Made by a program: the position numbers and the translations under genes. From Microbacterium sp. Bi121 (lineage in GTDB: Bacteria > Actinomycetota > Actinomycetes > Actinomycetales > Microbacteriaceae), in NCBI RefSeq assembly GCF_918698005.1, contig NZ_CAKKLJ010000005.1, positions 62,001 through 126,000 of the forward strand: a DNA stretch of 64,000 nt, read 5' to 3'. The notes beneath the pieces are model-generated. The model was given only the letters and a program-made list of their open reading frames with translations. It did not search any database and was not told the origin of the DNA. Of the stretch, positions 1-64,000 are shown in pieces. Each line of letters begins with the position of its first letter. The first letter of the stretch is position 1.

Positions 1-251
1 GCTCGATCAACACGTCGATCGTCGCCGCCCTTCCGGTGGGCGCGATCCTGTTCATCGGCGCGTTCTGGCTCGGCGCCGAGACGCTCACCGACATCTCGCT
101 CTCGATCTTCGTCGGCATCCTGGTCGCGACCTACTCGACGCTCTTCGTCGCCGCGCCGCTGTACTCGCTGTTCCGCGAGCGGGAACCGCAGATCGTCGAG
201 CGCGACCGTCGTGTTCTGGAGCTGCGCGAGCGCGCAGCGGTCCAGTCCTGA
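1..251 (+). CDS. secF: Protein translocase subunit SecF, C-terminal end (partial)
   Basis: Only the last 82 or so codons are present; the reading frame is open from base 3 and enters from the left edge. The residues SINTSIVAALPVGAILFIGA followed by a second hydrophobic stretch and FREREPQI match the last two membrane helices and cytoplasmic tail of SecF, which works with SecD and SecYEG to complete protein export using the proton gradient. In actinobacteria secD-secF commonly lies directly before rel, as here. The function call rests on the C-terminal family pattern and on that gene order. Confidence 0.85.
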   Translation, partial: SINTSIVAALPVGAILFIGAFWLGAETLTDISLSIFVGILVATYSTLFVAAPLYSLFREREPQIVERDRRVLELRERAAVQS

Positions 252-261
252 GGCGTTCAGG

Positions 262-281
262 GGCGGGTCTGCGATCCCGCC
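262..281 (+). terminator. Small GC hairpin between secF and rel
   Basis: GGCGGG (262-267) and CCCGCC (276-281) form a 6-bp stem with an 8-base loop, 11 bases after the secF stop codon. No T-run follows, so it could be a weak terminator for the sec genes or simply part of the rel promoter region. Confidence 0.35.
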
Positions 282-288
282 GTACGCG

Positions 289-294
289 TAGGAT
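289..294 (+). promoter_or_regulatory. Putative -10 box of rel (TAGGAT)
   Basis: TAGGAT fits the actinobacterial -10 pattern TANNNT and would place transcription start near 301, just before the GGAGG ribosome-binding site at 305-309. I see no clear -35 box. Confidence 0.4.
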
Positions 295-316
295 GATCTG
301 ACCCGGAGGTGAAGTG

Positions 317-2566
317 ATGGCGGAGGCGACAACGTCGACGCAGGGATCGAGCCTGAGACGACTCGTGCCCCGCATCTTCTCGCGCGCGCCCCGCATCAAC
401 GACCTCGACAACCTCATCCGCTCCGTTCGGGTCAACCATCCCAAGGGCGATCTTGCGATCATCGAACGCGCCTACCGCGTCGCCAAAGAGAAGCACGAGG
501 GGCAGAAGCGGCGCAGCGGCGAGCCGTACATCACGCATCCGCTCGCCGTGGCGCAGATCCTCGCCGAGATGGGTCTCGGTCCCCGGGCGATCGCGGCTGC
601 CCTTCTGCATGACACGGTCGAGGACACGGGCTACGCGCTCTCCGAGCTGACCGACGCGTTCGGCGACGAGGTCGCGATGCTCGTCGACGGGGTGACGAAG
701 CTCGACAAGGTCAAGTACGGCGAGAGCGCGCAAGCCGAGACCGTCCGCAAGATGATCGTCGCGATGTCCAAGGACATCCGCGTGCTGCTCATCAAGCTCG
801 CCGATCGCCTGCACAACGCCCGCACCTGGGGCTTCGTCCCCCCGGAGAAGGCGGAGCCGAAGGCACGGGAGACTCTGGAGATCTACGCGCCGCTGGCCAA
901 TCGCCTGGGCATCCAGACGATCAAGTCGGAGCTCGAGGATCTCTCGTTCGCCGTCCTTCATCCCAAGATCTACGCCGAGATCAACAGTCTGATCGCGCAG
1001 CGCACCCCGCAGCGCGAGAAATACCTCAAGCAGGTCATCGAGTCGATCAACGAGGATCTGCACGACCTGCGCATCCGGGGCAAGGTCGTCGGCCGCCCGA
1101 AGCAGCTCTACTCCGTCTACCAGAAGATGGTCATCCGCGGACGCGAGTTCGACGACATCTACGACCTCATCGGCATCCGCGTCCTCGTGAACTCCGTACG
1201 CGACTGCTACGCGGTGCTCGGCGCCATCCATGCGCGGTGGACTCCGCTGCCCGGACGGTTCAAGGACTACATCGCCACACCGAAGTTCAACCTGTATCAG
1301 TCGCTGCACACCACGGTGATCGGGCCGAGCGGACGAACGGTCGAGATCCAGATCCGCACGCACGAGATGCACCAGCAGGCGGAGTTCGGCGTCGCCGCGC
1401 ACTGGATGTACAAGGAGCGGATGAACGGCGGCAAGGCCGTCGATGGTCCGTCCGACACCGACATGACGTGGCTCGCCCACATCTCGGACTGGCAGGCCGA
1501 GACCGCTGACCCGAGCGAGTTCCTGGACTCGCTGCGCTTCGAGATCGGTGCGAAGGAGGTGTACGTCTTCACGCCGAAGGGCCGAGTGATCGGTCTGCCG
1601 GCCGGTGCGACGACCGTCGATTTCGCGTACGCCGTGCACACCGAGATCGGTCACCGCACGATGGGGGCCAAGGTCAACGGGCGTCTGGTTCCCCTGGAGA
1701 CCGAGGTCCGAACCGGCGACGTCGTCGAGGTGTTCACCTCGAAGAACCCCGATGCCGGTCCCAGCCAGGACTGGCTCACCTTCGTCAAGAGCACGAGGGC
1801 GCGGAACAAGATCAAGGGCTGGTTCACGAAGGAGCGCCGCGAGGAGGCGATCGAGCAGGGCAAGGAGGCGATCGCTCGCGCGCTGCGGCGGCAGAACCTG
1901 CCTCTGCAGCGGATGATGAGCCAGGACTCGTTCTCCGAGGTCGCCCATCAGCTGCACTACGAGGACGTCTCCGCACTGTACGCCGCTGTCGGCGAAGGCC
2001 ACGTCTCGACGCAGTCGGTGATCGAGAAGGTCACCTCCCTCGTCGCGGCGAACGACACGAGCACCGGCGCCATCGCGCTGCCCGCCCCCGGGCGACCGCA
2101 TGAGCCGAAGGCGGGGGATTCCGGCATCCTCGTCCGCGGGGCAGCCGACATCCTCGTCAAGCTCGCCAAATGCTGTACGCCCGTACCCGGCGATCCGATC
2201 GTCGGCTTCGTGACCCGCGGCAGCGGCGTCTCGGTGCACCGCTCGGACTGCGTCAACGTGAAGGCGCTCAGCGATCAGGAGCAGCGTTTCATCGAGGTGG
2301 AGTGGGCGCCGACGACGAAGAGCGTCTTCCGCGTCCAGATCCAAGTGGAGGCGCTGGACCGTTCCGGCCTCCTGTCCGACGTCACACGCGTGCTCAGCGA
2401 GCATCATGTGAACATCCTGTCCGCCACCGTCAACACCAATACTGAGCGGCTGGCGATCAGCCGGTTCGTGTTCGAGATGGGCGACTCGGTGCACCTCGAT
2501 CGGGTGCTCAACGCCGTGCGGCGGATCGACGCCGTCTACGACGTGTACCGGGTGACCTCCTCCTGA
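317..2566 (+). CDS. rel: Bifunctional (p)ppGpp synthetase/hydrolase Rel
   Basis: This 749-residue long RSH enzyme makes and degrades the stringent-response alarmone (p)ppGpp. The hydrolase HD motif HDTVED is at residues 98-103. The synthetase domain carries RFKD at about 314-317, the charge pattern of bifunctional Rel/SpoT enzymes rather than the acidic EFDD of synthetase-only RelA. A TGS domain begins near 415, the CC region (KLAKCCTPVPGD) near 617, and an ACT domain closes the protein from about 670. The ATG at 317 is preferred over the in-frame GTG at 314 because GGAGG at 305-309 is 7 nt upstream. Its last 31 bases overlap a convergent gene on the other strand. Confidence 0.97.
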   Translation: MAEATTSTQGSSLRRLVPRIFSRAPRINDLDNLIRSVRVNHPKGDLAIIERAYRVAKEKHEGQKRRSGEPYITHPLAVAQILAEMGLGPRAIAAALLHDTVEDTGYALSELTDAFGDEVAMLVDGVTKLDKVKYGESAQAETVRKMIVAMSKDIRVLLIKLADRLHNARTWGFVPPEKAEPKARETLEIYAPLANRLGIQTIKSELEDLSFAVLHPKIYAEINSLIAQRTPQREKYLKQVIESINEDLHDLRIRGKVVGRPKQLYSVYQKMVIRGREFDDIYDLIGIRVLVNSVRDCYAVLGAIHARWTPLPGRFKDYIATPKFNLYQSLHTTVIGPSGRTVEIQIRTHEMHQQAEFGVAAHWMYKERMNGGKAVDGPSDTDMTWLAHISDWQAETADPSEFLDSLRFEIGAKEVYVFTPKGRVIGLPAGATTVDFAYAVHTEIGHRTMGAKVNGRLVPLETEVRTGDVVEVFTSKNPDAGPSQDWLTFVKSTRARNKIKGWFTKERREEAIEQGKEAIARALRRQNLPLQRMMSQDSFSEVAHQLHYEDVSALYAAVGEGHVSTQSVIEKVTSLVAANDTSTGAIALPAPGRPHEPKAGDSGILVRGAADILVKLAKCCTPVPGDPIVGFVTRGSGVSVHRSDCVNVKALSDQEQRFIEVEWAPTTKSVFRVQIQVEALDRSGLLSDVTRVLSEHHVNILSATVNTNTERLAISRFVFEMGDSVHLDRVLNAVRRIDAVYDVYRVTSS

Positions 2567-3117
2567 GGTTCCAGTTCGCGCTCCAGTTCGTCGATCCTCG
2601 CGAGCGCTGCGCGCTTGCCCGGCATCCTGTGGCGTGATGCGAGGATACCGCGCACCTGAGGCACCAGCTCGGGTGCCGTGGCGGCGAGCCGGTGCATCCA
2701 CTCGGCCGTGCTCTCGTCAGCGTCGGCGCCGAGAACCAGGTCGACGAGGGTCCGCACCCTGGTGGTCACAGGGACGTCGTCGATCAGCTCTATGTCGCCC
2801 GCTGCAGTCGTCCGCTCGTGCAGCACGACGTTCAGGGCGCGCTCGACGCGGGGGCGGTGGGCGCCGATGCGCTGGAGATGATGGCGGATCGGCGGTGCGT
2901 CGCCGGCGCCGTGAACCCACGCTGCACTCGGCCCGCTCAGGGCGTAGCCGGAGACGAGGACAGGGGAGAGGGAGCGTGCGCGAGCGGCGTCGTCCTCTGG
3001 CAGGTCGGGCGGCATGTAGCCTTCACCGACCTCGATCAGCACCCCGTCGATGCGTGCAGCACCCAGCTCGGGCTGCGACAGCAGCGCCCCAGGGCGGAAG
3101 AACAGCGATGGATGCAC
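2536..3117 (-). CDS. Orphan AbiEi-like antitoxin-family protein (hypothetical)
   Basis: The 193-residue protein has the pattern of the AbiEi-like proteins common in Microbacteriaceae: an SGPSAAWVHG segment, then LNVVLHERTTAAGDIELIDD and VRTLVDLVL. AbiEi proteins are usually antitoxins and transcriptional repressors of type IV toxin-antitoxin pairs, but no AbiEii nucleotidyltransferase gene is nearby, so any toxin-antitoxin role is doubtful. The C-terminus is charged. The GTG start at 3117 has GAAGG only 1 nt upstream, too close for a normal ribosome-binding site, so the mRNA may be leaderless or the start may be further in. Its 3' end overlaps the end of rel by 31 bases in antisense. Family assignment is from pattern memory and only moderately sure. 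Confidence 0.6.
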   Translation of the reverse strand: MHPSLFFRPGALLSQPELGAARIDGVLIEVGEGYMPPDLPEDDAARARSLSPVLVSGYALSGPSAAWVHGAGDAPPIRHHLQRIGAHRPRVERALNVVLHERTTAAGDIELIDDVPVTTRVRTLVDLVLGADADESTAEWMHRLAATAPELVPQVRGILASRHRMPGKRAALARIDELERELEPQEEVTRYTS

Positions 3118-3156
3118 ACCTTCAGTGTGGCCCGTCGTCCTTCGCCCTGGGGCGTC

Positions 3157-3165
3157 TGTGGATAA
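3157..3165 (-). promoter_or_regulatory. Perfect DnaA-box consensus TTATCCACA
   Basis: The minus strand reads TTATCCACA, the classical DnaA box, in the 52-base gap between the DUF349 gene and the AbiEi-like gene. It is a single copy, not an origin. It could be a DnaA regulatory or titration site, or chance. Confidence 0.35.
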
Positions 3166-3169
3166 GAGG

Positions 3170-4522
3170 TCAGCTGCCGAGGGCGCTGAGCCACGTGCGC
3201 CGCGCCTCGAGAGCGTCGGCGGCTTCCTTGGCGGCCTTCTTGTTCCCCGATTTCTCCGCTGCGGCCAGCTCGGTCTCGAGCTTCTCGATCGCGTCCTGAA
3301 GCTGCTGGCTCATGTCGTTCGCGCGAGCCTTGGTCTCGGGGTTGTTGCGCTTCCAGTCGACGTCTTCACGCGACTTGAGCCCCTGCTCGATCACGCGCAG
3401 CTTGTCGTCGAGCGCCCGCTCCTGCTCGCGCGGGAAGATACGGCCGACCTCGTCCCACTGACGCTGGATCTTCGTCAGCAGTGCACGGGCCTGCTTGATG
3501 TTCGACTCATCCGCGACGGCCTTCGCTTCTTCGAGCAGCGCCTTGCGGGCCTCGATCTTGGGAGCGGACTCGGCCTCTTCGGCGGCGGACTGCTCTGCGC
3601 GCGCGGCGTAGAGCGCGTCACCAGCGGCCTTGAAACGAGCCCAGAGTGCATCGTCAGCCTTGCGGCCGGCACGGCCGGCGGTCTTCCAATCGTCGAGCAG
3701 GCCGCGGTACGCCGGGATGCCGTCGACACCCTTGGGCGCAAGCGCCTCGGCGCGCTCGATCAGCGCGTTCTTGCGGTCGCGGGCGGACTTGTGCGTCTCG
3801 TCGAGCTCGGCGTAGAACGCGCGGCGGCCCTTGTCGACGACGGCGCGGGCATCGCGGAATCGCTTCCAGAGCTGCTGCGAGATGCCCTTGGGCAGACGCG
3901 GACCGTTCTGCTGGTGGGACTGCCACGTGTCGAACAGCGAGGACACCTCTTCGGTGACCTGCTTCCACTGAACCTTCGTCAGGTCCCGCGCGGCGATGGC
4001 CTCGATCGATTCGACGATCACCGTGCGTTCGGCGATCGCCTTGTCGACGACCTCCTTCGCCTCCTTCGCCTCGGCTTCGCGCGCCTCGGAGAGGGTCTCG
4101 GTGAGCGTCGACAGACGCCCCTGCAGTGAACCGAGATCTCCGACCGCCGCGGCGCCGGTGACCTCGGTGACGAGCTTCTGGGCCTGGTTGGTCAGGTCGC
4201 TTGCGGATGCGCCACCGGCCTGGTGCCGCTGCTCGAGCGTGTGCACCTTGAACGCCAGGTCGTCGAACTTGCGGACGAAGTAGGCGAGCGCCTCTTCGTG
4301 CGTGCCGTCCGGGTACTGGCCGACGACACGCCAGTCGTCGCCCTCGCGGACCTCGACCGTTCCGTCTTCTGTCACACGTCCCCAGTCGGCCGAATCGACG
4401 GCGGCGACGGGCGATGCCGGTGCCGCGGGAGCCGCGGCCACAGCCGGGGTGCGCGGTGGCATAGGCACGCGCGGCGGCGCGGGGACGGGCGGGGTCGGCT
4501 TCGGGGTCTCGTCTGCAGACAC
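3170..4522 (-). CDS. DUF349 domain-containing protein
   Basis: The 450-residue protein begins with a low-complexity Pro/Ala segment (about residues 1-40), followed by a short SDWGRVTEDGTVEVREGD segment typical of the actinobacterial family. The rest is an almost entirely helical, charged, coiled-coil-like array of DUF349 repeats (for example QWKQVTEEVSSLFDTWQ, PAYRGLLDDWKTAGRAG, KIQRQWDEVGRIFPREQE). The biochemical role of DUF349 proteins is not established. The GTG start is supported by AAGGAG at 4529-4534, 6 nt upstream. It is transcribed divergently from nirB, and TAGGCT on the minus strand at 4574-4579 is a candidate -10 box. Confidence 0.9.
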   Translation of the reverse strand: MSADETPKPTPPVPAPPRVPMPPRTPAVAAAPAAPASPVAAVDSADWGRVTEDGTVEVREGDDWRVVGQYPDGTHEEALAYFVRKFDDLAFKVHTLEQRHQAGGASASDLTNQAQKLVTEVTGAAAVGDLGSLQGRLSTLTETLSEAREAEAKEAKEVVDKAIAERTVIVESIEAIAARDLTKVQWKQVTEEVSSLFDTWQSHQQNGPRLPKGISQQLWKRFRDARAVVDKGRRAFYAELDETHKSARDRKNALIERAEALAPKGVDGIPAYRGLLDDWKTAGRAGRKADDALWARFKAAGDALYAARAEQSAAEEAESAPKIEARKALLEEAKAVADESNIKQARALLTKIQRQWDEVGRIFPREQERALDDKLRVIEQGLKSREDVDWKRNNPETKARANDMSQQLQDAIEKLETELAAAEKSGNKKAAKEAADALEARRTWLSALGS

Positions 4523-4693
4523 GATGTGCTCCTTGCGCGGTCAACCCGCGTGAGGGTGGAAAGGACTTCGTTCAGCCTAGTACGAGGGGACGACCCCGAT
4601 GGTGCCGAGATCTCACCGCGCCGTTATCCGTTTGTGAGCAGAACGTTCGTTGCGCGTAACAGGTGCCGCACGGTCCGCGAAACATGACCTTCA

Positions 4694-4699
4694 TAGTGT
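4694..4699 (+). promoter_or_regulatory. Candidate -10 box of the nir operon (TAGTGT)
   Basis: TAGTGT lies 34 nt before the nirB start in the 206-base divergent gap 4523-4728. GTAAC at 4656-4660 and GAAAC at 4679-4683 lie upstream and resemble half-sites of nitrogen regulators of the GlnR type, although their spacing does not fit the consensus exactly. Confidence 0.3.
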
Positions 4700-4728
4700 C
4701 TGGTCATCCCCGAACGACAGGAGACCCC

Positions 4729-7296
4729 GTGAACGTGAGCACCGAGATCGTCGTCGTGGGAGCGGGCATGGTCGCGCATCGGTTCGTGGAGAGCATGCTC
4801 AGCGTGTCTCATCCGGACGTCCGGATCACCATGATCGGCGATGAGAGCCGGCTGCCGTACGACCGTGTGGGGCTCACCGGCTACTTCTCGGGAGCCACCC
4901 CGACAGAGCTGACGCTCGATGAGGGCGCGCTCGACGACGAGCGCGTGACCGTCATCACCGGGGACCGCGTAGTGAGGATCGATCGAGAAGCCAGGACGGT
5001 CACGTCCCGATCCCGGCGAGTGTTCCGATACGACGGACTCGTGCTCGCGACGGGCTCATACGCGGCACGGGTCGCCGTGGACGGTGCCGATCTGCCCGGA
5101 TGCTTCGTCTACCGCACCCTCGACGACGTGCAGGGGCTTCGCCGGTTCGTCGAGAACCGCTCGGCTGACCTCGGTCGTCCGTTGCGCGGGGCTGTCATCG
5201 GCGGGGGCCTGCTCGGACTGGAGGCCGCAGGCGCCCTGCAGAGCCTCGACGTCGACTGCACGGTGGTGCAGTCATCCGACCGTCTCATGTCGGCGCAGCT
5301 CGATGCAGCCGGTGGCGGGATGCTCCGCCGCCTGATCGAGGACCGGGGCATCGCGGTGCGGACGGAGTCGCGCACGACCCGCCTCGACCCCGACGCGTCT
5401 GGCAGCGTCGCGGCGCTGGAGTTCCAGGACGGCAGCATCCACCGCGCCGACGTCGTCGTCTTCACGGTGGGAGTACGCCCGCGCGACGAACTGGCCCGCG
5501 CGTCGCAGCTCGCCGTCGACCCGCGCGGCGGTGTGGTGATCGACGAACGGTGCCGCACCAGCGATCCGGCGATCCTCGCGATCGGAGAGGTCGCCAGCTT
5601 CGCCGGTCGCAGCGTCGGGCTCGTCGCACCCGGATATGCGATGGCGGAGGTCGCGGCGGCTCGTCTCGGCGGCGGCGACGCGACGTTCGGCGGGTATGAC
5701 GAGTCGGCCAAACTGAAGCTGTCCGGTGTCGATGTCGCGAGCTTCGGCGACGCGTTCGCCCGGACCCCCGGCGCCCTCGATGTCGTCTACGCGGACCCAG
5801 TGGCCGGGGTGTACAAGAAGCTCGTGCTGTCGGATGACGCGCAGACGCTGCTCGGCGGCATCCTCGTCGGCGACGCGTCTGCATACGGAGCGCTGCGCCC
5901 ACTGGTCGGGGCGCGCCTCGGATCCGACCCCGCCGCCTACCTCCTGCCGGCAGGAGGGGTCGAAGCGCCGGGCGGTGATCTCCCCGACGAGGCCGTCGTC
6001 TGCTCCTGCTCGAACGTCACTGCCGGCCGCATCAGGCAGGCGGTCCACGATGAAGGGTGCGCGGACGCCGGCGCGGTGAAGGCCTGTACGCGAGCGGGCG
6101 CGACCTGCGGCTCGTGCGTTCTCATGGTCAAGAAGGTCGTCGGGAAGGAACTCGCCTCCCTCGGCCGGACCGTGTCGAACGCGCTCTGCGAGCACTTCGA
6201 TATGACCCGCAGGCAGCTGTTCGACGCGGTTCGCGTGTCGGAGCTCGGCACCTTCAGCGCGATCATCGAGCGCTTCGGGCGCGGGCGCGGCTGCGACGTC
6301 TGCAAACCGGCCCTGGCCAGCATCCTGTCGGTCCTGGTGGGAGCGCACGTCCTCGATGGCGAGAACGCGACGCTGCAGGACACCAACGATCACGTCATGG
6401 CGAACCTCCAGAAGGACGGCACCTACTCGGTCGTGCCGAGGATGCCCGGCGGAGAGGTCACCCCTGGGGGACTCATGGTCATCGGGCAGGTCGCTGAGGA
6501 TTTCGGCCTGTACACGAAGCTCACCGGAGGGCAGCGCATCGACATGTTCGGTGCACGCCTCGAACAGCTGCCGCTGATCTGGCAGCGGCTCGTCGATGCC
6601 GGATTCGAGTCAGGCCACGCGTACGGCAAGTCCCTGCGCACCGTGAAGTCCTGTGTCGGATCCACCTGGTGCCGGTTCGGCGTCCTGGACTCGGTCGGCA
6701 TGGCCGTGCGGCTCGAACTGCGTTACCGCGGCCTGCGGGCCCCGCACAAGTTGAAGATCGGTGTCTCAGGGTGCGCTCGTGAATGCGCTGAAGCCCGCTC
6801 CAAGGACGTCGGCGTGATCGCCACCGAGACCGGCTGGAACATGTACGTCGGGGGCAACGGCGGGTTCGCACCGCGTCATGCCGAGCTGCTGGCATCCGGC
6901 CTATCGGACGACGAGCTCATCTCGGCCATCGATCGCTTCTTCATGTACTACATACGCACGGCCGACCGGCTGCAGCGCACAGCGCCGTGGTGCGAGGATC
7001 TCGAGGGCGGGCTGGAGGGGCTGCGCGCGGTCATCTTCGACGACAGTCTCGGCATCTGCGACGACCTCGACGCGGCGATGAACCGCCACGTCGACGATTA
7101 CGAGGACGAATGGGCCGCAACCTTGCGTGATCCGGACAAGCTGGCCCGCTTCCATTCGTTCATCAACGCCGCCGACACACCCGACCCGTCGCTGTCGTAC
7201 GTAGCCACCCGCGGGCAGGTGCGGCCGGCGACGGCTGAGGACCGGCAGGACGGCAGCGTACTCATCGCAGGAACCACGTTGGCGGTGCTGCGATGA
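4729..7296 (+). CDS. nirB: Assimilatory NADH/NADPH-dependent nitrite reductase, large subunit
   Basis: The 855-residue siroheme enzyme reduces nitrite to ammonium in the cytoplasm. From the N-terminus it has an FAD-binding Rossmann motif (VVVGAGMVAHRF), a second dinucleotide-binding site (VIGGGLLGLEAAG, about residue 157), two BFD-like [2Fe-2S] segments (CSCSN near 425 with CGSC, and CDVCKP near 525), and the nitrite/sulfite reductase domains. The 4Fe-4S/siroheme ligands are intact: CVGSTWC near 642 (C-x5-C) and CARECAE near 683 (C-x3-C). GTG at 4729 is chosen because GGAG (4720-4723) is 5 nt upstream. It overlaps nirD in ATGA and heads a five-gene unit. Confidence 0.96.
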   Translation: MNVSTEIVVVGAGMVAHRFVESMLSVSHPDVRITMIGDESRLPYDRVGLTGYFSGATPTELTLDEGALDDERVTVITGDRVVRIDREARTVTSRSRRVFRYDGLVLATGSYAARVAVDGADLPGCFVYRTLDDVQGLRRFVENRSADLGRPLRGAVIGGGLLGLEAAGALQSLDVDCTVVQSSDRLMSAQLDAAGGGMLRRLIEDRGIAVRTESRTTRLDPDASGSVAALEFQDGSIHRADVVVFTVGVRPRDELARASQLAVDPRGGVVIDERCRTSDPAILAIGEVASFAGRSVGLVAPGYAMAEVAAARLGGGDATFGGYDESAKLKLSGVDVASFGDAFARTPGALDVVYADPVAGVYKKLVLSDDAQTLLGGILVGDASAYGALRPLVGARLGSDPAAYLLPAGGVEAPGGDLPDEAVVCSCSNVTAGRIRQAVHDEGCADAGAVKACTRAGATCGSCVLMVKKVVGKELASLGRTVSNALCEHFDMTRRQLFDAVRVSELGTFSAIIERFGRGRGCDVCKPALASILSVLVGAHVLDGENATLQDTNDHVMANLQKDGTYSVVPRMPGGEVTPGGLMVIGQVAEDFGLYTKLTGGQRIDMFGARLEQLPLIWQRLVDAGFESGHAYGKSLRTVKSCVGSTWCRFGVLDSVGMAVRLELRYRGLRAPHKLKIGVSGCARECAEARSKDVGVIATETGWNMYVGGNGGFAPRHAELLASGLSDDELISAIDRFFMYYIRTADRLQRTAPWCEDLEGGLEGLRAVIFDDSLGICDDLDAAMNRHVDDYEDEWAATLRDPDKLARFHSFINAADTPDPSLSYVATRGQVRPATAEDRQDGSVLIAGTTLAVLR

Positions 7297-7667
7297 CCGG
7301 GATCGCCCTGGCCGTGACGTCGATCCGCGTGTGCAGCATCCGCGATCTCGAGGTCGAACGAGGCAGAGCGGCCCTCATCGGATCCGAGCAGGTCGCGCTG
7401 TTCCTGCTGCGCGACGGCACCGTGCATGCCGTGTCGAACCACGACCCGTACAGCGGCGCCCATGTGATCTCCCGCGGCATCGTAGGTACGAAGGGCGATG
7501 CGCCGACCGTCGCGTCGCCGATGCACAAGCAGGTGTTCGACCTCCGCACCGGCGTCTGCCTGGACACGCAGGGCGAACCGGACGCTCGTCTGGTCGTGTG
7601 GTCGGTGCGGATCGACGGCGACGACGTGCACCTGCAGCGGCCCGCATCCACCGGAGAGGTCGTGTGA
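7293..7667 (+). CDS. nirD: Nitrite reductase small subunit (Rieske-like fold)
   Basis: This 124-residue partner of NirB has the Rieske fold. At the two ligand loops it reads SNHDPYSGAH and SPMHKQVF, so the cysteine ligands of a true Rieske cluster are missing; NirD subunits are known to lack the cluster, so this is normal. It starts in an ATGA overlap with nirB, implying translational coupling and equimolar synthesis. Confidence 0.95.
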   Translation: MTGIALAVTSIRVCSIRDLEVERGRAALIGSEQVALFLLRDGTVHAVSNHDPYSGAHVISRGIVGTKGDAPTVASPMHKQVFDLRTGVCLDTQGEPDARLVVWSVRIDGDDVHLQRPASTGEVV

Positions 7668-7668
7668 G

Positions 7669-8919
7669 ATGACGACGATCCTCGGAGTCTCGCTCACCGG
7701 GCGGCAGGTCGTGTTCGTCGGCGGGGGAGCGGTCGCCGCACGTCGGCTCGGGCGCTTCGTCGCTGACGGCGCCCGCATCCGCATCGTCGCACCGCTTCTC
7801 GCGCCGCAGACCAGCGCGCTCGTGCTCGAGCACGAGATCGAATGGGTGGAGCGGGAGTTCGCACCCGATGACGTCGTCGACGCCTGGGTCGTGCACACGG
7901 CCACGGGCGACGCCGTCACAGACAGGGCAGTGACAGCCGCCTGCGAGCTTCACCGGGTGCTCTGCATCAATGCGTCGGACGGCGCTCATGGCAGTGCGCG
8001 GATGACGGCGCAGTCCGGCTCGGGTGACGTGGTCGTCGGGGTCGCCAGCGACGTGGGCGTGGATCCCAGACGAGCGGTCGCCGTGCGCGACGCGATCGAC
8101 GCCATGCTCGTCGGAGGCCGCATCCCCGTCCGACGACGACGTGCGGCGACCATGGGACGCGTCGACTTGATCGGCGGCGGCCCCGGACCGATCGATCTGA
8201 TGACGGTGCGCGCACGTCGGCTGCTCGCGGAGGCGGACGTCGTGATCGCCGACCGACTCGGCCCGACCGCCGAGGTCCTCGCAGAGCTCGATCCCGACGT
8301 GCTCGTCATCGACGTCGGCAAGCGTCCCGATCATCACCCGGTGCCGCAGCAGCAGATCAACGCGCTCCTCGTCGAGCACGCGATGGCTGGGCGACGGGTG
8401 GCGCGGCTCAAGGGAGGCGACCCGTTCGTGTACGGCCGCGGCGGCGAAGAGGTCATCGCGTGCCAGGCGGCAGGGATCCCCGTCGACGTGACCCCCGGTG
8501 CATCCAGCGCGATCTCGGTTCCGCAGGCCGCAGGCATCCCCGTCACTCACCGGGGAACGGCATCCGCGCTCCACGTCGTGAACGGACAGGGAGTCGACGG
8601 ACAGGGCGATGTGTCGGAGACGACGCTGCGAGCCCTGGCGGACCCCGAGGTGACGACCGTGATGCTGATGGGCGTCGCCGCGCTGCCGAAGGTGGTGCGT
8701 GCCGCGCGCGACCACGGCGTCGGCGACGATCTGCCGGTCGCCATCGTCGAGAACGGGCACACGCGGCGGCAGCGCACCACGAGAAGCACCCTGGGCTCCG
8801 TAGTCGAGGCGGCTGCGGATGTCGGCGTGCGCAACCCGGCCGTGATCGTCTTCGGCGCTGTGGCCCGCGCCGGGCTGCTCATGCCGAGCAGCATCCGGTC
8901 GGGGGAGACCGCTCGGTGA
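7669..8919 (+). CDS. cysG: Siroheme synthase: precorrin-2 dehydrogenase and uroporphyrinogen-III C-methyltransferase
   Basis: The 416-residue protein is a two-domain siroheme enzyme. Residues 1-160 form a CysG N-terminal domain with the NAD motif VVFVGGGAVAARR (precorrin-2 to sirohydrochlorin oxidation). From about residue 164 there is a SAM-dependent methyltransferase with VDLIGGGPGPIDLMTVRA, the usual SUMT signature, and the internal motif RLKGGDPFVYGRGGEE. Together they take uroporphyrinogen III towards siroheme, the NirB cofactor. ATG at 7669 lies one base after the nirD stop, and GGAGAGG lies about 10 nt upstream. Iron insertion is probably done by the downstream CbiX-type chelatase. Confidence 0.93.
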   Translation: MTTILGVSLTGRQVVFVGGGAVAARRLGRFVADGARIRIVAPLLAPQTSALVLEHEIEWVEREFAPDDVVDAWVVHTATGDAVTDRAVTAACELHRVLCINASDGAHGSARMTAQSGSGDVVVGVASDVGVDPRRAVAVRDAIDAMLVGGRIPVRRRRAATMGRVDLIGGGPGPIDLMTVRARRLLAEADVVIADRLGPTAEVLAELDPDVLVIDVGKRPDHHPVPQQQINALLVEHAMAGRRVARLKGGDPFVYGRGGEEVIACQAAGIPVDVTPGASSAISVPQAAGIPVTHRGTASALHVVNGQGVDGQGDVSETTLRALADPEVTTVMLMGVAALPKVVRAARDHGVGDDLPVAIVENGHTRRQRTTRSTLGSVVEAAADVGVRNPAVIVFGAVARAGLLMPSSIRSGETAR

Positions 8920-10049
8920 CCCAGCGCAGACTCCTCGACGCTGCGCTCACCGGCTGCACCATCGTGATCGCGGCGGATCGGCGCGCCGGAGATCTGGCGA
9001 ACGCGCTCGAGCGGCGAGGAGCCAGTGTGTACCGGGCGCCGGCGCTGAGCATCATGCCGAACGCCGACGACGAGGAATTGATGCAGCGCACGCGAGAGTT
9101 GATCGCGAAGCCGCCGGACATCGTCGTCGTCACGACCGGCGTCGGCTTTCGCGGGTGGATGGATGCCGCGCACGAGAACGGCCTCGCCGAGGAGCTGTCA
9201 GAAGCCCTCAGCAGGACGTTGTTCGTGGCGAGAGGGCCGAAGGCGCACGGGGCGATCCAGCAGGCTGGGTTCGTCGCCGACTGGGTGGCAGAGTCCGAGA
9301 CCGCCGCAGAAGTCGGGGAGTACCTGCTCACGACCCTTCTCGATGGCAGGCGCGTCGCCGTGCAGCATCACGGGTCGGGCGCCGATGGACTGGATGCCCT
9401 GCTCTCGACCGCCGGAGCCGACGTTGTTCCGCTGACGGTATACCGCTGGGGGCCGCCACCTGACCCGCGGCTCGTGGAGCGATCCGTCGAGCAGGCGGCT
9501 ACCGGCGAGGTGGATGCGGTGCTGTTCACGTCCGCGCCAGGAGCGTCGGAGTGGGTGCGCACGGCCGCCGGCATCGGCGCCCTCGACGCGATCCGCAAGC
9601 GCGCAGCCCGAGGGCGACTGCTGCTCGCCTCCGTCGGGCCTATCACCGCCTCGCCCCTCGAGAACGCCGGGGTCAAGACCATTCAAGCCGAACGAGGCAG
9701 GCTCGGTTCGCTTGCGCGCTGCGTCATCGCCTTCTTCGCCGAGGGCGGCGATGCACCCGTCCTCCGCACCACGGCAGGGGTCGTATCGATGCGCAGCGGC
9801 GGCGCCGTGATCGCCGGCGAGTTCGTCCCGCTCTCGAGGACGGCTGCCGGCGCGCTCGGTGCGCTCTTCGACGGGGGAGGGCGCGTTCTCTCCCGCGACG
9901 AGATCGCGGCATCCGTGCCCCGCGCCGGGCAGAACGCCCACGCGGTGGAGATGGCCGTCGCGCGGCTGCGCGAGGCACTGCGCGGATTCGAGCTCGTGCA
10001 GACCGTCGTGAAACGGGGCTATCGCCTCGCTGTGGAGGAGCACGCTTGA
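8916..10049 (+). CDS. hemD: Uroporphyrinogen-III synthase fused to a winged-helix DNA-binding domain
   Basis: The 377-residue protein carries a HemD domain in residues 1-270 (for example PDIVVVTTGVGFRGWMDAA and AVLFTSAPGASEWVRTA), which closes and rearranges hydroxymethylbilane to uroporphyrinogen III. From about residue 288 it has an OmpR/PhoB-type winged helix (GEFVPLSRTAAGALGALFDG, HAVEMAVARLREAL, VVKRGYRLAV). Such fusions are known in actinobacteria (compare M. tuberculosis Rv0260c), where the second domain is thought to regulate transcription. GTG at 8916 overlaps the cysG stop in GTGA, with GGGGGAG about 8 nt upstream. Its place inside the nir operon suggests it supplies siroheme precursor, and perhaps also controls this operon (inference). 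Confidence 0.93.
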   Translation: MTQRRLLDAALTGCTIVIAADRRAGDLANALERRGASVYRAPALSIMPNADDEELMQRTRELIAKPPDIVVVTTGVGFRGWMDAAHENGLAEELSEALSRTLFVARGPKAHGAIQQAGFVADWVAESETAAEVGEYLLTTLLDGRRVAVQHHGSGADGLDALLSTAGADVVPLTVYRWGPPPDPRLVERSVEQAATGEVDAVLFTSAPGASEWVRTAAGIGALDAIRKRAARGRLLLASVGPITASPLENAGVKTIQAERGRLGSLARCVIAFFAEGGDAPVLRTTAGVVSMRSGGAVIAGEFVPLSRTAAGALGALFDGGGRVLSRDEIAASVPRAGQNAHAVEMAVARLREALRGFELVQTVVKRGYRLAVEEHA

Positions 10050-10735
10050 CGATTCTCATCGCCTGTTCGCACGGCACAGCAGATCCTGCCGGGCGTTCCG
10101 CAGTGCAGTCTCTGATCGATGACGTCCGGCGGCTGCTGCCCGACGTTCGGGTGGTGCACGCCGTGGTCGACGTCGAGCATCCGCAGATCGACGACGTGCT
10201 GGCCGCCGAAGCGCCGCGCGACGACGTCATCGTCGTGCCCTTGCTGCTGTCGGTCGGATACCACACCGCCGTCGACATCTCGCTGGCCGTGGCCGCGCAC
10301 GCCAACGTCGGCCAGACACCGCCGCTCGGCATCCACCCGCTCGTCACGGACGTGCTCGTCGACCGGCTCGCCGCCGCTGTTCCGCAAGGATGGCGACCGG
10401 GCGACCACGTCGTCCTGGCCGCTGCCGGCTCCAGCAACCCGGACGCGATGAGCGACGTCGAGACCGCCGCAGCACGCCTCCGGACCCGCATCCCGGTACC
10501 CGTCAGCGTCGGCTACGCCTCGGCGTCGACGCCCCGCATCGGCGACGCCGTCGGCGCGGCCCGCGCAGCCGGGGCGGTGCGGGTCATCGCGGCGAGCCAT
10601 GTGCTCGCGCCCGGCTTCTTCGCCGGACTGGTCGGTCGAGCCGGCGCCGATGTCGTCACGGCGCCTCTCGCACCCGATGCGCGGATCGCTGCGGTCGTGG
10701 CCGAGCGCTTCCGCGCCGCGGCCATCCGTTCCTGA
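10046..10735 (+). CDS. cbiX: CbiX/SirB-type sirohydrochlorin chelatase
   Basis: The 229-residue protein has the duplicated class II chelatase pattern: ACSHGTADP at the N-terminus, VPLLLSVGYHT with a conserved histidine, and a second half with AAAGSSNPDAM and ASHVLAPGFFAG. It should insert ferrous iron into sirohydrochlorin and so complete siroheme for NirB, rather than serve cobalamin, given its neighbours. The start is TTG at 10046, overlapping the hemD stop, with GGAGGAG at 10034-10040 about 5 nt upstream. It is the last gene of the nir unit, followed by a strong hairpin. Confidence 0.92.
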   Translation: MTILIACSHGTADPAGRSAVQSLIDDVRRLLPDVRVVHAVVDVEHPQIDDVLAAEAPRDDVIVVPLLLSVGYHTAVDISLAVAAHANVGQTPPLGIHPLVTDVLVDRLAAAVPQGWRPGDHVVLAAAGSSNPDAMSDVETAAARLRTRIPVPVSVGYASASTPRIGDAVGAARAAGAVRVIAASHVLAPGFFAGLVGRAGADVVTAPLAPDARIAAVVAERFRAAAIRS

Positions 10736-10755
10736 ACGCCGTCTCGGCGCGTGGA

Positions 10756-10788
10756 AAGGCCCGGTGAGCTTCGGTCTCACCGGGCCTT
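10756..10788. terminator. Bidirectional terminator between cbiX and the FNT gene
   Basis: AAGGCCCGGTGAG (10756-10768) and CTCACCGGGCCTT (10776-10788) form a perfect 13-bp stem with a 7-base CTTCGGT loop. It sits between convergent genes, 20 bases after one stop codon and 12 bases from the other. Confidence 0.92.
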
Positions 10789-10800
10789 CGCGATGTCCGA

Positions 10801-11718
10801 TCAGCCGACGGTGATCGGTTCGCGCTCCACACCGCTGCCCGCGGCGGTCTCGACCTCAGCGGTGGCCACTGGTGCCACCGGGGCCGAAGCGCTCGTCTTC
10901 GTGCTCTTGCGACGTGTGCGCCGTGCGGCAGGACGGCCGTAGGTGAAGTACAGAGGCAGGCCCACGAAGAGCAGGCCGCCGACCAGGTTGCCGATGACGG
11001 TCGGGATCTCGTTCCAGATCAGGTAGTCCATCAGGGTGAAGTCGGCGCCAAGGAGTAGGCCGGAGGGGAACAGGAACATGTTCACGATCGAGTGCTCGAA
11101 GCCCATGTAGAAGAACAGCATGATGGGCAGCCACATCGCGAGGATCTTGCCGACGACGTTGTCCGAGACCATCGACAGCACGACACCGGTCGAGACGAGC
11201 CAGTTGCAGAGCACGCCGCGGATGAACAGCGTCAGCATGCCGGCCGCTCCGTGGTCGGCGTATCCGACGGTGCGTCCGTGGCCGATCTCTCCGATCGCGT
11301 GGCCGACGGCACTGGGCTCGGTCGAGAACCCGTACGTGAAGTAGATCGCCATCAGGATCGCGATGAAGAAGGCACCGCCGAAGTTGCCGACGAACACGAG
11401 ACCCCAATTGCGGAACATCGCGCCGACGGTCGCACCCGGACGCTTGTCGAGCACGGCCAGGGGACCGAGCGTGAAGACGCCGGTGAGCAGGTCGTAGCCG
11501 AACAGGTACAGGATCACGAAACCGACCGGGAACAGGACTGCACCGAGCAGCGGCTGCCCGGTGTTCGTCGAGATCGTCACGGCGAAGGCCGCGCCGAGGG
11601 TCAGGAATGCGGCTCCCATGAAGGATCGGATCAGAGTGTCGCGGGCGGACAGCTGGAGTTTGTAGGCGCCGGCGTCGACCATGCGGGTGACGAGTTCGGC
11701 TGGTTTGACGTAGGACAC
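10801..11718 (-). CDS. Formate/nitrite transporter family (FNT) channel
   Basis: The 305-residue integral membrane protein has the FNT pattern, with about six helices, the segment FVGNFGGAFFIA and the segment GFEHSIVNMFLFPSG that is typical of the FocA/NirC family. The last 45 residues are a basic, then Pro/Ala-rich cytoplasmic tail. FNT channels pass formate, nitrite or related small anions; convergence with nirBD makes nitrite uptake or export the likely job (inference). GTG at 11718 is used because GGAGG (11725-11729) is 6 nt upstream, whereas the in-frame TTG at 11724 would touch the ribosome-binding site. Upstream, GTAAC and GAAAC half-sites (plus-strand 11785-11811) echo those before nirB. 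Confidence 0.93.
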   Translation of the reverse strand: MSYVKPAELVTRMVDAGAYKLQLSARDTLIRSFMGAAFLTLGAAFAVTISTNTGQPLLGAVLFPVGFVILYLFGYDLLTGVFTLGPLAVLDKRPGATVGAMFRNWGLVFVGNFGGAFFIAILMAIYFTYGFSTEPSAVGHAIGEIGHGRTVGYADHGAAGMLTLFIRGVLCNWLVSTGVVLSMVSDNVVGKILAMWLPIMLFFYMGFEHSIVNMFLFPSGLLLGADFTLMDYLIWNEIPTVIGNLVGGLLFVGLPLYFTYGRPAARRTRRKSTKTSASAPVAPVATAEVETAAGSGVEREPITVG

Positions 11719-11859
11719 GGGCAACCTCCACGGACGTATCGGATGAGCACAGCTGCTGGGTTGGTTCCAGCGTTGCTCACGGGAGTTTCCGGGAGAGGCG
11801 CCCTGCGTTACGACTGCGGTGCGATTCGCTCACACCGGCCGACGGGTGATGTGAGATCG

Positions 11860-12147
11860 CTACGGCGTCGCGGAGCCGGTCGAGAACAGGTCGGCGAACG
11901 GGTTCTCCACCGGACCGGGGGTCGAGGTCTCAGTCGGCTCCGGCGCCGGGCCGGCGACCACGGCGTGAACGGATTGGCTCACGATCGCACCGACGACGAT
12001 GAGCGCGCCGATGATCACGGCGGCGGTGTTGTCGCGCACGCGGCGGCTGATCTGGCCTTCGTGCCACGAGGTCCGTGCCGCGTACAGCCGCGCGCGCTCG
12101 CTCGACGCCTTCGTGCGCTGTGCGCTCTTCGATCCGCGAGCGGCCAT
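11860..12147 (-). CDS. Small single-pass membrane protein, unknown function
   Basis: The 95-residue protein has a basic N-terminal half (residues 1-40, SKSAQRTKASSERARLY), one hydrophobic helix at about 41-65 (AAVIIGALIVVGAIV) and a Pro/Thr-rich outer tail ending FADLFSTGSATP. The positive-inside rule puts the N-terminus in the cytoplasm. ATG at 12147 is chosen because AAGG lies 6 nt upstream; the open frame extends further but without typical coding content. I do not recognise the family. It is divergent from rarA. Confidence 0.7.
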   Translation of the reverse strand: MAARGSKSAQRTKASSERARLYAARTSWHEGQISRRVRDNTAAVIIGALIVVGAIVSQSVHAVVAGPAPEPTETSTPGPVENPFADLFSTGSATP

Positions 12148-12221
12148 GATGATCCTTCCCTCGGCGCTTCCTGCATGCGCCACAGGCGAGCCTACCGGCG
12201 AGCAGTGTCGGCGAAGCGCAT

Positions 12222-12227
12222 TAGCCT
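12222..12227 (+). promoter_or_regulatory. Leaderless-type -10 box of rarA (TAGCCT)
   Basis: TAGCCT is followed by 6 nt and then the ATG at 12234, so transcription would begin at or next to the start codon. No ribosome-binding site is visible, which fits a leaderless mRNA. Confidence 0.55.
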
Positions 12228-12233
12228 GGACGG

Positions 12234-13565
12234 ATGACATCCGCGCCGTTGCTCTCGGGACAGACGCCCCTGGCTGTGCGCATGCGTCCCGTCTCACTCG
12301 ATGAGGTCGCCGGTCAGCAGCACCTGCTTCGTGCGGGGTCCCCGATCGTGGCGCTGGCAGATCCGGATGCCGCATCCCCTGGTGCCGTATCCATCATCCT
12401 GTGGGGGCCACCCGGCACAGGCAAGACCACGCTCGCGCAGGCCATCGCCCGATCATCAGGACGCCGTTTCGTCGAGCTGTCGGCCATCACCGCAGGTGTG
12501 AAGGACGTCCGCGAGGTGATGCAGGAGGCGATCAATCAGCGCGACCTGTACGGGCAGACGACCATCCTGTTCCTCGACGAGATCCACAGGTTCACGAAAG
12601 CTCAGCAGGACGCTCTGCTCCCCGGCGTCGAGAACGGCTGGGTCATTCTGATCGCCGCGACGACCGAGAACCCCTCGTTCTCGGTGATCTCCCCGCTGCT
12701 GTCACGGTCGCTGCTGCTGACGCTTCAGCCGTTGACCGACGAGGACATCGCCCTGCTCGTCGACCGCGCAGTCACCGACGCCCGCGGCCTGAACGGCGGG
12801 GTCGAGATCGAAGGAGCCGCGCGCGGAGCTCTGGTGCGTCTGGCATCCGGCGACGCGAGGCGTGCGCTCACCGGTCTCGAGGCGGCGGCCGCCGTCGCGG
12901 CCTCCAAGGCGGCCGACGACGACGCGGTTCCGTCGATCACCGACGACGACGTCGCGCAGGCCGTCGACCGCGCTCTGCTGCGATACGACCGCCAGGGCGA
13001 CGAGCACTACGACGTGATCAGCGCGTTCATCAAGTCGATCCGCGGTTCTGATCCCGATGCAGCCCTGCACTACCTCGCCCGCATGATCGAGGCGGGGGAG
13101 GACCCGCGGTTCATCGCCCGCCGTCTCGTGATCTCCGCGTCCGAGGACATCGGGCTCGCCGACCCCCAGGGGCTCGTGATCGCCACGGCGGCGGCCGACG
13201 CCGTCGCCTTCATCGGTATGCCGGAGGGGAGGATCCCGCTCGCCGAGGCGACGGTGTATCTGGCGACCACGGCGAAGTCGAACGCCGCCTACGCCGGCAT
13301 CAACGCAGCGATCGCCGACGTGCGCGCCGGCAGCTTCGGCCGGGTGCCGCCGCATCTGCGCGACGCGCACTACGCCGGCGCGAAGCGACTCGGGCATGGC
13401 AAGGGCTACGTGTTCCCTCATGACAACGAGCACGGCATCGTGCCGCAGCAGTACCTCCCCGATGAGCTCGAAGGTCGGCGGTACTACCAGCCGAAGAACC
13501 TCGGAGCCGAGCGCGACGTGTCTGCACGACTCGAGCGCATCCGCCGTATCCTCGACGGTCGCTGA
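12234..13565 (+). CDS. rarA: Replication-associated recombination AAA+ ATPase RarA (MgsA)
   Basis: The 443-residue AAA+ protein of the RarA/MgsA/WRNIP1 family acts at stalled replication forks. It has Walker A GPPGTGKTTLAQAIA (about residues 58-72), Walker B ILFLDEIHRF and the sensor-like TTENPSFSVI. The C-terminal tetramerisation region contains DEHYDVISAFIKSIRGSDPDAAL and HYAGAKRLGHGKGYVFPHD, typical of this family. It has its own leaderless-type promoter and is followed by rpsD. Confidence 0.95.
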   Translation: MTSAPLLSGQTPLAVRMRPVSLDEVAGQQHLLRAGSPIVALADPDAASPGAVSIILWGPPGTGKTTLAQAIARSSGRRFVELSAITAGVKDVREVMQEAINQRDLYGQTTILFLDEIHRFTKAQQDALLPGVENGWVILIAATTENPSFSVISPLLSRSLLLTLQPLTDEDIALLVDRAVTDARGLNGGVEIEGAARGALVRLASGDARRALTGLEAAAAVAASKAADDDAVPSITDDDVAQAVDRALLRYDRQGDEHYDVISAFIKSIRGSDPDAALHYLARMIEAGEDPRFIARRLVISASEDIGLADPQGLVIATAAADAVAFIGMPEGRIPLAEATVYLATTAKSNAAYAGINAAIADVRAGSFGRVPPHLRDAHYAGAKRLGHGKGYVFPHDNEHGIVPQQYLPDELEGRRYYQPKNLGAERDVSARLERIRRILDGR

Positions 13566-13593
13566 CCCTTCGACCCGCTCGACCGAGCTCAGG
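13565..13593. repeat. REP-like element ACCCTTCGA...GAGCTCAGG
   Basis: This sequence after the rarA stop codon resembles the inverse of the element at 23508-23529 (CCTGAG-x-TCGAAGGGT). Both are intergenic and just upstream of translation genes (rpsD, efp). This copy has an extra internal segment (CCGCTCGACC). Confidence 0.45.
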
Positions 13594-13767
13594 AATCGGT
13601 GCGATGACCGGTCTGTTAGACTTGAGCGGCTCGAAACACAGTTTTCGGGCATCTCTTCGTTCACACCCCACCTTCTGCGCGCCCCGGCGTGCGCGCATCA
13701 GGCAGAGCGAGGGAGATACGTCCGTGAGACGTGAAAGACACGTCCACGTCATCGGAAGGAATACTTC

Positions 13768-14397
13768 GTGGTCACGAAGTCCCAGGACCGCCGCAAGGTC
13801 CGTCTGTCCCGCGCCCTCGGCGTGGCACTCACCCCGAAGGCCGCCCGCTACCTCGAGAAGCGTCCCTACGCTCCGGGTGAGCACGGCCGCACCAAGCGCA
13901 AGGCTGACAGCGACTACGCCGTCCGCCTCCGCGAGAAGCAGCGTCTGCGCGAGCAGTACGGCATCCGCGAGAAGCAGCTGCGCATCGCGTTCAACGAGGC
14001 ACGCCGCGTCGACGGCCTGACCGGTGAGAACCTGGTCGAGCTGCTCGAGATGCGTCTGGACGCCCTCGTGCTCCGTTCGGGCTTCGCCCGCACCACCGCA
14101 CAGGCCCGCCAGATGGTCGTGCACCGTCACATCATGGTCGACGGCCAGCTCGTCGACCGCCCGTCCTTCCGCGTGAAGCCGGGTCAGCTCATCCACGTCA
14201 AGCCCCGCAGCGAGGGCACCGAGCCCTTCCAGGTGGCAGCAGCCGGCGGTCACGCCGAGGTCCTGCCTCCCGTTCCGGGCTACCTCGAGGTCGAGCTCGA
14301 CAAGCTGCAGGCACGCCTGGTCCGTCGTCCGAAGCGCGCCGAGGTCCCCGTGACCTGTGAAGTGCAGCTCGTCGTCGAGTACTACGCGGCTCGCTGA
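13768..14397 (+). CDS. rpsD: 30S ribosomal protein S4
   Basis: The 209-residue protein nucleates 30S assembly by binding 16S rRNA. It has the usual N-terminal KSQDRRKVRLSRALG region, the GEHGRTKRK segment and the S4 RNA-binding domain (ENLVELLEMRLDALVLRSGF, then the VHRHIMVDG segment). The start is GTG at 13768 with GGAAGG about 8 nt upstream. It stands alone, outside the alpha operon. The gap 13566-13767 holds a REP-like repeat and a possible -10 (TAGACT, 13617-13622), giving a leader of about 140 nt in which I see no recognised regulatory fold. Confidence 0.97.
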   Translation: MVTKSQDRRKVRLSRALGVALTPKAARYLEKRPYAPGEHGRTKRKADSDYAVRLREKQRLREQYGIREKQLRIAFNEARRVDGLTGENLVELLEMRLDALVLRSGFARTTAQARQMVVHRHIMVDGQLVDRPSFRVKPGQLIHVKPRSEGTEPFQVAAAGGHAEVLPPVPGYLEVELDKLQARLVRRPKRAEVPVTCEVQLVVEYYAAR

Positions 14398-14413
14398 TAC
14401 AGCGTCCAGGACA

Positions 14414-14442
14414 AGAGGCGTCGGGTTCATCCCGGCGCCTCT
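14414..14442 (+). terminator. Terminator of rpsD
   Basis: AGAGGCGTCGGG (14414-14425) pairs with CCCGGCGCCTCT (14431-14442) across a 5-base loop: 12 bp with a single G-U pair, 16 bases after the rpsD stop codon. Confidence 0.8.
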
Positions 14443-14515
14443 CGTCGTACCCCTGGCCGTTTCCGCCTACGATGGAAAGACCGCGCTCTGCGGGCCCAAT
14501 CGCAAGGATGACGAC

Positions 14516-14707
14516 ATGAAGAATGTGCTGTGGTTCCTGATCGGCGTGATCGGCGGATTCGTCGCCGCCCACTTCATGAACAAGGACCCTCGCGGCCACG
14601 ATCTCCTGGCTGACGTGGATGCGCGCATCAACGAGTTCACCGCGATCCTGGGCGATGCGTACCGCGACCAGGAAGCCCGGCTCTTCTCAGACAAGGACAC
14701 GCAGTAA
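14516..14707 (+). CDS. Small membrane-anchored protein upstream of alaS
   Basis: The 63-residue protein has a short hydrophobic N-terminus (NVLWFLIGVIGGFVAAHFM, about residues 3-21) and then a charged, helical tail with DVDARINEFTAILGDAYRDQ. AAGGA lies 7 nt before the ATG at 14516, and the stop is only 4 bases before alaS, so the two are probably co-transcribed. A candidate -10 (TACGAT) lies at 14468-14473. I recognise it only as a small protein commonly found beside alaS in related genomes; its function is unknown. Confidence 0.75.
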   Translation: MKNVLWFLIGVIGGFVAAHFMNKDPRGHDLLADVDARINEFTAILGDAYRDQEARLFSDKDTQ

Positions 14708-14711
14708 CCCC

Positions 14712-17372
14712 ATGAAAACCGCGGAGATCGCGCAGCGTTACCTCAACTACTTCGAGAAGAACGACCACCTCATCGTTCCCTCGGCATCCCTGGTCAGCGA
14801 CGATCCGTCGCTGCTGTTCACGGTCGCCGGCATGGTGCCGATGATCCCGTACCTGACCGGAGTCGTTCCTGCGCCGCATCCGCGGATCGCCGATGTCCAG
14901 AAGTGCATCCGCACCAACGACATCGAGGAAGTGGGCCGCACCGCCCGTCATGGCACCTTCTTCCAGATGCTGGGCAACTGGTCCTTCGGCGACTACTTCA
15001 AGGAAGGCGCGATCCGCTACGCGTGGGAGCTGCTGACCTCGTCCGAGTCCGACGGCGGTCTCGGCTTCGACGAGAAGGATCTCTGGGTCACCGTCTATGA
15101 GACCGACGACGAGGCCGAAGCGATCTGGCGCGACATCATCGGGTTGAAGCCTGAGCGGATCCAGCGGCTCGGCCGGGCCGACAACTACTGGAACACCGGA
15201 CAGCCGGGTCCCGGCGGCCCTGATTCGGAGATCTTCTTCGACCGCGGGCCCGCGCACGGCAAGGACGGCGGACCCGCGGTCGACGACACGAGGTTCCTGG
15301 AGATCTGGAACCTCGTGTTCATGCAGGACTTCATCGAGAACATCCGCGGAAAGACCGAGTTCGACATCGTCGGCGAACTGCCGATGAAGAACATCGACAC
15401 CGGCATGGGGCTCGAGCGCGTCGCATTCCTCAAGCAGGGCGTCGAGAACATGTACGAGACCGACCAGGTGCGTCCGGTTCTCGACCGCGCGATCGAGCTC
15501 TCCGGTCGTCGTTACGGTGCCGCCCACGAGGACGATGTCCGTTTCCGGGTCATCGCCGACCACGTGCGCTCCTCGCTCATGCTGCTCTCCGATGGCGTCC
15601 GGCCGTCGAACGAGGGGCGCGGGTACATCCTTCGCCGCCTCATGCGGCGCACCGTCCGGGCGATGCGCCTGCTCGGCGTCGATGAGCCGTCCTTCCCCGA
15701 GCTGTTCTCCGCATCGCGCGATGCGATGAAAACGACCTACCCGGAGCTGGAGACGGAGTGGTCGGTGCTGTCTTCGGCTGCATTCGCCGAGGAGGAGACT
15801 TTCCGTCGCACGCTCGCACAGGGCTCGACGATCCTCGACCTCGCGCTGGACCAGACCAAGAGCGCCGGGGGGAGCACGCTCAGCGGCCCCGAGGCGTTCC
15901 TGCTCCACGACACGTACGGGTTCCCGATCGATCTGACCCTCGAAGTGGCTGAGGAAGCGGGTCTGTCCGTGGATCGCTCGGCCTTCGACGCGCTCATGCA
16001 GGAGCAGCGCCAGCGCGCCAAGGAGGACGCCCGCAACCGCAAGCGCCAGCTCGCCGATGTCTCGGTGTATCGGGACTTCCGCGCCCTCGGCGAGACCGCC
16101 TTCGCCGGGTACAGCGATCTCGAGACGGAGTCGCGTGTTCTGGGCATCCTCGTGGACGGTCATCCGGCCACGTCTGCGACCGAGGGCCAGGTGGCCGAGG
16201 TCATCCTTGCCGAGACGACCCTGTACGCCGAGTCCGGCGGTCAGGTCGCCGACAAGGGCACCATCGTCGGCCCCGGCTACGAGCTCGAGGTACTCGACGT
16301 CCAGAAGCCCGTGCCCGGCCTCATCAGCCACACCGTGCAGGTCAGCACGGGAACGGTGGCCGTCGACGACCGTGCGACGACCGTCGTGGATGCCGCGAAT
16401 CGCCGCGCAGCCCGTCAGGCGCACTCGGCGACCCACCTGGTGCACGCCGCCCTCCGGGACACCCTCGGAGCGGGCGCGACCCAGGCCGGTTCGCTGAACC
16501 GCGCCGGTTACATGCGATTCGACTTCTCCTGGTCGCAGCCGCTGTCGACCGACACGCGCACGGAGATCGAGGACATCACGAACCGCGCCGTGCAGGACGC
16601 CCTCGAGGTGACCACGCGCATCGTCTCGCTCGACGAGGCCAAGGAAGCGGGCGCCATGGCGCTCTTCGGCGAGAAGTACGGCGATGTCGTGCGCATGGTC
16701 GACATCGGCGGTCCCTGGTCGCGTGAACTCTGTGCGGGCACCCATGTCGCCTCCAGCGCCGAGATCGGCCTGGTTAGCGTCGTCGGAGAATCATCGGTCG
16801 GCGCATCCAACCGGCGCATCGAGGCTCTCGTCGGTCAGGACGCATTCCGCGAGCTCGCTGCAGAGCGGGCGATCGTGTCGCAGCTCACGTCGGCTCTGAA
16901 GACGCCGCGCGAGCAGCTTCCCGACCGCATCGCGGAGATCGCCGCGAACCTGAAGAGCGCCGAGAAACGCATCGCTCAATTCGAGGCGAAGGAGCGCGAG
17001 GGTCGGGTTCCGGCGATCGCCGAGGCTGCCGAACGCATCGGCGCCTTCCGCGTCGCGGCGGTCTCCGTCGGCGAGGTCGCGTCCGGCGATGACGTGCGCG
17101 GTCTGGCGCTCAGCGTTCGCGAGCGCCTCGGCTCGGACCCGGCAGTCGTCGCCCTCGGCGGGATCGTCGGCGGCAGGCCCGTCGTCGTCGTCGCCACCAA
17201 CGACGCAGCCCGTGCGGCCGGCGCGAAAGCCGGCGCGCTCGCGAAGCGCGCCGCCGGTGTGCTCGGCGGCGGCGGTGGTGGACGCGATGACGTCGCCCAG
17301 GGCGGTGGAACGGATGCTGCGGCGCTGCCCGCTGCGTTCGACGCGATCACAACCGACCTGCGGACCGCGTGA
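14712..17372 (+). CDS. alaS: Alanyl-tRNA synthetase
   Basis: The 886-residue enzyme charges tRNA-Ala and has the normal length for the family. The class II catalytic core begins KTAEIAQRYLNYF and contains RTARHGTFFQMLGNWSFGD. The editing domain has HSATHLVHAALRDTLG with zinc-type ligands completed by CAGTHV. The C-terminal oligomerisation domain ends in a glycine-rich GGGGGGRDD segment. ATG at 14712 lies just after the small membrane gene, with only a distant AAGGA, so translation may depend on coupling. Its stop overlaps ruvX. Confidence 0.97.
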   Translation: MKTAEIAQRYLNYFEKNDHLIVPSASLVSDDPSLLFTVAGMVPMIPYLTGVVPAPHPRIADVQKCIRTNDIEEVGRTARHGTFFQMLGNWSFGDYFKEGAIRYAWELLTSSESDGGLGFDEKDLWVTVYETDDEAEAIWRDIIGLKPERIQRLGRADNYWNTGQPGPGGPDSEIFFDRGPAHGKDGGPAVDDTRFLEIWNLVFMQDFIENIRGKTEFDIVGELPMKNIDTGMGLERVAFLKQGVENMYETDQVRPVLDRAIELSGRRYGAAHEDDVRFRVIADHVRSSLMLLSDGVRPSNEGRGYILRRLMRRTVRAMRLLGVDEPSFPELFSASRDAMKTTYPELETEWSVLSSAAFAEEETFRRTLAQGSTILDLALDQTKSAGGSTLSGPEAFLLHDTYGFPIDLTLEVAEEAGLSVDRSAFDALMQEQRQRAKEDARNRKRQLADVSVYRDFRALGETAFAGYSDLETESRVLGILVDGHPATSATEGQVAEVILAETTLYAESGGQVADKGTIVGPGYELEVLDVQKPVPGLISHTVQVSTGTVAVDDRATTVVDAANRRAARQAHSATHLVHAALRDTLGAGATQAGSLNRAGYMRFDFSWSQPLSTDTRTEIEDITNRAVQDALEVTTRIVSLDEAKEAGAMALFGEKYGDVVRMVDIGGPWSRELCAGTHVASSAEIGLVSVVGESSVGASNRRIEALVGQDAFRELAAERAIVSQLTSALKTPREQLPDRIAEIAANLKSAEKRIAQFEAKEREGRVPAIAEAAERIGAFRVAAVSVGEVASGDDVRGLALSVRERLGSDPAVVALGGIVGGRPVVVVATNDAARAAGAKAGALAKRAAGVLGGGGGGRDDVAQGGGTDAAALPAAFDAITTDLRTA

Positions 17373-17842
17373 CCGGGTTCCGTCGCGGCGTGCGACTCGG
17401 CGTCGACGTCGGCAAGGCCCGCGTCGGAGTCGCTCGTTGCGACCCGGACGGGATGCTCGCCGTGCCCGTGGAGACCGTGCCGCGTTCGGATGCCTCGCTC
17501 ACGCGGCTTGCGGAGATCGCCGCCGAGTACGAGCCGCTCGAATTCGTCGTCGGTCTGCCGGTGAACATGCAGGGGGAGGACACGCCGTCGACCTCGGACG
17601 CGAGGGAGTTCGCTGCGGCGCTGCAGCGCGTCACCTCGGTGCCGGTGCGTCTGGTCGATGAACGGCTGAGCACGGTCTCTGCGCACGCGGCGCTGAGATC
17701 ATCGGGGAGAACTCAGCGGAATTCTCGTAGCATTGTCGATCAGGTCGCCGCTGTGGTTCTGCTGCAGCACGCGATCGACACGGAGAAGAGCACCGGCAAC
17801 CCGGCCGGATCCGTGGTGCCCCCGACCGAGGAGCCCTTCTGA
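17369..17842 (+). CDS. ruvX: Putative pre-16S rRNA nuclease / Holliday-junction resolvase-like protein
   Basis: The 157-residue protein of the YqgF/RuvX RNase H-like family has the first acidic strand GVDVGKARVGVARCDPDG, the internal FVVGLPVNMQGED and the conserved VRLVDERLSTVSA. In E. coli YqgF takes part in 16S rRNA 5'-end maturation. It starts with GTG at 17369 in a GTGA overlap with alaS, an alaS-yqgF-mltG-aroE order that is common in actinobacteria. Confidence 0.94.
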   Translation: MTGFRRGVRLGVDVGKARVGVARCDPDGMLAVPVETVPRSDASLTRLAEIAAEYEPLEFVVGLPVNMQGEDTPSTSDAREFAAALQRVTSVPVRLVDERLSTVSAHAALRSSGRTQRNSRSIVDQVAAVVLLQHAIDTEKSTGNPAGSVVPPTEEPF

Positions 17843-17844
17843 GC

Positions 17845-19344
17845 ATGCCCGAACGCGAGAACCCAGAGCCGAGTTCGCACAGTCTGTCCGACGACCTGTT
17901 CTCGAAGCTCCCAGAGCCGTCGCACCGTGCGCCGGCGTCAGACTCCACGCCGCCCGTCCCCGGTTCACGCCGTGCCCGGCGAGAGGCGGCGCAGACCGGC
18001 CAGCAGGCCGGCTCGTTCACACCGAAGACGGGCGGCGACCCGGAATCCACTCCAGAGCAGACGACGGCTCAGCAGCCCACAGGTGAATCGACGGCGACCA
18101 CGGCCGGCCCTGAGACTTCTGCCGCTGAGACCCCTGCTCCTGAGACCGCTGCCGTTGAGCCCTCGGCCTCCGCAGCCGTGCCGGGCGCCGCGACGCTGGA
18201 CGATCTGTTCGAGGCGGACCACACCGAAGTCGGACACACCAAGAAGGCGAAGAAGAAGCGTCGCACCGGATGCCTGGTGGCGCTGGCGATCGTGCTGGCG
18301 ATCCTGGGCGGCCTCACTGCGGGCGGGTTCTGGGCATGGAACACTTACGGCGACAAGATCAGCGACGTGATGGGCTGGGGCCCGCCGGCGGACTGGGAGC
18401 CCGGCATCGCCACCGGCGAGGTCTTCGTGACGATCCGCGACGGCGACACCGGCGGCCCGGTGTCCACCGCGCTCTACGAAGCGGGCGTGACCCGAACCGA
18501 GGACGTGTTCTACGACTATCTGGTCGACGAGAACATCGCGGTCACCTTCTACCCCGGCGTGTACAAGCTGCAGGAGAAGATGACGGCCGAGGCCGCGCTC
18601 ACGGCGATCCAGGATCCGGCGAGCAAGGCTGAGAACACGGCGTCCGTGCCGGAGGGATCGACGCTGGAATACTTCCTGCCGACCATGGCGGAGAGCCTCG
18701 GCATCCCGATCGAGGACTTCCAGGCCGCCGTCAAGGACCCGAGCGCATACGGCGTGGAAGCCGACAGCCTCGAGGGCTGGCTGTTCCCCGCTGTCTACAC
18801 GTTCGACCCCGAGGTCACGGCGAAGGACGTGATCCAGCGCATGGTCGATCGCACGCGTGAGTCCCTCGCAGCGGCCGGCGTGCCGGAGGGCGACGAGCAG
18901 CGTGTCCTGACGATCGCATCCATCATCCAGCGCGAGGGTCACACCGAAGACTTCCCCAAGGTCTCCCGCGTCATCGTGAACCGGCTCCAGCCGGGCAACG
19001 ACGAGACGCACGGTCTGCTGCAGATGGACTCCACCGCGCAGTACGGGGTCGGGGAGCTCCACGCCGGCTCCGCCGGTTCCTCGGAGAAGGCTCTCACCGA
19101 TCCGAACCCGTGGAACACCTACATCCACCCCGGACTGCCGAAGGGTCCGATCGCCACCGCGAGCGACGCCGCGATCGATGCGGCCATGCACCCGGCTGAC
19201 GGACCGTGGTTCTACTTCGTCACGGTGAATCTGAACACGGGTGAGACGGTGTTCTCGGCGACGTACGCGGAGCAGACCCAGGCCGAGAAAAAACTCCACG
19301 AGTGGTGCCAGGCCAATCCTGACTCCGGCTGCTATGCCGGCTGA
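17845..19344 (+). CDS. mltG: Endolytic murein transglycosylase MltG
   Basis: The 499-residue YceG/MltG enzyme cleaves nascent peptidoglycan strands and sets glycan length. Residues 1-140 form a long, disordered Pro/Ala/Glu/Thr-rich cytoplasmic tail ending in a basic KKAKKKRRT patch. One membrane helix spans about 143-165, and the extracellular YceG domain follows. The catalytic glutamate is in IIQREGHTED (about residue 364), and LLQMDSTAQYG matches the conserved substrate loop. The start is 2 nt after ruvX. The long acidic N-terminal tail is much larger than in E. coli but usual for actinobacteria. Confidence 0.95.
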   Translation: MPERENPEPSSHSLSDDLFSKLPEPSHRAPASDSTPPVPGSRRARREAAQTGQQAGSFTPKTGGDPESTPEQTTAQQPTGESTATTAGPETSAAETPAPETAAVEPSASAAVPGAATLDDLFEADHTEVGHTKKAKKKRRTGCLVALAIVLAILGGLTAGGFWAWNTYGDKISDVMGWGPPADWEPGIATGEVFVTIRDGDTGGPVSTALYEAGVTRTEDVFYDYLVDENIAVTFYPGVYKLQEKMTAEAALTAIQDPASKAENTASVPEGSTLEYFLPTMAESLGIPIEDFQAAVKDPSAYGVEADSLEGWLFPAVYTFDPEVTAKDVIQRMVDRTRESLAAAGVPEGDEQRVLTIASIIQREGHTEDFPKVSRVIVNRLQPGNDETHGLLQMDSTAQYGVGELHAGSAGSSEKALTDPNPWNTYIHPGLPKGPIATASDAAIDAAMHPADGPWFYFVTVNLNTGETVFSATYAEQTQAEKKLHEWCQANPDSGCYAG

Positions 19345-20173
19345 TCGGACGCGTCCGCCGGCGACGGCGATGCGTTTCGCGGTGTGGGGCGACCCGATCG
19401 AGCACTCGAAGTCCCCGCAGCTGCACGAGGCCGCGTATCGCGCCCTGGGACTCGACTGGCAGTACGACCGGCGTCAGGTGGCGGCGGCAGGTTTCGGGGA
19501 CGCGCTGGCGGGCCTCGACGACACGTGGCGCGGGCTCTCGCTCACCATGCCGCTCAAGGAGCAGGGGTACCTGGCCGCTGTTACGCGCGACCGGCATGCC
19601 GAACTGACCGGGGCGGTGAACACCCTGCTGCTGGGCGACGCTCCCACCGGCTTCAACACCGATGTCGGCGGCATCATCGACGCCCTCGCCGAGCAGGAGA
19701 TCACGCGGCCTCGCTCCGTGCGGATCCTCGGCGCGGGCGCGACAGCGGCGTCCGCGCTGGTCGCTGCGAGCGAGATCGGCGGAGCGGACATCGACATCCG
19801 TGCGCGGCGCCCTGAGCGTTCGGCGCCGCTCGTCGAGCTGGGGAGCCGCCTGGGCATCCGGGTCACCGCGAACACGTTCGACGCTCCCGCGACGCCTGTC
19901 GACCTCACGATCGCCACGCTCCCGAGCGGGACGGTTCTCGATGAATCAGTCTCCGAGGAGCTCGCGACCCACGGGGGCGCGCTCTTCGACGTGGCCTACG
20001 CGCCGTGGCCCTCGGCACTCGGCGCGGTGTGGACCGCCGCCCCCGTGATCTCCGGCCTCGGGATGCTGCTGCACCAGGCGCTCCGGCAGGTGCGCGTGTT
20101 CCTGCACGGGGACCCCGCCGTGGAGCTGCCGGAGGAACAGCGCGTCCTCGCGGCCATGCGCGACGCTCTCTGA
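19334..20173 (+). CDS. aroE: Shikimate dehydrogenase
   Basis: This 279-residue enzyme (267 if it starts at ATG 19370) reduces 3-dehydroshikimate to shikimate. The substrate motif EHSKSPQLH, the catalytic lysine segment LSLTMPLKEQ and FNTDVGG are present, followed by a nucleotide-binding VRILGAGATA. The ATG at 19334 overlaps mltG by 11 bases. The inner ATG at 19370 (MRFAVWGDPIEHSKSP) agrees better with typical AroE N-termini; neither has a clear ribosome-binding site. It begins the shikimate cluster. Confidence 0.93.
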   Translation: MPADRTRPPATAMRFAVWGDPIEHSKSPQLHEAAYRALGLDWQYDRRQVAAAGFGDALAGLDDTWRGLSLTMPLKEQGYLAAVTRDRHAELTGAVNTLLLGDAPTGFNTDVGGIIDALAEQEITRPRSVRILGAGATAASALVAASEIGGADIDIRARRPERSAPLVELGSRLGIRVTANTFDAPATPVDLTIATLPSGTVLDESVSEELATHGGALFDVAYAPWPSALGAVWTAAPVISGLGMLLHQALRQVRVFLHGDPAVELPEEQRVLAAMRDAL

Positions 20174-20236
20174 CGCGCCGACCGCACGCCCGACACACGG
20201 GCGAAGCAGTGCGCCGAGACATGGGAGACTGGAGCA

Positions 20237-21466
20237 ATGCTCCGCGTGCTCACCGCCGGCGAATCGCACGGCCCCGAACTCATCGCCGTCATGGAGGGTC
20301 TGCCCTCCGGCGTCCCGATCTCCTCCGAGGCGATCCAGGCCGACCTCGCGCGTCGCAAGCTCGGCTATGGCCGAGGCTCGCGCATGAAGTTCGAGCAGGA
20401 TGAGCTCACGATCTCCGGCGGAGTCCGCCACGGCAGGACCCTCGGCAGCCCGATCGCCCTGCGCATCGGCAACACCGAGTGGCCGAAGTGGATCGAGGTC
20501 ATGAACCCCGAGCCGACCGAGATCACCGACAAGTCGCGCGGACGCTCGGCGCCGCTGACGCGCCCCCGCCCCGGTCACGCCGATCTCGTCGGCATGCAGA
20601 AGTACGACTTCGACGAGGCCCGTCCGATCCTCGAGCGAGCCAGTGCCCGCGAGACGGCAGCACGAGTCGCTCTCGGCGCTGTCGCGCGCGCGTTCCTCAG
20701 CGAGCTCGGCATCCGCCTCGTCAGCCACACGCTCTCGATCGGCCCCGTGCAGGTGCCGGAGGGCCGCCCAGTCCCGAACCCGGACGACGTGGATGCGCTG
20801 GACGCCGATCCGCTGCGCTGCTTCGACGCCGAGACCTCAGCCCGCATGGTCGACGAGGTCGACGCCGCGCGCAAGGACGGCGACACGCTCGGCGGCATCG
20901 TCGAGGTACTGGCCTACGGGCTCCCACCAGGACTCGGTTCGCACGTGCACTGGGATCGCCGGCTCGACGGTCGCCTGGCGCAGGCGCTCATGAGCATCCA
21001 GGCGATCAAGGGCGTCGAGGTCGGCGACGGCTTCGAGACGACCCGTCGACGCGGCTCCGCAGCCCACGACGAACTCTTCGTCGCCGACGACGGCATCACC
21101 CGCGCATCGGACCGCGCCGGAGGTACGGAGGGCGGCATGTCCACCGGCACCGTCCTGCGCGTGCGCGCCGGCATGAAGCCCATCGCGACCGTGCCGCACT
21201 CGCTGCGGACGATCGACGTCGCGACAGGCGACGCTGCGACCGCACACCACCAGCGTTCCGACATCAGCGCCGTTCCCGCCGCCGGCGTCGTCGCCGAGGC
21301 AATGGTCGCCATCGAGCTGGCGAACGCCGTGCTCGAGAAGTTCGGCGGCGACAGCGTTCGCGAGACCAGGCGCAACCTCGAAGGATACCTGGCGGCGATC
21401 CCCGCCGAGCTCCGCACGGCTCCCGCCTCCGAGGCGGCTCTGATCGCCCACGATGAGCAGTCCTGA
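20237..21466 (+). CDS. aroC: Chorismate synthase
   Basis: The 409-residue FMN-dependent enzyme makes chorismate from EPSP. Signatures present are [16 protein letters not shown] at the start, [17 protein letters not shown], and [25 protein letters not shown] 6 nt upstream supports the ATG at 20237. The last 14 bases overlap the start of aroK. Confidence 0.97.
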
Positions 21467-21971
21467 GCTGCTGACACTCGTGCTCGTCGGTCCGATGGGC
21501 GCGGGCAAGACCAGCGTCGGACGCCGAGTCGCGAAGAAGCTCAGCGTCGGGTTCATCGACACCGATCGGCGCATAGTCGCCGCACACGGACCGATCCCCG
21601 AGATCTTCGCCGCGCGCGGTGAGGACGGCTTCCGGGCGCTCGAGACAGAAGCCGCGGCGACCGCGTTGTCCGAAGGCGGCGTGATCTCACTCGGCGGGGG
21701 CGCGGTGACGTCGTATTCCACGCGACAGCTGCTGCGACAGCATCCTGTCGTGTTCCTGACAGTCAGCCCCGAGGCGGTCGCGCACAGGATCGGCGGCGGC
21801 GGAAGACCCATGCTCGCCGGCGATGAGGATCCGGTGACCCGGTGGAAAGAGATCTACGAACAGCGCCGCGGCTGGTACGAAGAAATCGCAGACGCGACTT
21901 TCGACACTTCTCGACGGCCGATGCAGCGCATCGCCGAGGAGATCGCGGCATGGAGGAGAGAGCAGGCATGA
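21453..21971 (+). CDS. aroK: Shikimate kinase
   Basis: The 172-residue P-loop kinase phosphorylates shikimate at the 3-position. Walker A is [13 protein letters not shown]; the shikimate-binding D-T-D-R motif and ISLGGGAV are in place, and GGGGRPML lies in the lid region. It starts inside the end of aroC and ends in an ATGA overlap with aroB. Confidence 0.95.
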
Positions 21972-23056
21972 GCACCACCACGATCAGCGTGAGCGGCCAG
22001 GCGTCGTACGACATCACGGTCGGCCGGGGCATCCTCGACCAGGCCTCAGCGGTCCTCGACCCCGGGGTGCGCAAGGTCCTCGTCGTGCATCCGCCTACGC
22101 TCGCCGCTCGGGCAGCTGAGTTCCGCGACAGGCTGCTCGCCGATGACGCGAACGGACAGCGCGAAGTGCTGCTGGCCGAGGTGCCGGACGCCGAGCAGGG
22201 CAAGCGCATCGAGGTCGCCGCTTTCTGCTGGCAGATCATGGGGCAGTCCGACTTCACCCGCACGGACGCCGTGATCGGCTACGGCGGGGGAGCGGTCACC
22301 GATCTCGCCGGATTCGTCGCGGCGACGTGGTTGCGCGGAGTCCAGGTCGTCCAGGTGCCGACGACTGTTCTCGGTCTGGTCGATGCATCAGTGGGCGGCA
22401 AGACCGGCGTCAACACCGCCGAGGGAAAGAACCTCGTCGGTGCGTTCTGGGCGCCGCGTGCCGTGATCGGCGATCTCGACGAGCTCGGCAGTCTCAGCGC
22501 CCATGAGGCCACCGCCGGCTACGCCGAGGTCGTCAAGGCCGGCTTCATCTGGGCTCCCGAGATCCTCGACATCATCGAAGCGGACCCGGCGCGCGCGGTC
22601 GACACGTCGACGGACGAGTTCCGTCGCACCGTCGAGCTCGCGATCGACATGAAGGCGAACGTCGTCTCGGAGGACTTCCGCGAGGCGGGGCAGCGCGAGA
22701 TCCTCAACTACGGCCACACCCTCGGTCACGCGATCGAGCACGCCGAGCGCTACCGCTGGCGACACGGTGCCGCGATCTCGATCGGCATGATGTACGCGGC
22801 CGAGCTGTCGCGACTGGCCGGCCGTTTGTCCGACGCGGCAGTCGATCGCCACCGTTCGATCCTCGAGTCCCTTGGCCTGCCCACGACGTATCGGGCCGGC
22901 GCCTGGTCGACGCTGCTCGCCTCGATGCAGCGTGACAAGAAGACACGCGGCGGGATGCTGCGGTTCATCGTCCTCGACGACATCGCCAAGCCCACCGTCC
23001 TGCAGGCGCCGGATGAGTCCTTGTTGTTCGCCGCGTATCAGGAGGTCGGCGCATGA
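21968..23056 (+). CDS. aroB: 3-Dehydroquinate synthase
   Basis: The 362-residue NAD- and metal-dependent enzyme converts DAHP to 3-dehydroquinate. GYGGGAVTDLAGFVAATWLR and KTGVNTAEGKN bind NAD and phosphate, and NYGHTLGHAIE carries metal-ligand histidines. GGAGGAGAG about 8 nt upstream of the ATG at 21968 fixes the start, in an ATGA overlap with aroK. It also overlaps aroQ in ATGA. Confidence 0.97.
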   Translation: MSTTTISVSGQASYDITVGRGILDQASAVLDPGVRKVLVVHPPTLAARAAEFRDRLLADDANGQREVLLAEVPDAEQGKRIEVAAFCWQIMGQSDFTRTDAVIGYGGGAVTDLAGFVAATWLRGVQVVQVPTTVLGLVDASVGGKTGVNTAEGKNLVGAFWAPRAVIGDLDELGSLSAHEATAGYAEVVKAGFIWAPEILDIIEADPARAVDTSTDEFRRTVELAIDMKANVVSEDFREAGQREILNYGHTLGHAIEHAERYRWRHGAAISIGMMYAAELSRLAGRLSDAAVDRHRSILESLGLPTTYRAGAWSTLLASMQRDKKTRGGMLRFIVLDDIAKPTVLQAPDESLLFAAYQEVGA

Positions 23057-23490
23057 CTCGTCGTCTGCTGCTCGTCAACGGCCCGAACCTGAATCTGCTC
23101 GGCGTCCGCGACCCCGCCGTCTACGGCACATCGACCCTGGCCGATGTGGAGCGGATCGCCACGGATGCCGCGGCCGAGGCCGGCTTCGAGGTGCGCAGCA
23201 TCCAGTCGAACCACGAGGGCGTGCTGATCGATGCGATCCACGCGGCGCGTGAGGACTGCGTCGGCGTGATCATCAACCCCGGTGGGCTCACGCACACCTC
23301 GGTCGCCCTGCGCGACGCGCTCACCGGAATCAGCCTGCCGTTCGCCGAGGTGCACATCTCAGACGTGAACAACCGCGAGGAGTTCCGCCGGTTCTCCTAC
23401 CTGCACGACGTCGCCGCCGTGCGGATCATCGGGGAGGGCGTCGACGGCTACGCGACGGCTGTCGCACGGCTTGCCGCCCTGATCCCGTAG
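23053..23490 (+). CDS. aroQ: Type II 3-dehydroquinate dehydratase
   Basis: The 145-residue small dodecameric dehydratase removes water from 3-dehydroquinate. The catalytic-loop segment NGPNLNLLGVRDPAVYG, NPGGLTHTSVALRDAL, and EVHISDVNNREEFRR are all typical of type II enzymes. It closes the aroE-C-K-B-Q group; aroA and the DAHP synthase are not in this window. The stop codon TAG is part of TAGAAT, a likely -10 box for efp. Confidence 0.96.
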   Translation: MTRRLLLVNGPNLNLLGVRDPAVYGTSTLADVERIATDAAAEAGFEVRSIQSNHEGVLIDAIHAAREDCVGVIINPGGLTHTSVALRDALTGISLPFAEVHISDVNNREEFRRFSYLHDVAAVRIIGEGVDGYATAVARLAALIP

Positions 23491-23493
23491 AAT
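23488..23493 (+). promoter_or_regulatory. Putative -10 box of efp (TAGAAT)
   Basis: TAGAAT overlaps the aroQ stop codon and would give efp its own transcript with a leader of about 67 nt containing the REP-like element. There is no good -35 at normal spacing. Confidence 0.4.
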
Positions 23494-23507
23494 CGACTGT
23501 CGGCCGA

Positions 23508-23529
23508 CCTGAGCCTGCTCGAAGGGTCG
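23508..23529. repeat. REP-like element CCTGAGCCTGCTCGAAGGGT
   Basis: This is a second, inverted copy of the short element found after rarA. It resembles the CCTGAG-TCGAAGGG class of dispersed intergenic palindromes in actinobacteria. Confidence 0.5.
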
Positions 23530-23566
23530 ATCGCCCGCATACTCAACGGAAACGGAACTTTCGCGC

Positions 23567-24127
23567 ATGGCATCCACCGCAGACATCAAGAACGGCGTCG
23601 TCCTCAGCATTGACGGACAGCTCTGGAACGTCATCGAATTCCAGCACGTCAAGCCCGGCAAGGGCGGTGCGTTCGTGCGCACCAAGCTGAAGAACGTGGT
23701 CTCGGGCAAGACCGTCGATCGCACGTACAACGCCGGTGCCAAGATCGAGATCGAGAACGTCGACCGTCGCGATTTCACCTACCTCTACGCGGACGGCGAC
23801 GGGTTCGTGTTCATGGACGCCACGGACTACGACCAGATCACCGTCGGCGCCGCCACCGTCGGCGACGCCAAGAACTTCCTGCTCGAGAACCAGCAGGTCA
23901 CGATCGCGCTGAACAACGGCAACCCGCTGTACATCGATCTGCCGGCATCCGTCATCCTCGAGGTGACGTACACCGAGCCCGGTCTGCAGGGCGACCGCTC
24001 GTCCGCAGGCACGAAGCCGGCGACCGTCGAGACCGGCTACGAGATGCAGGTGCCGCTCTTCGTCGAGACCGGCACGAAGATCAAGGTCGACACCCGCACC
24101 GGCGACTACCTCGGTCGCGAGAAGTAA
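23567..24127 (+). CDS. efp: Elongation factor P
   Basis: The 186-residue factor relieves ribosome stalling at proline runs. The KOW-like N-terminal domain has the loop [17 protein letters not shown], with lysine at the tip of the loop, and the two OB domains follow with [14 protein letters not shown] and the C-terminal signature [13 protein letters not shown]. The ATG at 23567 has no strong ribosome-binding site. nusB follows after 3 bases. Confidence 0.97.
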
Positions 24128-24130
24128 GGC

Positions 24131-24541
24131 GTGGGCGCCCGTACCAAGGCGCGCAAGCGCGCGCTCGACATCCTCTTCTCCGCTGACGTCCGCGGAGACG
24201 ACATCGCGGTGACCCTCGCAGCGGAGGCCAAGCGCGCCGCCAGCGAACCGGCACGCGAAGCCTCTTGGCTCTACGCACGCGAGATCGTGGACGGCATCCT
24301 GGACCACAGCGATGACATCGACGAGAGCATCGTGACGCACAGCCGTGATTGGAAGCTCGAGCGGATGCCGACGGTCGACCGGGCGCTGCTGCGCATCGGG
24401 GTATGGGAGATCCTGTACAACGAGGCGGTTCCCACGGCTGTGGCGATCGATGAGGCTGTCGAGCTCGCCAAGGAGTTCTCCACGGACGACTCCGGCGCGT
24501 TCGTGCACGGCGTGCTCGCCCGGGTGGCCCGCGCCAGCTGA
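24131..24541 (+). CDS. nusB: Transcription antitermination factor NusB
   Basis: The 136-residue helical RNA-binding protein acts in rRNA antitermination with NusE. It begins ARTKARKRALDILFSADVRG, has the conserved LERMPTVDRALLRIGVWEIL and ends with a KEFSTDDSGAFVHGVLARVA segment. It uses GTG at 24131. The efp-nusB pairing is standard in actinobacteria. Confidence 0.95.
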   Translation: MGARTKARKRALDILFSADVRGDDIAVTLAAEAKRAASEPAREASWLYAREIVDGILDHSDDIDESIVTHSRDWKLERMPTVDRALLRIGVWEILYNEAVPTAVAIDEAVELAKEFSTDDSGAFVHGVLARVARAS

Positions 24542-24549
24542 CTCTCCAC

Positions 24550-27500
24550 ATGCCCGCCCCGAGCATCGACCTGTCCATCCTGCGACGGGTGACGGACGCG
24601 GGCAGCCTCGAGCGCGGACGGGCGTATGCACGCGCCGGCATGGTGAGACGCACCGCCTGGAACGCGGACTTCACCATGCTCACGGCCGAGGTCCGCGGGT
24701 CGGGCGAGAGCGACTACCGATGCGTCGTCCGCGTCACCATGGGGCGCGAATCGGCCGAGATCTCGTCGACGACGTGCACGTGCCCTGTCCGATTCGGATG
24801 CAAGCACATCGTCGCGACCGTTCTCACGAGCAACGCCGACATCGAGGCGTCTCCGGTCCCGGCCTCCCCGCTGCCGCCCGAATCGGCGGCGCCGACCTGG
24901 CGTGTACTGCTCGAATCGCCGCCGGCGGCGGCCCGTGCCGTACCGCTCGCGCTCGGCGTCGAGGTCCGGCATCGCGCTGCACGCGGAGTCCACCAGTGGG
25001 CGCCGCGCCCTGTGCGCACAGCCACCGTTCGCGATGTCGTCAAGGGCGGGGGCGAGCTGCTCCTCGGCATCCGCCCGCTCATGCGCAGCGGCGCCACAGG
25101 GTCATGGATTCAGGGGACGGCGTCCTGGGACGCCATGCGTCGTCCTGGCACGCAGTTCGCTCCGGAGCAGTTGCGATGGTTCGCCGAGCTGCTGAGCATC
25201 GCGCGCGACTCGCTGCTCTCCGGTACTGCGGGGGACTGGCTGATCCTCGACCACGTGGAATCGGGTCTGCTGTGGCCGCACCTGCGTGCGGGCGCAGCGC
25301 ACGGCGTTCCGCTGGTCACAGCGCAGAAGAGTTTCACGGTCGCGTTCGCGGAATCCGGTGAGGTCACTGCGGCGATCGAGCGAACCGATGACGGCCTCTC
25401 CGTGTCCGCCGACGTCGTCCTCGACGGGCACGCGGTCGATCCCCAGACGGCTTGGACGATCGGTCACTCCGGTGTCTACGCGGTCACGCCTCTCGGCGCC
25501 AGAGCGCAGGTGACGCTCGCCGAGGTGCCGCTGAGCTCCACGGTGCACGCACTGATCACGGCGCGGACGCCGCTGGTCGTTCCGGCGGCCGAAGAAGGCG
25601 CGTTCCTGCGCGACGCCTATCCGGCGCTCGCGCGCCGCGTTCCGATACGAACCGTCGGGGCGGTCGAGCTGCCCGCTGTGCCGACGCCCGTCGCGACGCT
25701 CGTACTCGTCCACCGACCCGGAGACCGCATCGACTACGCCGTCGAATGGGCGTATCGCGGTCACGGTCGCTTCCCGCTGACGCCGACCGCCGATGCCGTC
25801 CGCGACGAGGACGCCGAGCAGGAGGCTCTTCGAGAGGCCTCTGCGCTGTGGGAGTCGGTGACCGGGGAGGATTTCGCGCCGTCCGGCACGTTCCTCGATG
25901 TCGACGCCGCCGAGTTCGCGACACACATCGTGCCGGCGCTCAAGGCCCAGGGTCTGTCCGTCGTCATGACGGGCAGACCCAAGACGTATCACGAGCTCAG
26001 CGGTGCGCCCGAGATCACGGTGTCCACGGTGGAGAGCACCGACCCTGACTGGTTCGACCTCGGGGTGATCGTGAAGATCGACGGCCGCAGCATTCCGTTC
26101 GCCCCGCTGTTCACGGCTCTGAGCATGCGCCGCACGAAGCTGCTGCTCGTCGACGGCAGCTGGTTCTCGCTCGCACATCCGGCGCTCGACTCGCTCCGCG
26201 AGCTCATCGACGAGGCCACCGAGCTCGCCGAATGGGAGACCGGCCCCCGCATCAGCCGGTACCAGACCGACCTCTGGGAGGAGTTCGAGGATCTGGCCGA
26301 TCAGGCGGTGCCCGCGACGAGCTGGCGCGCCACGGCTGAGGGCCTGAGAGAGGCGACCGGGGTTCCCTCGGCGCCGCTGCCCACGGGGCTGCAGGCAGAG
26401 CTGCGTCCGTATCAGAAGACCGGATTCGACTGGCTCGCCTTCCTGTGGCGGCACCGGCTGGGCGGCATCCTCGCCGACGACATGGGACTCGGCAAGACGA
26501 TCCAGTTGCTGACCCTGATGCTCCACGCCCGCGCCTCAGGCGAACGACGGCCGTTCCTCGTGATCGCGCCGACGTCTGTGCTGTCGACTTGGAGCGAGGA
26601 GGCCGCGCGCTTCGCGCCGTCGCTGAGCGTGCGCGTCATCGAGGGGACGCGAACCCACCGCGAAGGATCGATCGCAGATGCCGCGCGAGACGCCGACCTC
26701 GTGGTGACGTCGTACACGCTGGCGCGATTGGATGCCGAGGAGTACGCCGCTGCGGACTGGGCAGTGCTCGTGCTCGACGAGGCGCAGTTCGTGAAGAACC
26801 CTGCGACCAAGCAGCACCGCGCTGTGGCATCCATTCCGGCCGGCGTCACGTTCGCGGTCACCGGAACCCCGATGGAGAACAGCCTCGGGGATCTGTGGGC
26901 GCTGCTCAAGCTCACCGCGCCCGGGCTGTTCGCGTCGGCCAGGAAGTTCCGGCAGGACTACGTCCAGCCGATCGAACAGGGGAAGGTGCCGGAGAACGAA
27001 GAGGGCGGGGAGTACCGGCAGCGCCGGCTGGAGCGGCTGCGGCGTCGCATCCGGCCGCTCATGCTGCGGCGTACGAAAGAACTCGTCGCCACCGATCTTC
27101 CCGAGAAGCAGGAGCAGCTGCTGCACGTGGAGCTCAGCGCGTCGCATCGGGCGGTGTACGACACCGTGCTGCAGCGCGAGCGGCAGAAGGTGCTCGGGCT
27201 GCTGAAGGATCTCGACCGCAACCGATTCATCGTGTTCCGATCGCTGACGATGCTGCGGATGCTGAGTCTCGCACCTGGGCTCGTCGACGAGGCCGATGCG
27301 AAGATCGGCTCGCGCAAGCTCGACGCGCTCATCGAACGCGTGATGGAACTCCACGCCGAAGGGCACCGAGCGCTCGTGTTCAGTCAGTTCACGTCGTTCC
27401 TGCAGCTCGCCGCCGCGCGGCTCGAACAGGCGGGCATCCCGTACGCGTACCTCGACGGCTCGACGCGCAAGCGCAAGGAGGTCATCGACGGGTTCCGCAC

Positions 27501-27816
27501 GGGGGAGCAGCCGGTCTTCCTCATCAGCCTGAAATCCGGCGGGTTCGGGCTGACGCTCACCGAGGCCGACTACGTGTTCATGCTGGATCCGTGGTGGAAC
27601 CCCGCCGCCGAGGCCCAGGCCATCGACCGCACGCATCGCATCGGCCAGCGCAACCCCGTGATGGTGTACCGCATGATCTCGTCCGGCACGATCGAAGAGA
27701 AGGTTCTCGCGCTGCAGCAGCGCAAGGCGCGCCTGTTCACCGCGGTGATGGATGACGAGGCGCTGTTCGCACAGTCGCTCACAGCGGACGACATACGCGG
27801 GCTGTTCGACAGCTGA
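24550..27816 (+). CDS. SWIM zinc-finger SNF2-family DNA translocase/helicase
   Basis: The 1088-residue Swi2/Snf2 ATPase has a SWIM zinc finger near the N-terminus (CTCPVRFGCKH, about residues 77-87). A long central region of about 500 residues resembles the SNF2-associated bacterial domain. The helicase core has motif I DDMGLGKT (about 643-650), motif II LDEAQ, motif III TGTPMENSLGDLW, and motifs V-VI SLKSGGFGLTLTEADYVF and QAIDRTHRIGQ. The core is complete, so ATP-driven DNA translocation is expected; the cellular substrate is unknown. It starts 8 nt after nusB. These proteins (HepA/RapA-like) may act in repair or on RNA polymerase. Confidence 0.93.
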   Translation: MPAPSIDLSILRRVTDAGSLERGRAYARAGMVRRTAWNADFTMLTAEVRGSGESDYRCVVRVTMGRESAEISSTTCTCPVRFGCKHIVATVLTSNADIEASPVPASPLPPESAAPTWRVLLESPPAAARAVPLALGVEVRHRAARGVHQWAPRPVRTATVRDVVKGGGELLLGIRPLMRSGATGSWIQGTASWDAMRRPGTQFAPEQLRWFAELLSIARDSLLSGTAGDWLILDHVESGLLWPHLRAGAAHGVPLVTAQKSFTVAFAESGEVTAAIERTDDGLSVSADVVLDGHAVDPQTAWTIGHSGVYAVTPLGARAQVTLAEVPLSSTVHALITARTPLVVPAAEEGAFLRDAYPALARRVPIRTVGAVELPAVPTPVATLVLVHRPGDRIDYAVEWAYRGHGRFPLTPTADAVRDEDAEQEALREASALWESVTGEDFAPSGTFLDVDAAEFATHIVPALKAQGLSVVMTGRPKTYHELSGAPEITVSTVESTDPDWFDLGVIVKIDGRSIPFAPLFTALSMRRTKLLLVDGSWFSLAHPALDSLRELIDEATELAEWETGPRISRYQTDLWEEFEDLADQAVPATSWRATAEGLREATGVPSAPLPTGLQAELRPYQKTGFDWLAFLWRHRLGGILADDMGLGKTIQLLTLMLHARASGERRPFLVIAPTSVLSTWSEEAARFAPSLSVRVIEGTRTHREGSIADAARDADLVVTSYTLARLDAEEYAAADWAVLVLDEAQFVKNPATKQHRAVASIPAGVTFAVTGTPMENSLGDLWALLKLTAPGLFASARKFRQDYVQPIEQGKVPENEEGGEYRQRRLERLRRRIRPLMLRRTKELVATDLPEKQEQLLHVELSASHRAVYDTVLQRERQKVLGLLKDLDRNRFIVFRSLTMLRMLSLAPGLVDEADAKIGSRKLDALIERVMELHAEGHRALVFSQFTSFLQLAAARLEQAGIPYAYLDGSTRKRKEVIDGFRTGEQPVFLISLKSGGFGLTLTEADYVFMLDPWWNPAAEAQAIDRTHRIGQRNPVMVYRMISSGTIEEKVLALQQRKARLFTAVMDDEALFAQSLTADDIRGLFDS

Positions 27817-27838
27817 GGGTTTCCACGGCCGTGCTCGG

Positions 27839-27866
27839 CTGACGCGAAGGGCGCCGCCGGTAGAAT
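27839..27866 (+). promoter_or_regulatory. Promoter of the MBL-Rieske gene
   Basis: CTGACG (27839-27844) and TAGAAT (27861-27866) with a 16-base spacer form the best -35/-10 pair noted in the window. Transcription would start near 27873, giving a leader of about 20 nt with AGGAGGAG at 27882-27889. Confidence 0.6.
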
Positions 27867-27893
27867 CGAGCGGTCCACCTCAGGAGGAGTGCA

Positions 27894-29468
27894 ATGCGGA
27901 TCACCGGACTCGGCCACGCCGGGATGTTCATCGAGACCGTCGGCGGAAACATCATCTGCGACCCGGTCCTCGGACCCTCGTTCTTCGGCTCCTGGTTCCC
28001 GTTCCCCGACAACCGCGGCCTCGACTGGGAGAAGTTCGGACGGGATGCCGACTTCCTCTACATCTCGCACCGCCACCGCGACCACTTCGACCCGAAGCTG
28101 CTCGAGCGCTACATCCGGAAGGACATCGAAGTGCTCCTCCCGGAGTACCCCATCGACGACCTCGAGCGGGACATCCGGGCGCTCGGCTACACGAACATCA
28201 CGTACGCGCCGGCCGGTCAGGTCATCGAGCGCGGCGACCTGAAGATCATGATCACGCCGCTCCGCGCGCCCAGTGACGGTCCGATCGGCGATTCCTCGCT
28301 GAGCGTCGACGACGGCACGGCATCCGTGCTCAACCAGAACGATTCGCATCCGCTGGACCTCGAGAAGCTGCTGAGCTTCGGCACACCTGATGCGTATTTC
28401 ACGCAGGTCTCCGGAGCGATCTGGTGGCCGATGGTCTACGACCTCCCGATGGACGCCAAGCAGAACTTCGCGAAGCTCAAGCGCGACGCCCAGAACAAGC
28501 GCGCGATGTACTACATCGAGAAGGTCGACGCACCGCACGTGTTCCCGATGGCAGGGCCTCCCATGTTCCTGCGCGACGACCTGTTCGACTTCAACGGACT
28601 CGGGCGAAACGGCGAGTCGATCTTCACGGATCAGAAGCAGTTCCTCGCGCACATGAAGGAGCTCGCACCGCAGTACGACGGCCGGCTCTTCGTTCCTGGC
28701 ACGGTCGTCACGCTCGAGAACCGCGAACTCGTCGCTGTCGAGCAGACGCTGTACACGCCGTCGGAGCTCGAGCACATCTTCGACGAGAAGTGGGACTACC
28801 TCGAGGAGCAGCGCGCGAGCCGTCAGCAGGAGATCCGGGACGAAGAGGCGGAGCGGGCACCCGTGCTGTCGTCGGAGGAGATCCTCGCCGAGCTCAAGGC
28901 GTGGTGGGAACCGCTGATGAAGAAGTCCCGCACCATCCGGCTCGGCGTCGGCGGCTGCGTCCGATTCCACATCGGCGACCTCGACATGGTCGTCGACTTC
29001 CCGCGTGCCAAGGTCCGCGAGTACGCAGGGGAGGACTGCATCTACTGGTACACGATCCCCGCCGATCTCGTCTCGACGAACATCCGTGATCGCGAGATCG
29101 ACTGGTCGAACTCCATCTTCCTGTCGATGCAGTTCTCGGTCGGTCGCAGCGGCAAGTTCAACGAGTTCCTGACGACGTTCCTCAAGTGCCTGTCCGTCGA
29201 CCGGATCGAGTACGTCGAGAACTGGTACTCCGAGCAGACCGATCAGACCGAAGACGCCGAGGTCGGCGACTGGGTCGTCCAGCGCCGCTGCCCGCACCTG
29301 CGGGCCGACCTGACCAAGACGGGCAAGGTCGACGAAGATGGCATCCTCACGTGCAGCATGCACGACTGGAAGTGGGATCTGAAGACCGGCAAGTGCCTCA
29401 CCACCACCGGCCACGAGATCCGCGCGGAGCGCTGCGCCGTCACGGAGGACGCACTGAAGCTCGGCTAG
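27894..29468 (+). CDS. Metallo-beta-lactamase-fold protein with C-terminal Rieske [2Fe-2S] domain
   Basis: The 524-residue soluble protein begins with a UlaG-like MBL domain; the metal-binding motif is HRHRDH at residues 59-64. A central region has MYYIEKVDAPHVFPMAGPP and an acidic helix, then a sterol-carrier-like stretch (LGVGGCVRFHIGDLDMVVDF). The C-terminal Rieske domain has both ligand pairs intact: RRCPHL near 466 and CSMHDW near 488. The same two domains occur in CMP-Neu5Ac hydroxylase, but there the Rieske domain is N-terminal. An iron-dependent hydroxylase or oxidoreductase role is possible (inference). It has its own promoter and strong ribosome-binding site, and its stop codon is part of the pyrR -10 box. 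Confidence 0.85.
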   Translation: MRITGLGHAGMFIETVGGNIICDPVLGPSFFGSWFPFPDNRGLDWEKFGRDADFLYISHRHRDHFDPKLLERYIRKDIEVLLPEYPIDDLERDIRALGYTNITYAPAGQVIERGDLKIMITPLRAPSDGPIGDSSLSVDDGTASVLNQNDSHPLDLEKLLSFGTPDAYFTQVSGAIWWPMVYDLPMDAKQNFAKLKRDAQNKRAMYYIEKVDAPHVFPMAGPPMFLRDDLFDFNGLGRNGESIFTDQKQFLAHMKELAPQYDGRLFVPGTVVTLENRELVAVEQTLYTPSELEHIFDEKWDYLEEQRASRQQEIRDEEAERAPVLSSEEILAELKAWWEPLMKKSRTIRLGVGGCVRFHIGDLDMVVDFPRAKVREYAGEDCIYWYTIPADLVSTNIRDREIDWSNSIFLSMQFSVGRSGKFNEFLTTFLKCLSVDRIEYVENWYSEQTDQTEDAEVGDWVVQRRCPHLRADLTKTGKVDEDGILTCSMHDWKWDLKTGKCLTTTGHEIRAERCAVTEDALKLG

Positions 29469-29471
29469 ACT
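29466..29471 (+). promoter_or_regulatory. Putative -10 box of the pyr operon (TAGACT)
   Basis: TAGACT overlaps the upstream stop codon and would start transcription near 29478, leaving a leader of about 48 nt that is almost fully occupied by the PyrR-binding hairpin. Confidence 0.5.
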
Positions 29472-29485
29472 CGAACCGCAAGCAA

Positions 29486-29519
29486 CCTTTAACCCCGTCC
29501 AGAGAGGCGGAGAAGGGAG
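29486..29519 (+). promoter_or_regulatory. PyrR-binding RNA hairpin overlapping the pyrR ribosome-binding site
   Basis: The loop TCCAGAGAGG (29498-29507) matches the conserved PyrR-binding loop. It is closed by CCG/CGG (29495-29497 with 29508-29510) and, after an asymmetric bulge, by CCTT/AAGG (29486-29489 with 29513-29516). The lower stem takes in the purine-rich ribosome-binding site AGAAGGGAG (29511-29519), 6 nt before the ATG. UMP-bound PyrR should stabilise the fold and block translation, as proposed for mycobacterial pyr leaders. No terminator hairpin is present, so control should be translational. Confidence 0.85.
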
Positions 29520-29525
29520 CGGCTG

Positions 29526-30056
29526 ATGAGCGCACGCACCGTGCTGCAACAGGCCGATATCTCGCGGGCACTGACCCGCATCGCCCATGAGATCCTCGAA
29601 TCCAACAAGGGTGCGGCAGGTCTCGTGCTGCTGGGTATCCCCACCCGCGGCGTCGCCCTCGCCGAGCGACTGGGCGCACTGATCGCCTCGATCGCCGACA
29701 CCGAGGTTCCGATCGGCTCGCTCGATGTCACGCTCTTCCGCGACGATCTCGCCAAGCATCCGACTCGTTCGCCGCAGCCCACCGAGATCCCCGCCGGCGG
29801 CATCGACGGCAAGACGGTCGTGCTCGTCGACGATGTGCTGTTCTCCGGTCGAAGCATCCGCGCTGCCCTCGACGCGATCCAGTCGATCGGGCGTCCCTCG
29901 ATCGTGCGCCTCGCGATCCTCGTCGACCGCGGACACCGCGAGCTGCCGATCCGCCCCGACTTCGTCGGCAAGAACATCCCGTCAGCGCGCACCGAGCGCG
30001 TCAACGTGCGCCTGAGCGAGAACGACGGCGTGGATGAGGTGACGATCGGCGCATGA
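29526..30056 (+). CDS. pyrR: Bifunctional pyr operon regulator / uracil phosphoribosyltransferase PyrR
   Basis: The 176-residue phosphoribosyltransferase-fold RNA-binding regulator carries the PRPP motif [20 protein letters not shown] and the early [13 protein letters not shown]. It senses UMP and controls the operon through the leader hairpin just upstream. It starts at ATG 29526 and overlaps pyrB in ATGA, so repression of its translation can spread to the coupled genes. Confidence 0.96.
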
Positions 30057-31018
30057 GGCACCTTCTCGACACCCACACGCTCGACCGCGAGACCGCGCTG
30101 CGGATCCTCGACGTCGCAGAGGACATGTCCGACACGCAGTCCCGCGAGGTCAAGAAGCTTCCGACCCTGCGCGGCAAGACCGTCGTCAACCTCTTCTTCG
30201 AGGACTCCACCCGCACCCGCATATCTTTCGAGGCTGCGGCCAAGCGTCTGTCCGCCGATGTCATCAACTTCGCGGCCAAGGGCTCCAGCGTCTCGAAGGG
30301 CGAGGGCCTGAAGGACACCGCGCAGACCCTCCAGGCCATGGGCGCCGATGCCGTCGTCATCCGGCACTCGGCATCGGGCGCTCCCCGCACTCTCGCCACC
30401 AGCGGCTGGATCTCTGCCGGGGTCGTCAACGCCGGCGACGGCACGCACGAGCACCCGACGCAGGCGCTGCTGGATGCGTTCACGATCCGCAAGCGCCGCT
30501 TCGGCGCCGACAGTCGAAGCCGCGACCTCGCCGGTATGCGCGTCGTCATCGTCGGCGACGTGCTGCACTCGCGCGTTGCCCGATCGAACGTCTGGCTGCT
30601 CACCGCGCTCGGGGCCGAGGTCACCCTGGTGGCACCCCCGACGCTCGTCCCGCAGAACGTCTCGCAGTGGCCGGTGCGAGTCGCCTACGACCTCGATGAG
30701 GCTCTGGCCGAAGGACCGGACGCCGTCATGATGCTGCGCATCCAGCTCGAGCGCATGGGGGCCGCGTATTTCCCGAGTGAGCGGGAGTATTCCCGTACCT
30801 GGGGGCTCGACGCCGTGCGCGCGGCGTCCCTGCCGAGCGATAGCATTGTGATGCACCCCGGACCGATGAATCGCGGCTTGGAGATCTCCTCCGCTGCCGC
30901 GGATTCGCCGCGCTCGACAGTGCTCGAGCAGGTGACGAACGGAGTGTCGGTACGGATGGCCGTACTGTATCTGCTGCTCGCAGGCGAACGACACGACGAA
31001 CGAGGGAGAGACCTGTGA
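30053..31018 (+). CDS. pyrB: Aspartate carbamoyltransferase catalytic subunit
   Basis: The 321-residue enzyme makes carbamoyl-aspartate. The carbamoyl-phosphate motif [13 protein letters not shown] is intact, as are [11 protein letters not shown] and the [14 protein letters not shown] loop; HPGPMNRG is near the C-terminus. No pyrI regulatory subunit gene follows. ATGA overlap with pyrR and GTGA overlap with pyrC. Confidence 0.97.
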
Positions 31019-32319
31019 CCGAGACCCTCGTGATCGTCGGAGCGCGGATGCTGGGAGCAGACGGCGCCGACATCCTCGTCAAGGACGGTGTGATCGCCGA
31101 GATCGGTTCCGGTGTGCGCAGCGCGGGAGCCCGCGTCATCGACGCGGACGGCCTCGTCGCGCTCCCCGGTCTCGTCGATCTGCACACGCACCTGCGGGAG
31201 CCGGGCTACGAAGCATCCGAGACGATCCTCACCGGGACCAGAGCGGCGGCTGCTGGCGGCTTCACCGCCGTCTTCGCGATGCCCAACACCTCGCCGGTCG
31301 CCGACTCAGCCGGCGTCGTCGAACAGGAGCTCGCCCTCGGTGAGGCCGCTGGCTACGCCACGGTGCAGCCGATCGGCGCCGTCACCGTCGGTCAGAAGGG
31401 CGAGCGCCTCGCCGAACTCGGCGCGATGGCGAACTCGCGAGCGAAGGTGCGCGTCTTCAGCGACGACGGCTTCTGCGTGTTCGACCCGCTGATCATGCGT
31501 CGCGCCCTGGAATACGTGAAGGCGTTCGGCGGCGTCATCGCACAGCACGCGCAGGACCCTCGTCTGACGGAGGGCGCCCAGATGAACGAGGGCGTCGTCT
31601 CCGCCGAACTCGGACTCGCCGGCTGGCCCGCGGTCGCCGAGGAGTCGATCATCGCCAGGGATGTGCTCCTCGCCGAGCATGTCGGATCACGGCTGCACGT
31701 GTGTCACCTCTCCACTGCCGGTTCGGTCGACATCATCCGCTGGGCCAAGAAGCGCGGGGTCGACGTGACCGCCGAGGTCACCCCGCACCACCTGCTGCTG
31801 ACGGACGAACTCGTCCGCGGTTACGACGCGCGCTACAAGGTCAATCCGCCGCTTCGCCGTGAGGAGGACGTCCTCGCGGTGCGCGAGGGGCTCGCCGACG
31901 GCACGATCGACATCGTCGCGACCGACCACGCCCCGCACCCGAGCGAGAGCAAGGCCTGCGAGTGGCAGGCTGCGGCCAACGGCATGGTGGGGCTGGAGAG
32001 CGCGCTGCGCGTCGTGCACCAGTCGATGGTGCAGACGGGGCTCCTCGAGTGGGCGGATGTCGCGCGCGTCATGAGCACAGCCCCTGCTCGCATCGGCATG
32101 CTCGACGGCCACGGCACACCTCTCGAGGTCGGACAGCCGGCGCAGATCACGTTGTACGACCCGAACATCACCGGCACGTTCACGACGAACGACCTGCGCG
32201 GCCGCAGCGAGAACTCGCCGTACCTGGGCCGCGAGCTCCCCGGTCGCGTGGAGTGGACCATCCACGGCGGCACGGTCACCGTGGCATCCGGAACCGTCGT
32301 AGAGGAGTTGAACTCGTGA
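31015..32319 (+). CDS. pyrC: Dihydroorotase
   Basis: The 434-residue amidohydrolase of the type I class closes carbamoyl-aspartate to dihydroorotate. Metal ligands are visible in [15 protein letters not shown] and later in CHLSTAGS and [13 protein letters not shown]. It starts with GTG in a GTGA overlap with pyrB. Confidence 0.96.
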
Positions 32320-32825
32320 GCATGCGGGATCTCGCCGTGGCCATCACGATCGGCGTCGCCGTCCTCGTGCTGCTCGCGATGGCGTTCGCCTGGCGACGAC
32401 GACTCCGACGCGACTCCGTATACAGCGCCCCGCTGGGCGTTCCGGAGCACGCCGAGGTCCTCAGCCGCCACGCGGTGCTCTACGTGTCGACCACTCGACA
32501 CGATGAGCCATTGGAGCGTCTGGCGATCACGCCGCTCGCGTACCGGGCGCGCGGTGAGCTCGCCGTGACCGATCGGGGCGCGGCGCTGTGCCTCGACGGG
32601 GCGCCGACGGTGTTCCTGTCGAAGGACAAGCTGGCCGGCGTCGACAGAGCCACCGTCACGATCGACCGGGTCGTCGAACCCGGTGGTCTGGTCCGGCTCG
32701 CCTGGAACGTCGACTCGGACACGGTGGTCGACTCCTACCTGCGCCCAACGGGCGGAACACCCGAAACCCTCATCTCTGAACTTCAGCGGCTCATCCCCGC
32801 AGGCGACAAAGGAGCAGCGTCTTGA
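32316..32825 (+). CDS. Membrane-anchored PH-like protein of the pyr operon (Rv1382-like position)
   Basis: The 169-residue protein has one N-terminal helix ([20 protein letters not shown], about residues 6-25), a basic RRRLRRD stop-transfer patch, and a beta-rich cytoplasmic domain. Genes of this kind lie between pyrC and carA across actinobacteria (Rv1382 in M. tuberculosis). The function is unknown, but the conserved place suggests a link with pyrimidine synthesis or its localisation at the membrane (inference). GTG at 32316 is chosen for its GTGA overlap and the GAGGAG 8 nt upstream; ATG 32322 is the alternative. Confidence 0.8.
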
Positions 32826-33987
32826 CAAGCTCAACCACTTCCGCGGGCCAGATGCCGGCACCAGCCGTCCTCGTGCTGGAAGACGGCACGCGCCACCGCG
32901 GCCGCGCATACGGTGCCGTGGGCACCACGCTCGGCGAGGTCGTCTTCGCCACCGGCATGTCCGGATACCAGGAGACCCTGACCGACCCGTCCTACGCAGG
33001 GCAGATCGTCCTGCAGACCGCGCCGCACATCGGCAACACCGGAATGAACGACGAGGACACCGAGTCCCGCCGGATCTGGGTCTCCGGCTACATCGTGCGC
33101 GACCCCTCGCGCGTCGTGTCGAACTGGCGCGCGAACGCCTCACTCGATGAGATCCTCGTGCGCGACGGCATCGTGGGCATCAGCGGCATCGACACCCGTT
33201 CCATCACCCGCCACATCCGCTCCGCCGGTTCCATGCGCGGCGGGATCTTCTCGGGCGCAGACGCTGCGATCGACGCCGAGGAGCAGCTGCGTCTCGTGCA
33301 GCAGGCGCCGGAGATGAGCGGTCAGAACCTCTCCGCCCAGGTGTCGGTCGAGGTGACCACGGTGACGACGGCCCTCGGCGAGCGCATCGGCAACCTCGCC
33401 GTGCTCGACCTCGGAGTCAAGCAGGCCACGATCGACAACCTCGCCGCTCGCGGGTTCGAGGTCCACGTGCTGCCGCAGAAGGCCACGATCGACGAGATCC
33501 GCGCCATCGACCCGGTGGCGGTCTTCTACTCCAACGGACCAGGCGACCCCGCAGCATCCGGCGATCACGTCGAACTGCTCCGCTCCGTGCTCGACGAGGG
33601 TCTGCCTTTCTTCGGCATCTGCTTCGGCAACCAGCTCCTCGGCCGCGCGCTGGGGCTCGGAACCTACAAGCTGCCGTTCGGCCATCGCGGCATCAACCAG
33701 CCCGTGCTCGACAAGTCCACCGGCAAGGTCGAGATCACCGCCCACAACCACGGCTTCGCCGTCGACGCACCCCTGGAGGGCACGTTCGACAGCCCGAACG
33801 GCTACGGCAAGGTCGAGGTCAGCCACGTGGGCCTCAACGACAACGTGGTCGAGGGACTGCGCGCCCTCGACATCCCGGCGTTCTCGGTGCAGTACCACCC
33901 CGAGGCCGCCGCGGGCCCGCACGACGCCAACTACCTCTTCGACCGGTTCGCAGAACTGGTCATCTCCACGCAGAAGGACGCCAAGTA

Positions 33988-33988
<1 letters not shown>
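32822..33988 (+). CDS. carA: Carbamoyl-phosphate synthase small (glutaminase) subunit
   Basis: The 388-residue class I amidotransferase subunit hydrolyses glutamine and passes ammonia to CarB. The nucleophile cysteine lies in [13 protein letters not shown], and the His/Glu pair is in [10 protein letters not shown]. It uses TTG at 32822, overlapping the previous stop codon, with AAAGGAG about 7 nt upstream. Its stop shares one base with the carB start (TAATG). Confidence 0.97.
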
Positions 33989-37271
<3,283 letters not shown>

Positions 37272-37275
<4 letters not shown>

Positions 37276-38120
37276 GCGCAGACGGCTTCGGAGAGAGGGT
37301 CCGTGCAGCTCTGGCCGCACGAGGCCCGCTCTGCGTCGGCATCGATCCGCACGCCGAGCTCCTGACGGCGTGGGGGCTGGGGACCTCGGCGGGCGGGGCG
37401 CGCGAGTTCGGTCTGCGGACGGTGGATGCCGCGGCCGGCCGCGTCGGGGCCGTCAAGCCGCAGGTGTCGTTCTTCGAACGGTTCGGATCCGCCGGGTTCG
37501 CGGCTCTCGAGGACGTCCTCTCGGCGGCCAGGGATGCCGGGCTCATCGTGATCGCCGACGCCAAGCGCGGCGACATCGGCACCACGATGGACGCGTACGC
37601 GACGGCGTGGCTGACTCCGGGGGCGCCGCTCGAGGCGGACGCCATCACTGTGAACCCCTACCTCGGCGTCGGAACGCTCGAGAGCACGTTCGAATTGGCG
37701 CATGAGCACGGCAAGGGCGTCTTCGTCCTCGCCGCGACGAGCAATCCGGAAGCCGCAGACGTGCAGCGCGCCGAGACCGCGGCGTCGCAGACGGTGTCGG
37801 CGGAGATCATCGCCCAGGTGAGCACGCGCAACGCCCAGCACACGGACGCCGGCAGGTGGGGGAGTCTCGGCTTCGTCATCGGAGCGACCGTCGACTGGAC
37901 GGATGCCGGGCTCGCGCCGTTCGCGCCATCCGCCCCGATCCTCGCACCCGGATTCGGGGTTCAGGGTGCAGGTCCTGCGGACCTGCACGCGCGCTTCGGC
38001 GTCTCCTCCCCGATGGTGATCGCCTCGGAGAGCCGGAGCATCCTCTCGGCCGGCCCCGACGGCCTCGTCTCGGCGATCGACGCTCGCATCGCCGACTACC
38101 GGAAGGCTCTCGATGGCTGA
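37272..38120 (+). CDS. pyrF: Orotidine-5'-phosphate decarboxylase, long (type 2) form
   Basis: The 282-residue enzyme catalyses the last step to UMP. The type 2 signature is [20 protein letters not shown], with GIDPH near the start and [12 protein letters not shown] near the end. It starts with GTG in a GTGA overlap with carB and overlaps gmk by 8 bases. pyrD and pyrE are not in this window. Confidence 0.96.
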
Positions 38121-39018
38121 GCGAACCGTTCCCGAAGTCGATCGTGCGGCGGCGGCCCGCCGCGCGGTGGAACGCCGTCAGGCGCGTGCGTCGCTCAAGC
38201 GCGACCTGAGCATGCGCGTCGTGACCCCGCAGACCGTCGCGGCTCAGGCCTTCGCGGACGCCGACTCCGTGGCCGGATCGATGCGGATCACCGACTTCCT
38301 GCTCGCGCTCCCGGCGATCGGCGTCGGCAAGCGGGACCGTATCCTCCTCGACCTCGACATCTCACCCGTGAAGCGGCTTGGCGGCCTCGGCGTGCGCCAG
38401 CGTGCGAGCCTCACGCACTGGCTCGACGAGCGGTTCCCGGTTTCGGAGCCCCGCGCCGGGCGCAGCCGCCTGCTCGTGCTTGCCGGCCCGACCGCGGTCG
38501 GCAAGGGGACTGTCGCCGCGCACATCCGTGAGAATCATCCGGAGATCCATCTGTCGGTCTCGGCAACCACCCGCGCGCCGCGCCCCGGTGAGATCGACGG
38601 CGTGCACTACTTCTTCGTCGACGACGCCGAGTTCGATCGTCTCATCGCGGACGGCGAACTCCTCGAGCACGCGGTCGTGCACAACAGATCCCGATACGGC
38701 ACTCCGCGCGCGCCCATCGATGCCGCTCTCAGCGAGGGCAAGACGGTTCTCCTCGAGATCGACCTGCAGGGCGCCCGTCAGGTCAGGGCGGCGGAGCCGT
38801 CGGCCACGCTCATCTTCCTGCTGCCTCCATCGTGGGACGAACTCGTCCAGCGGCTGGTCGGCCGAGGCACCGAGAACGAGGAGGAACGCACCCGTCGGCT
38901 GCGCACCGCGAAGGTGGAACTTGCCGCTCAGGGAGAGTTCGATTACCGCATTGTGAACGAGGACGTCGCCGCAGCAGCGCGCGAGGTCGTAGAATTGTCT
39001 AAGGCTCCAGCGCGCTGA
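38113..39018 (+). CDS. gmk: Guanylate kinase with N-terminal actinobacterial IHF (mIHF) domain
   Basis: The 301-residue fusion has, in residues 15-110 ([57 protein letters not shown]), the pattern of actinobacterial integration host factor, including the helix-two-turn-helix. From about 118 there is a complete guanylate kinase with P-loop [18 protein letters not shown]-binding [16 protein letters not shown] and [14 protein letters not shown]. In mycobacteria mihF and gmk are adjacent separate genes (Rv1388, Rv1389); here they are one frame without a break. It starts inside the end of pyrF. The protein may both phosphorylate GMP and bind DNA (inference). Confidence 0.95.
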
Positions 39019-39083
39019 ACGCTTTCGCGCGCCCGCCGATTCGACTTCGCGACGAACCCGTCGCCTGATCTGGAGGTCCCACC

Positions 39084-39341
39084 ATGGCCGGACACCACAC
39101 CAAGGGCATCATCGACCCGCCCATCGACAACCTGCTCGACCGCGTCGAGTCCAAGTACGAATTGGTCATCTACGCGTCCAAGCGCGCGCGCCAGATCAAC
39201 GACTACTACGCCGACCTCCACGAGGGCAACCTGTTCGACAACGTCGGACCGCTGGTCGACTCGTCCGTCGAGGACAAGCCGCTGACCATCGCGCTGCACG
39301 AGATCAACGAGGACAAGCTCCGCCTTCGCCACGCTGAGTGA
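39084..39341 (+). CDS. rpoZ: RNA polymerase omega subunit
   Basis: The 85-residue protein has the omega core [20 protein letters not shown] and [10 protein letters not shown], which helps assemble RNA polymerase and in many bacteria takes part in ppGpp binding. GGAGG about 6 nt before the ATG supports the start. A TAGAAT box inside the end of gmk (38990-38995) may provide a separate promoter. It overlaps metK in GTGA. Confidence 0.97.
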
Positions 39342-40552
39342 CGGCGGCCTCCTCGATGAGCGCGCTGCGCCTTTTCACGTCTGAATCCGTCACCGAGGGC
39401 CATCCGGACAAGATCTGCGACCAGATCTCGGACAGCATCCTCGACGGCCTGATCGCCAAGGATCCGGCATCCCGTGTCGCGGTGGAGACCCTGGTCACCA
39501 CCGGTCTGGTGCACGTCGCCGGCGAGATCCGCACCGAGGCGTACGTCGACATCCCCACCATCGTCCGCGAGGTCGTCAACGGGATCGGCTACACCTCCAG
39601 CGACACCGGATTCGACGGCGACTCGTGCGGCGTGAGCGTCTCAGTGGGGGAGCAGTCCAGCGACATCGCCCACGGCGTCGACCTCGCCCAGGAGCACCGC
39701 GACGGCACCTCCAGTGATGCGCTCGACGGCCTCGGCGCCGGCGACCAGGGCATCATGTTCGGGTTCGCGACCGTCGAGACTCCCGAGCTCATGCCGATGG
39801 CAGGGCACACGGCTCATCGCATCGCGGAGCGCCTCACCGAGGTGCGCCGCTCCGGAGAGCTCGACTTCCTGCGTCCGGACGGCAAGACGCAGGTCACGCT
39901 CGGCTACGAGGGCTTCACGCCGAAGACGATCGATGCGGTCGTGCTCTCGACGCAGCATCACCCCGACGTCTCGCAGGATGAGCTCAAGGATCAGGTGCGC
40001 CGTCTGGTCATCGATCCGGTTCTCGAGGGTACCGGGCTCGAGATGCCGTCGAGCGACCGCTACTTCATCAACCCCGCCGGGCCGTTCGTCACCGGCGGCC
40101 CGAAGGGGGATGCCGGACTCACCGGCCGCAAGATCATCATCGACACCTACGGCGGCGCTGCCCGTCACGGCGGCGGCGCGTTCAGCGGCAAGGATCCGTC
40201 CAAGGTCGACCGCTCGGGCGCGTACGCCATGCGCTGGGTCGCGAAGAACGCCGTCGCCGCCGGTCTCGCAGATCGGCTCGAGGTGCAGGTCGCGTACGCG
40301 ATCGGCGTCGCCCGCCCCGTCGGCCTCTACGTCGAGACGTTCGGCACCGGCAAGGTGTCCGACGAGGTGATCACGAACGCTATCCGCGAGGTCTTCGACC
40401 TGCGGCCGCAGGCGATCATCGAGCAGCTCGATCTGCTGCGTCCGATCTACCGCCGAACGGCGGCATACGGCCACTTCGGGCGCGAGCTGCCGGAGTTCAC
40501 GTGGGAGCGGACCGACCGAGCCGACGAGCTGCGCCGCGCCGCAGGGCTGTGA
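39338..40552 (+). CDS. metK: S-adenosylmethionine synthetase
   Basis: The 404-residue enzyme makes SAM from methionine and [35 protein letters not shown] and [16 protein letters not shown] are all present. GTG at 39338 overlaps the rpoZ stop; ATG at 39356 ([12 protein letters not shown]) is an alternative, since neither has a clear ribosome-binding site. In M. tuberculosis the coenzyme A gene dfp/coaBC lies between rpoZ and metK; here the two genes overlap directly. Confidence 0.96.
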
Positions 40553-40574
40553 TGCGCAGGCGCGGAGCCCGGCG

Positions 40575-42515
40575 TTGAGCCGGCGCATCGCGCGCGTGCT
40601 GCTGGACTCGCCACTGCCGCAGCTCGACCGCCTGTTCGACTACGTCCTCCTCGAGGAGTTCGGCGACGTTCCGGTCGGCGCCCGCGTGCGGGTGCCGCTG
40701 CGCACGGCCGGGCGGCTGGTCGACGCCTTTGTCGTAGAGGTGGCGGAGGAGGACGATTCCGAGCGCGCCCTGTCGACCGTCGACAGCGTGACCTCCCTCG
40801 TGCCCGTTCTGCCGGAGCGGCTCTACCGCCTCGCGCGCCGCGTGGCCGATCGTGCGGCGGGGTCGGCGTCCGACATCCTTCGACTCGCGATTCCGAAACG
40901 TCAGGTCCGCGTCGAGAAGGCATGGAAAGCGGACGCCGCGGCCGTCGCGCCGTCCGACGAGGCGATCGCGAGGGCGGAGGCCGTCCTCGGCGAGTACTCC
41001 GGACTCGCCGGTCTGCTCGACGAACGCGGGCGAGGCGCTGTCGAGGCCGTCCCAGGGGTCCGTGATGGGATGCTGCCGTGGACGCAGCTGCTGGCGGCCT
41101 CGGCGACGCGGATGCTCGCATCCGGCTCCTCCGTCATCATCGCGCTGCCCGATCACCGCGACCTCGATCGGCTGCTCACGACGCTCGAGACGTTCGTGCC
41201 GGCCGAGGCGATCGTGCGCCACGACGCCCGGCAGACCAATCCAGAGCGCTACCGGGGGTTCCTGCGGACCATCGAAGACGCGCCGTGCGTGGTCGTCGGC
41301 AACCGCTCGTCCGTGTACGCCCCGGTGGAGGCCGGTCTCATCGCCATCTGGGACGACGGAGACCCGCTGTACAGCGAACCGCTGGCGCCGTACGTGCACA
41401 CCAGAGACGCGATGCTCGTCCGTCAGGAGCAGGAGGGGTCTGCGCTGCTGTTCGCCGGTCACACGCGCACGAGTGATGTCGAGCGTCTCGTGCAGCGCGG
41501 GTGGCTGACCGAAGTTCGTGCGGAGCGCCGCGTCACACCCCGTGTCGTGCTGAGCAGTCCGCAGGAGATGGAGCAGCCGGCGCAGCGCGTGCATTCCACC
41601 GCCTACGCCGCCGCACGGAAGGCCAGCGAGGAAGGCCCCGTACTCGTGCAGGTCGCGCGCCCCGGGTTCTCGCCGACGCTGGTGTGCGCCGACTGCCGTG
41701 CCCCCGCTCGTTGCGCCCACTGCGGCGGTCCGCTCGGAGCTTCGCACCGCGGTGCTGTGCCGGTCTGCGGCTGGTGCGGCCGTTCGGCCCGCGCCTGGCA
41801 CTGCCCGTCCTGCTCCTCGACCCAGCTCCGCCTTGCGTCCTCCGGGAGCGAGCGAACGGCCGACGAACTCGGTCGCGCCTTCCCCGGCGTGCGCGTGATC
41901 GTCGCAGACAGCGCGCACCCCGTCGAGTCGGTGCCTGCGAGACCGGCTCTGGTGGTCGCCACCAGGGGAGCCGAGCCGCTCGCCGATGGCGGGTACCGCG
42001 CCGTGCTGCTTCTCGACGGTCCACGGATGCTGCAGGCTCCTGACCTCCGCATCGCGGAGTCGTGCCTGCGCTGGTGGTCGAATGCCGCAGCCCTCGCAGC
42101 TCCTGGGGCGCCGATCCACCTGGTCGGGGTCGACGGTCCGGTCGGCCGAGCACTCGCGACGTGGACGCAGGCCGCGTACGCACGAAGCGAGCTCGAGAGC
42201 CGGGAACCACTGCATCTGCCGCCCGCGACGCGTGTCGCGCTCGTCGAGGGGCTGCCGCCGTCGGTGTCCCGAGCACTCGCTGCGCTTCGCGAGCTGCCCC
42301 TGCCGGCGGACGCCGTCCTCGGACCGGTGCCGATCGAGACCGACGACGGCCGGGTGCGCGCTCTCGTCCGCTTCGAGTACGCCGCCGGCCCCGCCGTCAC
42401 CACCAGGCTCAGAGCATCCGTCGTCGCCGAAGCGACAGGGCGTCGTCGTGGACGGGGCCAGAGCAATCGGATCCCGCTCTCGGTGCGTCTGGATATGCTC
42501 GATCCTGAGCTTTGA
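40575..42515 (+). CDS. priA: Primosomal protein N' (PriA), apparently without ATPase motifs
   Basis: The 646-residue PriA-like protein keeps the N-terminal DNA-binding region (VLLDSPLPQLDRLFDYVL) and the zinc-binding part with paired cysteines (CADC, CAHC, CGWC, CPSC, about residues 372-415). Where a PriA helicase has its Walker A, this protein reads WTQLLAASATRMLASG (about 170-186), with no GxGKT, and the DEEH box position reads IWDDGDPLYSE. So helicase activity is probably lost, as noted for other actinobacterial PriA proteins, and it may act only as a fork-recognition factor. The start is TTG at 40575 with GGAG about 7 nt upstream. Confidence 0.92.
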   Translation: MSRRIARVLLDSPLPQLDRLFDYVLLEEFGDVPVGARVRVPLRTAGRLVDAFVVEVAEEDDSERALSTVDSVTSLVPVLPERLYRLARRVADRAAGSASDILRLAIPKRQVRVEKAWKADAAAVAPSDEAIARAEAVLGEYSGLAGLLDERGRGAVEAVPGVRDGMLPWTQLLAASATRMLASGSSVIIALPDHRDLDRLLTTLETFVPAEAIVRHDARQTNPERYRGFLRTIEDAPCVVVGNRSSVYAPVEAGLIAIWDDGDPLYSEPLAPYVHTRDAMLVRQEQEGSALLFAGHTRTSDVERLVQRGWLTEVRAERRVTPRVVLSSPQEMEQPAQRVHSTAYAAARKASEEGPVLVQVARPGFSPTLVCADCRAPARCAHCGGPLGASHRGAVPVCGWCGRSARAWHCPSCSSTQLRLASSGSERTADELGRAFPGVRVIVADSAHPVESVPARPALVVATRGAEPLADGGYRAVLLLDGPRMLQAPDLRIAESCLRWWSNAAALAAPGAPIHLVGVDGPVGRALATWTQAAYARSELESREPLHLPPATRVALVEGLPPSVSRALAALRELPLPADAVLGPVPIETDDGRVRALVRFEYAAGPAVTTRLRASVVAEATGRRRGRGQSNRIPLSVRLDMLDPEL

Positions 42516-42550
42516 CAGTTTCCGAGCTTCCATCCATCCGGAGCACCTTC

Positions 42551-43471
42551 ATGCGTCTTGTCTTCGCCGGCACCCCGGCAGCCGCGATTCCCACCCTTCG
42601 CACCCTTGCGATGATCCACGAGATCGCAGCCGTCGTCACCCGGCCCGATGCGCCGCTCGGCAGAAAGCGCGTGCTCACCCCGTCGCCGGTCGCGCAGGTC
42701 GCAGAGGAACTCGGAATCCCGGTCATCAAAGCGGCCAAGCTCGATGACGATGCCACCGGCCGCATCGCAGCCCTCCGCGCTGAGCTCGGAGTGATCGTCG
42801 CGTACGGCGGACTCGTGCGCGAGCCGCTGCTGTCGACCCCGCAGCACGGATGGATCAATCTGCACTTCTCGCTGCTGCCGCAGTGGCGCGGGGCTGCGCC
42901 TGTCCAGCGAGCGCTCATCGCCGGGGATGCCGTGCTCGGCGCGAGCGTCTTCCAGCTCGTCCCCGCGCTGGACGCCGGAGACGTCTTCGCAGCGCGAAGC
43001 GTCGCGGTGCCGCCGGACGCCACGGCAGACATCGCCCTCGAGATCCTCACGGAGGACGGGGCGCAGCTCACCGCAGACGTCGTCGCCGGCATCGCCGACG
43101 GCACCGCCGCGTCGCGGCCGCAGGAGGGCGAGCCGACCACCGCCCCGAAGCTGACCGTCGAGGACGGCGCACTGGATTGGACGCAGCCGCTCGACGCCGT
43201 CTTCGCACGATTCCGCGGTGTGACACCGGAGCCGGGTGCGCACACGGTCGTCGGAGACCTGAGGGTGAAGATCCTGGCAGCCGCACCGTCTCAGGATGCG
43301 GAGCCGCTCGATCCGGGCGCCGTCGCGGTGACCAAGGACGCACTGCTGATCGGCACGGCCACGCAGCCCCTGGCGGTGACGCGCGTGCAACCGGCTGGCA
43401 GGCCGGCGATGGACGCGACCGCCTGGTGGCGCGGCTTCCGCGGAGACGAGACCGTGCGAGCGGGCGCATGA
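42551..43471 (+). CDS. fmt: Methionyl-tRNA formyltransferase
   Basis: The 306-residue enzyme formylates initiator Met-tRNA. The folate-binding motif NLHFSLLPQWRGAAPVQRA and the N-terminal MRLVFAGTPAAAIPTL are standard, and the C-terminal OB-like domain ends with WWRGFRGDE. ATG at 42551 has GGAG 7 nt upstream. It overlaps rsmB in ATGA. The deformylase gene is not beside it. Confidence 0.96.
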   Translation: MRLVFAGTPAAAIPTLRTLAMIHEIAAVVTRPDAPLGRKRVLTPSPVAQVAEELGIPVIKAAKLDDDATGRIAALRAELGVIVAYGGLVREPLLSTPQHGWINLHFSLLPQWRGAAPVQRALIAGDAVLGASVFQLVPALDAGDVFAARSVAVPPDATADIALEILTEDGAQLTADVVAGIADGTAASRPQEGEPTTAPKLTVEDGALDWTQPLDAVFARFRGVTPEPGAHTVVGDLRVKILAAAPSQDAEPLDPGAVAVTKDALLIGTATQPLAVTRVQPAGRPAMDATAWWRGFRGDETVRAGA

Positions 43472-44898
43472 GCGGGCCGTCGCAGCGCCGCCCAGCACGC
43501 CGCCCCACCGGCAGTGCGCCGCAGACCCGGCGCGTGCAGCCGGCCCGTCGAGTGGCCTATGACGTGCTGAGAGCAGTGAGCGAGTCGGATGCCTACGCGA
43601 ACCTGCTGCTGCCGTCCGCGATCAGCGACGCCCGGCTGACGCCGCAGGACGCGGCTCTCGCAACCGAGCTGACCTATGGCACGCTGCGCCGACGAGGCAC
43701 CTACGACGCGGTCATCGAGGCGGCGGCCGGCCGTTCGACAGCGGACATCGACCCCGCAGTGCTCGATGCCCTGCGGCTCGCGGCGCATCAGCTGCTCGCC
43801 ACACGCGTGGCCTCGCACGCCGCGGTCAACGAGTCCGTGAACCTCGTCACCGCCGAGGTCGGCAGAGGTCCGGCCGGCTTCGCTAACGCGGTGCTGCGGC
43901 GGATCTCGCGCGATACGCCCGGTCAGTGGCAGGAGCGCATCGAGCAGGGCGCGCGGTCCGACGATGAGCGACTGGGTCTGCGCACGGCGCACCCGGTCTG
44001 GATCATCCGCGCGCTCCGCAGAGCTCTGGCGGCCGACGGCCGGGTCTCGGAGCTCGAAGAGCTGCTCGACGCCGACAACGTCTCACCGGAGGTCACGCTG
44101 GTGGCGCTGCCCGGGCTCGCCGAACCAGGAGAACCGCGCCGGCCATACGCACCGACGGCCTTCGGATCCCCCGGAGGCGATCCGCTCGCGCTGATCAGTG
44201 CCTCCGGCGGGACAATCCGGGTCCAGGACGAGGGGTCGCAGCTCGTCGCACTGGCGCTGGCCGGCGCGAAGCCGATCACGGCGGGGGAGAAGTGGCTCGA
44301 CCTGTGCGCCGGCCCAGGGGGCAAGACCGCGCTGCTCGCGTCGATCGCACGCGAGAACGAGGTCGTCCTCGAGGCGAACGAGGTCGTCCCGACACGCGCC
44401 AGGCTCGTCCGCAATGCGCTGAAGGCTGTGCCCGGCGAGGTGATCGTCCACGAGCAGGACGGCAGGCACCTCACCCAGGAGAACCGGGGCGTGTTCGACA
44501 GGATCCTCGTCGACGCCCCGTGCACCGGCCTCGGCGCGCTGCGCCGCCGCCCTGAGGCGCGCTGGCGCAAGTCGCCTTCCGACGTCGCCGAGCTCGCCGA
44601 GCTCCAGACCGAACTGCTCGCCGGTGCTCTGGACGCGCTGGCACCGGGCGGCGTCGTCGCCTACGTGACCTGCTCGCCGCACCTCGCTGAGACCTCGGGT
44701 ATCGTCGCAGAGGTCCTGAGGACCCGTGACGACGTGACCCGGCTGGATGCCGCGGCCGTCATCAGCGACGTCGCCATGAGTCCGATCGACCTCGCCGGCG
44801 ACGGCAGCGGTCACGTTCAACTGTGGCCGCATCGTCACGGCACAGACGCCATGTTCCTCGCGCTGCTCCAGCGCGATTCGAAGGGAGAAGACCGGTGA
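43468..44898 (+). CDS. rsmB: 16S rRNA m5C967 methyltransferase RsmB
   Basis: The 476-residue protein has an Arg/Pro-rich start (residues 1-25), an NusB-like RNA-binding domain (ARRVAYDVLRAVSESDAYAN) and a SAM methyltransferase domain with LCAGPGGKTALLAS. Both catalytic cysteines of RNA m5C enzymes are present, in VDAPCTGLGALRRRPE and YVTCSPHLAE. It overlaps fmt in ATGA and rpe in GTGA. Confidence 0.95.
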   Translation: MSGPSQRRPARRPTGSAPQTRRVQPARRVAYDVLRAVSESDAYANLLLPSAISDARLTPQDAALATELTYGTLRRRGTYDAVIEAAAGRSTADIDPAVLDALRLAAHQLLATRVASHAAVNESVNLVTAEVGRGPAGFANAVLRRISRDTPGQWQERIEQGARSDDERLGLRTAHPVWIIRALRRALAADGRVSELEELLDADNVSPEVTLVALPGLAEPGEPRRPYAPTAFGSPGGDPLALISASGGTIRVQDEGSQLVALALAGAKPITAGEKWLDLCAGPGGKTALLASIARENEVVLEANEVVPTRARLVRNALKAVPGEVIVHEQDGRHLTQENRGVFDRILVDAPCTGLGALRRRPEARWRKSPSDVAELAELQTELLAGALDALAPGGVVAYVTCSPHLAETSGIVAEVLRTRDDVTRLDAAAVISDVAMSPIDLAGDGSGHVQLWPHRHGTDAMFLALLQRDSKGEDR

Positions 44899-45590
44899 GC
44901 CTTCCGTCCTCGTTGCGTTCTGAAGCACCGCGCATCAACCCCAGCATCCTCTCGGCCGACTTCGTGAACATGCAGCGCGATCTCGCCCGCATCGAGACGG
45001 CCGACTTCGTGCACGTCGACGTGATGGACAACCACTTCGTCCCGAATCTGACGTTCGGACTGCAGATGGTCGAGCGCGTCCAGGCGACCAGCCCCATCCC
45101 GCTCGATGTGCACCTGATGATCACGGACCCCGATCGCTGGGCTCCTGGCTACGCCGAGCTGGGAGCGGCCAGCGTCACGTTCCACCTCGAGGCGGCATCC
45201 GACCCCGTCGCCCTCGCCAGGCGGCTCCGCGACATGGGCGCACGTGCCGGGGTCGCGATCAAGCCGGGTACCGCCGGCGACGCGCTCTACGACATCCTCG
45301 ACGAGTTCGATCAGATCCTCGTCATGACGGTCGAGCCGGGATTCGGCGGACAGAGCTTCATGCCCGAGACGATGCCGAAGCTGCGTGCGCTCGTGGATGA
45401 GGCCAGGCGCCGCGGCTCGAACACCTGGTTCCAGGTCGACGGCGGCATTTCGGATTCGACGATCGAACAGGCTGCGGCGGCCGGCGCCGACACCTTCGTC
45501 GCAGGATCCGCGGTCTACGGCGCCGACAGCATCGAGGCGGCCGTCACGGGACTTCGGGACCGCGCGCGAGCCGCTAGCCTGGAAACGTGA
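44895..45590 (+). CDS. rpe: Ribulose-phosphate 3-epimerase
   Basis: The 231-residue TIM-barrel enzyme interconverts ribulose-5-P and xylulose-5-P. It has [17 protein letters not shown], the metal/catalytic [12 protein letters not shown], and [16 protein letters not shown] at 44895 has GGGAG about 7 nt upstream. It ends in a GTGA overlap with hisE, and its end contains the hisE -10 box. Confidence 0.96.
45575..45580 (+). promoter_or_regulatory. Leaderless-type -10 box of hisE (TAGCCT)
   Basis: TAGCCTGGAAAC leads straight into the GTG at 45587, 6 nt after the box. It lies inside the end of rpe and shares TAGCCTGGA with the box before rarA. This would give the his/trp genes a separate leaderless transcript. 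Confidence 0.5.
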
Positions 45591-45850
45591 AGACTTTCGA
45601 CGAGCTGTTCGCCGAGCTCAGCGCCAAAGCCGAGAACCGTCCAGAGGGTTCTCGCACCGTCGCAGAGCTCGACGCCGGCGTGCACACCATCGGCAAGAAG
45701 ATCGTCGAGGAGGCCGCCGAGGTGTGGATGGCCGCCGAGTACGAGTCGGATGCCGAGGCCGCCGAGGAGATCTCCCAGCTGCTCTATCACCTGCAGGTCA
45801 TGATGATCGCGAAGGGGCTGACCCCCGAGGACGTGTACCGACATCTCTGA
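45587..45850 (+). CDS. hisE: Phosphoribosyl-ATP pyrophosphatase
   Basis: The 87-residue MazG-like enzyme performs the second step of histidine synthesis. The metal-binding motif [19 protein letters not shown] and the C-terminal [14 protein letters not shown] are typical. It is separate from hisI here, as usual in actinobacteria. Confidence 0.96.
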
Positions 45851-45887
45851 TGCGCTCCGTCTCGTACCTCTGATCTGAAAGTTCCCC

Positions 45888-46727
45888 ATGCTGCGCATCG
45901 CTGTTCCCAACAAGGGCTCGCTCGCCGAGACCGCCGCCGAGATGCTCGCCGAAGCCGGATACACCGGCCGTCGCGACTCCAAGACCCTGCACGTCGTGGA
46001 TGCCGCGAACGACGTCGAATTCTTCTTCCTCCGTCCGCGCGACATCGCCACCTACGTGGCATCCGGAGCACTCGACGTCGGCATCACCGGCCGCGACCTG
46101 CTGCGCGACGTGCCGCAGCAGGCCCGCGAGATCGAAGCGCTCGGCTTCGCGCACTCGACGTTCCGCTTCGCCGCCCCACCAGGACGGTTCCAGACCCTCG
46201 AAGACCTGGCGGGGGTCCGGATCGCCTCGGCCTACCCTGGACTCGTCGACGCGTTCCTCCGCGACCACGGTGTCGAGGCGACCCTCGTGCCGCTCGACGG
46301 CGCGGTGGAGTCCGCCGTTCAGCTCGGCGTCGCCGACGCGATCGCCGACGTCGTCGAGACCGGAACCACGCTCCGCCAGGCGGGACTCGAGATCTTCGGA
46401 CCCGTGATCATCGAATCCGAGGCCGTCCTCATCAGCCGAACCGGCGACGTCGACGGGACCGAGCGGCTGCTGCGTCGCCTCCGCGGAGTGATCGTCGCCC
46501 GGCGCTTCGTGCTGCTCGACTTCGATCTCCCCGCCAGCCTCGTGGAGAAGGCCGCCGCGATCGCCCCCGGCCGCGAATCGCCGACCATCTCACCGCTGCA
46601 GGATCCGGATTGGGTCGCCGTGCGCGTGATGCTGCCGCGCAAGGGCATCAACCAGGTGATGGACGATCTGTACTCGATCGGCGCACGCGCATTGCTGGTC
46701 ACCGCCATCCACGCTGCGAGATTGTGA
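45888..46727 (+). CDS. hisG: ATP phosphoribosyltransferase, long form
   Basis: The 279-residue enzyme commits ATP and PRPP to histidine. [18 protein letters not shown] and [12 protein letters not shown] are conserved in the catalytic domains, and the C-terminal ACT-like regulatory domain ends [20 protein letters not shown], so feedback inhibition by histidine and no need for HisZ are expected. Confidence 0.96.
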
Positions 46728-46741
46728 TCACGGAGACCCAG

Positions 46742-47503
46742 ATGACTCTGACCAGCCGTGTCATCCCGTGCCTCGACGTCGCCGCAGGACGCGTCGTCAA
46801 GGGCGTCAACTTCGAGAACCTGCGCGACATGGGCGACCCGGTCGAACTGGCTGCGCACTACGCGGCGCAGGGAGCCGATGAGATCACGTTCCTCGACGTC
46901 ACGGCGACCGTCGACGACCGGTCCACGACGTACGACGTCGTGCAGCGCACGGCCGAGAACGTGTTCGTGCCGCTCACCGTCGGCGGGGGAGTCCGCTCCG
47001 TCGAGGACGTCGCCCGGTTGCAGGGAGTCGGAGCGGACAAGGTCGGCGTGAACTCCGCCGCGATCGCACGCCCTGACCTCATCGGCGAGATCGCCGACCG
47101 ATTCGGTGCTCAGGTGCTCGTGCTCTCCCTCGATGTGAAGCGCGCTGGGGCCACGGCGTCCGGGTTCGTCGTCACGACCCACGGCGGGCGCACCGAGACG
47201 ACGCTCGACGCCCTCGAGTGGGCGCGCGAGGCGATCGAGCGCGGTGCGGGGGAGCTGCTCGTGAACTCCATCGACGCCGACGGCACGCGCGACGGCTTCG
47301 ACCTCGAGCTCGTCGGCCTCATGCGCGAGGTGTCCTCGGTCCCCGTCATCGCCTCCGGCGGCGCCGGTGCCGTGACCGACTTCGCACCGGCTGTCAATGC
47401 GGGGGCGGACGCCGTGCTCGCCGCGAGCGTCTTCCACTCCGGTGCCCTGACTGTCGGCGACGTCAAGGAAGCCATGCGCGCAGAAGGGATCGTCGTGCGA
47501 TGA
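46742..47503 (+). CDS. hisF: Imidazole glycerol phosphate synthase cyclase subunit
   Basis: The 253-residue TIM barrel has the N-terminal [31 protein letters not shown] and the C-terminal [15 protein letters not shown]. It uses ammonia from HisH, whose gene is not in the window. ATG 46742 is preferred, with GGAG 6 nt upstream; an in-frame GTG at 46724 overlapping the hisG stop would add six residues. Confidence 0.96.
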
Positions 47504-47871
47504 GCGAGACTTCGAAGAGTGATCTCGAGGCACGGATCGCCCAGGTCGCGTGGAACGCCGACGGCCTGGCGCCCGCGATCGTGCAGCAGTGGGACTCGCG
47601 CGAAGTGCTCATGCTCGCCTGGCTCGATGCCGAGGCGCTGCGACGCACTCTCACCACAGGTCGCGTGACGTACTGGTCGCGCTCGCGTCAGGAGTACTGG
47701 CGCAAGGGCGACACGTCGGGCAACATCCAGCGCATCCGCGAGGCCAGGCTGGACTGCGACGGCGACGCGATCCTGCTGCTCGTCGATCAGACGGGTCCCG
47801 CCTGCCACACCGGCACCCGGACGTGCTTCGACGCGGCCGACCTCGAGGCCGTCGACGGCGTGACCGGATGA
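47500..47871 (+). CDS. hisI: Phosphoribosyl-AMP cyclohydrolase
   Basis: The 123-residue zinc enzyme opens the adenine ring in histidine synthesis. [38 protein letters not shown] and the cysteine-bearing [10 protein letters not shown] are present. ATGA overlaps on both sides tie it to hisF and to the trp membrane gene; trpE would often be expected at the downstream junction. Confidence 0.96.
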
Positions 47872-48473
47872 GTCGGCCCAGAATGAGCATCGCCCAGCGC
47901 GGCCGCAGCATCGCCGTCATCGGTTTCCTCCTGGCCGGAGCCATCGGCATCATCTCCTCGACCCAGACGTGGCTCACGGTGACGCGCGCCGACTCCGGCG
48001 AGCCGATCCTCGTGGCGGGCGCCGATGCCCTTGCGCTCCTCGCCCCGCTCAGTCTCGCCGTCCTCGCCGTCGGGGCGGCTCTCGCGATCGTCGGCGTGGT
48101 GCTTCGATACGCCCTGGCCGCGCTCGCTCTGCTCGCCGGCGGACTGCTCACGTGGTGGACAGCCGACATCCTCTTCTCGACACCGCTGCCAGCCGTCGCA
48201 CCGACGGTCACGCAGGCCACCGGGCTCGCAGGCAGCAGCACGCTGATGGACATGATCGCATCGATCGAGCCGTCCGCCTGGCCGGTGCTCGCCCTCATCG
48301 GCTGGGTCGTGCTGATCATGTCGGCGCTCTTCGCGCTCATCACAGCGCACCGCTGGAAGCGCGGTGGACGCCGCTATCGCACGGATGCCGCGGCGCACGG
48401 TGATCACGACGGGCCTGTCGACGCGATCGATTCCTGGGACGACCTGTCGCGTGGCACGGACCCCACACGGTGA
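47868..48473 (+). CDS. Trp biosynthesis-associated membrane protein
   Basis: The 201-residue protein has about four hydrophobic helices ([70 protein letters not shown]) and an acidic cytoplasmic tail. Members of this family sit between trpE and trpC in actinobacteria; the function is unknown. The [12 protein letters not shown] segment after helix 1 is characteristic. Here trpE is missing and the gene overlaps hisI. Confidence 0.88.
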
Positions 48474-48519
48474 CCCCGATAGACTGGCTGAGAAACCCAC
48501 GACCGCCTCGGAGGAGAAC

Positions 48520-48750
48520 ATGACCAACCCGATCGCCGACCCCGGCCACGGACACTCGCCTGCGGCCTGGACTGCCGTGATCGTCATGCTGTTCGGCTTC
48601 TTCGCCGGCACGATCGCCTTCTGCTTCGAGCAGCCCGTCTTCGTGTGGGTCTCGGTCGGAATCATCGTGATCGGGCTGCTGCTGGGTTGGATCCTCGCCA
48701 AGGCCGGTTACGGCGTCAACGGACCCAAGTACGCGCCGAAGGGCCACTGA
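48520..48750 (+). CDS. HGxxPAAW-motif small membrane protein
   Basis: The 76-residue protein contains the defining HGHSPAAW motif (about residues 11-18) and two helices ([17 protein letters not shown] and [18 protein letters not shown]). This family is typical of actinobacterial trp clusters, of unknown function. The ATG at 48520 has GGAGGAG about 6 nt upstream; TAGACT at 48480-48485 is a possible -10. It shares one base with trpC (TGATG). Confidence 0.88.
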
Positions 48751-49550
48751 TGGTGCTCGCCGACCTCACGGCCGGCGCAGTCGAGGACGCGGAACGTCGT
48801 GCACTCGCCCGGCCCCTGTCCGAGGTCGAGAAGGCGGCTGCGGCACGCCCGGCAGCACTCGACGTCTCCGCCGCTCTCGCGCCGGCATCCCGTGTCAAGA
48901 TCATCGCCGAGGTGAAGCGCGCGAGCCCGTCCCGCGGAGAGCTCGCCGAGATCCCCGATCCTGCGCGCCAGGCTGCGCTCTACGAGACGGGCGGAGCATC
49001 GGCGATCAGCGTCCTCACCGAGGAGCGCCGGTTCGGCGGATCGCTCGCAGACCTCGAGGCCGTGACGGAGCGCGTCGCGCTTCCCGTGCTCCGCAAGGAC
49101 TTCATCGCCACCCCGTATCAGGTGCTCGAAGCCCGCGCCGCCGGCGCCGATCTGGCGCTGCTCATCGTCGCAGGGCTCGAGCCGAAGGTGCTCAGCGAAC
49201 TGCACGGGCTGATCCTCGAGCTCGGCATGACGCCGCTCGTCGAGACCCACACCGCCGCCGAGCTCGACGTCGCGATCGACCTCGGCGCGACGCTGATCGG
49301 TGTGAACGCCAGGAACCTCTCGACCTTCGACCTCGACCGCGATCTGTTCGGCCGTCTCGTCGATCGCATCCCCTCAGGCGTCATCAAGGTCGCCGAGTCG
49401 GCCGTGCTCGTCCCCGAGGACGTCGCGCACTACCGCGAGGCCGGGGCCGACGTCGTACTGATCGGCGAGGCTCTCGTCACCGGCGACCCCGTCGCCACTC
49501 TGCAGAGCTTCCTCGCCGCGGGAGACTTCGAAGGGAGTCGTGCGCTGTGA
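48750..49550 (+). CDS. trpC: Indole-3-glycerol phosphate synthase
   Basis: The 266-residue TIM barrel closes the indole ring. The signature [20 protein letters not shown] and [20 protein letters not shown] hold the catalytic lysines, and [11 protein letters not shown] follows. It starts at ATG 48750, sharing its A with the previous stop. No trpF or trpD is adjacent. Confidence 0.96.
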
Positions 49551-50761
49551 GCCTGCGCGACCAACCAGGTCCGTTCTTCGGAGAGTTCGGCGGGCGGTAC
49601 ATGCCGGAATCCCTGATCGCGGCGATCGACGAACTCACCGTCGCCTACGAGCAGGCGATCGCCGACCCCGATTTCCGCGCAGAGCTGGCAGGACTCCTCG
49701 GCTCGTACGCCGGCCGGCCGTCCGCCCTCACCGAGGTGCACAGGTTCGCCGAGCACGCCGGGGGAGCGCGCGTGTTCCTCAAGCGCGAGGACCTCAATCA
49801 CACCGGCAGCCACAAGATCAACAACGTCCTCGGGCAGGCTCTTCTGACCAAGCGGCTCGGTAAGAGCAGAGTGATCGCGGAGACCGGCGCGGGACAGCAC
49901 GGCGTCGCCACCGCGACCGCAGCGGCGCTGTTCGGCCTCGAGTGCACGATCTACATGGGTGAGGTCGACACCGAGCGGCAAGCGCTCAACGTCGCCCGCA
50001 TGCGTCTGCTCGGCGCGGAGGTCGTGCCGGTGACCACGGGTTCCCGCACGCTGAAGGACGCCATCAACGACGCGTACCGCGACTGGGTCGCGACCGTGGA
50101 GTCGACCAACTACATCTTCGGCACCGCTGCCGGTCCTCATCCGTTCCCTGCCATGGTGCGCGACTTCCAGAAGATCATCGGCGAAGAAGCGCGCCAGCAG
50201 CTTCTCGACGAGATCGGCCGACTGCCTGACGCCGTCGTGGCGTGCGTCGGCGGCGGCTCGAATGCGATCGGCATGTTCGATGCGTTCCTCGACGACGATG
50301 CCGTGAAGCTGTACGGCGTGGAGGCGGCCGGCGACGGCGTCGACACCGAGAAGCACGCGGCATCCATCGAGCGAGGACGTCCAGGCGTGCTGCACGGCTC
50401 GAAGACCTACGTCCTGCAGGACGAGGACGGCCAGACGATCGAGTCGCACTCGATCTCCGCCGGACTCGACTACCCCGGCGTCGGACCCGAGCACTCCTGG
50501 CTCGCCGACATCGGTCGCGCCGAATACATCCCGGCCACCGATGACGAGGCGATGCAGGCTCTGCGGCTGCTGAGCCGCACCGAGGGCATCATCCCGGCCA
50601 TCGAGTCGGCGCACGCGCTGGCCGGCGCGTTGCGCCTGGGTCGGGAGATGGGTCCGGATGCCGTGATCGCCGTCTGCCTGTCCGGCCGCGGAGACAAGGA
50701 CATGGACACCGCTGCGAAGTACTTCGACCTGTACGACGAGGGCGTGGAGGAGGCACGATGA
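49547..50761 (+). CDS. trpB: Tryptophan synthase beta chain
   Basis: The 404-residue PLP enzyme joins indole and serine. The PLP lysine is in [18 protein letters not shown], and the phosphate loop is [10 protein letters not shown]. It begins [14 protein letters not shown] as in standard TrpB1. GTGA overlap with trpC, ATGA with trpA. Confidence 0.97.
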
Positions 50762-51561
50762 GTCGCGTCGCCGCCGCGATCCAGAACGCGAAGGATGCCG
50801 GACGCGGAGCATTCATCGGATACCTGCCCGTCGGGTTCCCCGATCTGGAGACGAGTATCCAGGCCGCGATCACCCTTGCCGAGAACGGTGTGGACGTCAT
50901 CGAACTCGGGCCGCCCTACAGCGACCCGGTGATGGACGGGGTCGTCATCCAGCAGGCCACGCAGGCCGCGCTCGCGGGTGGATTCAAGATGCGCGACCTC
51001 TTCACTGCGGTGAAGGCGATCACCGCGGCCACGGACGTTCCTGTCGTCGTCATGACGTACTGGAACCCCGTCATGCAGTACGGGGTCGATCGCTACGCGG
51101 ATGACCTGCTCGCAGCGGGCGGCGCCGGCCTCATCACGCCCGACATCACCCCTGAGGCGGCCGAGGACTGGATCGCCGCCAGCGAGAGGACCGGCCTCGA
51201 CCGCATTTTCCTCGCTGCTCCGACTTCCACGGACCAGCGACTCGATCTCGTGGTCAAGTCCTCGACCGGCTTCGTCTACACCGTCTCCACGATGGGCATC
51301 ACCGGCGAGCGTGCCTCCCTCGACCAGGCTGCGCGCAGCCTCGTCGCGCGGCTTCGCGAGCACGGGGCCGAGAACGCCTGCGTCGGCATCGGCATCTCCA
51401 CCGCCGATCAGATCGCAGGCGTGGTGGACTACGCCGACGGCGCGATCGTCGGCACCGCCCTGGTCAGAGCTCTCGGCGACGGGGGCCTCGACGCCCTGGC
51501 CGAGGTCACAAGGAACCTCGCTGCAGGCACGCCGTCCGCAGTCCGCTCACACGAGAACTAG
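50758..51561 (+). CDS. trpA: Tryptophan synthase alpha chain
   Basis: The 267-residue TIM barrel releases indole from indole-glycerol phosphate and channels it to Trp[14 protein letters not shown] and the catalytic [16 protein letters not shown] are present. The stop codon TAG forms part of the lgt -10 box. Confidence 0.96.
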
Positions 51562-51564
51562 AAT
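51559..51564 (+). promoter_or_regulatory. Leaderless-type -10 box of lgt (TAGAAT)
   Basis: TAGAAT overlaps the trpA stop codon; 7 nt separate it from the ATG at 51572, so the transcript could begin at the start codon. No ribosome-binding site is visible between them. Confidence 0.5.
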
Positions 51565-51571
51565 CGCACTC

Positions 51572-52573
51572 ATGTCCCTCGCGCTCCACACTGCACTCAG
51601 CGGCGTGCTCACCAGCATCCCGAGCCCAGACGTCAGCTACATCGACCTCGGCCCGCTGCGGATCCACTTCTACGCCCTGTGCATTATCGCCGGCATCATC
51701 GTCGCCACGCTCATGACCAATCACCGCCTCACCAAGCGCGGTGCGGAGCCGTGGGTCGTCATCGACATCGCGATCCTCGCGGTGCCGCTCGCGATCATCG
51801 GTGCGCGCATCTTCCACGTACTCACCCACCCGAACTTCTACTTCGGCGAGGGCAAGAACACCTGGAACCCGTTCGAGCCTGGCTCGGTCTGGGCGATCTG
51901 GGAGGGCGGCATCGCGATCTTCGGCGCGCTTCTCGGCGGCGCGGTCGGCGCGTACCTGGGCTGCAGGTGGACAGGCATCCGGTTCTGGACGTTCGCGGAT
52001 GCCCTCGCCCCCGGCATTCTGCTCGCACAGGCCATGGGCCGCTTCGGCAACTGGTTCAACCACGAACTGTTCGGTCTGCCTACGGACCTGCCCTGGGGCC
52101 TGGAGATCGAGTCGGACAACGCCGCGTTCCCCCCGGGTCTCGCCGAGGGCACCCTGTTCCACCCGACGTTCCTGTACGAGGTCATCTGGAACGTCCTCGG
52201 CGTGCTGTTCATCCTGTGGATCGGCGCCCGCCTGAAGCTGCAGTGGGGCAAGCTCTTCGCCGTGTATCTCATCTGGTACAGCGCGGGGCGCATCGTGTGG
52301 GAGTCCATCCGCATCGACCCGAGCGAGATCATCCTGGGGCTGCGCAGCAACGTCTGGGCCGCCATCCTCGGCGTCGTGGTCGGGATCGTGATCATCATCG
52401 TCCAGACGCGTCGTCACCCCGGTGTCGAGCCCAGCCCGTACATGCCGGGCCGCGGCCGGAAGGATGCCCACGCTGATGTACAATCGCAGAACGATCTCGA
52501 TGACTTCGTCGACGTGAGCGAGCCTCCCGCTGAAGTCACCGTCGGAGCCACCGCCACAAGCACTGCTCCCTAG
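51572..52573 (+). CDS. lgt: Prolipoprotein diacylglyceryl transferase
   Basis: The 333-residue polytopic membrane enzyme attaches diacylglycerol to lipoprotein lipobox cysteines. The Lgt signature GRFGNWFNHELFG, the conserved HFYALCIIAG near the start and RIVWESIRID near the end are intact. A hydrophilic acidic tail of about 50 residues follows the last helix, as in other actinobacteria. It sits after trpA, as in M. tuberculosis. Confidence 0.96.
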   Translation: MSLALHTALSGVLTSIPSPDVSYIDLGPLRIHFYALCIIAGIIVATLMTNHRLTKRGAEPWVVIDIAILAVPLAIIGARIFHVLTHPNFYFGEGKNTWNPFEPGSVWAIWEGGIAIFGALLGGAVGAYLGCRWTGIRFWTFADALAPGILLAQAMGRFGNWFNHELFGLPTDLPWGLEIESDNAAFPPGLAEGTLFHPTFLYEVIWNVLGVLFILWIGARLKLQWGKLFAVYLIWYSAGRIVWESIRIDPSEIILGLRSNVWAAILGVVVGIVIIIVQTRRHPGVEPSPYMPGRGRKDAHADVQSQNDLDDFVDVSEPPAEVTVGATATSTAP

Positions 52574-52685
52574 AGCGAGGGCAGCTCCCGACAAGCACCT
52601 CCTCTTCGAGTGAGGAATCCACTGCACTGAACGAGCGGGCCGACGGCGTCCCCGGTGTCACCTGATTACCTGAGGGCGGTAATAG
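52574..52685 (+). other. Structured leader before gltB
   Basis: This 112-base gap has two hairpins. CCTCCTC (52598-52604) pairs with GAG-T-GAGG (52608-52615, one bulged T). ATTACC (52665-52670) pairs with GGTAAT (52678-52683), ends 2 bases before the gltB ATG, and holds the only purine-rich ribosome-binding candidate (GAGGG) in its loop. TACAAT at 52479-52484, inside lgt, is a possible -10 box. No known riboswitch class is recognised. Confidence 0.4.
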
Positions 52686-55600
52686 ATGTACTTCCAGCCT
52701 CCTTACGGTGCCTCCGGCGCCTACCCCCCGAAGCAGGGTCTGTACAACCCGGCATTCGAGAAGGATGCCTGCGGCCTGGCCATGGTCGCCACCCTGCGTG
52801 GAACCGCAGGACACGACATCATCGCGCTGGCGCTCGAGGCGCTGCGCAACCTGGAGCACCGCGGTGCGATCGGCTCCGATGCCGGCACCGGAGACGGTGC
52901 GGGCATTCTCACCCAGATGCCGGACGCATTCCTTCGTGAGGTCACCGCCTTCGAACTGCCCGATGCCGGCGAGTACGCCGCCGGGCTCGCCTTCCTTCCG
53001 CTGCAGGCCTCTGAGCGCCGCAGCCAGAAGGCCGGCGTCGAGAGGATCGCGCGCGAAGAGGGCCTGGAGGTCCTCGGATGGCGCGTCGTCCCCACCGCGA
53101 ACGAGAATCTCGGCAAGCTCGCCGATGAGGCCCGCCCCGCATTCGAGCAGCTCTTCGTCGCATCCCGCGCTGGGGAGCGCCTCTCCGGCATCGCGCTCGA
53201 CCGCGTCGCCTACCGTCTGCGCAAGCGCGCCGGCCACGAGGTCGGCGCCTACTTCGTCTCGCTGTCCAGCCGCACGCTCGGCTACAAGGGCATGGTCACC
53301 ACGCTCCAGCTCGAGCCGTTCTACCCCGACCTGCAGGACGAGCGATTCGCCTCCGAGCTCGCCGTCGTGCACTCGCGGTACTCGACCAACACGTTCCCGT
53401 CGTGGCCGCTCGCGCAGCCGCTGCGGATGCTCGCGCACAACGGCGAGATCAACACCGTCGGCGGCAACCGCAACTGGATGCGGGCACGTCAGTCGCAGCT
53501 CGAATCGGAGCTGCTCGGCGACATCCGTCCGCTTCTCCCGATCTGCACCCCCGGTGCGAGCGATTCGGCCTCGTTCGACGAGGTGCTCGAACTGCTTACC
53601 CTGACCGGACGCAGCCTGCCGCACGCGATCATGATGATGGTCCCCGAGGCATACGAGAAGCAGACCGACATCGACCCGGAGCTGCGCGCGTTCTACGAGT
53701 ACCACTCCAATCAGATGGAGCCGTGGGACGGCCCTGCGGCGCTCATCTTCACAGACGGCACGCTCGTCGGTGCGACCCTCGACCGCAACGGGCTTCGCCC
53801 TGGACGGTGGACGGAGACCACGGACGGCCTCGTCGTCATCGGCTCGGAGACGGGTGTGCTGGAGTTCGAGCCGGAGCGCATCAAGCGCCGCGGTCGCCTT
53901 CAGCCGGGCAAGATGTTCCTCGTCGACACGGCGGCTGGTCGCATCGTGGAGGACGAGGAGATCAAGCAGGATCTCGCGCGCCTGCACCCCTGGCAGGAGT
54001 GGCTCGACGACGGCGCCGTGCGCCTGGCGGATCTGCCGGAGCGCGAGCACATCGTGCACCCGCCGGCATCCATCACCCGCCGTCAGCGGACCTTCGGGTA
54101 CACCGAGGAGGAAGTCCGTCTGCTGCTGACCCCGATGGGGCAGACCGGCGTCGAACCGCTCGGCGCCATGGGCTCCGACACGCCGATCGCGGTGCTCAGC
54201 GAGCGCCCGCGGCTGCTGTTCGACTACTTCACGCAGCAGTTCGCCCAGGTGACGAACCCGCCCCTGGACTCCATCCGCGAAGAGGTCGTCACGAGCCTGC
54301 GTTCATCGCTGGGCCCTGAGCGGAATCTGCTGGCCTGGGGCCCGGACCACACCCGAACCGTCGCCGTCGATTTCCCCGTGATCGACAACGACGAGCTCGC
54401 CAAGATCCGCCACATCGACAAGGCGCTGGCCGGCCGTTCGGCTGTGACGATCAGCGGCCTCTACCACTTCGACGCCGGCGCCCACTCGATGCAGGAGCGC
54501 CTCGAAGAGATGTGCGCAGAGGTGGATGCCGCGATCGACGGCGGCGCGGAGTTCATCATCCTGTCCGACCGCGACTCGAACAAGGACCTCGTCCCGATCC
54601 CGTCGCTGCTCATGGTCTCGGCCATCCACCACCACCTGATCCGCCGCGAGAACCGCATGAAGGTCGGTCTGCTCGTCGAGGCCGGCGACGTCCGCGAGGT
54701 GCACCATGTCGCGACGCTCATCGGCTACGGGGCCTCGGCCGTCAACCCGTACCTCGCGATGGAGACCGTGGAGCACCTCGTTCGCACCGGCTTCATCACG
54801 GGCGTCACGCCGGAGAAGGCCGTCCGCAATCTGATCTACGCGCTCGGCAAGGGCGTGCTGAAGATCATGTCGAAGATGGGCATCTCGACGGTGTCCTCCT
54901 ACGCCGGCGCGCAGGTGTTCGAGGCGATCGGCCTCAGCCAGGAGTTCGTCGACGCGTACTTCACCGGTACGGAGACCAAGCTCGGCGGCATAGGCATCGA
55001 GGACGTGTTCGCCGAGAACCAGGCACGGCACGACTTCGCCTACCCGGAGGACGCGGCTGCTCGCGCACATGAGCGGCTATGGACCGGCGGCGAGTACCAG
55101 TGGCGCCGCGACGGCTCCCCGCACCTGTTCAACCCGGAGACCGTGTTCCGGCTGCAGCACTCCACGCGCAACCGCCGGTACGACATCTTCCGCGAATACA
55201 CGAAGCTCGTCGACGATCAGGCTGCTGAGCTGAAGACACTGCGCGGGCTGTTCACGCTGCGCACCGGGGCGCGTCCTGCCGTACCGCTCGACGAGGTCGA
55301 GCCGGTCAGCTCGATCGTCAAGCGCTTCTCGACCGGCGCGATGAGCTACGGCTCGATCTCGCGCGAGGCCCACGAGACGCTCGCGATCGCGATGAACCGC
55401 ATCGGCGGCAAGTCGAACACGGGGGAGGGCGGCGAGGACGTCGACCGTCTCCTCGACCCCGAGCGCCGCAGCGCGATCAAGCAGGTGGCCTCAGGCCGGT
55501 TCGGCGTCACGAGCCTGTACCTGACCGAATCCGACGACATCCAGATCAAGCTCGCGCAGGGCGCGAAGCCCGGAGAGGGCGGCCAGCTGCCGCCGACCAA

Positions 55601-57251
55601 GGTGTATCCCTGGGTCGCGCGGACCCGTCATGCGACGGCTGGCGTCGGTCTCATCTCGCCGCCGCCGCATCACGACATCTATTCGATCGAGGATCTCAAG
55701 CAGCTCATCTTCGACCTGAAGCGCGCGAACCCGAACGCCCGTATCCACACGAAGCTGGTCAGCCAGTCCGGCATCGGCGCGGTGTCGGCCGGTGTCGCGA
55801 AGGCGCTCAGCGACGTCATCCTCGTCTCGGGACACGACGGCGGCACCGGCGCGAGCCCGATGAACTCGCTCAAGCACGCCGGCACCCCGTGGGAACTCGG
55901 CCTGGCCGAGACGCAGCAGACGCTCATGCTCAACGGCATGCGCGACCGCGTCGTCGTCCAGGTCGACGGTCAGCTGAAGACCGGTCGCGACGTGATCATC
56001 GGTGCGCTGCTTGGAGCGGAGGAGTTCGGTTTCGCTACCGCTCCGCTGGTGGTCAGCGGCTGCATCATGATGCGCGTCTGCCACCTCGACACCTGCCCCG
56101 TCGGCGTCGCGACGCAGAACCCGGCCCTGCGGGAACGGTTCACCGGCAAGCCGGAGTTCGTCGTGAACTTCATGGAGTTCATCGCCGAGGAGGTGCGTGA
56201 GATCCTTGCCGAGCTCGGATTCCGATCGCTCGACGAGATCATCGGCCGCGCCGACCTCATCGAGGCGAACGCGGCGATCGAGCACTGGAAGGCCGACGGG
56301 CTCGACCTGGCGCCGATCCTCGAGGGTCCGGATTTCCCGGCATCCGAGCCTCGCCGCCACGGCCGCGAACAGGATCACGAGCTCGATGAGCACTTCGACG
56401 TGCAGCTCATCTCGATGGCGCAGGACGCGCTGAGGGAGCGGGCTCCCGTCATGATCGAGCTTCCGATCCGCAACACCGAGAGAGCCGTCGGTACAATGCT
56501 CGGCCACGAGGTCACCTCGCGCTTCGGCGCCGAGGGGCTCGCGCGAGAGACGATCGATGTCATCCTGCACGGCACGGCCGGGCAGTCCCTCGGGGCCTTC
56601 CTGCCCGCGGGCATCATGCTCCGCCTGGAGGGCGACGCGAACGACTACGTCGGCAAGGGGCTCTCCGGCGGTGATATCGTCGTGCGCCCGCACCGCGACT
56701 CGCACATGGCCCCGCATGAGAACGTCATCGCCGGCAATGTGATCGGCTACGGCGCCACGTCGGGCTCGATGTTCATCTCCGGTGTCGTCGGCGAGCGGTT
56801 CCTCGTGCGCAACTCCGGGGCGACGGCCGTCGTGGAGGGAGTGGGCGATCACGCGCTCGAGTACATGACCGGCGGCCTCGCCGTCATCCTCGGATCGACG
56901 GGACGCAACTTCGGAGCCGGCATGTCCGGGGGCATCGCCTACGTCCACGCGCTGTCGGCCGACAAGGTCAACCAGCAGTCCCGCGACAGCGGTGAGCTGC
57001 GACTGGAGACGCTGGACCGCGCGGATCTCGAGGTGCTGCGGAGCCTGCTGGCCGAGCACGTCGAGCGAACCGACTCGCCGCTCGCCACGGGCATGCTGGC
57101 GGACTTCGACACCGTCGCGGCCGAGTTCGTGAAGGTGCTGCCGCGAGACTTCGCGGCCGTTCAGACCATGCGCCAGGAGGCCGAGGCCTCCGGCATCGAC
57201 CCGGACGGCGACGCCGTCTGGACCCGCATCCTGGAGGTGACCGGTGGCTGA
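52686..57251 (+). CDS. gltB: Glutamate synthase (GOGAT) large subunit
   Basis: The 1521-residue enzyme transfers the glutamine amide to 2-oxoglutarate. After a 28-residue propeptide-like lead comes the Ntn nucleophile cysteine in [13 protein letters not shown]. The amidotransferase domain is followed by the central and FMN domains, with [20 protein letters not shown] and GEGGQLP, the 3Fe-4S ligands in [15 protein letters not shown], and the C-terminal beta-helix with repeated glycine motifs ([10 protein letters not shown]-like: [17 protein letters not shown]). It works with GltD and would assimilate ammonium made by NirBD after glutamine synthetase. Confidence 0.97.
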
Positions 57252-58710
57252 TCCCAAGGGCTTTCTGAAGGTGACCGAGCGCGAGCTGCCGGCTCGCCGC
57301 CCCGTCCCCGTCCGCATCATGGACTGGAAAGAGGTCTACGAGCCGGGCGACAAGAACGTGCTGCGCCGACAGGCCGGCCGCTGCATGGACTGCGGCGTGC
57401 CGTTCTGTCATCAGGGCTGCCCGCTCGGCAACCTGATCCCGGAGTGGAACGACCTGACCTGGCGCGGCGAAGACCGCTCGGCGATCGAGCGCCTCCATGC
57501 CACGAACAACTTCCCCGAGTTCACCGGGCGGCTCTGCCCTGCACCGTGCGAGAGCTCGTGCGTGCTGGGGATCAATCAGCCGGCCGTCACGATCAAGCAG
57601 GTCGAGGTGTCGATCATCGACGAGGCCTTCTCCCAGGGATGGGTGGAGGCGCAGCCTCCTGAGCGGCTCACCGGCAAGACCGTCGCCGTCGTCGGATCGG
57701 GCCCGGCCGGGCTCGCCGCCGCGCAGCAGCTCACTCGGGCGGGGCACACGGTCGCCGTGTTCGAGCGCGACGACCGGATCGGCGGTCTGCTGCGCTACGG
57801 AATCCCTGACTTCAAGATGGAGAAGAGCCACCTCGAGGCGCGCCTGCGTCAGATGCAGGAGGAGGGCACCCGCTTCCGCGCCGGCGTCGAGATCGGCAAG
57901 GACATCAGCTGGGCAGATCTGCGCGCACGCTACGACGCGGTCGTCCTCGCCACCGGTTCGACAGTCCCGCGCGACCTGCCGATCCCCGGCCGCCACCTGG
58001 ACGGCGTGCACTTCGCGATGGAGTACCTCGTCGAATCCAACAAGGCCGTCGCGGGGGACTCCGTCCCGAACCAGATCACCGCACAGGGCAAGCACGTCAT
58101 CGTGATCGGCGGTGGCGACACCGGAGCGGACTGCATCGGCACCGCGCACCGTCACGGCGCACTGAGCGTCACAAACCTCGCGATCGGCAAGCAGCCTGGC
58201 CTCGACCGCCCGGAGCACCAGCCGTGGCCCATGATGCCGACCGTCTTCGAGGTGCAGTCCGCGCACGAAGAGGGCGGGGAGCGCCACTACCTGGCATCCA
58301 CCGTCGAGTTCCTCGCGAACGAGGCCGGTGAAGTGCGTGCGTTGCGCGTCGCCGAGACCGAGTACGTCGACGGCCGCCGCGTCCCCAAGAGCGGCACGGA
58401 GCGTGAGATCCCCGCCGACCTGGTCCTCATCGCCATGGGCTTCACGGGTCCGGAGACCGACAGCTTCGCAGCGGATGTCCGTCCCGAGACCGCTGATCGC
58501 GGTGCGTTCCTGCGCGATGACTCGTACGAGTCCACCGTCCCCGGCGTGTTCGTCGCCGGGGATGCCGGACGCGGGCAGTCGCTCATCGTGTGGGCGATCG
58601 CGGAGGGCAGGGCGGCCGCAGCGGGCGTCGATCGCTATCTGATGGGGACGACGGTGCTGCCGGCGCCGGTCGCCCCGTCCGATGTCGCAATCGGTCTGCA
58701 GCCCGCGTAG
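57244..58710 (+). CDS. gltD: Glutamate synthase small subunit
   Basis: The 488-residue FAD/NADPH subunit feeds electrons to GltB. The N-terminal cysteine clusters [17 protein letters not shown] and [12 protein letters not shown] bind 4Fe-4S centres. FAD motif [17 protein letters not shown] and NADPH motif [15 protein letters not shown] follow. GTG 57244 overlaps the end of gltB by 8 bases. Confidence 0.97.
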
Positions 58711-58712
58711 GC

Positions 58713-58738
58713 TGGCGACGGCACTGTCGCCATAAAAT
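58713..58738 (+). promoter_or_regulatory. Hairpin and -10 box before pyk
   Basis: TGGCGAC (58713-58719) and GTCGCCA (58726-58732) form a 7-bp palindrome with a 6-base loop just after the gltD stop codon. TAAAAT (58733-58738), next to it, is a good -10 box for pyk. The palindrome may end the gltBD transcript or serve as an operator over the promoter spacer. Confidence 0.5.
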
Positions 58739-58766
58739 TCCCCCACCTCTTACCCTGGAGATTCTG

Positions 58767-60215
58767 TTGAGACGCGCGAAAATCGTCGCCACCCTGGGCC
58801 CGGCAACCTCGAGTTACGAGAACGTCCGAGCCATCATCGAAGCGGGGGTCGACGTCGCTCGACTGAACCTCAGCCACGGTGACTACTCCGTCCACGATGC
58901 CAACTACGCGAACGTCCGCCGCGCTGCGGACGACGCGGGGCGTGCGGTCGCCGTGCTCGTCGACCTGCAAGGGCCGAAGATCCGGCTGGGCAAGTTCGAG
59001 GCCGGCCCGTACGAACTCGCCGAGGGCGACATCTTCAAGATCACCACCGAGGACATCATCGGCAACCGCGAGATCTGCGGCACGACCTTCAAGGGCCTTC
59101 CTCAGGACGTGAAGCCCGGTGACTTCCTGCTGATCGACGACGGCAAGGTCCGCGTCGAGGTCGTCGAGACCGATGGCACCGTCGTGACGACCAAGGTGAT
59201 CGTCGCCGGCGCCGTGTCCAACAACAAGGGCATCAACCTGCCGGGCGTCGCCGTGAACGTGCCCGCACTGAGCGAGAAGGACGAGTCGGATCTGCGCTGG
59301 GGCCTTCGCACCGGTGCCGACATCATCGCGCTGTCGTTCGTGCGCAACGCAGCCGACGTCGATCGCGTCCACGAGATCATGGCCGAAGAAGGTGTCAAGG
59401 TCCCCGTCATCGCCAAGATCGAGAAGCCGCAGGCCGTCGACGCGCTCGAGGAGATCGTCGACGCCTTCGATGGCATCATGGTCGCTCGCGGCGACCTCGG
59501 CGTCGAACTGCCGCTCGAGGCCGTGCCGATCGTGCAGAAGCGCGCCGTCGAGCTGGCCCGTCGAAACGCCAAGCCGGTCATCGTCGCCACGCAGATGCTC
59601 GAATCGATGATCTCCAGCCCGGTCCCGACGCGGGCTGAGACCTCGGACGTCGCCAACGCCGTCCTCGACGGTGCAGACGCCGTGATGCTCTCGGGCGAGA
59701 CGAGCGTGGGCGACTACCCGATCGTCGTCGTCGAGACGATGGCCAGGATCGTCGAGTCAACGGAGGAGCACGGGCTGGAGCGCATCGCGCCCCTCACCAG
59801 CAAGCCGCGCACTCAGGGTGGTGCGATCACGCTCGCCGCTCTCGAGGTCGCGGAGTTCGTCGACGCGAAGTTCCTCTGCGTGTTCACGCAGTCCGGCGAC
59901 TCCGCTCGCCGCCTGTCGCGCCTGCGCTCGCGCATCCCGATGATCGCGTTCACGCCGGAGCCCAGCATCCGCCGGCGCATGGCGCTGACGTGGGGCATCC
60001 GCTCGACCCTCGTCGAGATGGTTCAGCACACCGACCTCATGTACCACCAGGTCGACGAGTACCTGCTCGGCAACGGTCTCGCCGCCGAAGGGGACAAGGT
60101 CGTCGTGATCTCCGGTTCCCCTCCCGGAATCGTCGGATCCACGAACGACATCCGCGTCCACAAGGTCGGGGATGCCGTGAACGGAGCGGCGCCGATCTAC
60201 AAGGCCGGCGCGTAA
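58767..60215 (+). CDS. pyk: Pyruvate kinase
   Basis: The 482-residue enzyme converts PEP and ADP to pyruvate and ATP. It begins RRAKIVATLGPATSSYE, has the signature VIAKIEKPQAVDALEEIVD with the catalytic lysine, MVARGDLGVELPLE, and the C-terminal regulatory domain. TTG at 58767 is chosen, with GGAG at 58757-58760, 6 nt upstream. The gltBD-pyk order is similar to other Microbacteriaceae. Confidence 0.97.
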   Translation: MRRAKIVATLGPATSSYENVRAIIEAGVDVARLNLSHGDYSVHDANYANVRRAADDAGRAVAVLVDLQGPKIRLGKFEAGPYELAEGDIFKITTEDIIGNREICGTTFKGLPQDVKPGDFLLIDDGKVRVEVVETDGTVVTTKVIVAGAVSNNKGINLPGVAVNVPALSEKDESDLRWGLRTGADIIALSFVRNAADVDRVHEIMAEEGVKVPVIAKIEKPQAVDALEEIVDAFDGIMVARGDLGVELPLEAVPIVQKRAVELARRNAKPVIVATQMLESMISSPVPTRAETSDVANAVLDGADAVMLSGETSVGDYPIVVVETMARIVESTEEHGLERIAPLTSKPRTQGGAITLAALEVAEFVDAKFLCVFTQSGDSARRLSRLRSRIPMIAFTPEPSIRRRMALTWGIRSTLVEMVQHTDLMYHQVDEYLLGNGLAAEGDKVVVISGSPPGIVGSTNDIRVHKVGDAVNGAAPIYKAGA

Positions 60216-60230
60216 GAGCTGCCCCCTTAC

Positions 60231-60267
60231 CGAAGAAGGACCGTCCCACCGGGGCGGTCCTTCTTCG
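60231..60267. terminator. Bidirectional terminator between pyk and the corA-like gene
   Basis: CGAAGAAGGACCG (60231-60243) pairs perfectly with CGGTCCTTCTTCG (60255-60267) across an 11-base loop. The flanking genes converge and the hairpin ends next to the stop codon of the corA-like frame. Confidence 0.92.
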
Positions 60268-61375
60268 TCACATCCACTTCTGGCATTTGAAGATCACATA
60301 GAGCACGAGCGCGAACACGATCATCGCGCCGACGGCCAGCGGATAGCCGAAGGCCCAGTGGAGCTCGGGCATGTTGTCGAAGTTCATGCCGTAGATCGCG
60401 CCGATCAGCGTCGGGGCGAAGAGGATCGCGGCCCAGCCGGAGATCTTCTTCATGTCCTCGTTCTGACGCTGAGCGACCAGCGTGCCGTTGACGGTGAGGA
60501 TCTGCGAGAGCGAGTCACGGAGTTCTCCGACCCGCGTGTCCGCTCTGCTGAGATGGTCGGCGACGTCCTGCAGGTACGACTGGAGCGCGTCGGGGATGTC
60601 GTAGCGGTGGAAGCCCGCACGGAGCGCCGCCAGCACCTCTGTGAGCCCGGACGTCGCCTGCTGGAGGTCGATGACCTCCTGACTGAGTCGGTAGATGCGC
60701 TCGGTCACCGACGCGTCGCCGCTGAACACTTGACGCTCGATCTGCTCCCGGTCGATCTCGAGACCGCGGAGGACGGGGGAGTAGCCGTCGACGATCGCGT
60801 CGAGGAGTCGATAGACGATCGCCTCGGGCCCGTGCTGCAGCAGTCGCTCATCGTCGAGGAGCGTCCGATCCCCCGCGGTCCGCGGCGCCGGAGGCGTCAT
60901 CGGCGTCGACGCCGTCGATCCATCGGCCGTCCTGACAGAAGACCGCGACCGCTCGCGGTCGCACGAGGATGTGGAACTCGGCGAAATCGACGTCCTCAGC
61001 GGCATCGACGTACCACGCGGAGCGGACGACGAGGAAGAGAGCGTCGTCGTAGCGTTCGAGTTTCGGGCGCTGACCTGCGTGCAGGAGGTCCTCGACGACG
61101 AGCGGATGGAGGTTCCAGGTGCTTGCGAGCTCGGCGATGTCCTCCGGCGACGGCTTGGGATAGAGCAGCAGCGCCGTCCGCCCCTCGCCCGCGTCCGTGA
61201 AAGTCATGGTGTCCGCGACGCTCGTGTCGCGCGGCGCCAGCACCAGATGTCCGTCGTCGACGTATCGCGTGCGGCGCGTGGCGCCGAACGCAGTGTCGGA
61301 CTCCGTCGCCCAGCGGCGGCGGAAGACCCCGCCGCGTCTGGCGTGCACCTCGTCGCGTCCAAGCGGCTGCACCAT
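60268..61375 (-). pseudogene. CorA-family magnesium/cobalt transporter, frameshifted
   Basis: Two minus-strand frames together make one CorA protein of about 368 residues. The upstream frame (ATG at 61375, GAAGGG 7 nt upstream) encodes the N-terminal cytoplasmic domain up to CQDGRWIDGVDADDASG and then hits a stop at 60848, giving 175 residues. The downstream frame resumes with GDRTLLDDERLLQHGPEA and contains two C-terminal helices with the YGMNF pore motif. Removing one G from the G5 run (60870-60874) restores a single frame. So this is either a sequencing or assembly error, a recent loss, or slippage-dependent expression. It lies downstream of tRNA-Leu, on the same strand, behind a terminator. 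Confidence 0.88.
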
Positions 61376-61393
61376 GGCGGTTCCCTTCCCTAT

Positions 61394-61430
61394 GCGGAAG
61401 GGCCGCCCGTTTGCCGGACGGCCCTTCCGC
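61394..61430 (-). terminator. Terminator after tRNA-Leu
   Basis: GCGGAAGGGCCG (61394-61405) and CGGCCCTTCCGC (61419-61430) make a perfect 12-bp stem, 4 bases beyond the tRNA 3' end on the minus strand and just upstream of the corA-like start. Confidence 0.85.
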
Positions 61431-61434
61431 GATG

Positions 61435-61517
61435 TGCCGGCGGTGGGACTCGAACCCACACGTCCTTTCGGACAAAGCATTTTGAGTGCTCCGCGTCTAC
61501 CATTCCGCCACGCCGGC
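61435..61517 (-). tRNA. tRNA-Leu (anticodon CAA)
   Basis: On the minus strand, the acceptor arms GCCGGCG and CGCCGGC pair over 7 bp and A73 follows. The anticodon stem GAGCA/TGCTT encloses the loop CTCAAAA, so the anticodon is CAA (codon TTG). A long variable arm (TGTCCGAAAGGACGT) marks a class II tRNA, and the T-arm is GTGGG-TTCGAGT-CCCAC. The 3' CCA is not encoded. TAAAGT on the minus strand (61536-61541) is a possible -10 box. Confidence 0.95.
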
Positions 61518-61608
61518 GCGGTGGTCGCGCCTTCGACTTTAGCGCAGCGCACCGTGCCCTCCCGTCCACACCTGGGGCGGATGCGGCGGGCTGCGAGCCG
61601 CCGTCCCC

Positions 61609-61614
61609 TAGAAT
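61609..61614 (+). promoter_or_regulatory. Leaderless-type -10 box of pdtaR (TAGAAT)
   Basis: TAGAAT is followed by 7 nt and the GTG start at 61622, so the mRNA would start at or beside the start codon. Confidence 0.55.
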
Positions 61615-61621
61615 GGAACCT

Positions 61622-62242
61622 GTGACCGAGCAAGAACTGTCTGAGCAGCCCACGGCATCCGCCCCGCGACGCGTCGTCGTCGCCGAAGACGAATCGCTGA
61701 TCCGACTCGACATCGTCGAGATCCTGCGCGACAACGGCTTCGACGTGGTCGGCGAAGCAGGTGACGGTGAGACGGCGGTCGCCCTCGCAACCGAACTGCG
61801 ACCCGACCTCGTCATCATGGACGTCAAGATGCCGCAGCTCGACGGCATCAGCGCCGCTGAGCGCCTGCACAAGGCGAACATCGCACCCGTCGTCCTCCTC
61901 ACCGCCTTCAGCCAGAAGGAGCTCGTCGAGCGTGCCAGCGAGGCCGGCGCTCTGGCGTACGTCGTGAAGCCCTTCACGCCGAACGACCTGCTGCCCGCCA
62001 TCGAGATCGCCCTCGCCCGCCACGAGCAGATCATCACGCTCGAGGCCGAGGTCGCCGACATGGTCGAGCGCTTCGAGACGCGCAAGCTCGTCGATCGGGC
62101 CAAGGGTCTGCTCAACGAGAAGATGGGACTGTCGGAGCCCGAGGCGTTCCGCTGGATCCAGAAGGCGTCGATGGACCGCCGACTGACGATGCAGGACGTC
62201 GCCAAGGCCATCATCGAGCAGCTCGCACCGAAGAAGTCCTGA
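61622..62242 (+). CDS. pdtaR: ANTAR-domain response regulator (PdtaR-like)
   Basis: The 206-residue protein has a receiver domain (RRVVVAEDESLIRLDIVEIL, phospho-acceptor in LVIMDVKMPQLDG, then LLTAFSQKELVERA and YVVKPFTP). A coiled linker and a C-terminal ANTAR RNA-binding domain follow (KLVDRAKGLLNEKMGLSEPE, RRLTMQDVAKAII). ANTAR regulators bind paired hairpins and prevent termination. It matches M. tuberculosis PdtaR (Rv1626) in form and in lying between pyk and polA. No cognate histidine kinase is adjacent. The start is GTG, apparently leaderless. Confidence 0.93.
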   Translation: MTEQELSEQPTASAPRRVVVAEDESLIRLDIVEILRDNGFDVVGEAGDGETAVALATELRPDLVIMDVKMPQLDGISAAERLHKANIAPVVLLTAFSQKELVERASEAGALAYVVKPFTPNDLLPAIEIALARHEQIITLEAEVADMVERFETRKLVDRAKGLLNEKMGLSEPEAFRWIQKASMDRRLTMQDVAKAIIEQLAPKKS

Positions 62243-62805
62243 TCGAGTTCGGAACGGACGTCCGGCTCCGTCCGCTCGAAGCGCACGACGGGGAGGCTCT
62301 CGCCGCGGCGTTCGCCCGCAACCGCGCGCATCTCGCGCCGTGGGATCCAGAGCGGGACGAGTCGTTCTTCAGCGAGCGCGAGCAGCGGCGACTGATCGTC
62401 GCGCTGCTGGCGGATCGGGATGCCGGACGCAGCGACCCGTTCGTCCTCATCCGCGCGGACGACGACGCGATCGTCGGCCGCGTGAACCTCAGCAACATCG
62501 TTCGCGGCGCGTTCCACAGCGCCGACCTCGGCTACTGGATCGACTCAGCCCTGGCCGGTCACGGTCTGATGACCAGAGCGGTCGCGGCGGTCGTCGAGCA
62601 CGCGGCGTCCGCGTTGGAGCTGCACCGCCTGCAGGCCTCGACGCTGCTTCACAACGCCGCATCGCAGCGGGTGCTCGCGGCGAACGGCTTCGAACGCATC
62701 GGCATGGCACCTGCGTATCTGCGGATCGCGGGGGAGTGGCAGGACCACTACCTCTTCCAGCGGATCCTCACTCGAGACGGACTCGTCAGGCCGGCAGCGG
62801 TCTGA
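62239..62805 (+). CDS. GNAT-family (RimJ/RimL-like) N-acetyltransferase with CTG start
   Basis: The 188-residue acetyltransferase has the RimJ/RimL pattern: FGTDVRLRPLEAHDGEALAA at the very start, then GYWIDSALAGHGLMTRAVAA with the acetyl-CoA loop, and VLAANGFERIGMAPAYLRI near the end. The fold begins immediately after the pdtaR stop, and no ATG, GTG or TTG lies in frame before the GTG at 62482, which would delete the first 81 residues. The likely start is CTG at 62239, overlapping the TGA stop, with GAAGAAG just upstream. Its substrate cannot be told from sequence. The end overlaps the convergent thioesterase by 20 bases. Confidence 0.82.
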   Translation: MIEFGTDVRLRPLEAHDGEALAAAFARNRAHLAPWDPERDESFFSEREQRRLIVALLADRDAGRSDPFVLIRADDDAIVGRVNLSNIVRGAFHSADLGYWIDSALAGHGLMTRAVAAVVEHAASALELHRLQASTLLHNAASQRVLAANGFERIGMAPAYLRIAGEWQDHYLFQRILTRDGLVRPAAV

Positions 62806-63205
62806 TCATGTTCGTGATCCGGATCGTCGAGCAACGCCTGCCCTGATCGTCGCTCACGACGATCTCATGCACCATCATGCTGCGTCCGAGGTGGATCGGT
62901 GTGCACACGCCCGTGACGATGCCCGATGTCGCCGAACGGGTGTGCGTGGCGTTGATGTCGACGCCGACGGCGAGCTTCCCCGGGCCGGCGGCGAGGTTCG
63001 CCGACATCGAGCCGAGGGACTCGCCCAGCACGACGTACGCGCCGCCGTGCAGCAGCCCGACCGGCTGCGTGTTGCCTTCGACGGGCATCGTGGCGACGCT
63101 GCGCTCGATCGAGAACTCCGTGAACTCGATGCCCATCTTCTCGGCAAGGGCCCCCATGCCGCGCTGCGTGGCCCACTCCAGTCCGGTCATCCGGGTCTCG
63201 GTCAC
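62786..63205 (-). CDS. PaaI-type hotdog thioesterase
   Basis: The 139-residue hotdog-fold acyl-CoA thioesterase has the core motif GLLHGGAYVVLGESLGS, with the HGG catalytic loop, and ends IVVSDDQGRRCSTIRITN. Related enzymes release phenylacetyl- or 1,4-dihydroxynaphthoyl-type CoA esters; the substrate here is unknown. The start is GTG at 63205 with GAGGAGG about 5 nt upstream. It is divergent from polA across only 45 bases. Confidence 0.88.
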   Translation of the reverse strand: MTETRMTGLEWATQRGMGALAEKMGIEFTEFSIERSVATMPVEGNTQPVGLLHGGAYVVLGESLGSMSANLAAGPGKLAVGVDINATHTRSATSGIVTGVCTPIHLGRSMMVHEIVVSDDQGRRCSTIRITNMIRPLPA

Positions 63206-63238
63206 GGATCCTCCTCAGCGGGTGTCTGCCGTCCTCGT

Positions 63239-63244
63239 TAGGCT
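63239..63244 (+). promoter_or_regulatory. Leaderless-type -10 box of polA (TAGGCT)
   Basis: TAGGCT lies 6 nt before the GTG at 63251 in the 45-base divergent gap with the thioesterase gene. No ribosome-binding site follows it. Confidence 0.5.
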
Positions 63245-63250
63245 GTCAGA

Positions 63251-64000
63251 GTGACGGACTCCGCAAAGCCTACCCTCATGGTCGTCGACGGCCATTCGCT
63301 CGCATACCGGGCGTTCTTCGCTCTTCCGGTCGAGAATTTCACGACCAAGGACAACCAGCACACGAACGCCATCTACGGGTTCCTGTCGATGCTCGTGAAC
63401 CTCATCAAGGCAGAGCAGCCGACGCACATGGCGATCGCCTTCGATACGTCACGGCACTCCTTCCGTACCGACGAGTACCCCGAGTACAAGGCGACCCGCT
63501 CCGAGACCCCGCAGGAGTTCCGCGGGCAGATCCCGCTGCTGCAGGACTGCCTCGCCGCGATGTCGATCCCGGTGCTGACGAAGGAGGGCATCGAGGCTGA
63601 CGACATCCTCGCAACGCTCGCCAAGCAGGGGTCGGAGCAGGGTTTCGACGTGCTCGTCGTCTCGGGCGACCGAGACACCATCCAGCTCGTCAACGACGAG
63701 GTGACGCTGCTCTACCCGTCCGTGCAGGGCGTCTCGCAGCTGAAGCGCTACGACCCGACGACCGTGCAGGAGCGCTACGGCGTCCGCCCGGAGCAGTATC
63801 CGGACATCGCAGCACTGGTCGGCGAGACCAGCGACAACCTTCCCGGCGTTCCGAAGGTGGGTGAGAAGACCGCGGTCAAGTGGCTCACGCAGTTCGGGTC
63901 GCTCGATGAGCTGCTCGATCGCGCGGAGGAGATCAAGGGCGTCGTCGGCGGCAACCTCCGCGATCACATGGACGACGTGCGCCGCAACCGCAAGCTCAAC
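63251..64000 (+). CDS. polA: DNA polymerase I, N-terminal part (runs off the window)
   Basis: The first 250 codons are present and open to the end of the window. They encode the 5'-nuclease domain: LMVVDGHSLAYRAFFAL, THMAIAFDTSRHSFRT, GIEADDILATLAKQG, VVSGDRDTIQLV and the helix-hairpin-helix region GETSDNLPGVPKVGEKTA. The acidic metal ligands are in place, so flap-nuclease activity is expected. GTG at 63251 is used. The exonuclease-like and polymerase domains lie outside the window. Confidence 0.96.
   Translation, partial: MTDSAKPTLMVVDGHSLAYRAFFALPVENFTTKDNQHTNAIYGFLSMLVNLIKAEQPTHMAIAFDTSRHSFRTDEYPEYKATRSETPQEFRGQIPLLQDCLAAMSIPVLTKEGIEADDILATLAKQGSEQGFDVLVVSGDRDTIQLVNDEVTLLYPSVQGVSQLKRYDPTTVQERYGVRPEQYPDIAALVGETSDNLPGVPKVGEKTAVKWLTQFGSLDELLDRAEEIKGVVGGNLRDHMDDVRRNRKLN

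Follow-up and report, generated by a model that had tools for sequence, protein, structure and literature searches.

A Microbacterium gene adjoining the pyr genes very probably encodes NamH, a UDP-N-acetylmuramic acid hydroxylase

Identification of a probable namH gene

The 524-residue protein encoded by the gene under study, located in a 64 kb stretch of Microbacterium DNA (the window), is very probably a known enzyme and the product of an ordinary gene of Microbacterium rather than an orphan. By analogy with its characterised relative, the gene can be assigned with high confidence as namH, whose product would hydroxylate the N-acetyl methyl group of UDP-N-acetylmuramic acid (UDP-MurNAc) to generate UDP-N-glycolylmuramic acid (UDP-MurNGlyc). 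The primary report on namH is said to be that of Raymond et al. in 2005. The assignment is based on three lines of evidence: a middle domain that Pfam names after M. tuberculosis Rv3818 (SCP2_Rv3818, PF25451; 154.7 bits versus a cut-off of 28.2), the presence in one chain of the N-terminal UlaG/metallo-β-lactamase (MBL) and C-terminal Rieske domains that characterise the NamH family, and full-length similarity to proteins of namH-bearing mycolata. In the available text of four papers (PMC10050696, PMC10234563, PMC6194230, PMC3605390), Rv3818 is identified as namH, which encodes the hydroxylase responsible for N-glycolylmuramic acid, and a description among them gives the domain order of NamH as N-terminal UlaG and C-terminal Rieske. 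The locus is printed as Rv3808 in the corresponding part of PMC6378297, and the Rv3818 designation of the four other papers was adopted here.

The Nocardia and Rhodococcus relatives display 43–45% identity over 98% of the query, while the Tsukamurella protein is 44% identical over residues 1–513. Nocardia and Rhodococcus are named as namH-bearing genera in the published extracts, and Tsukamurella is not among the genera named there. These mycolata sequences come from plasmid-collection records of the three genera, and the connection to Rv3818 is made by way of the Pfam model and of sequences from other mycolata rather than directly through a Mycobacterium sequence. The protein resembles NamH (Rv3818) in family model, domain order and metal motifs, but groups separately from the mycolata proteins in the tree. 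The first-pass annotation had presented the protein as an MBL-Rieske fusion with no pathway context, a view that gives way to NamH/Rv3818, a relative whose activity has been characterised and is simple.

Domain organisation and metal-binding motifs

Features of the gene and its upstream region are collected in Table 1. Besides SCP2_Rv3818, Pfam recognises Lactamase_B_3 (29.5 bits versus a cut-off of 24, residues 2–119) and Rieske (38.2 bits versus a cut-off of 20.3), all three domains thus scoring above their cut-offs. No NCBIfam model came near its own cut-off for the 524-residue protein, no phage relatives were found at an E-value of 0.01, and models of anti-phage defence gave no matches at the same threshold.

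Table 1. Positions in the window of the namH-like gene, its encoded domains and motifs, and its upstream signals
Feature	Position	Strand	Basis
namH-like ORF, UDP-N-acetylmuramic acid hydroxylase orthologue (very probable)	27894..29468	+	ATG start, 524 aa; sequence and Pfam
MBL-fold (UlaG/UPF0173/CmlA-like) domain, residues 1-276	27894..28721	+	Pfam, profile relatives, AlphaFold2 model
HxHxDH metal motif (HRHRDH), residues 59-64	28068..28085	+	H59, H61, D63, H64 in 18/18 and 47/47 alignment rows
SCP2_Rv3818 domain (PF25451), residues 330-447	28881..29234	+	Pfam 154.7 bits; SCP2 fold matches
Rieske [2Fe-2S] domain match, residues 461-504	29274..29405	+	Pfam; Rieske ferredoxin fold over 451-520
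CPH cluster ligands C466, H468 (residues 466-468)	29289..29297	+	alignments
CSMH cluster ligands C487, H490 (residues 487-490)	29352..29363	+	alignments
Ribosome binding site AGGAGGAG	27882..27889	+	sequence
Promoter-like site CTGACG, 16 nt, TAGAAT	27839..27866	+	simple sigma-70 rule scan

Conservation was evaluated in a phylum-wide alignment of 18 rows, comprising 17 loci chosen from 50, and in a second alignment of 47 closer proteins. The putative ligands H59, H61, D63, H64, C466, H468, C487 and H490 are identical in 18/18 and in 47/47 rows, which argues that the metal motifs are not due to chance, and D128, D133 and D150 are likewise identical in every row of both. Within the MBL part, the only histidines invariant across the phylum-wide alignment are H8, H59, H61 and H64. 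The fusion of MBL and Rieske domains, the sterol-carrier-like insert preceding the latter and the integrity of both metal sites, all proposed in the initial annotation, are borne out by these data, as is a domain order opposite to that of CMP-sialic acid hydroxylase (CMAH).

CMAH similarly converts an N-acetyl into an N-glycolyl group on a nucleotide sugar and combines Rieske and β-lactamase-like domains. In contrast, its substrate is CMP-Neu5Ac and its Rieske domain is N-terminal according to the accessible part of PMC8227644, whereas here the Rieske domain is C-terminal and the layout of an N-terminal Rieske followed by a β-lactamase-like domain was not found. A review (PMC6481270, in the portion available) calls the CMAH gene a distant homologue of NamH. 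What looks like a reversal of CMAH is the usual arrangement in NamH, since published NamH carries its UlaG/MBL domain at the N-terminus and its Rieske domain at the C-terminus.

Predicted structure

The AlphaFold2 model of the full protein is confident (mean pLDDT of 91.4). In the whole-model structural comparison, residues 1–274 align with the UPF0173 protein TM_1162 (Z-score of 21.0 and rmsd of 2.5 Å over 210 residues) and with CmlA (Z-score of 19.9 and rmsd of 4.3 Å over 240 residues), and RNase J, CPSF-73 and NAPE-PLD appear at similar Z-scores. The UlaG/UPF0173 proteins thus share the fold of this region, but the solved chain, with 227 residues, has no room for the SCP2 and Rieske domains. 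Many hydrolases and nucleases rank level with CmlA and FrsH, and the structural ranking of the predicted model does not by itself favour an oxygenase over a hydrolase. Because the MBL part filled the list of whole-model matches, the C-terminal half was modelled and compared separately (mean pLDDT of 89.5). It matched SCP2 (best Z-score of 9.6, rmsd of 2.6 Å over 98 residues) and Rieske ferredoxins (Z-score of 6.9, rmsd of 2.6 Å over 69 residues), the latter under the tool's safe level of 8. Structure prediction, suggested earlier as a check on the MBL site and the Rieske fold, therefore recovered the MBL fold clearly and the Rieske fold more weakly.

Proposed mechanism

By analogy with NamH, the enzyme would convert UDP-MurNAc, O2, two electrons and two protons into UDP-MurNGlyc and water, and the Mur pathway would then build UDP-MurNGlyc into N-glycolylated peptidoglycan. 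The text available from PMC6378297 places the NamH reaction at UDP-MurNAc in the cytoplasm and that from PMC11555704 in the UDP precursor pool, while an interaction study (PMC3605390, in part) suggested the later precursor UDP-MurNAc-pentapeptide as substrate; the use of molecular oxygen by NamH in mycobacteria is stated in a literature extract. The Rieske cluster (C466, H468, C487, H490) would receive electrons from a reductase of the cell and hand them on to a non-heme iron site. Activation of O2 would take place at the iron of the MBL domain, probably a diiron centre formed by H59, H61, H64, D63, D150 and either D128 or D133, and the SCP2-like domain would contribute to the structure of the core or to placing the substrate, rather than carry lipid.

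In a profile search, the solved proteins closest in sequence to the MBL part were the non-heme diiron oxygenases FrsH (E-value of 6.6e-11) and CmlA (E-value of 1.7e-6), which share an HxHxDH-type motif but have no Rieske domain in the match, and which act on carrier-bound amino acids. The metal site of CmlA consists of three histidines and several carboxylates, and dizinc hydrolases have more than four histidines in the MBL domain. A diiron site is favoured by the identity of these best solved relatives together with the restriction of phylum-wide invariant histidines to H8, H59, H61 and H64.

Two haloarchaeal plasmid proteins in which Pfam finds no Rieske domain can be aligned with residues 1–430 of NamH (hhalign probability of 99.9%, from a two-row profile). 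It is conceivable, albeit somewhat doubtful, that NamH, CMAH and these proteins have in common an oxygenase core of MBL and SCP2-like domains, that a Rieske domain was added to one end of it or the other, and that the core holds a CmlA-type, histidine-poor diiron site, which would make NamH and CMAH Rieske-fed diiron monooxygenases. This proposal rests on the NamH and haloarchaeal sequences, CMAH entering it by description alone, and is weakened by the Pfam SCP2_Rv3818 model, which gave no match to the two haloarchaeal proteins even at an E-value of 1. Both proteins (L131 2501–3925 and L132 2501–3844, from Halobaculum and Halolamina plasmids) are annotated as MBL fold metallo-hydrolases and, judging from their sequences, are possibly Rieske-less relatives of NamH. 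Further haloarchaeal MBL fold metallo-hydrolases of the same kind are H16 and H18–H20.

Distribution, phylogeny and wall type

The nearest named relatives, among the best 80 of those listed, belong to Microbacterium (93% to M. aerolatum). PF25451 was present in 323 of 366 Microbacterium genomes (303 of the 340 good ones) and absent from 43 (37 of the good ones). In the family-level sample 10 of 249 genomes carried it, representing 3 of 85 genera and including three genomes of Microbacterium itself, and in the phylum-level sample 38 of 396 did; the genus, family and phylum samples overlap. In a tree of 100 rows, built by a quick method and containing several long branches that leave deep joins unsure, the Microbacterium proteins group with those of Pseudonocardiales and Streptomycetaceae (82 rows, SH-aLRT of 99), while the mycolata form a branch apart (6 rows, SH-aLRT of 100).

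A taxonomic paper (PMC10757982, in the part available) reports N-glycolylated mureins in Microbacterium strains and calls the acyl type typical for the genus. The namH gene offers an explanation for this taxonomic trait, the glycolyl-type cell wall, and the minority of genomes without PF25451 constitutes a natural comparison of gene against wall type. In the accessible portion of PMC13041923, the sole role of Microbacterium foliorum is that of a strain in labelling experiments.

More than one PF25451 match was observed in a few Microbacterium genomes (three in G675 and two each in G472, G561, G662 and G667). In Microbacterium sp. NIBRBAC000506063 (L133 4001–5758, NZ_CP072877.1), namH is annotated as three CDS on a 465 kb record labelled "plasmid"; the match falls in four pieces, and the gene is therefore broken or the sequence contains errors.

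Alternative activities

A zinc-dependent MBL hydrolase using its Rieske domain as a redox sensor would accord with the structural search, in which the majority of the 50 matches listed are to MBL hydrolases and nucleases. However, the further histidines that dizinc MBL hydrolases carry in motifs 3 and 5 have no invariant counterpart here (H152, invariant in the 47-row alignment, is an arginine in 13 of the 18 phylum-wide rows), and the closest solved sequences are those of diiron oxygenases, leaving such an activity extremely improbable. Scarcely any probability attaches to an orphan oxygenase of hydrophobic compounds such as lipids or sterols; a lipid or hydrophobic substrate had been suggested in the first-pass annotation on account of the sterol-carrier-like insert. 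The SCP2-like fold is real, as described above, but in the structure search alkylsulfatases, SdsA1 and YjcS among them, resemble this part too; they have an MBL domain as well, and the fold is thus by itself no mark of a lipid hydroxylase. Moreover, the SCP2-like domain defines the Rv3818 family, and the idea finds no support in the activity of its characterised member, NamH, which acts on a UDP-sugar (PMC6378297, available text).

A NamH-family Rieske hydroxylase acting, in the Microbacterium, Streptomycetaceae and Pseudonocardiales branch, on a different N-acetyl substrate, such as another nucleotide sugar or a muropeptide, is unlikely, although the separation of this branch from that of the mycolata would be consistent with it. 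Streptomyces is usually said to have N-acetylated walls. Homologues from Streptomyces and Actinacidiphila (L114, L116–L118, L122–L124, L126) display 52–54% identity and are therefore closer than those of the mycolata, although Streptomyces sp. appears in a published extract as one of the bacteria that lack namH, and another extract records NamH homologues in species without reported MurNGlyc. Homology alone consequently does not fix the substrate, and the NamH family may include other substrates. Around the Streptomyces homologue L116, four of eight ORFs matched Pfam (kinase, FG-GAP, histidine phosphatase and dienelactone hydrolase), and these neighbours suggest, from their sequences, no pathway. 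Against a different substrate in Microbacterium stand the N-glycolylated mureins of the genus and the genome of the window, which holds a single match to the protein and no second one.

Genomic neighbourhood

Downstream of the probable namH, a gene starting at 29526 opens what we take, from the sequences, to be the pyr genes PyrR, PyrB and PyrC, in agreement with the adjoining pyr operon noted initially. This contrasts with the Tsukamurella relative, which is flanked by acyltransferase and HAD-hydrolase genes. Inspection of orthologous neighbourhoods, a check proposed at the outset, showed that 58 of the 80 named loci have PyrR on the downstream side. Among the 22 loci without PyrR, five are named Microbacterium; L103 and L110 are cut by contig ends, and three Microbacterium loci (L075, L078, L087) have SNF2 upstream and no PyrR within 4 kb of flanking sequence. 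In the namH-free genome G032 (L139), a gene recognised from its sequence as an SNF2 helicase is followed immediately by pyrR, the two matches lying 76 bp apart, and in G015 and G026 nusB precedes the pyrR match by 180–230 bases with neither namH nor SNF2 between them. Since these flanks lack it, namH behaves as a single-gene unit that is present or absent at the site. The pyr operon looks like an incidental neighbour, and nothing points to a functional connection between the two. The earlier remark that the gene has no pathway context consequently holds locally, the position beside pyr being common in Microbacterium, but not overall, as the pathway is peptidoglycan precursor synthesis.

The promoter-like site of Table 1, described at first as the strongest visible in the window, is indeed the only one in the 64 kb identified by a simple sigma-70 rule requiring 9/12 matches, although it is modest, and a scan at 10/12 matches found no site in the window. 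In ten Microbacterium loci, the upstream -10-like hexamer is TAGAAT (four), TAGACT (four), TAGGAT (one) or TAAACT (one). A search of Rfam around the gene, including the pyrR leader, gave no match up to an E-value of 0.1. The leader itself, which extends from 29486 to 29525 before pyrR (CTTTAACCCCGTCC...GAGGCGGAGAAGGGAGCGG) and is nearly identical in the namH-free G032, may represent a pyr regulatory leader.
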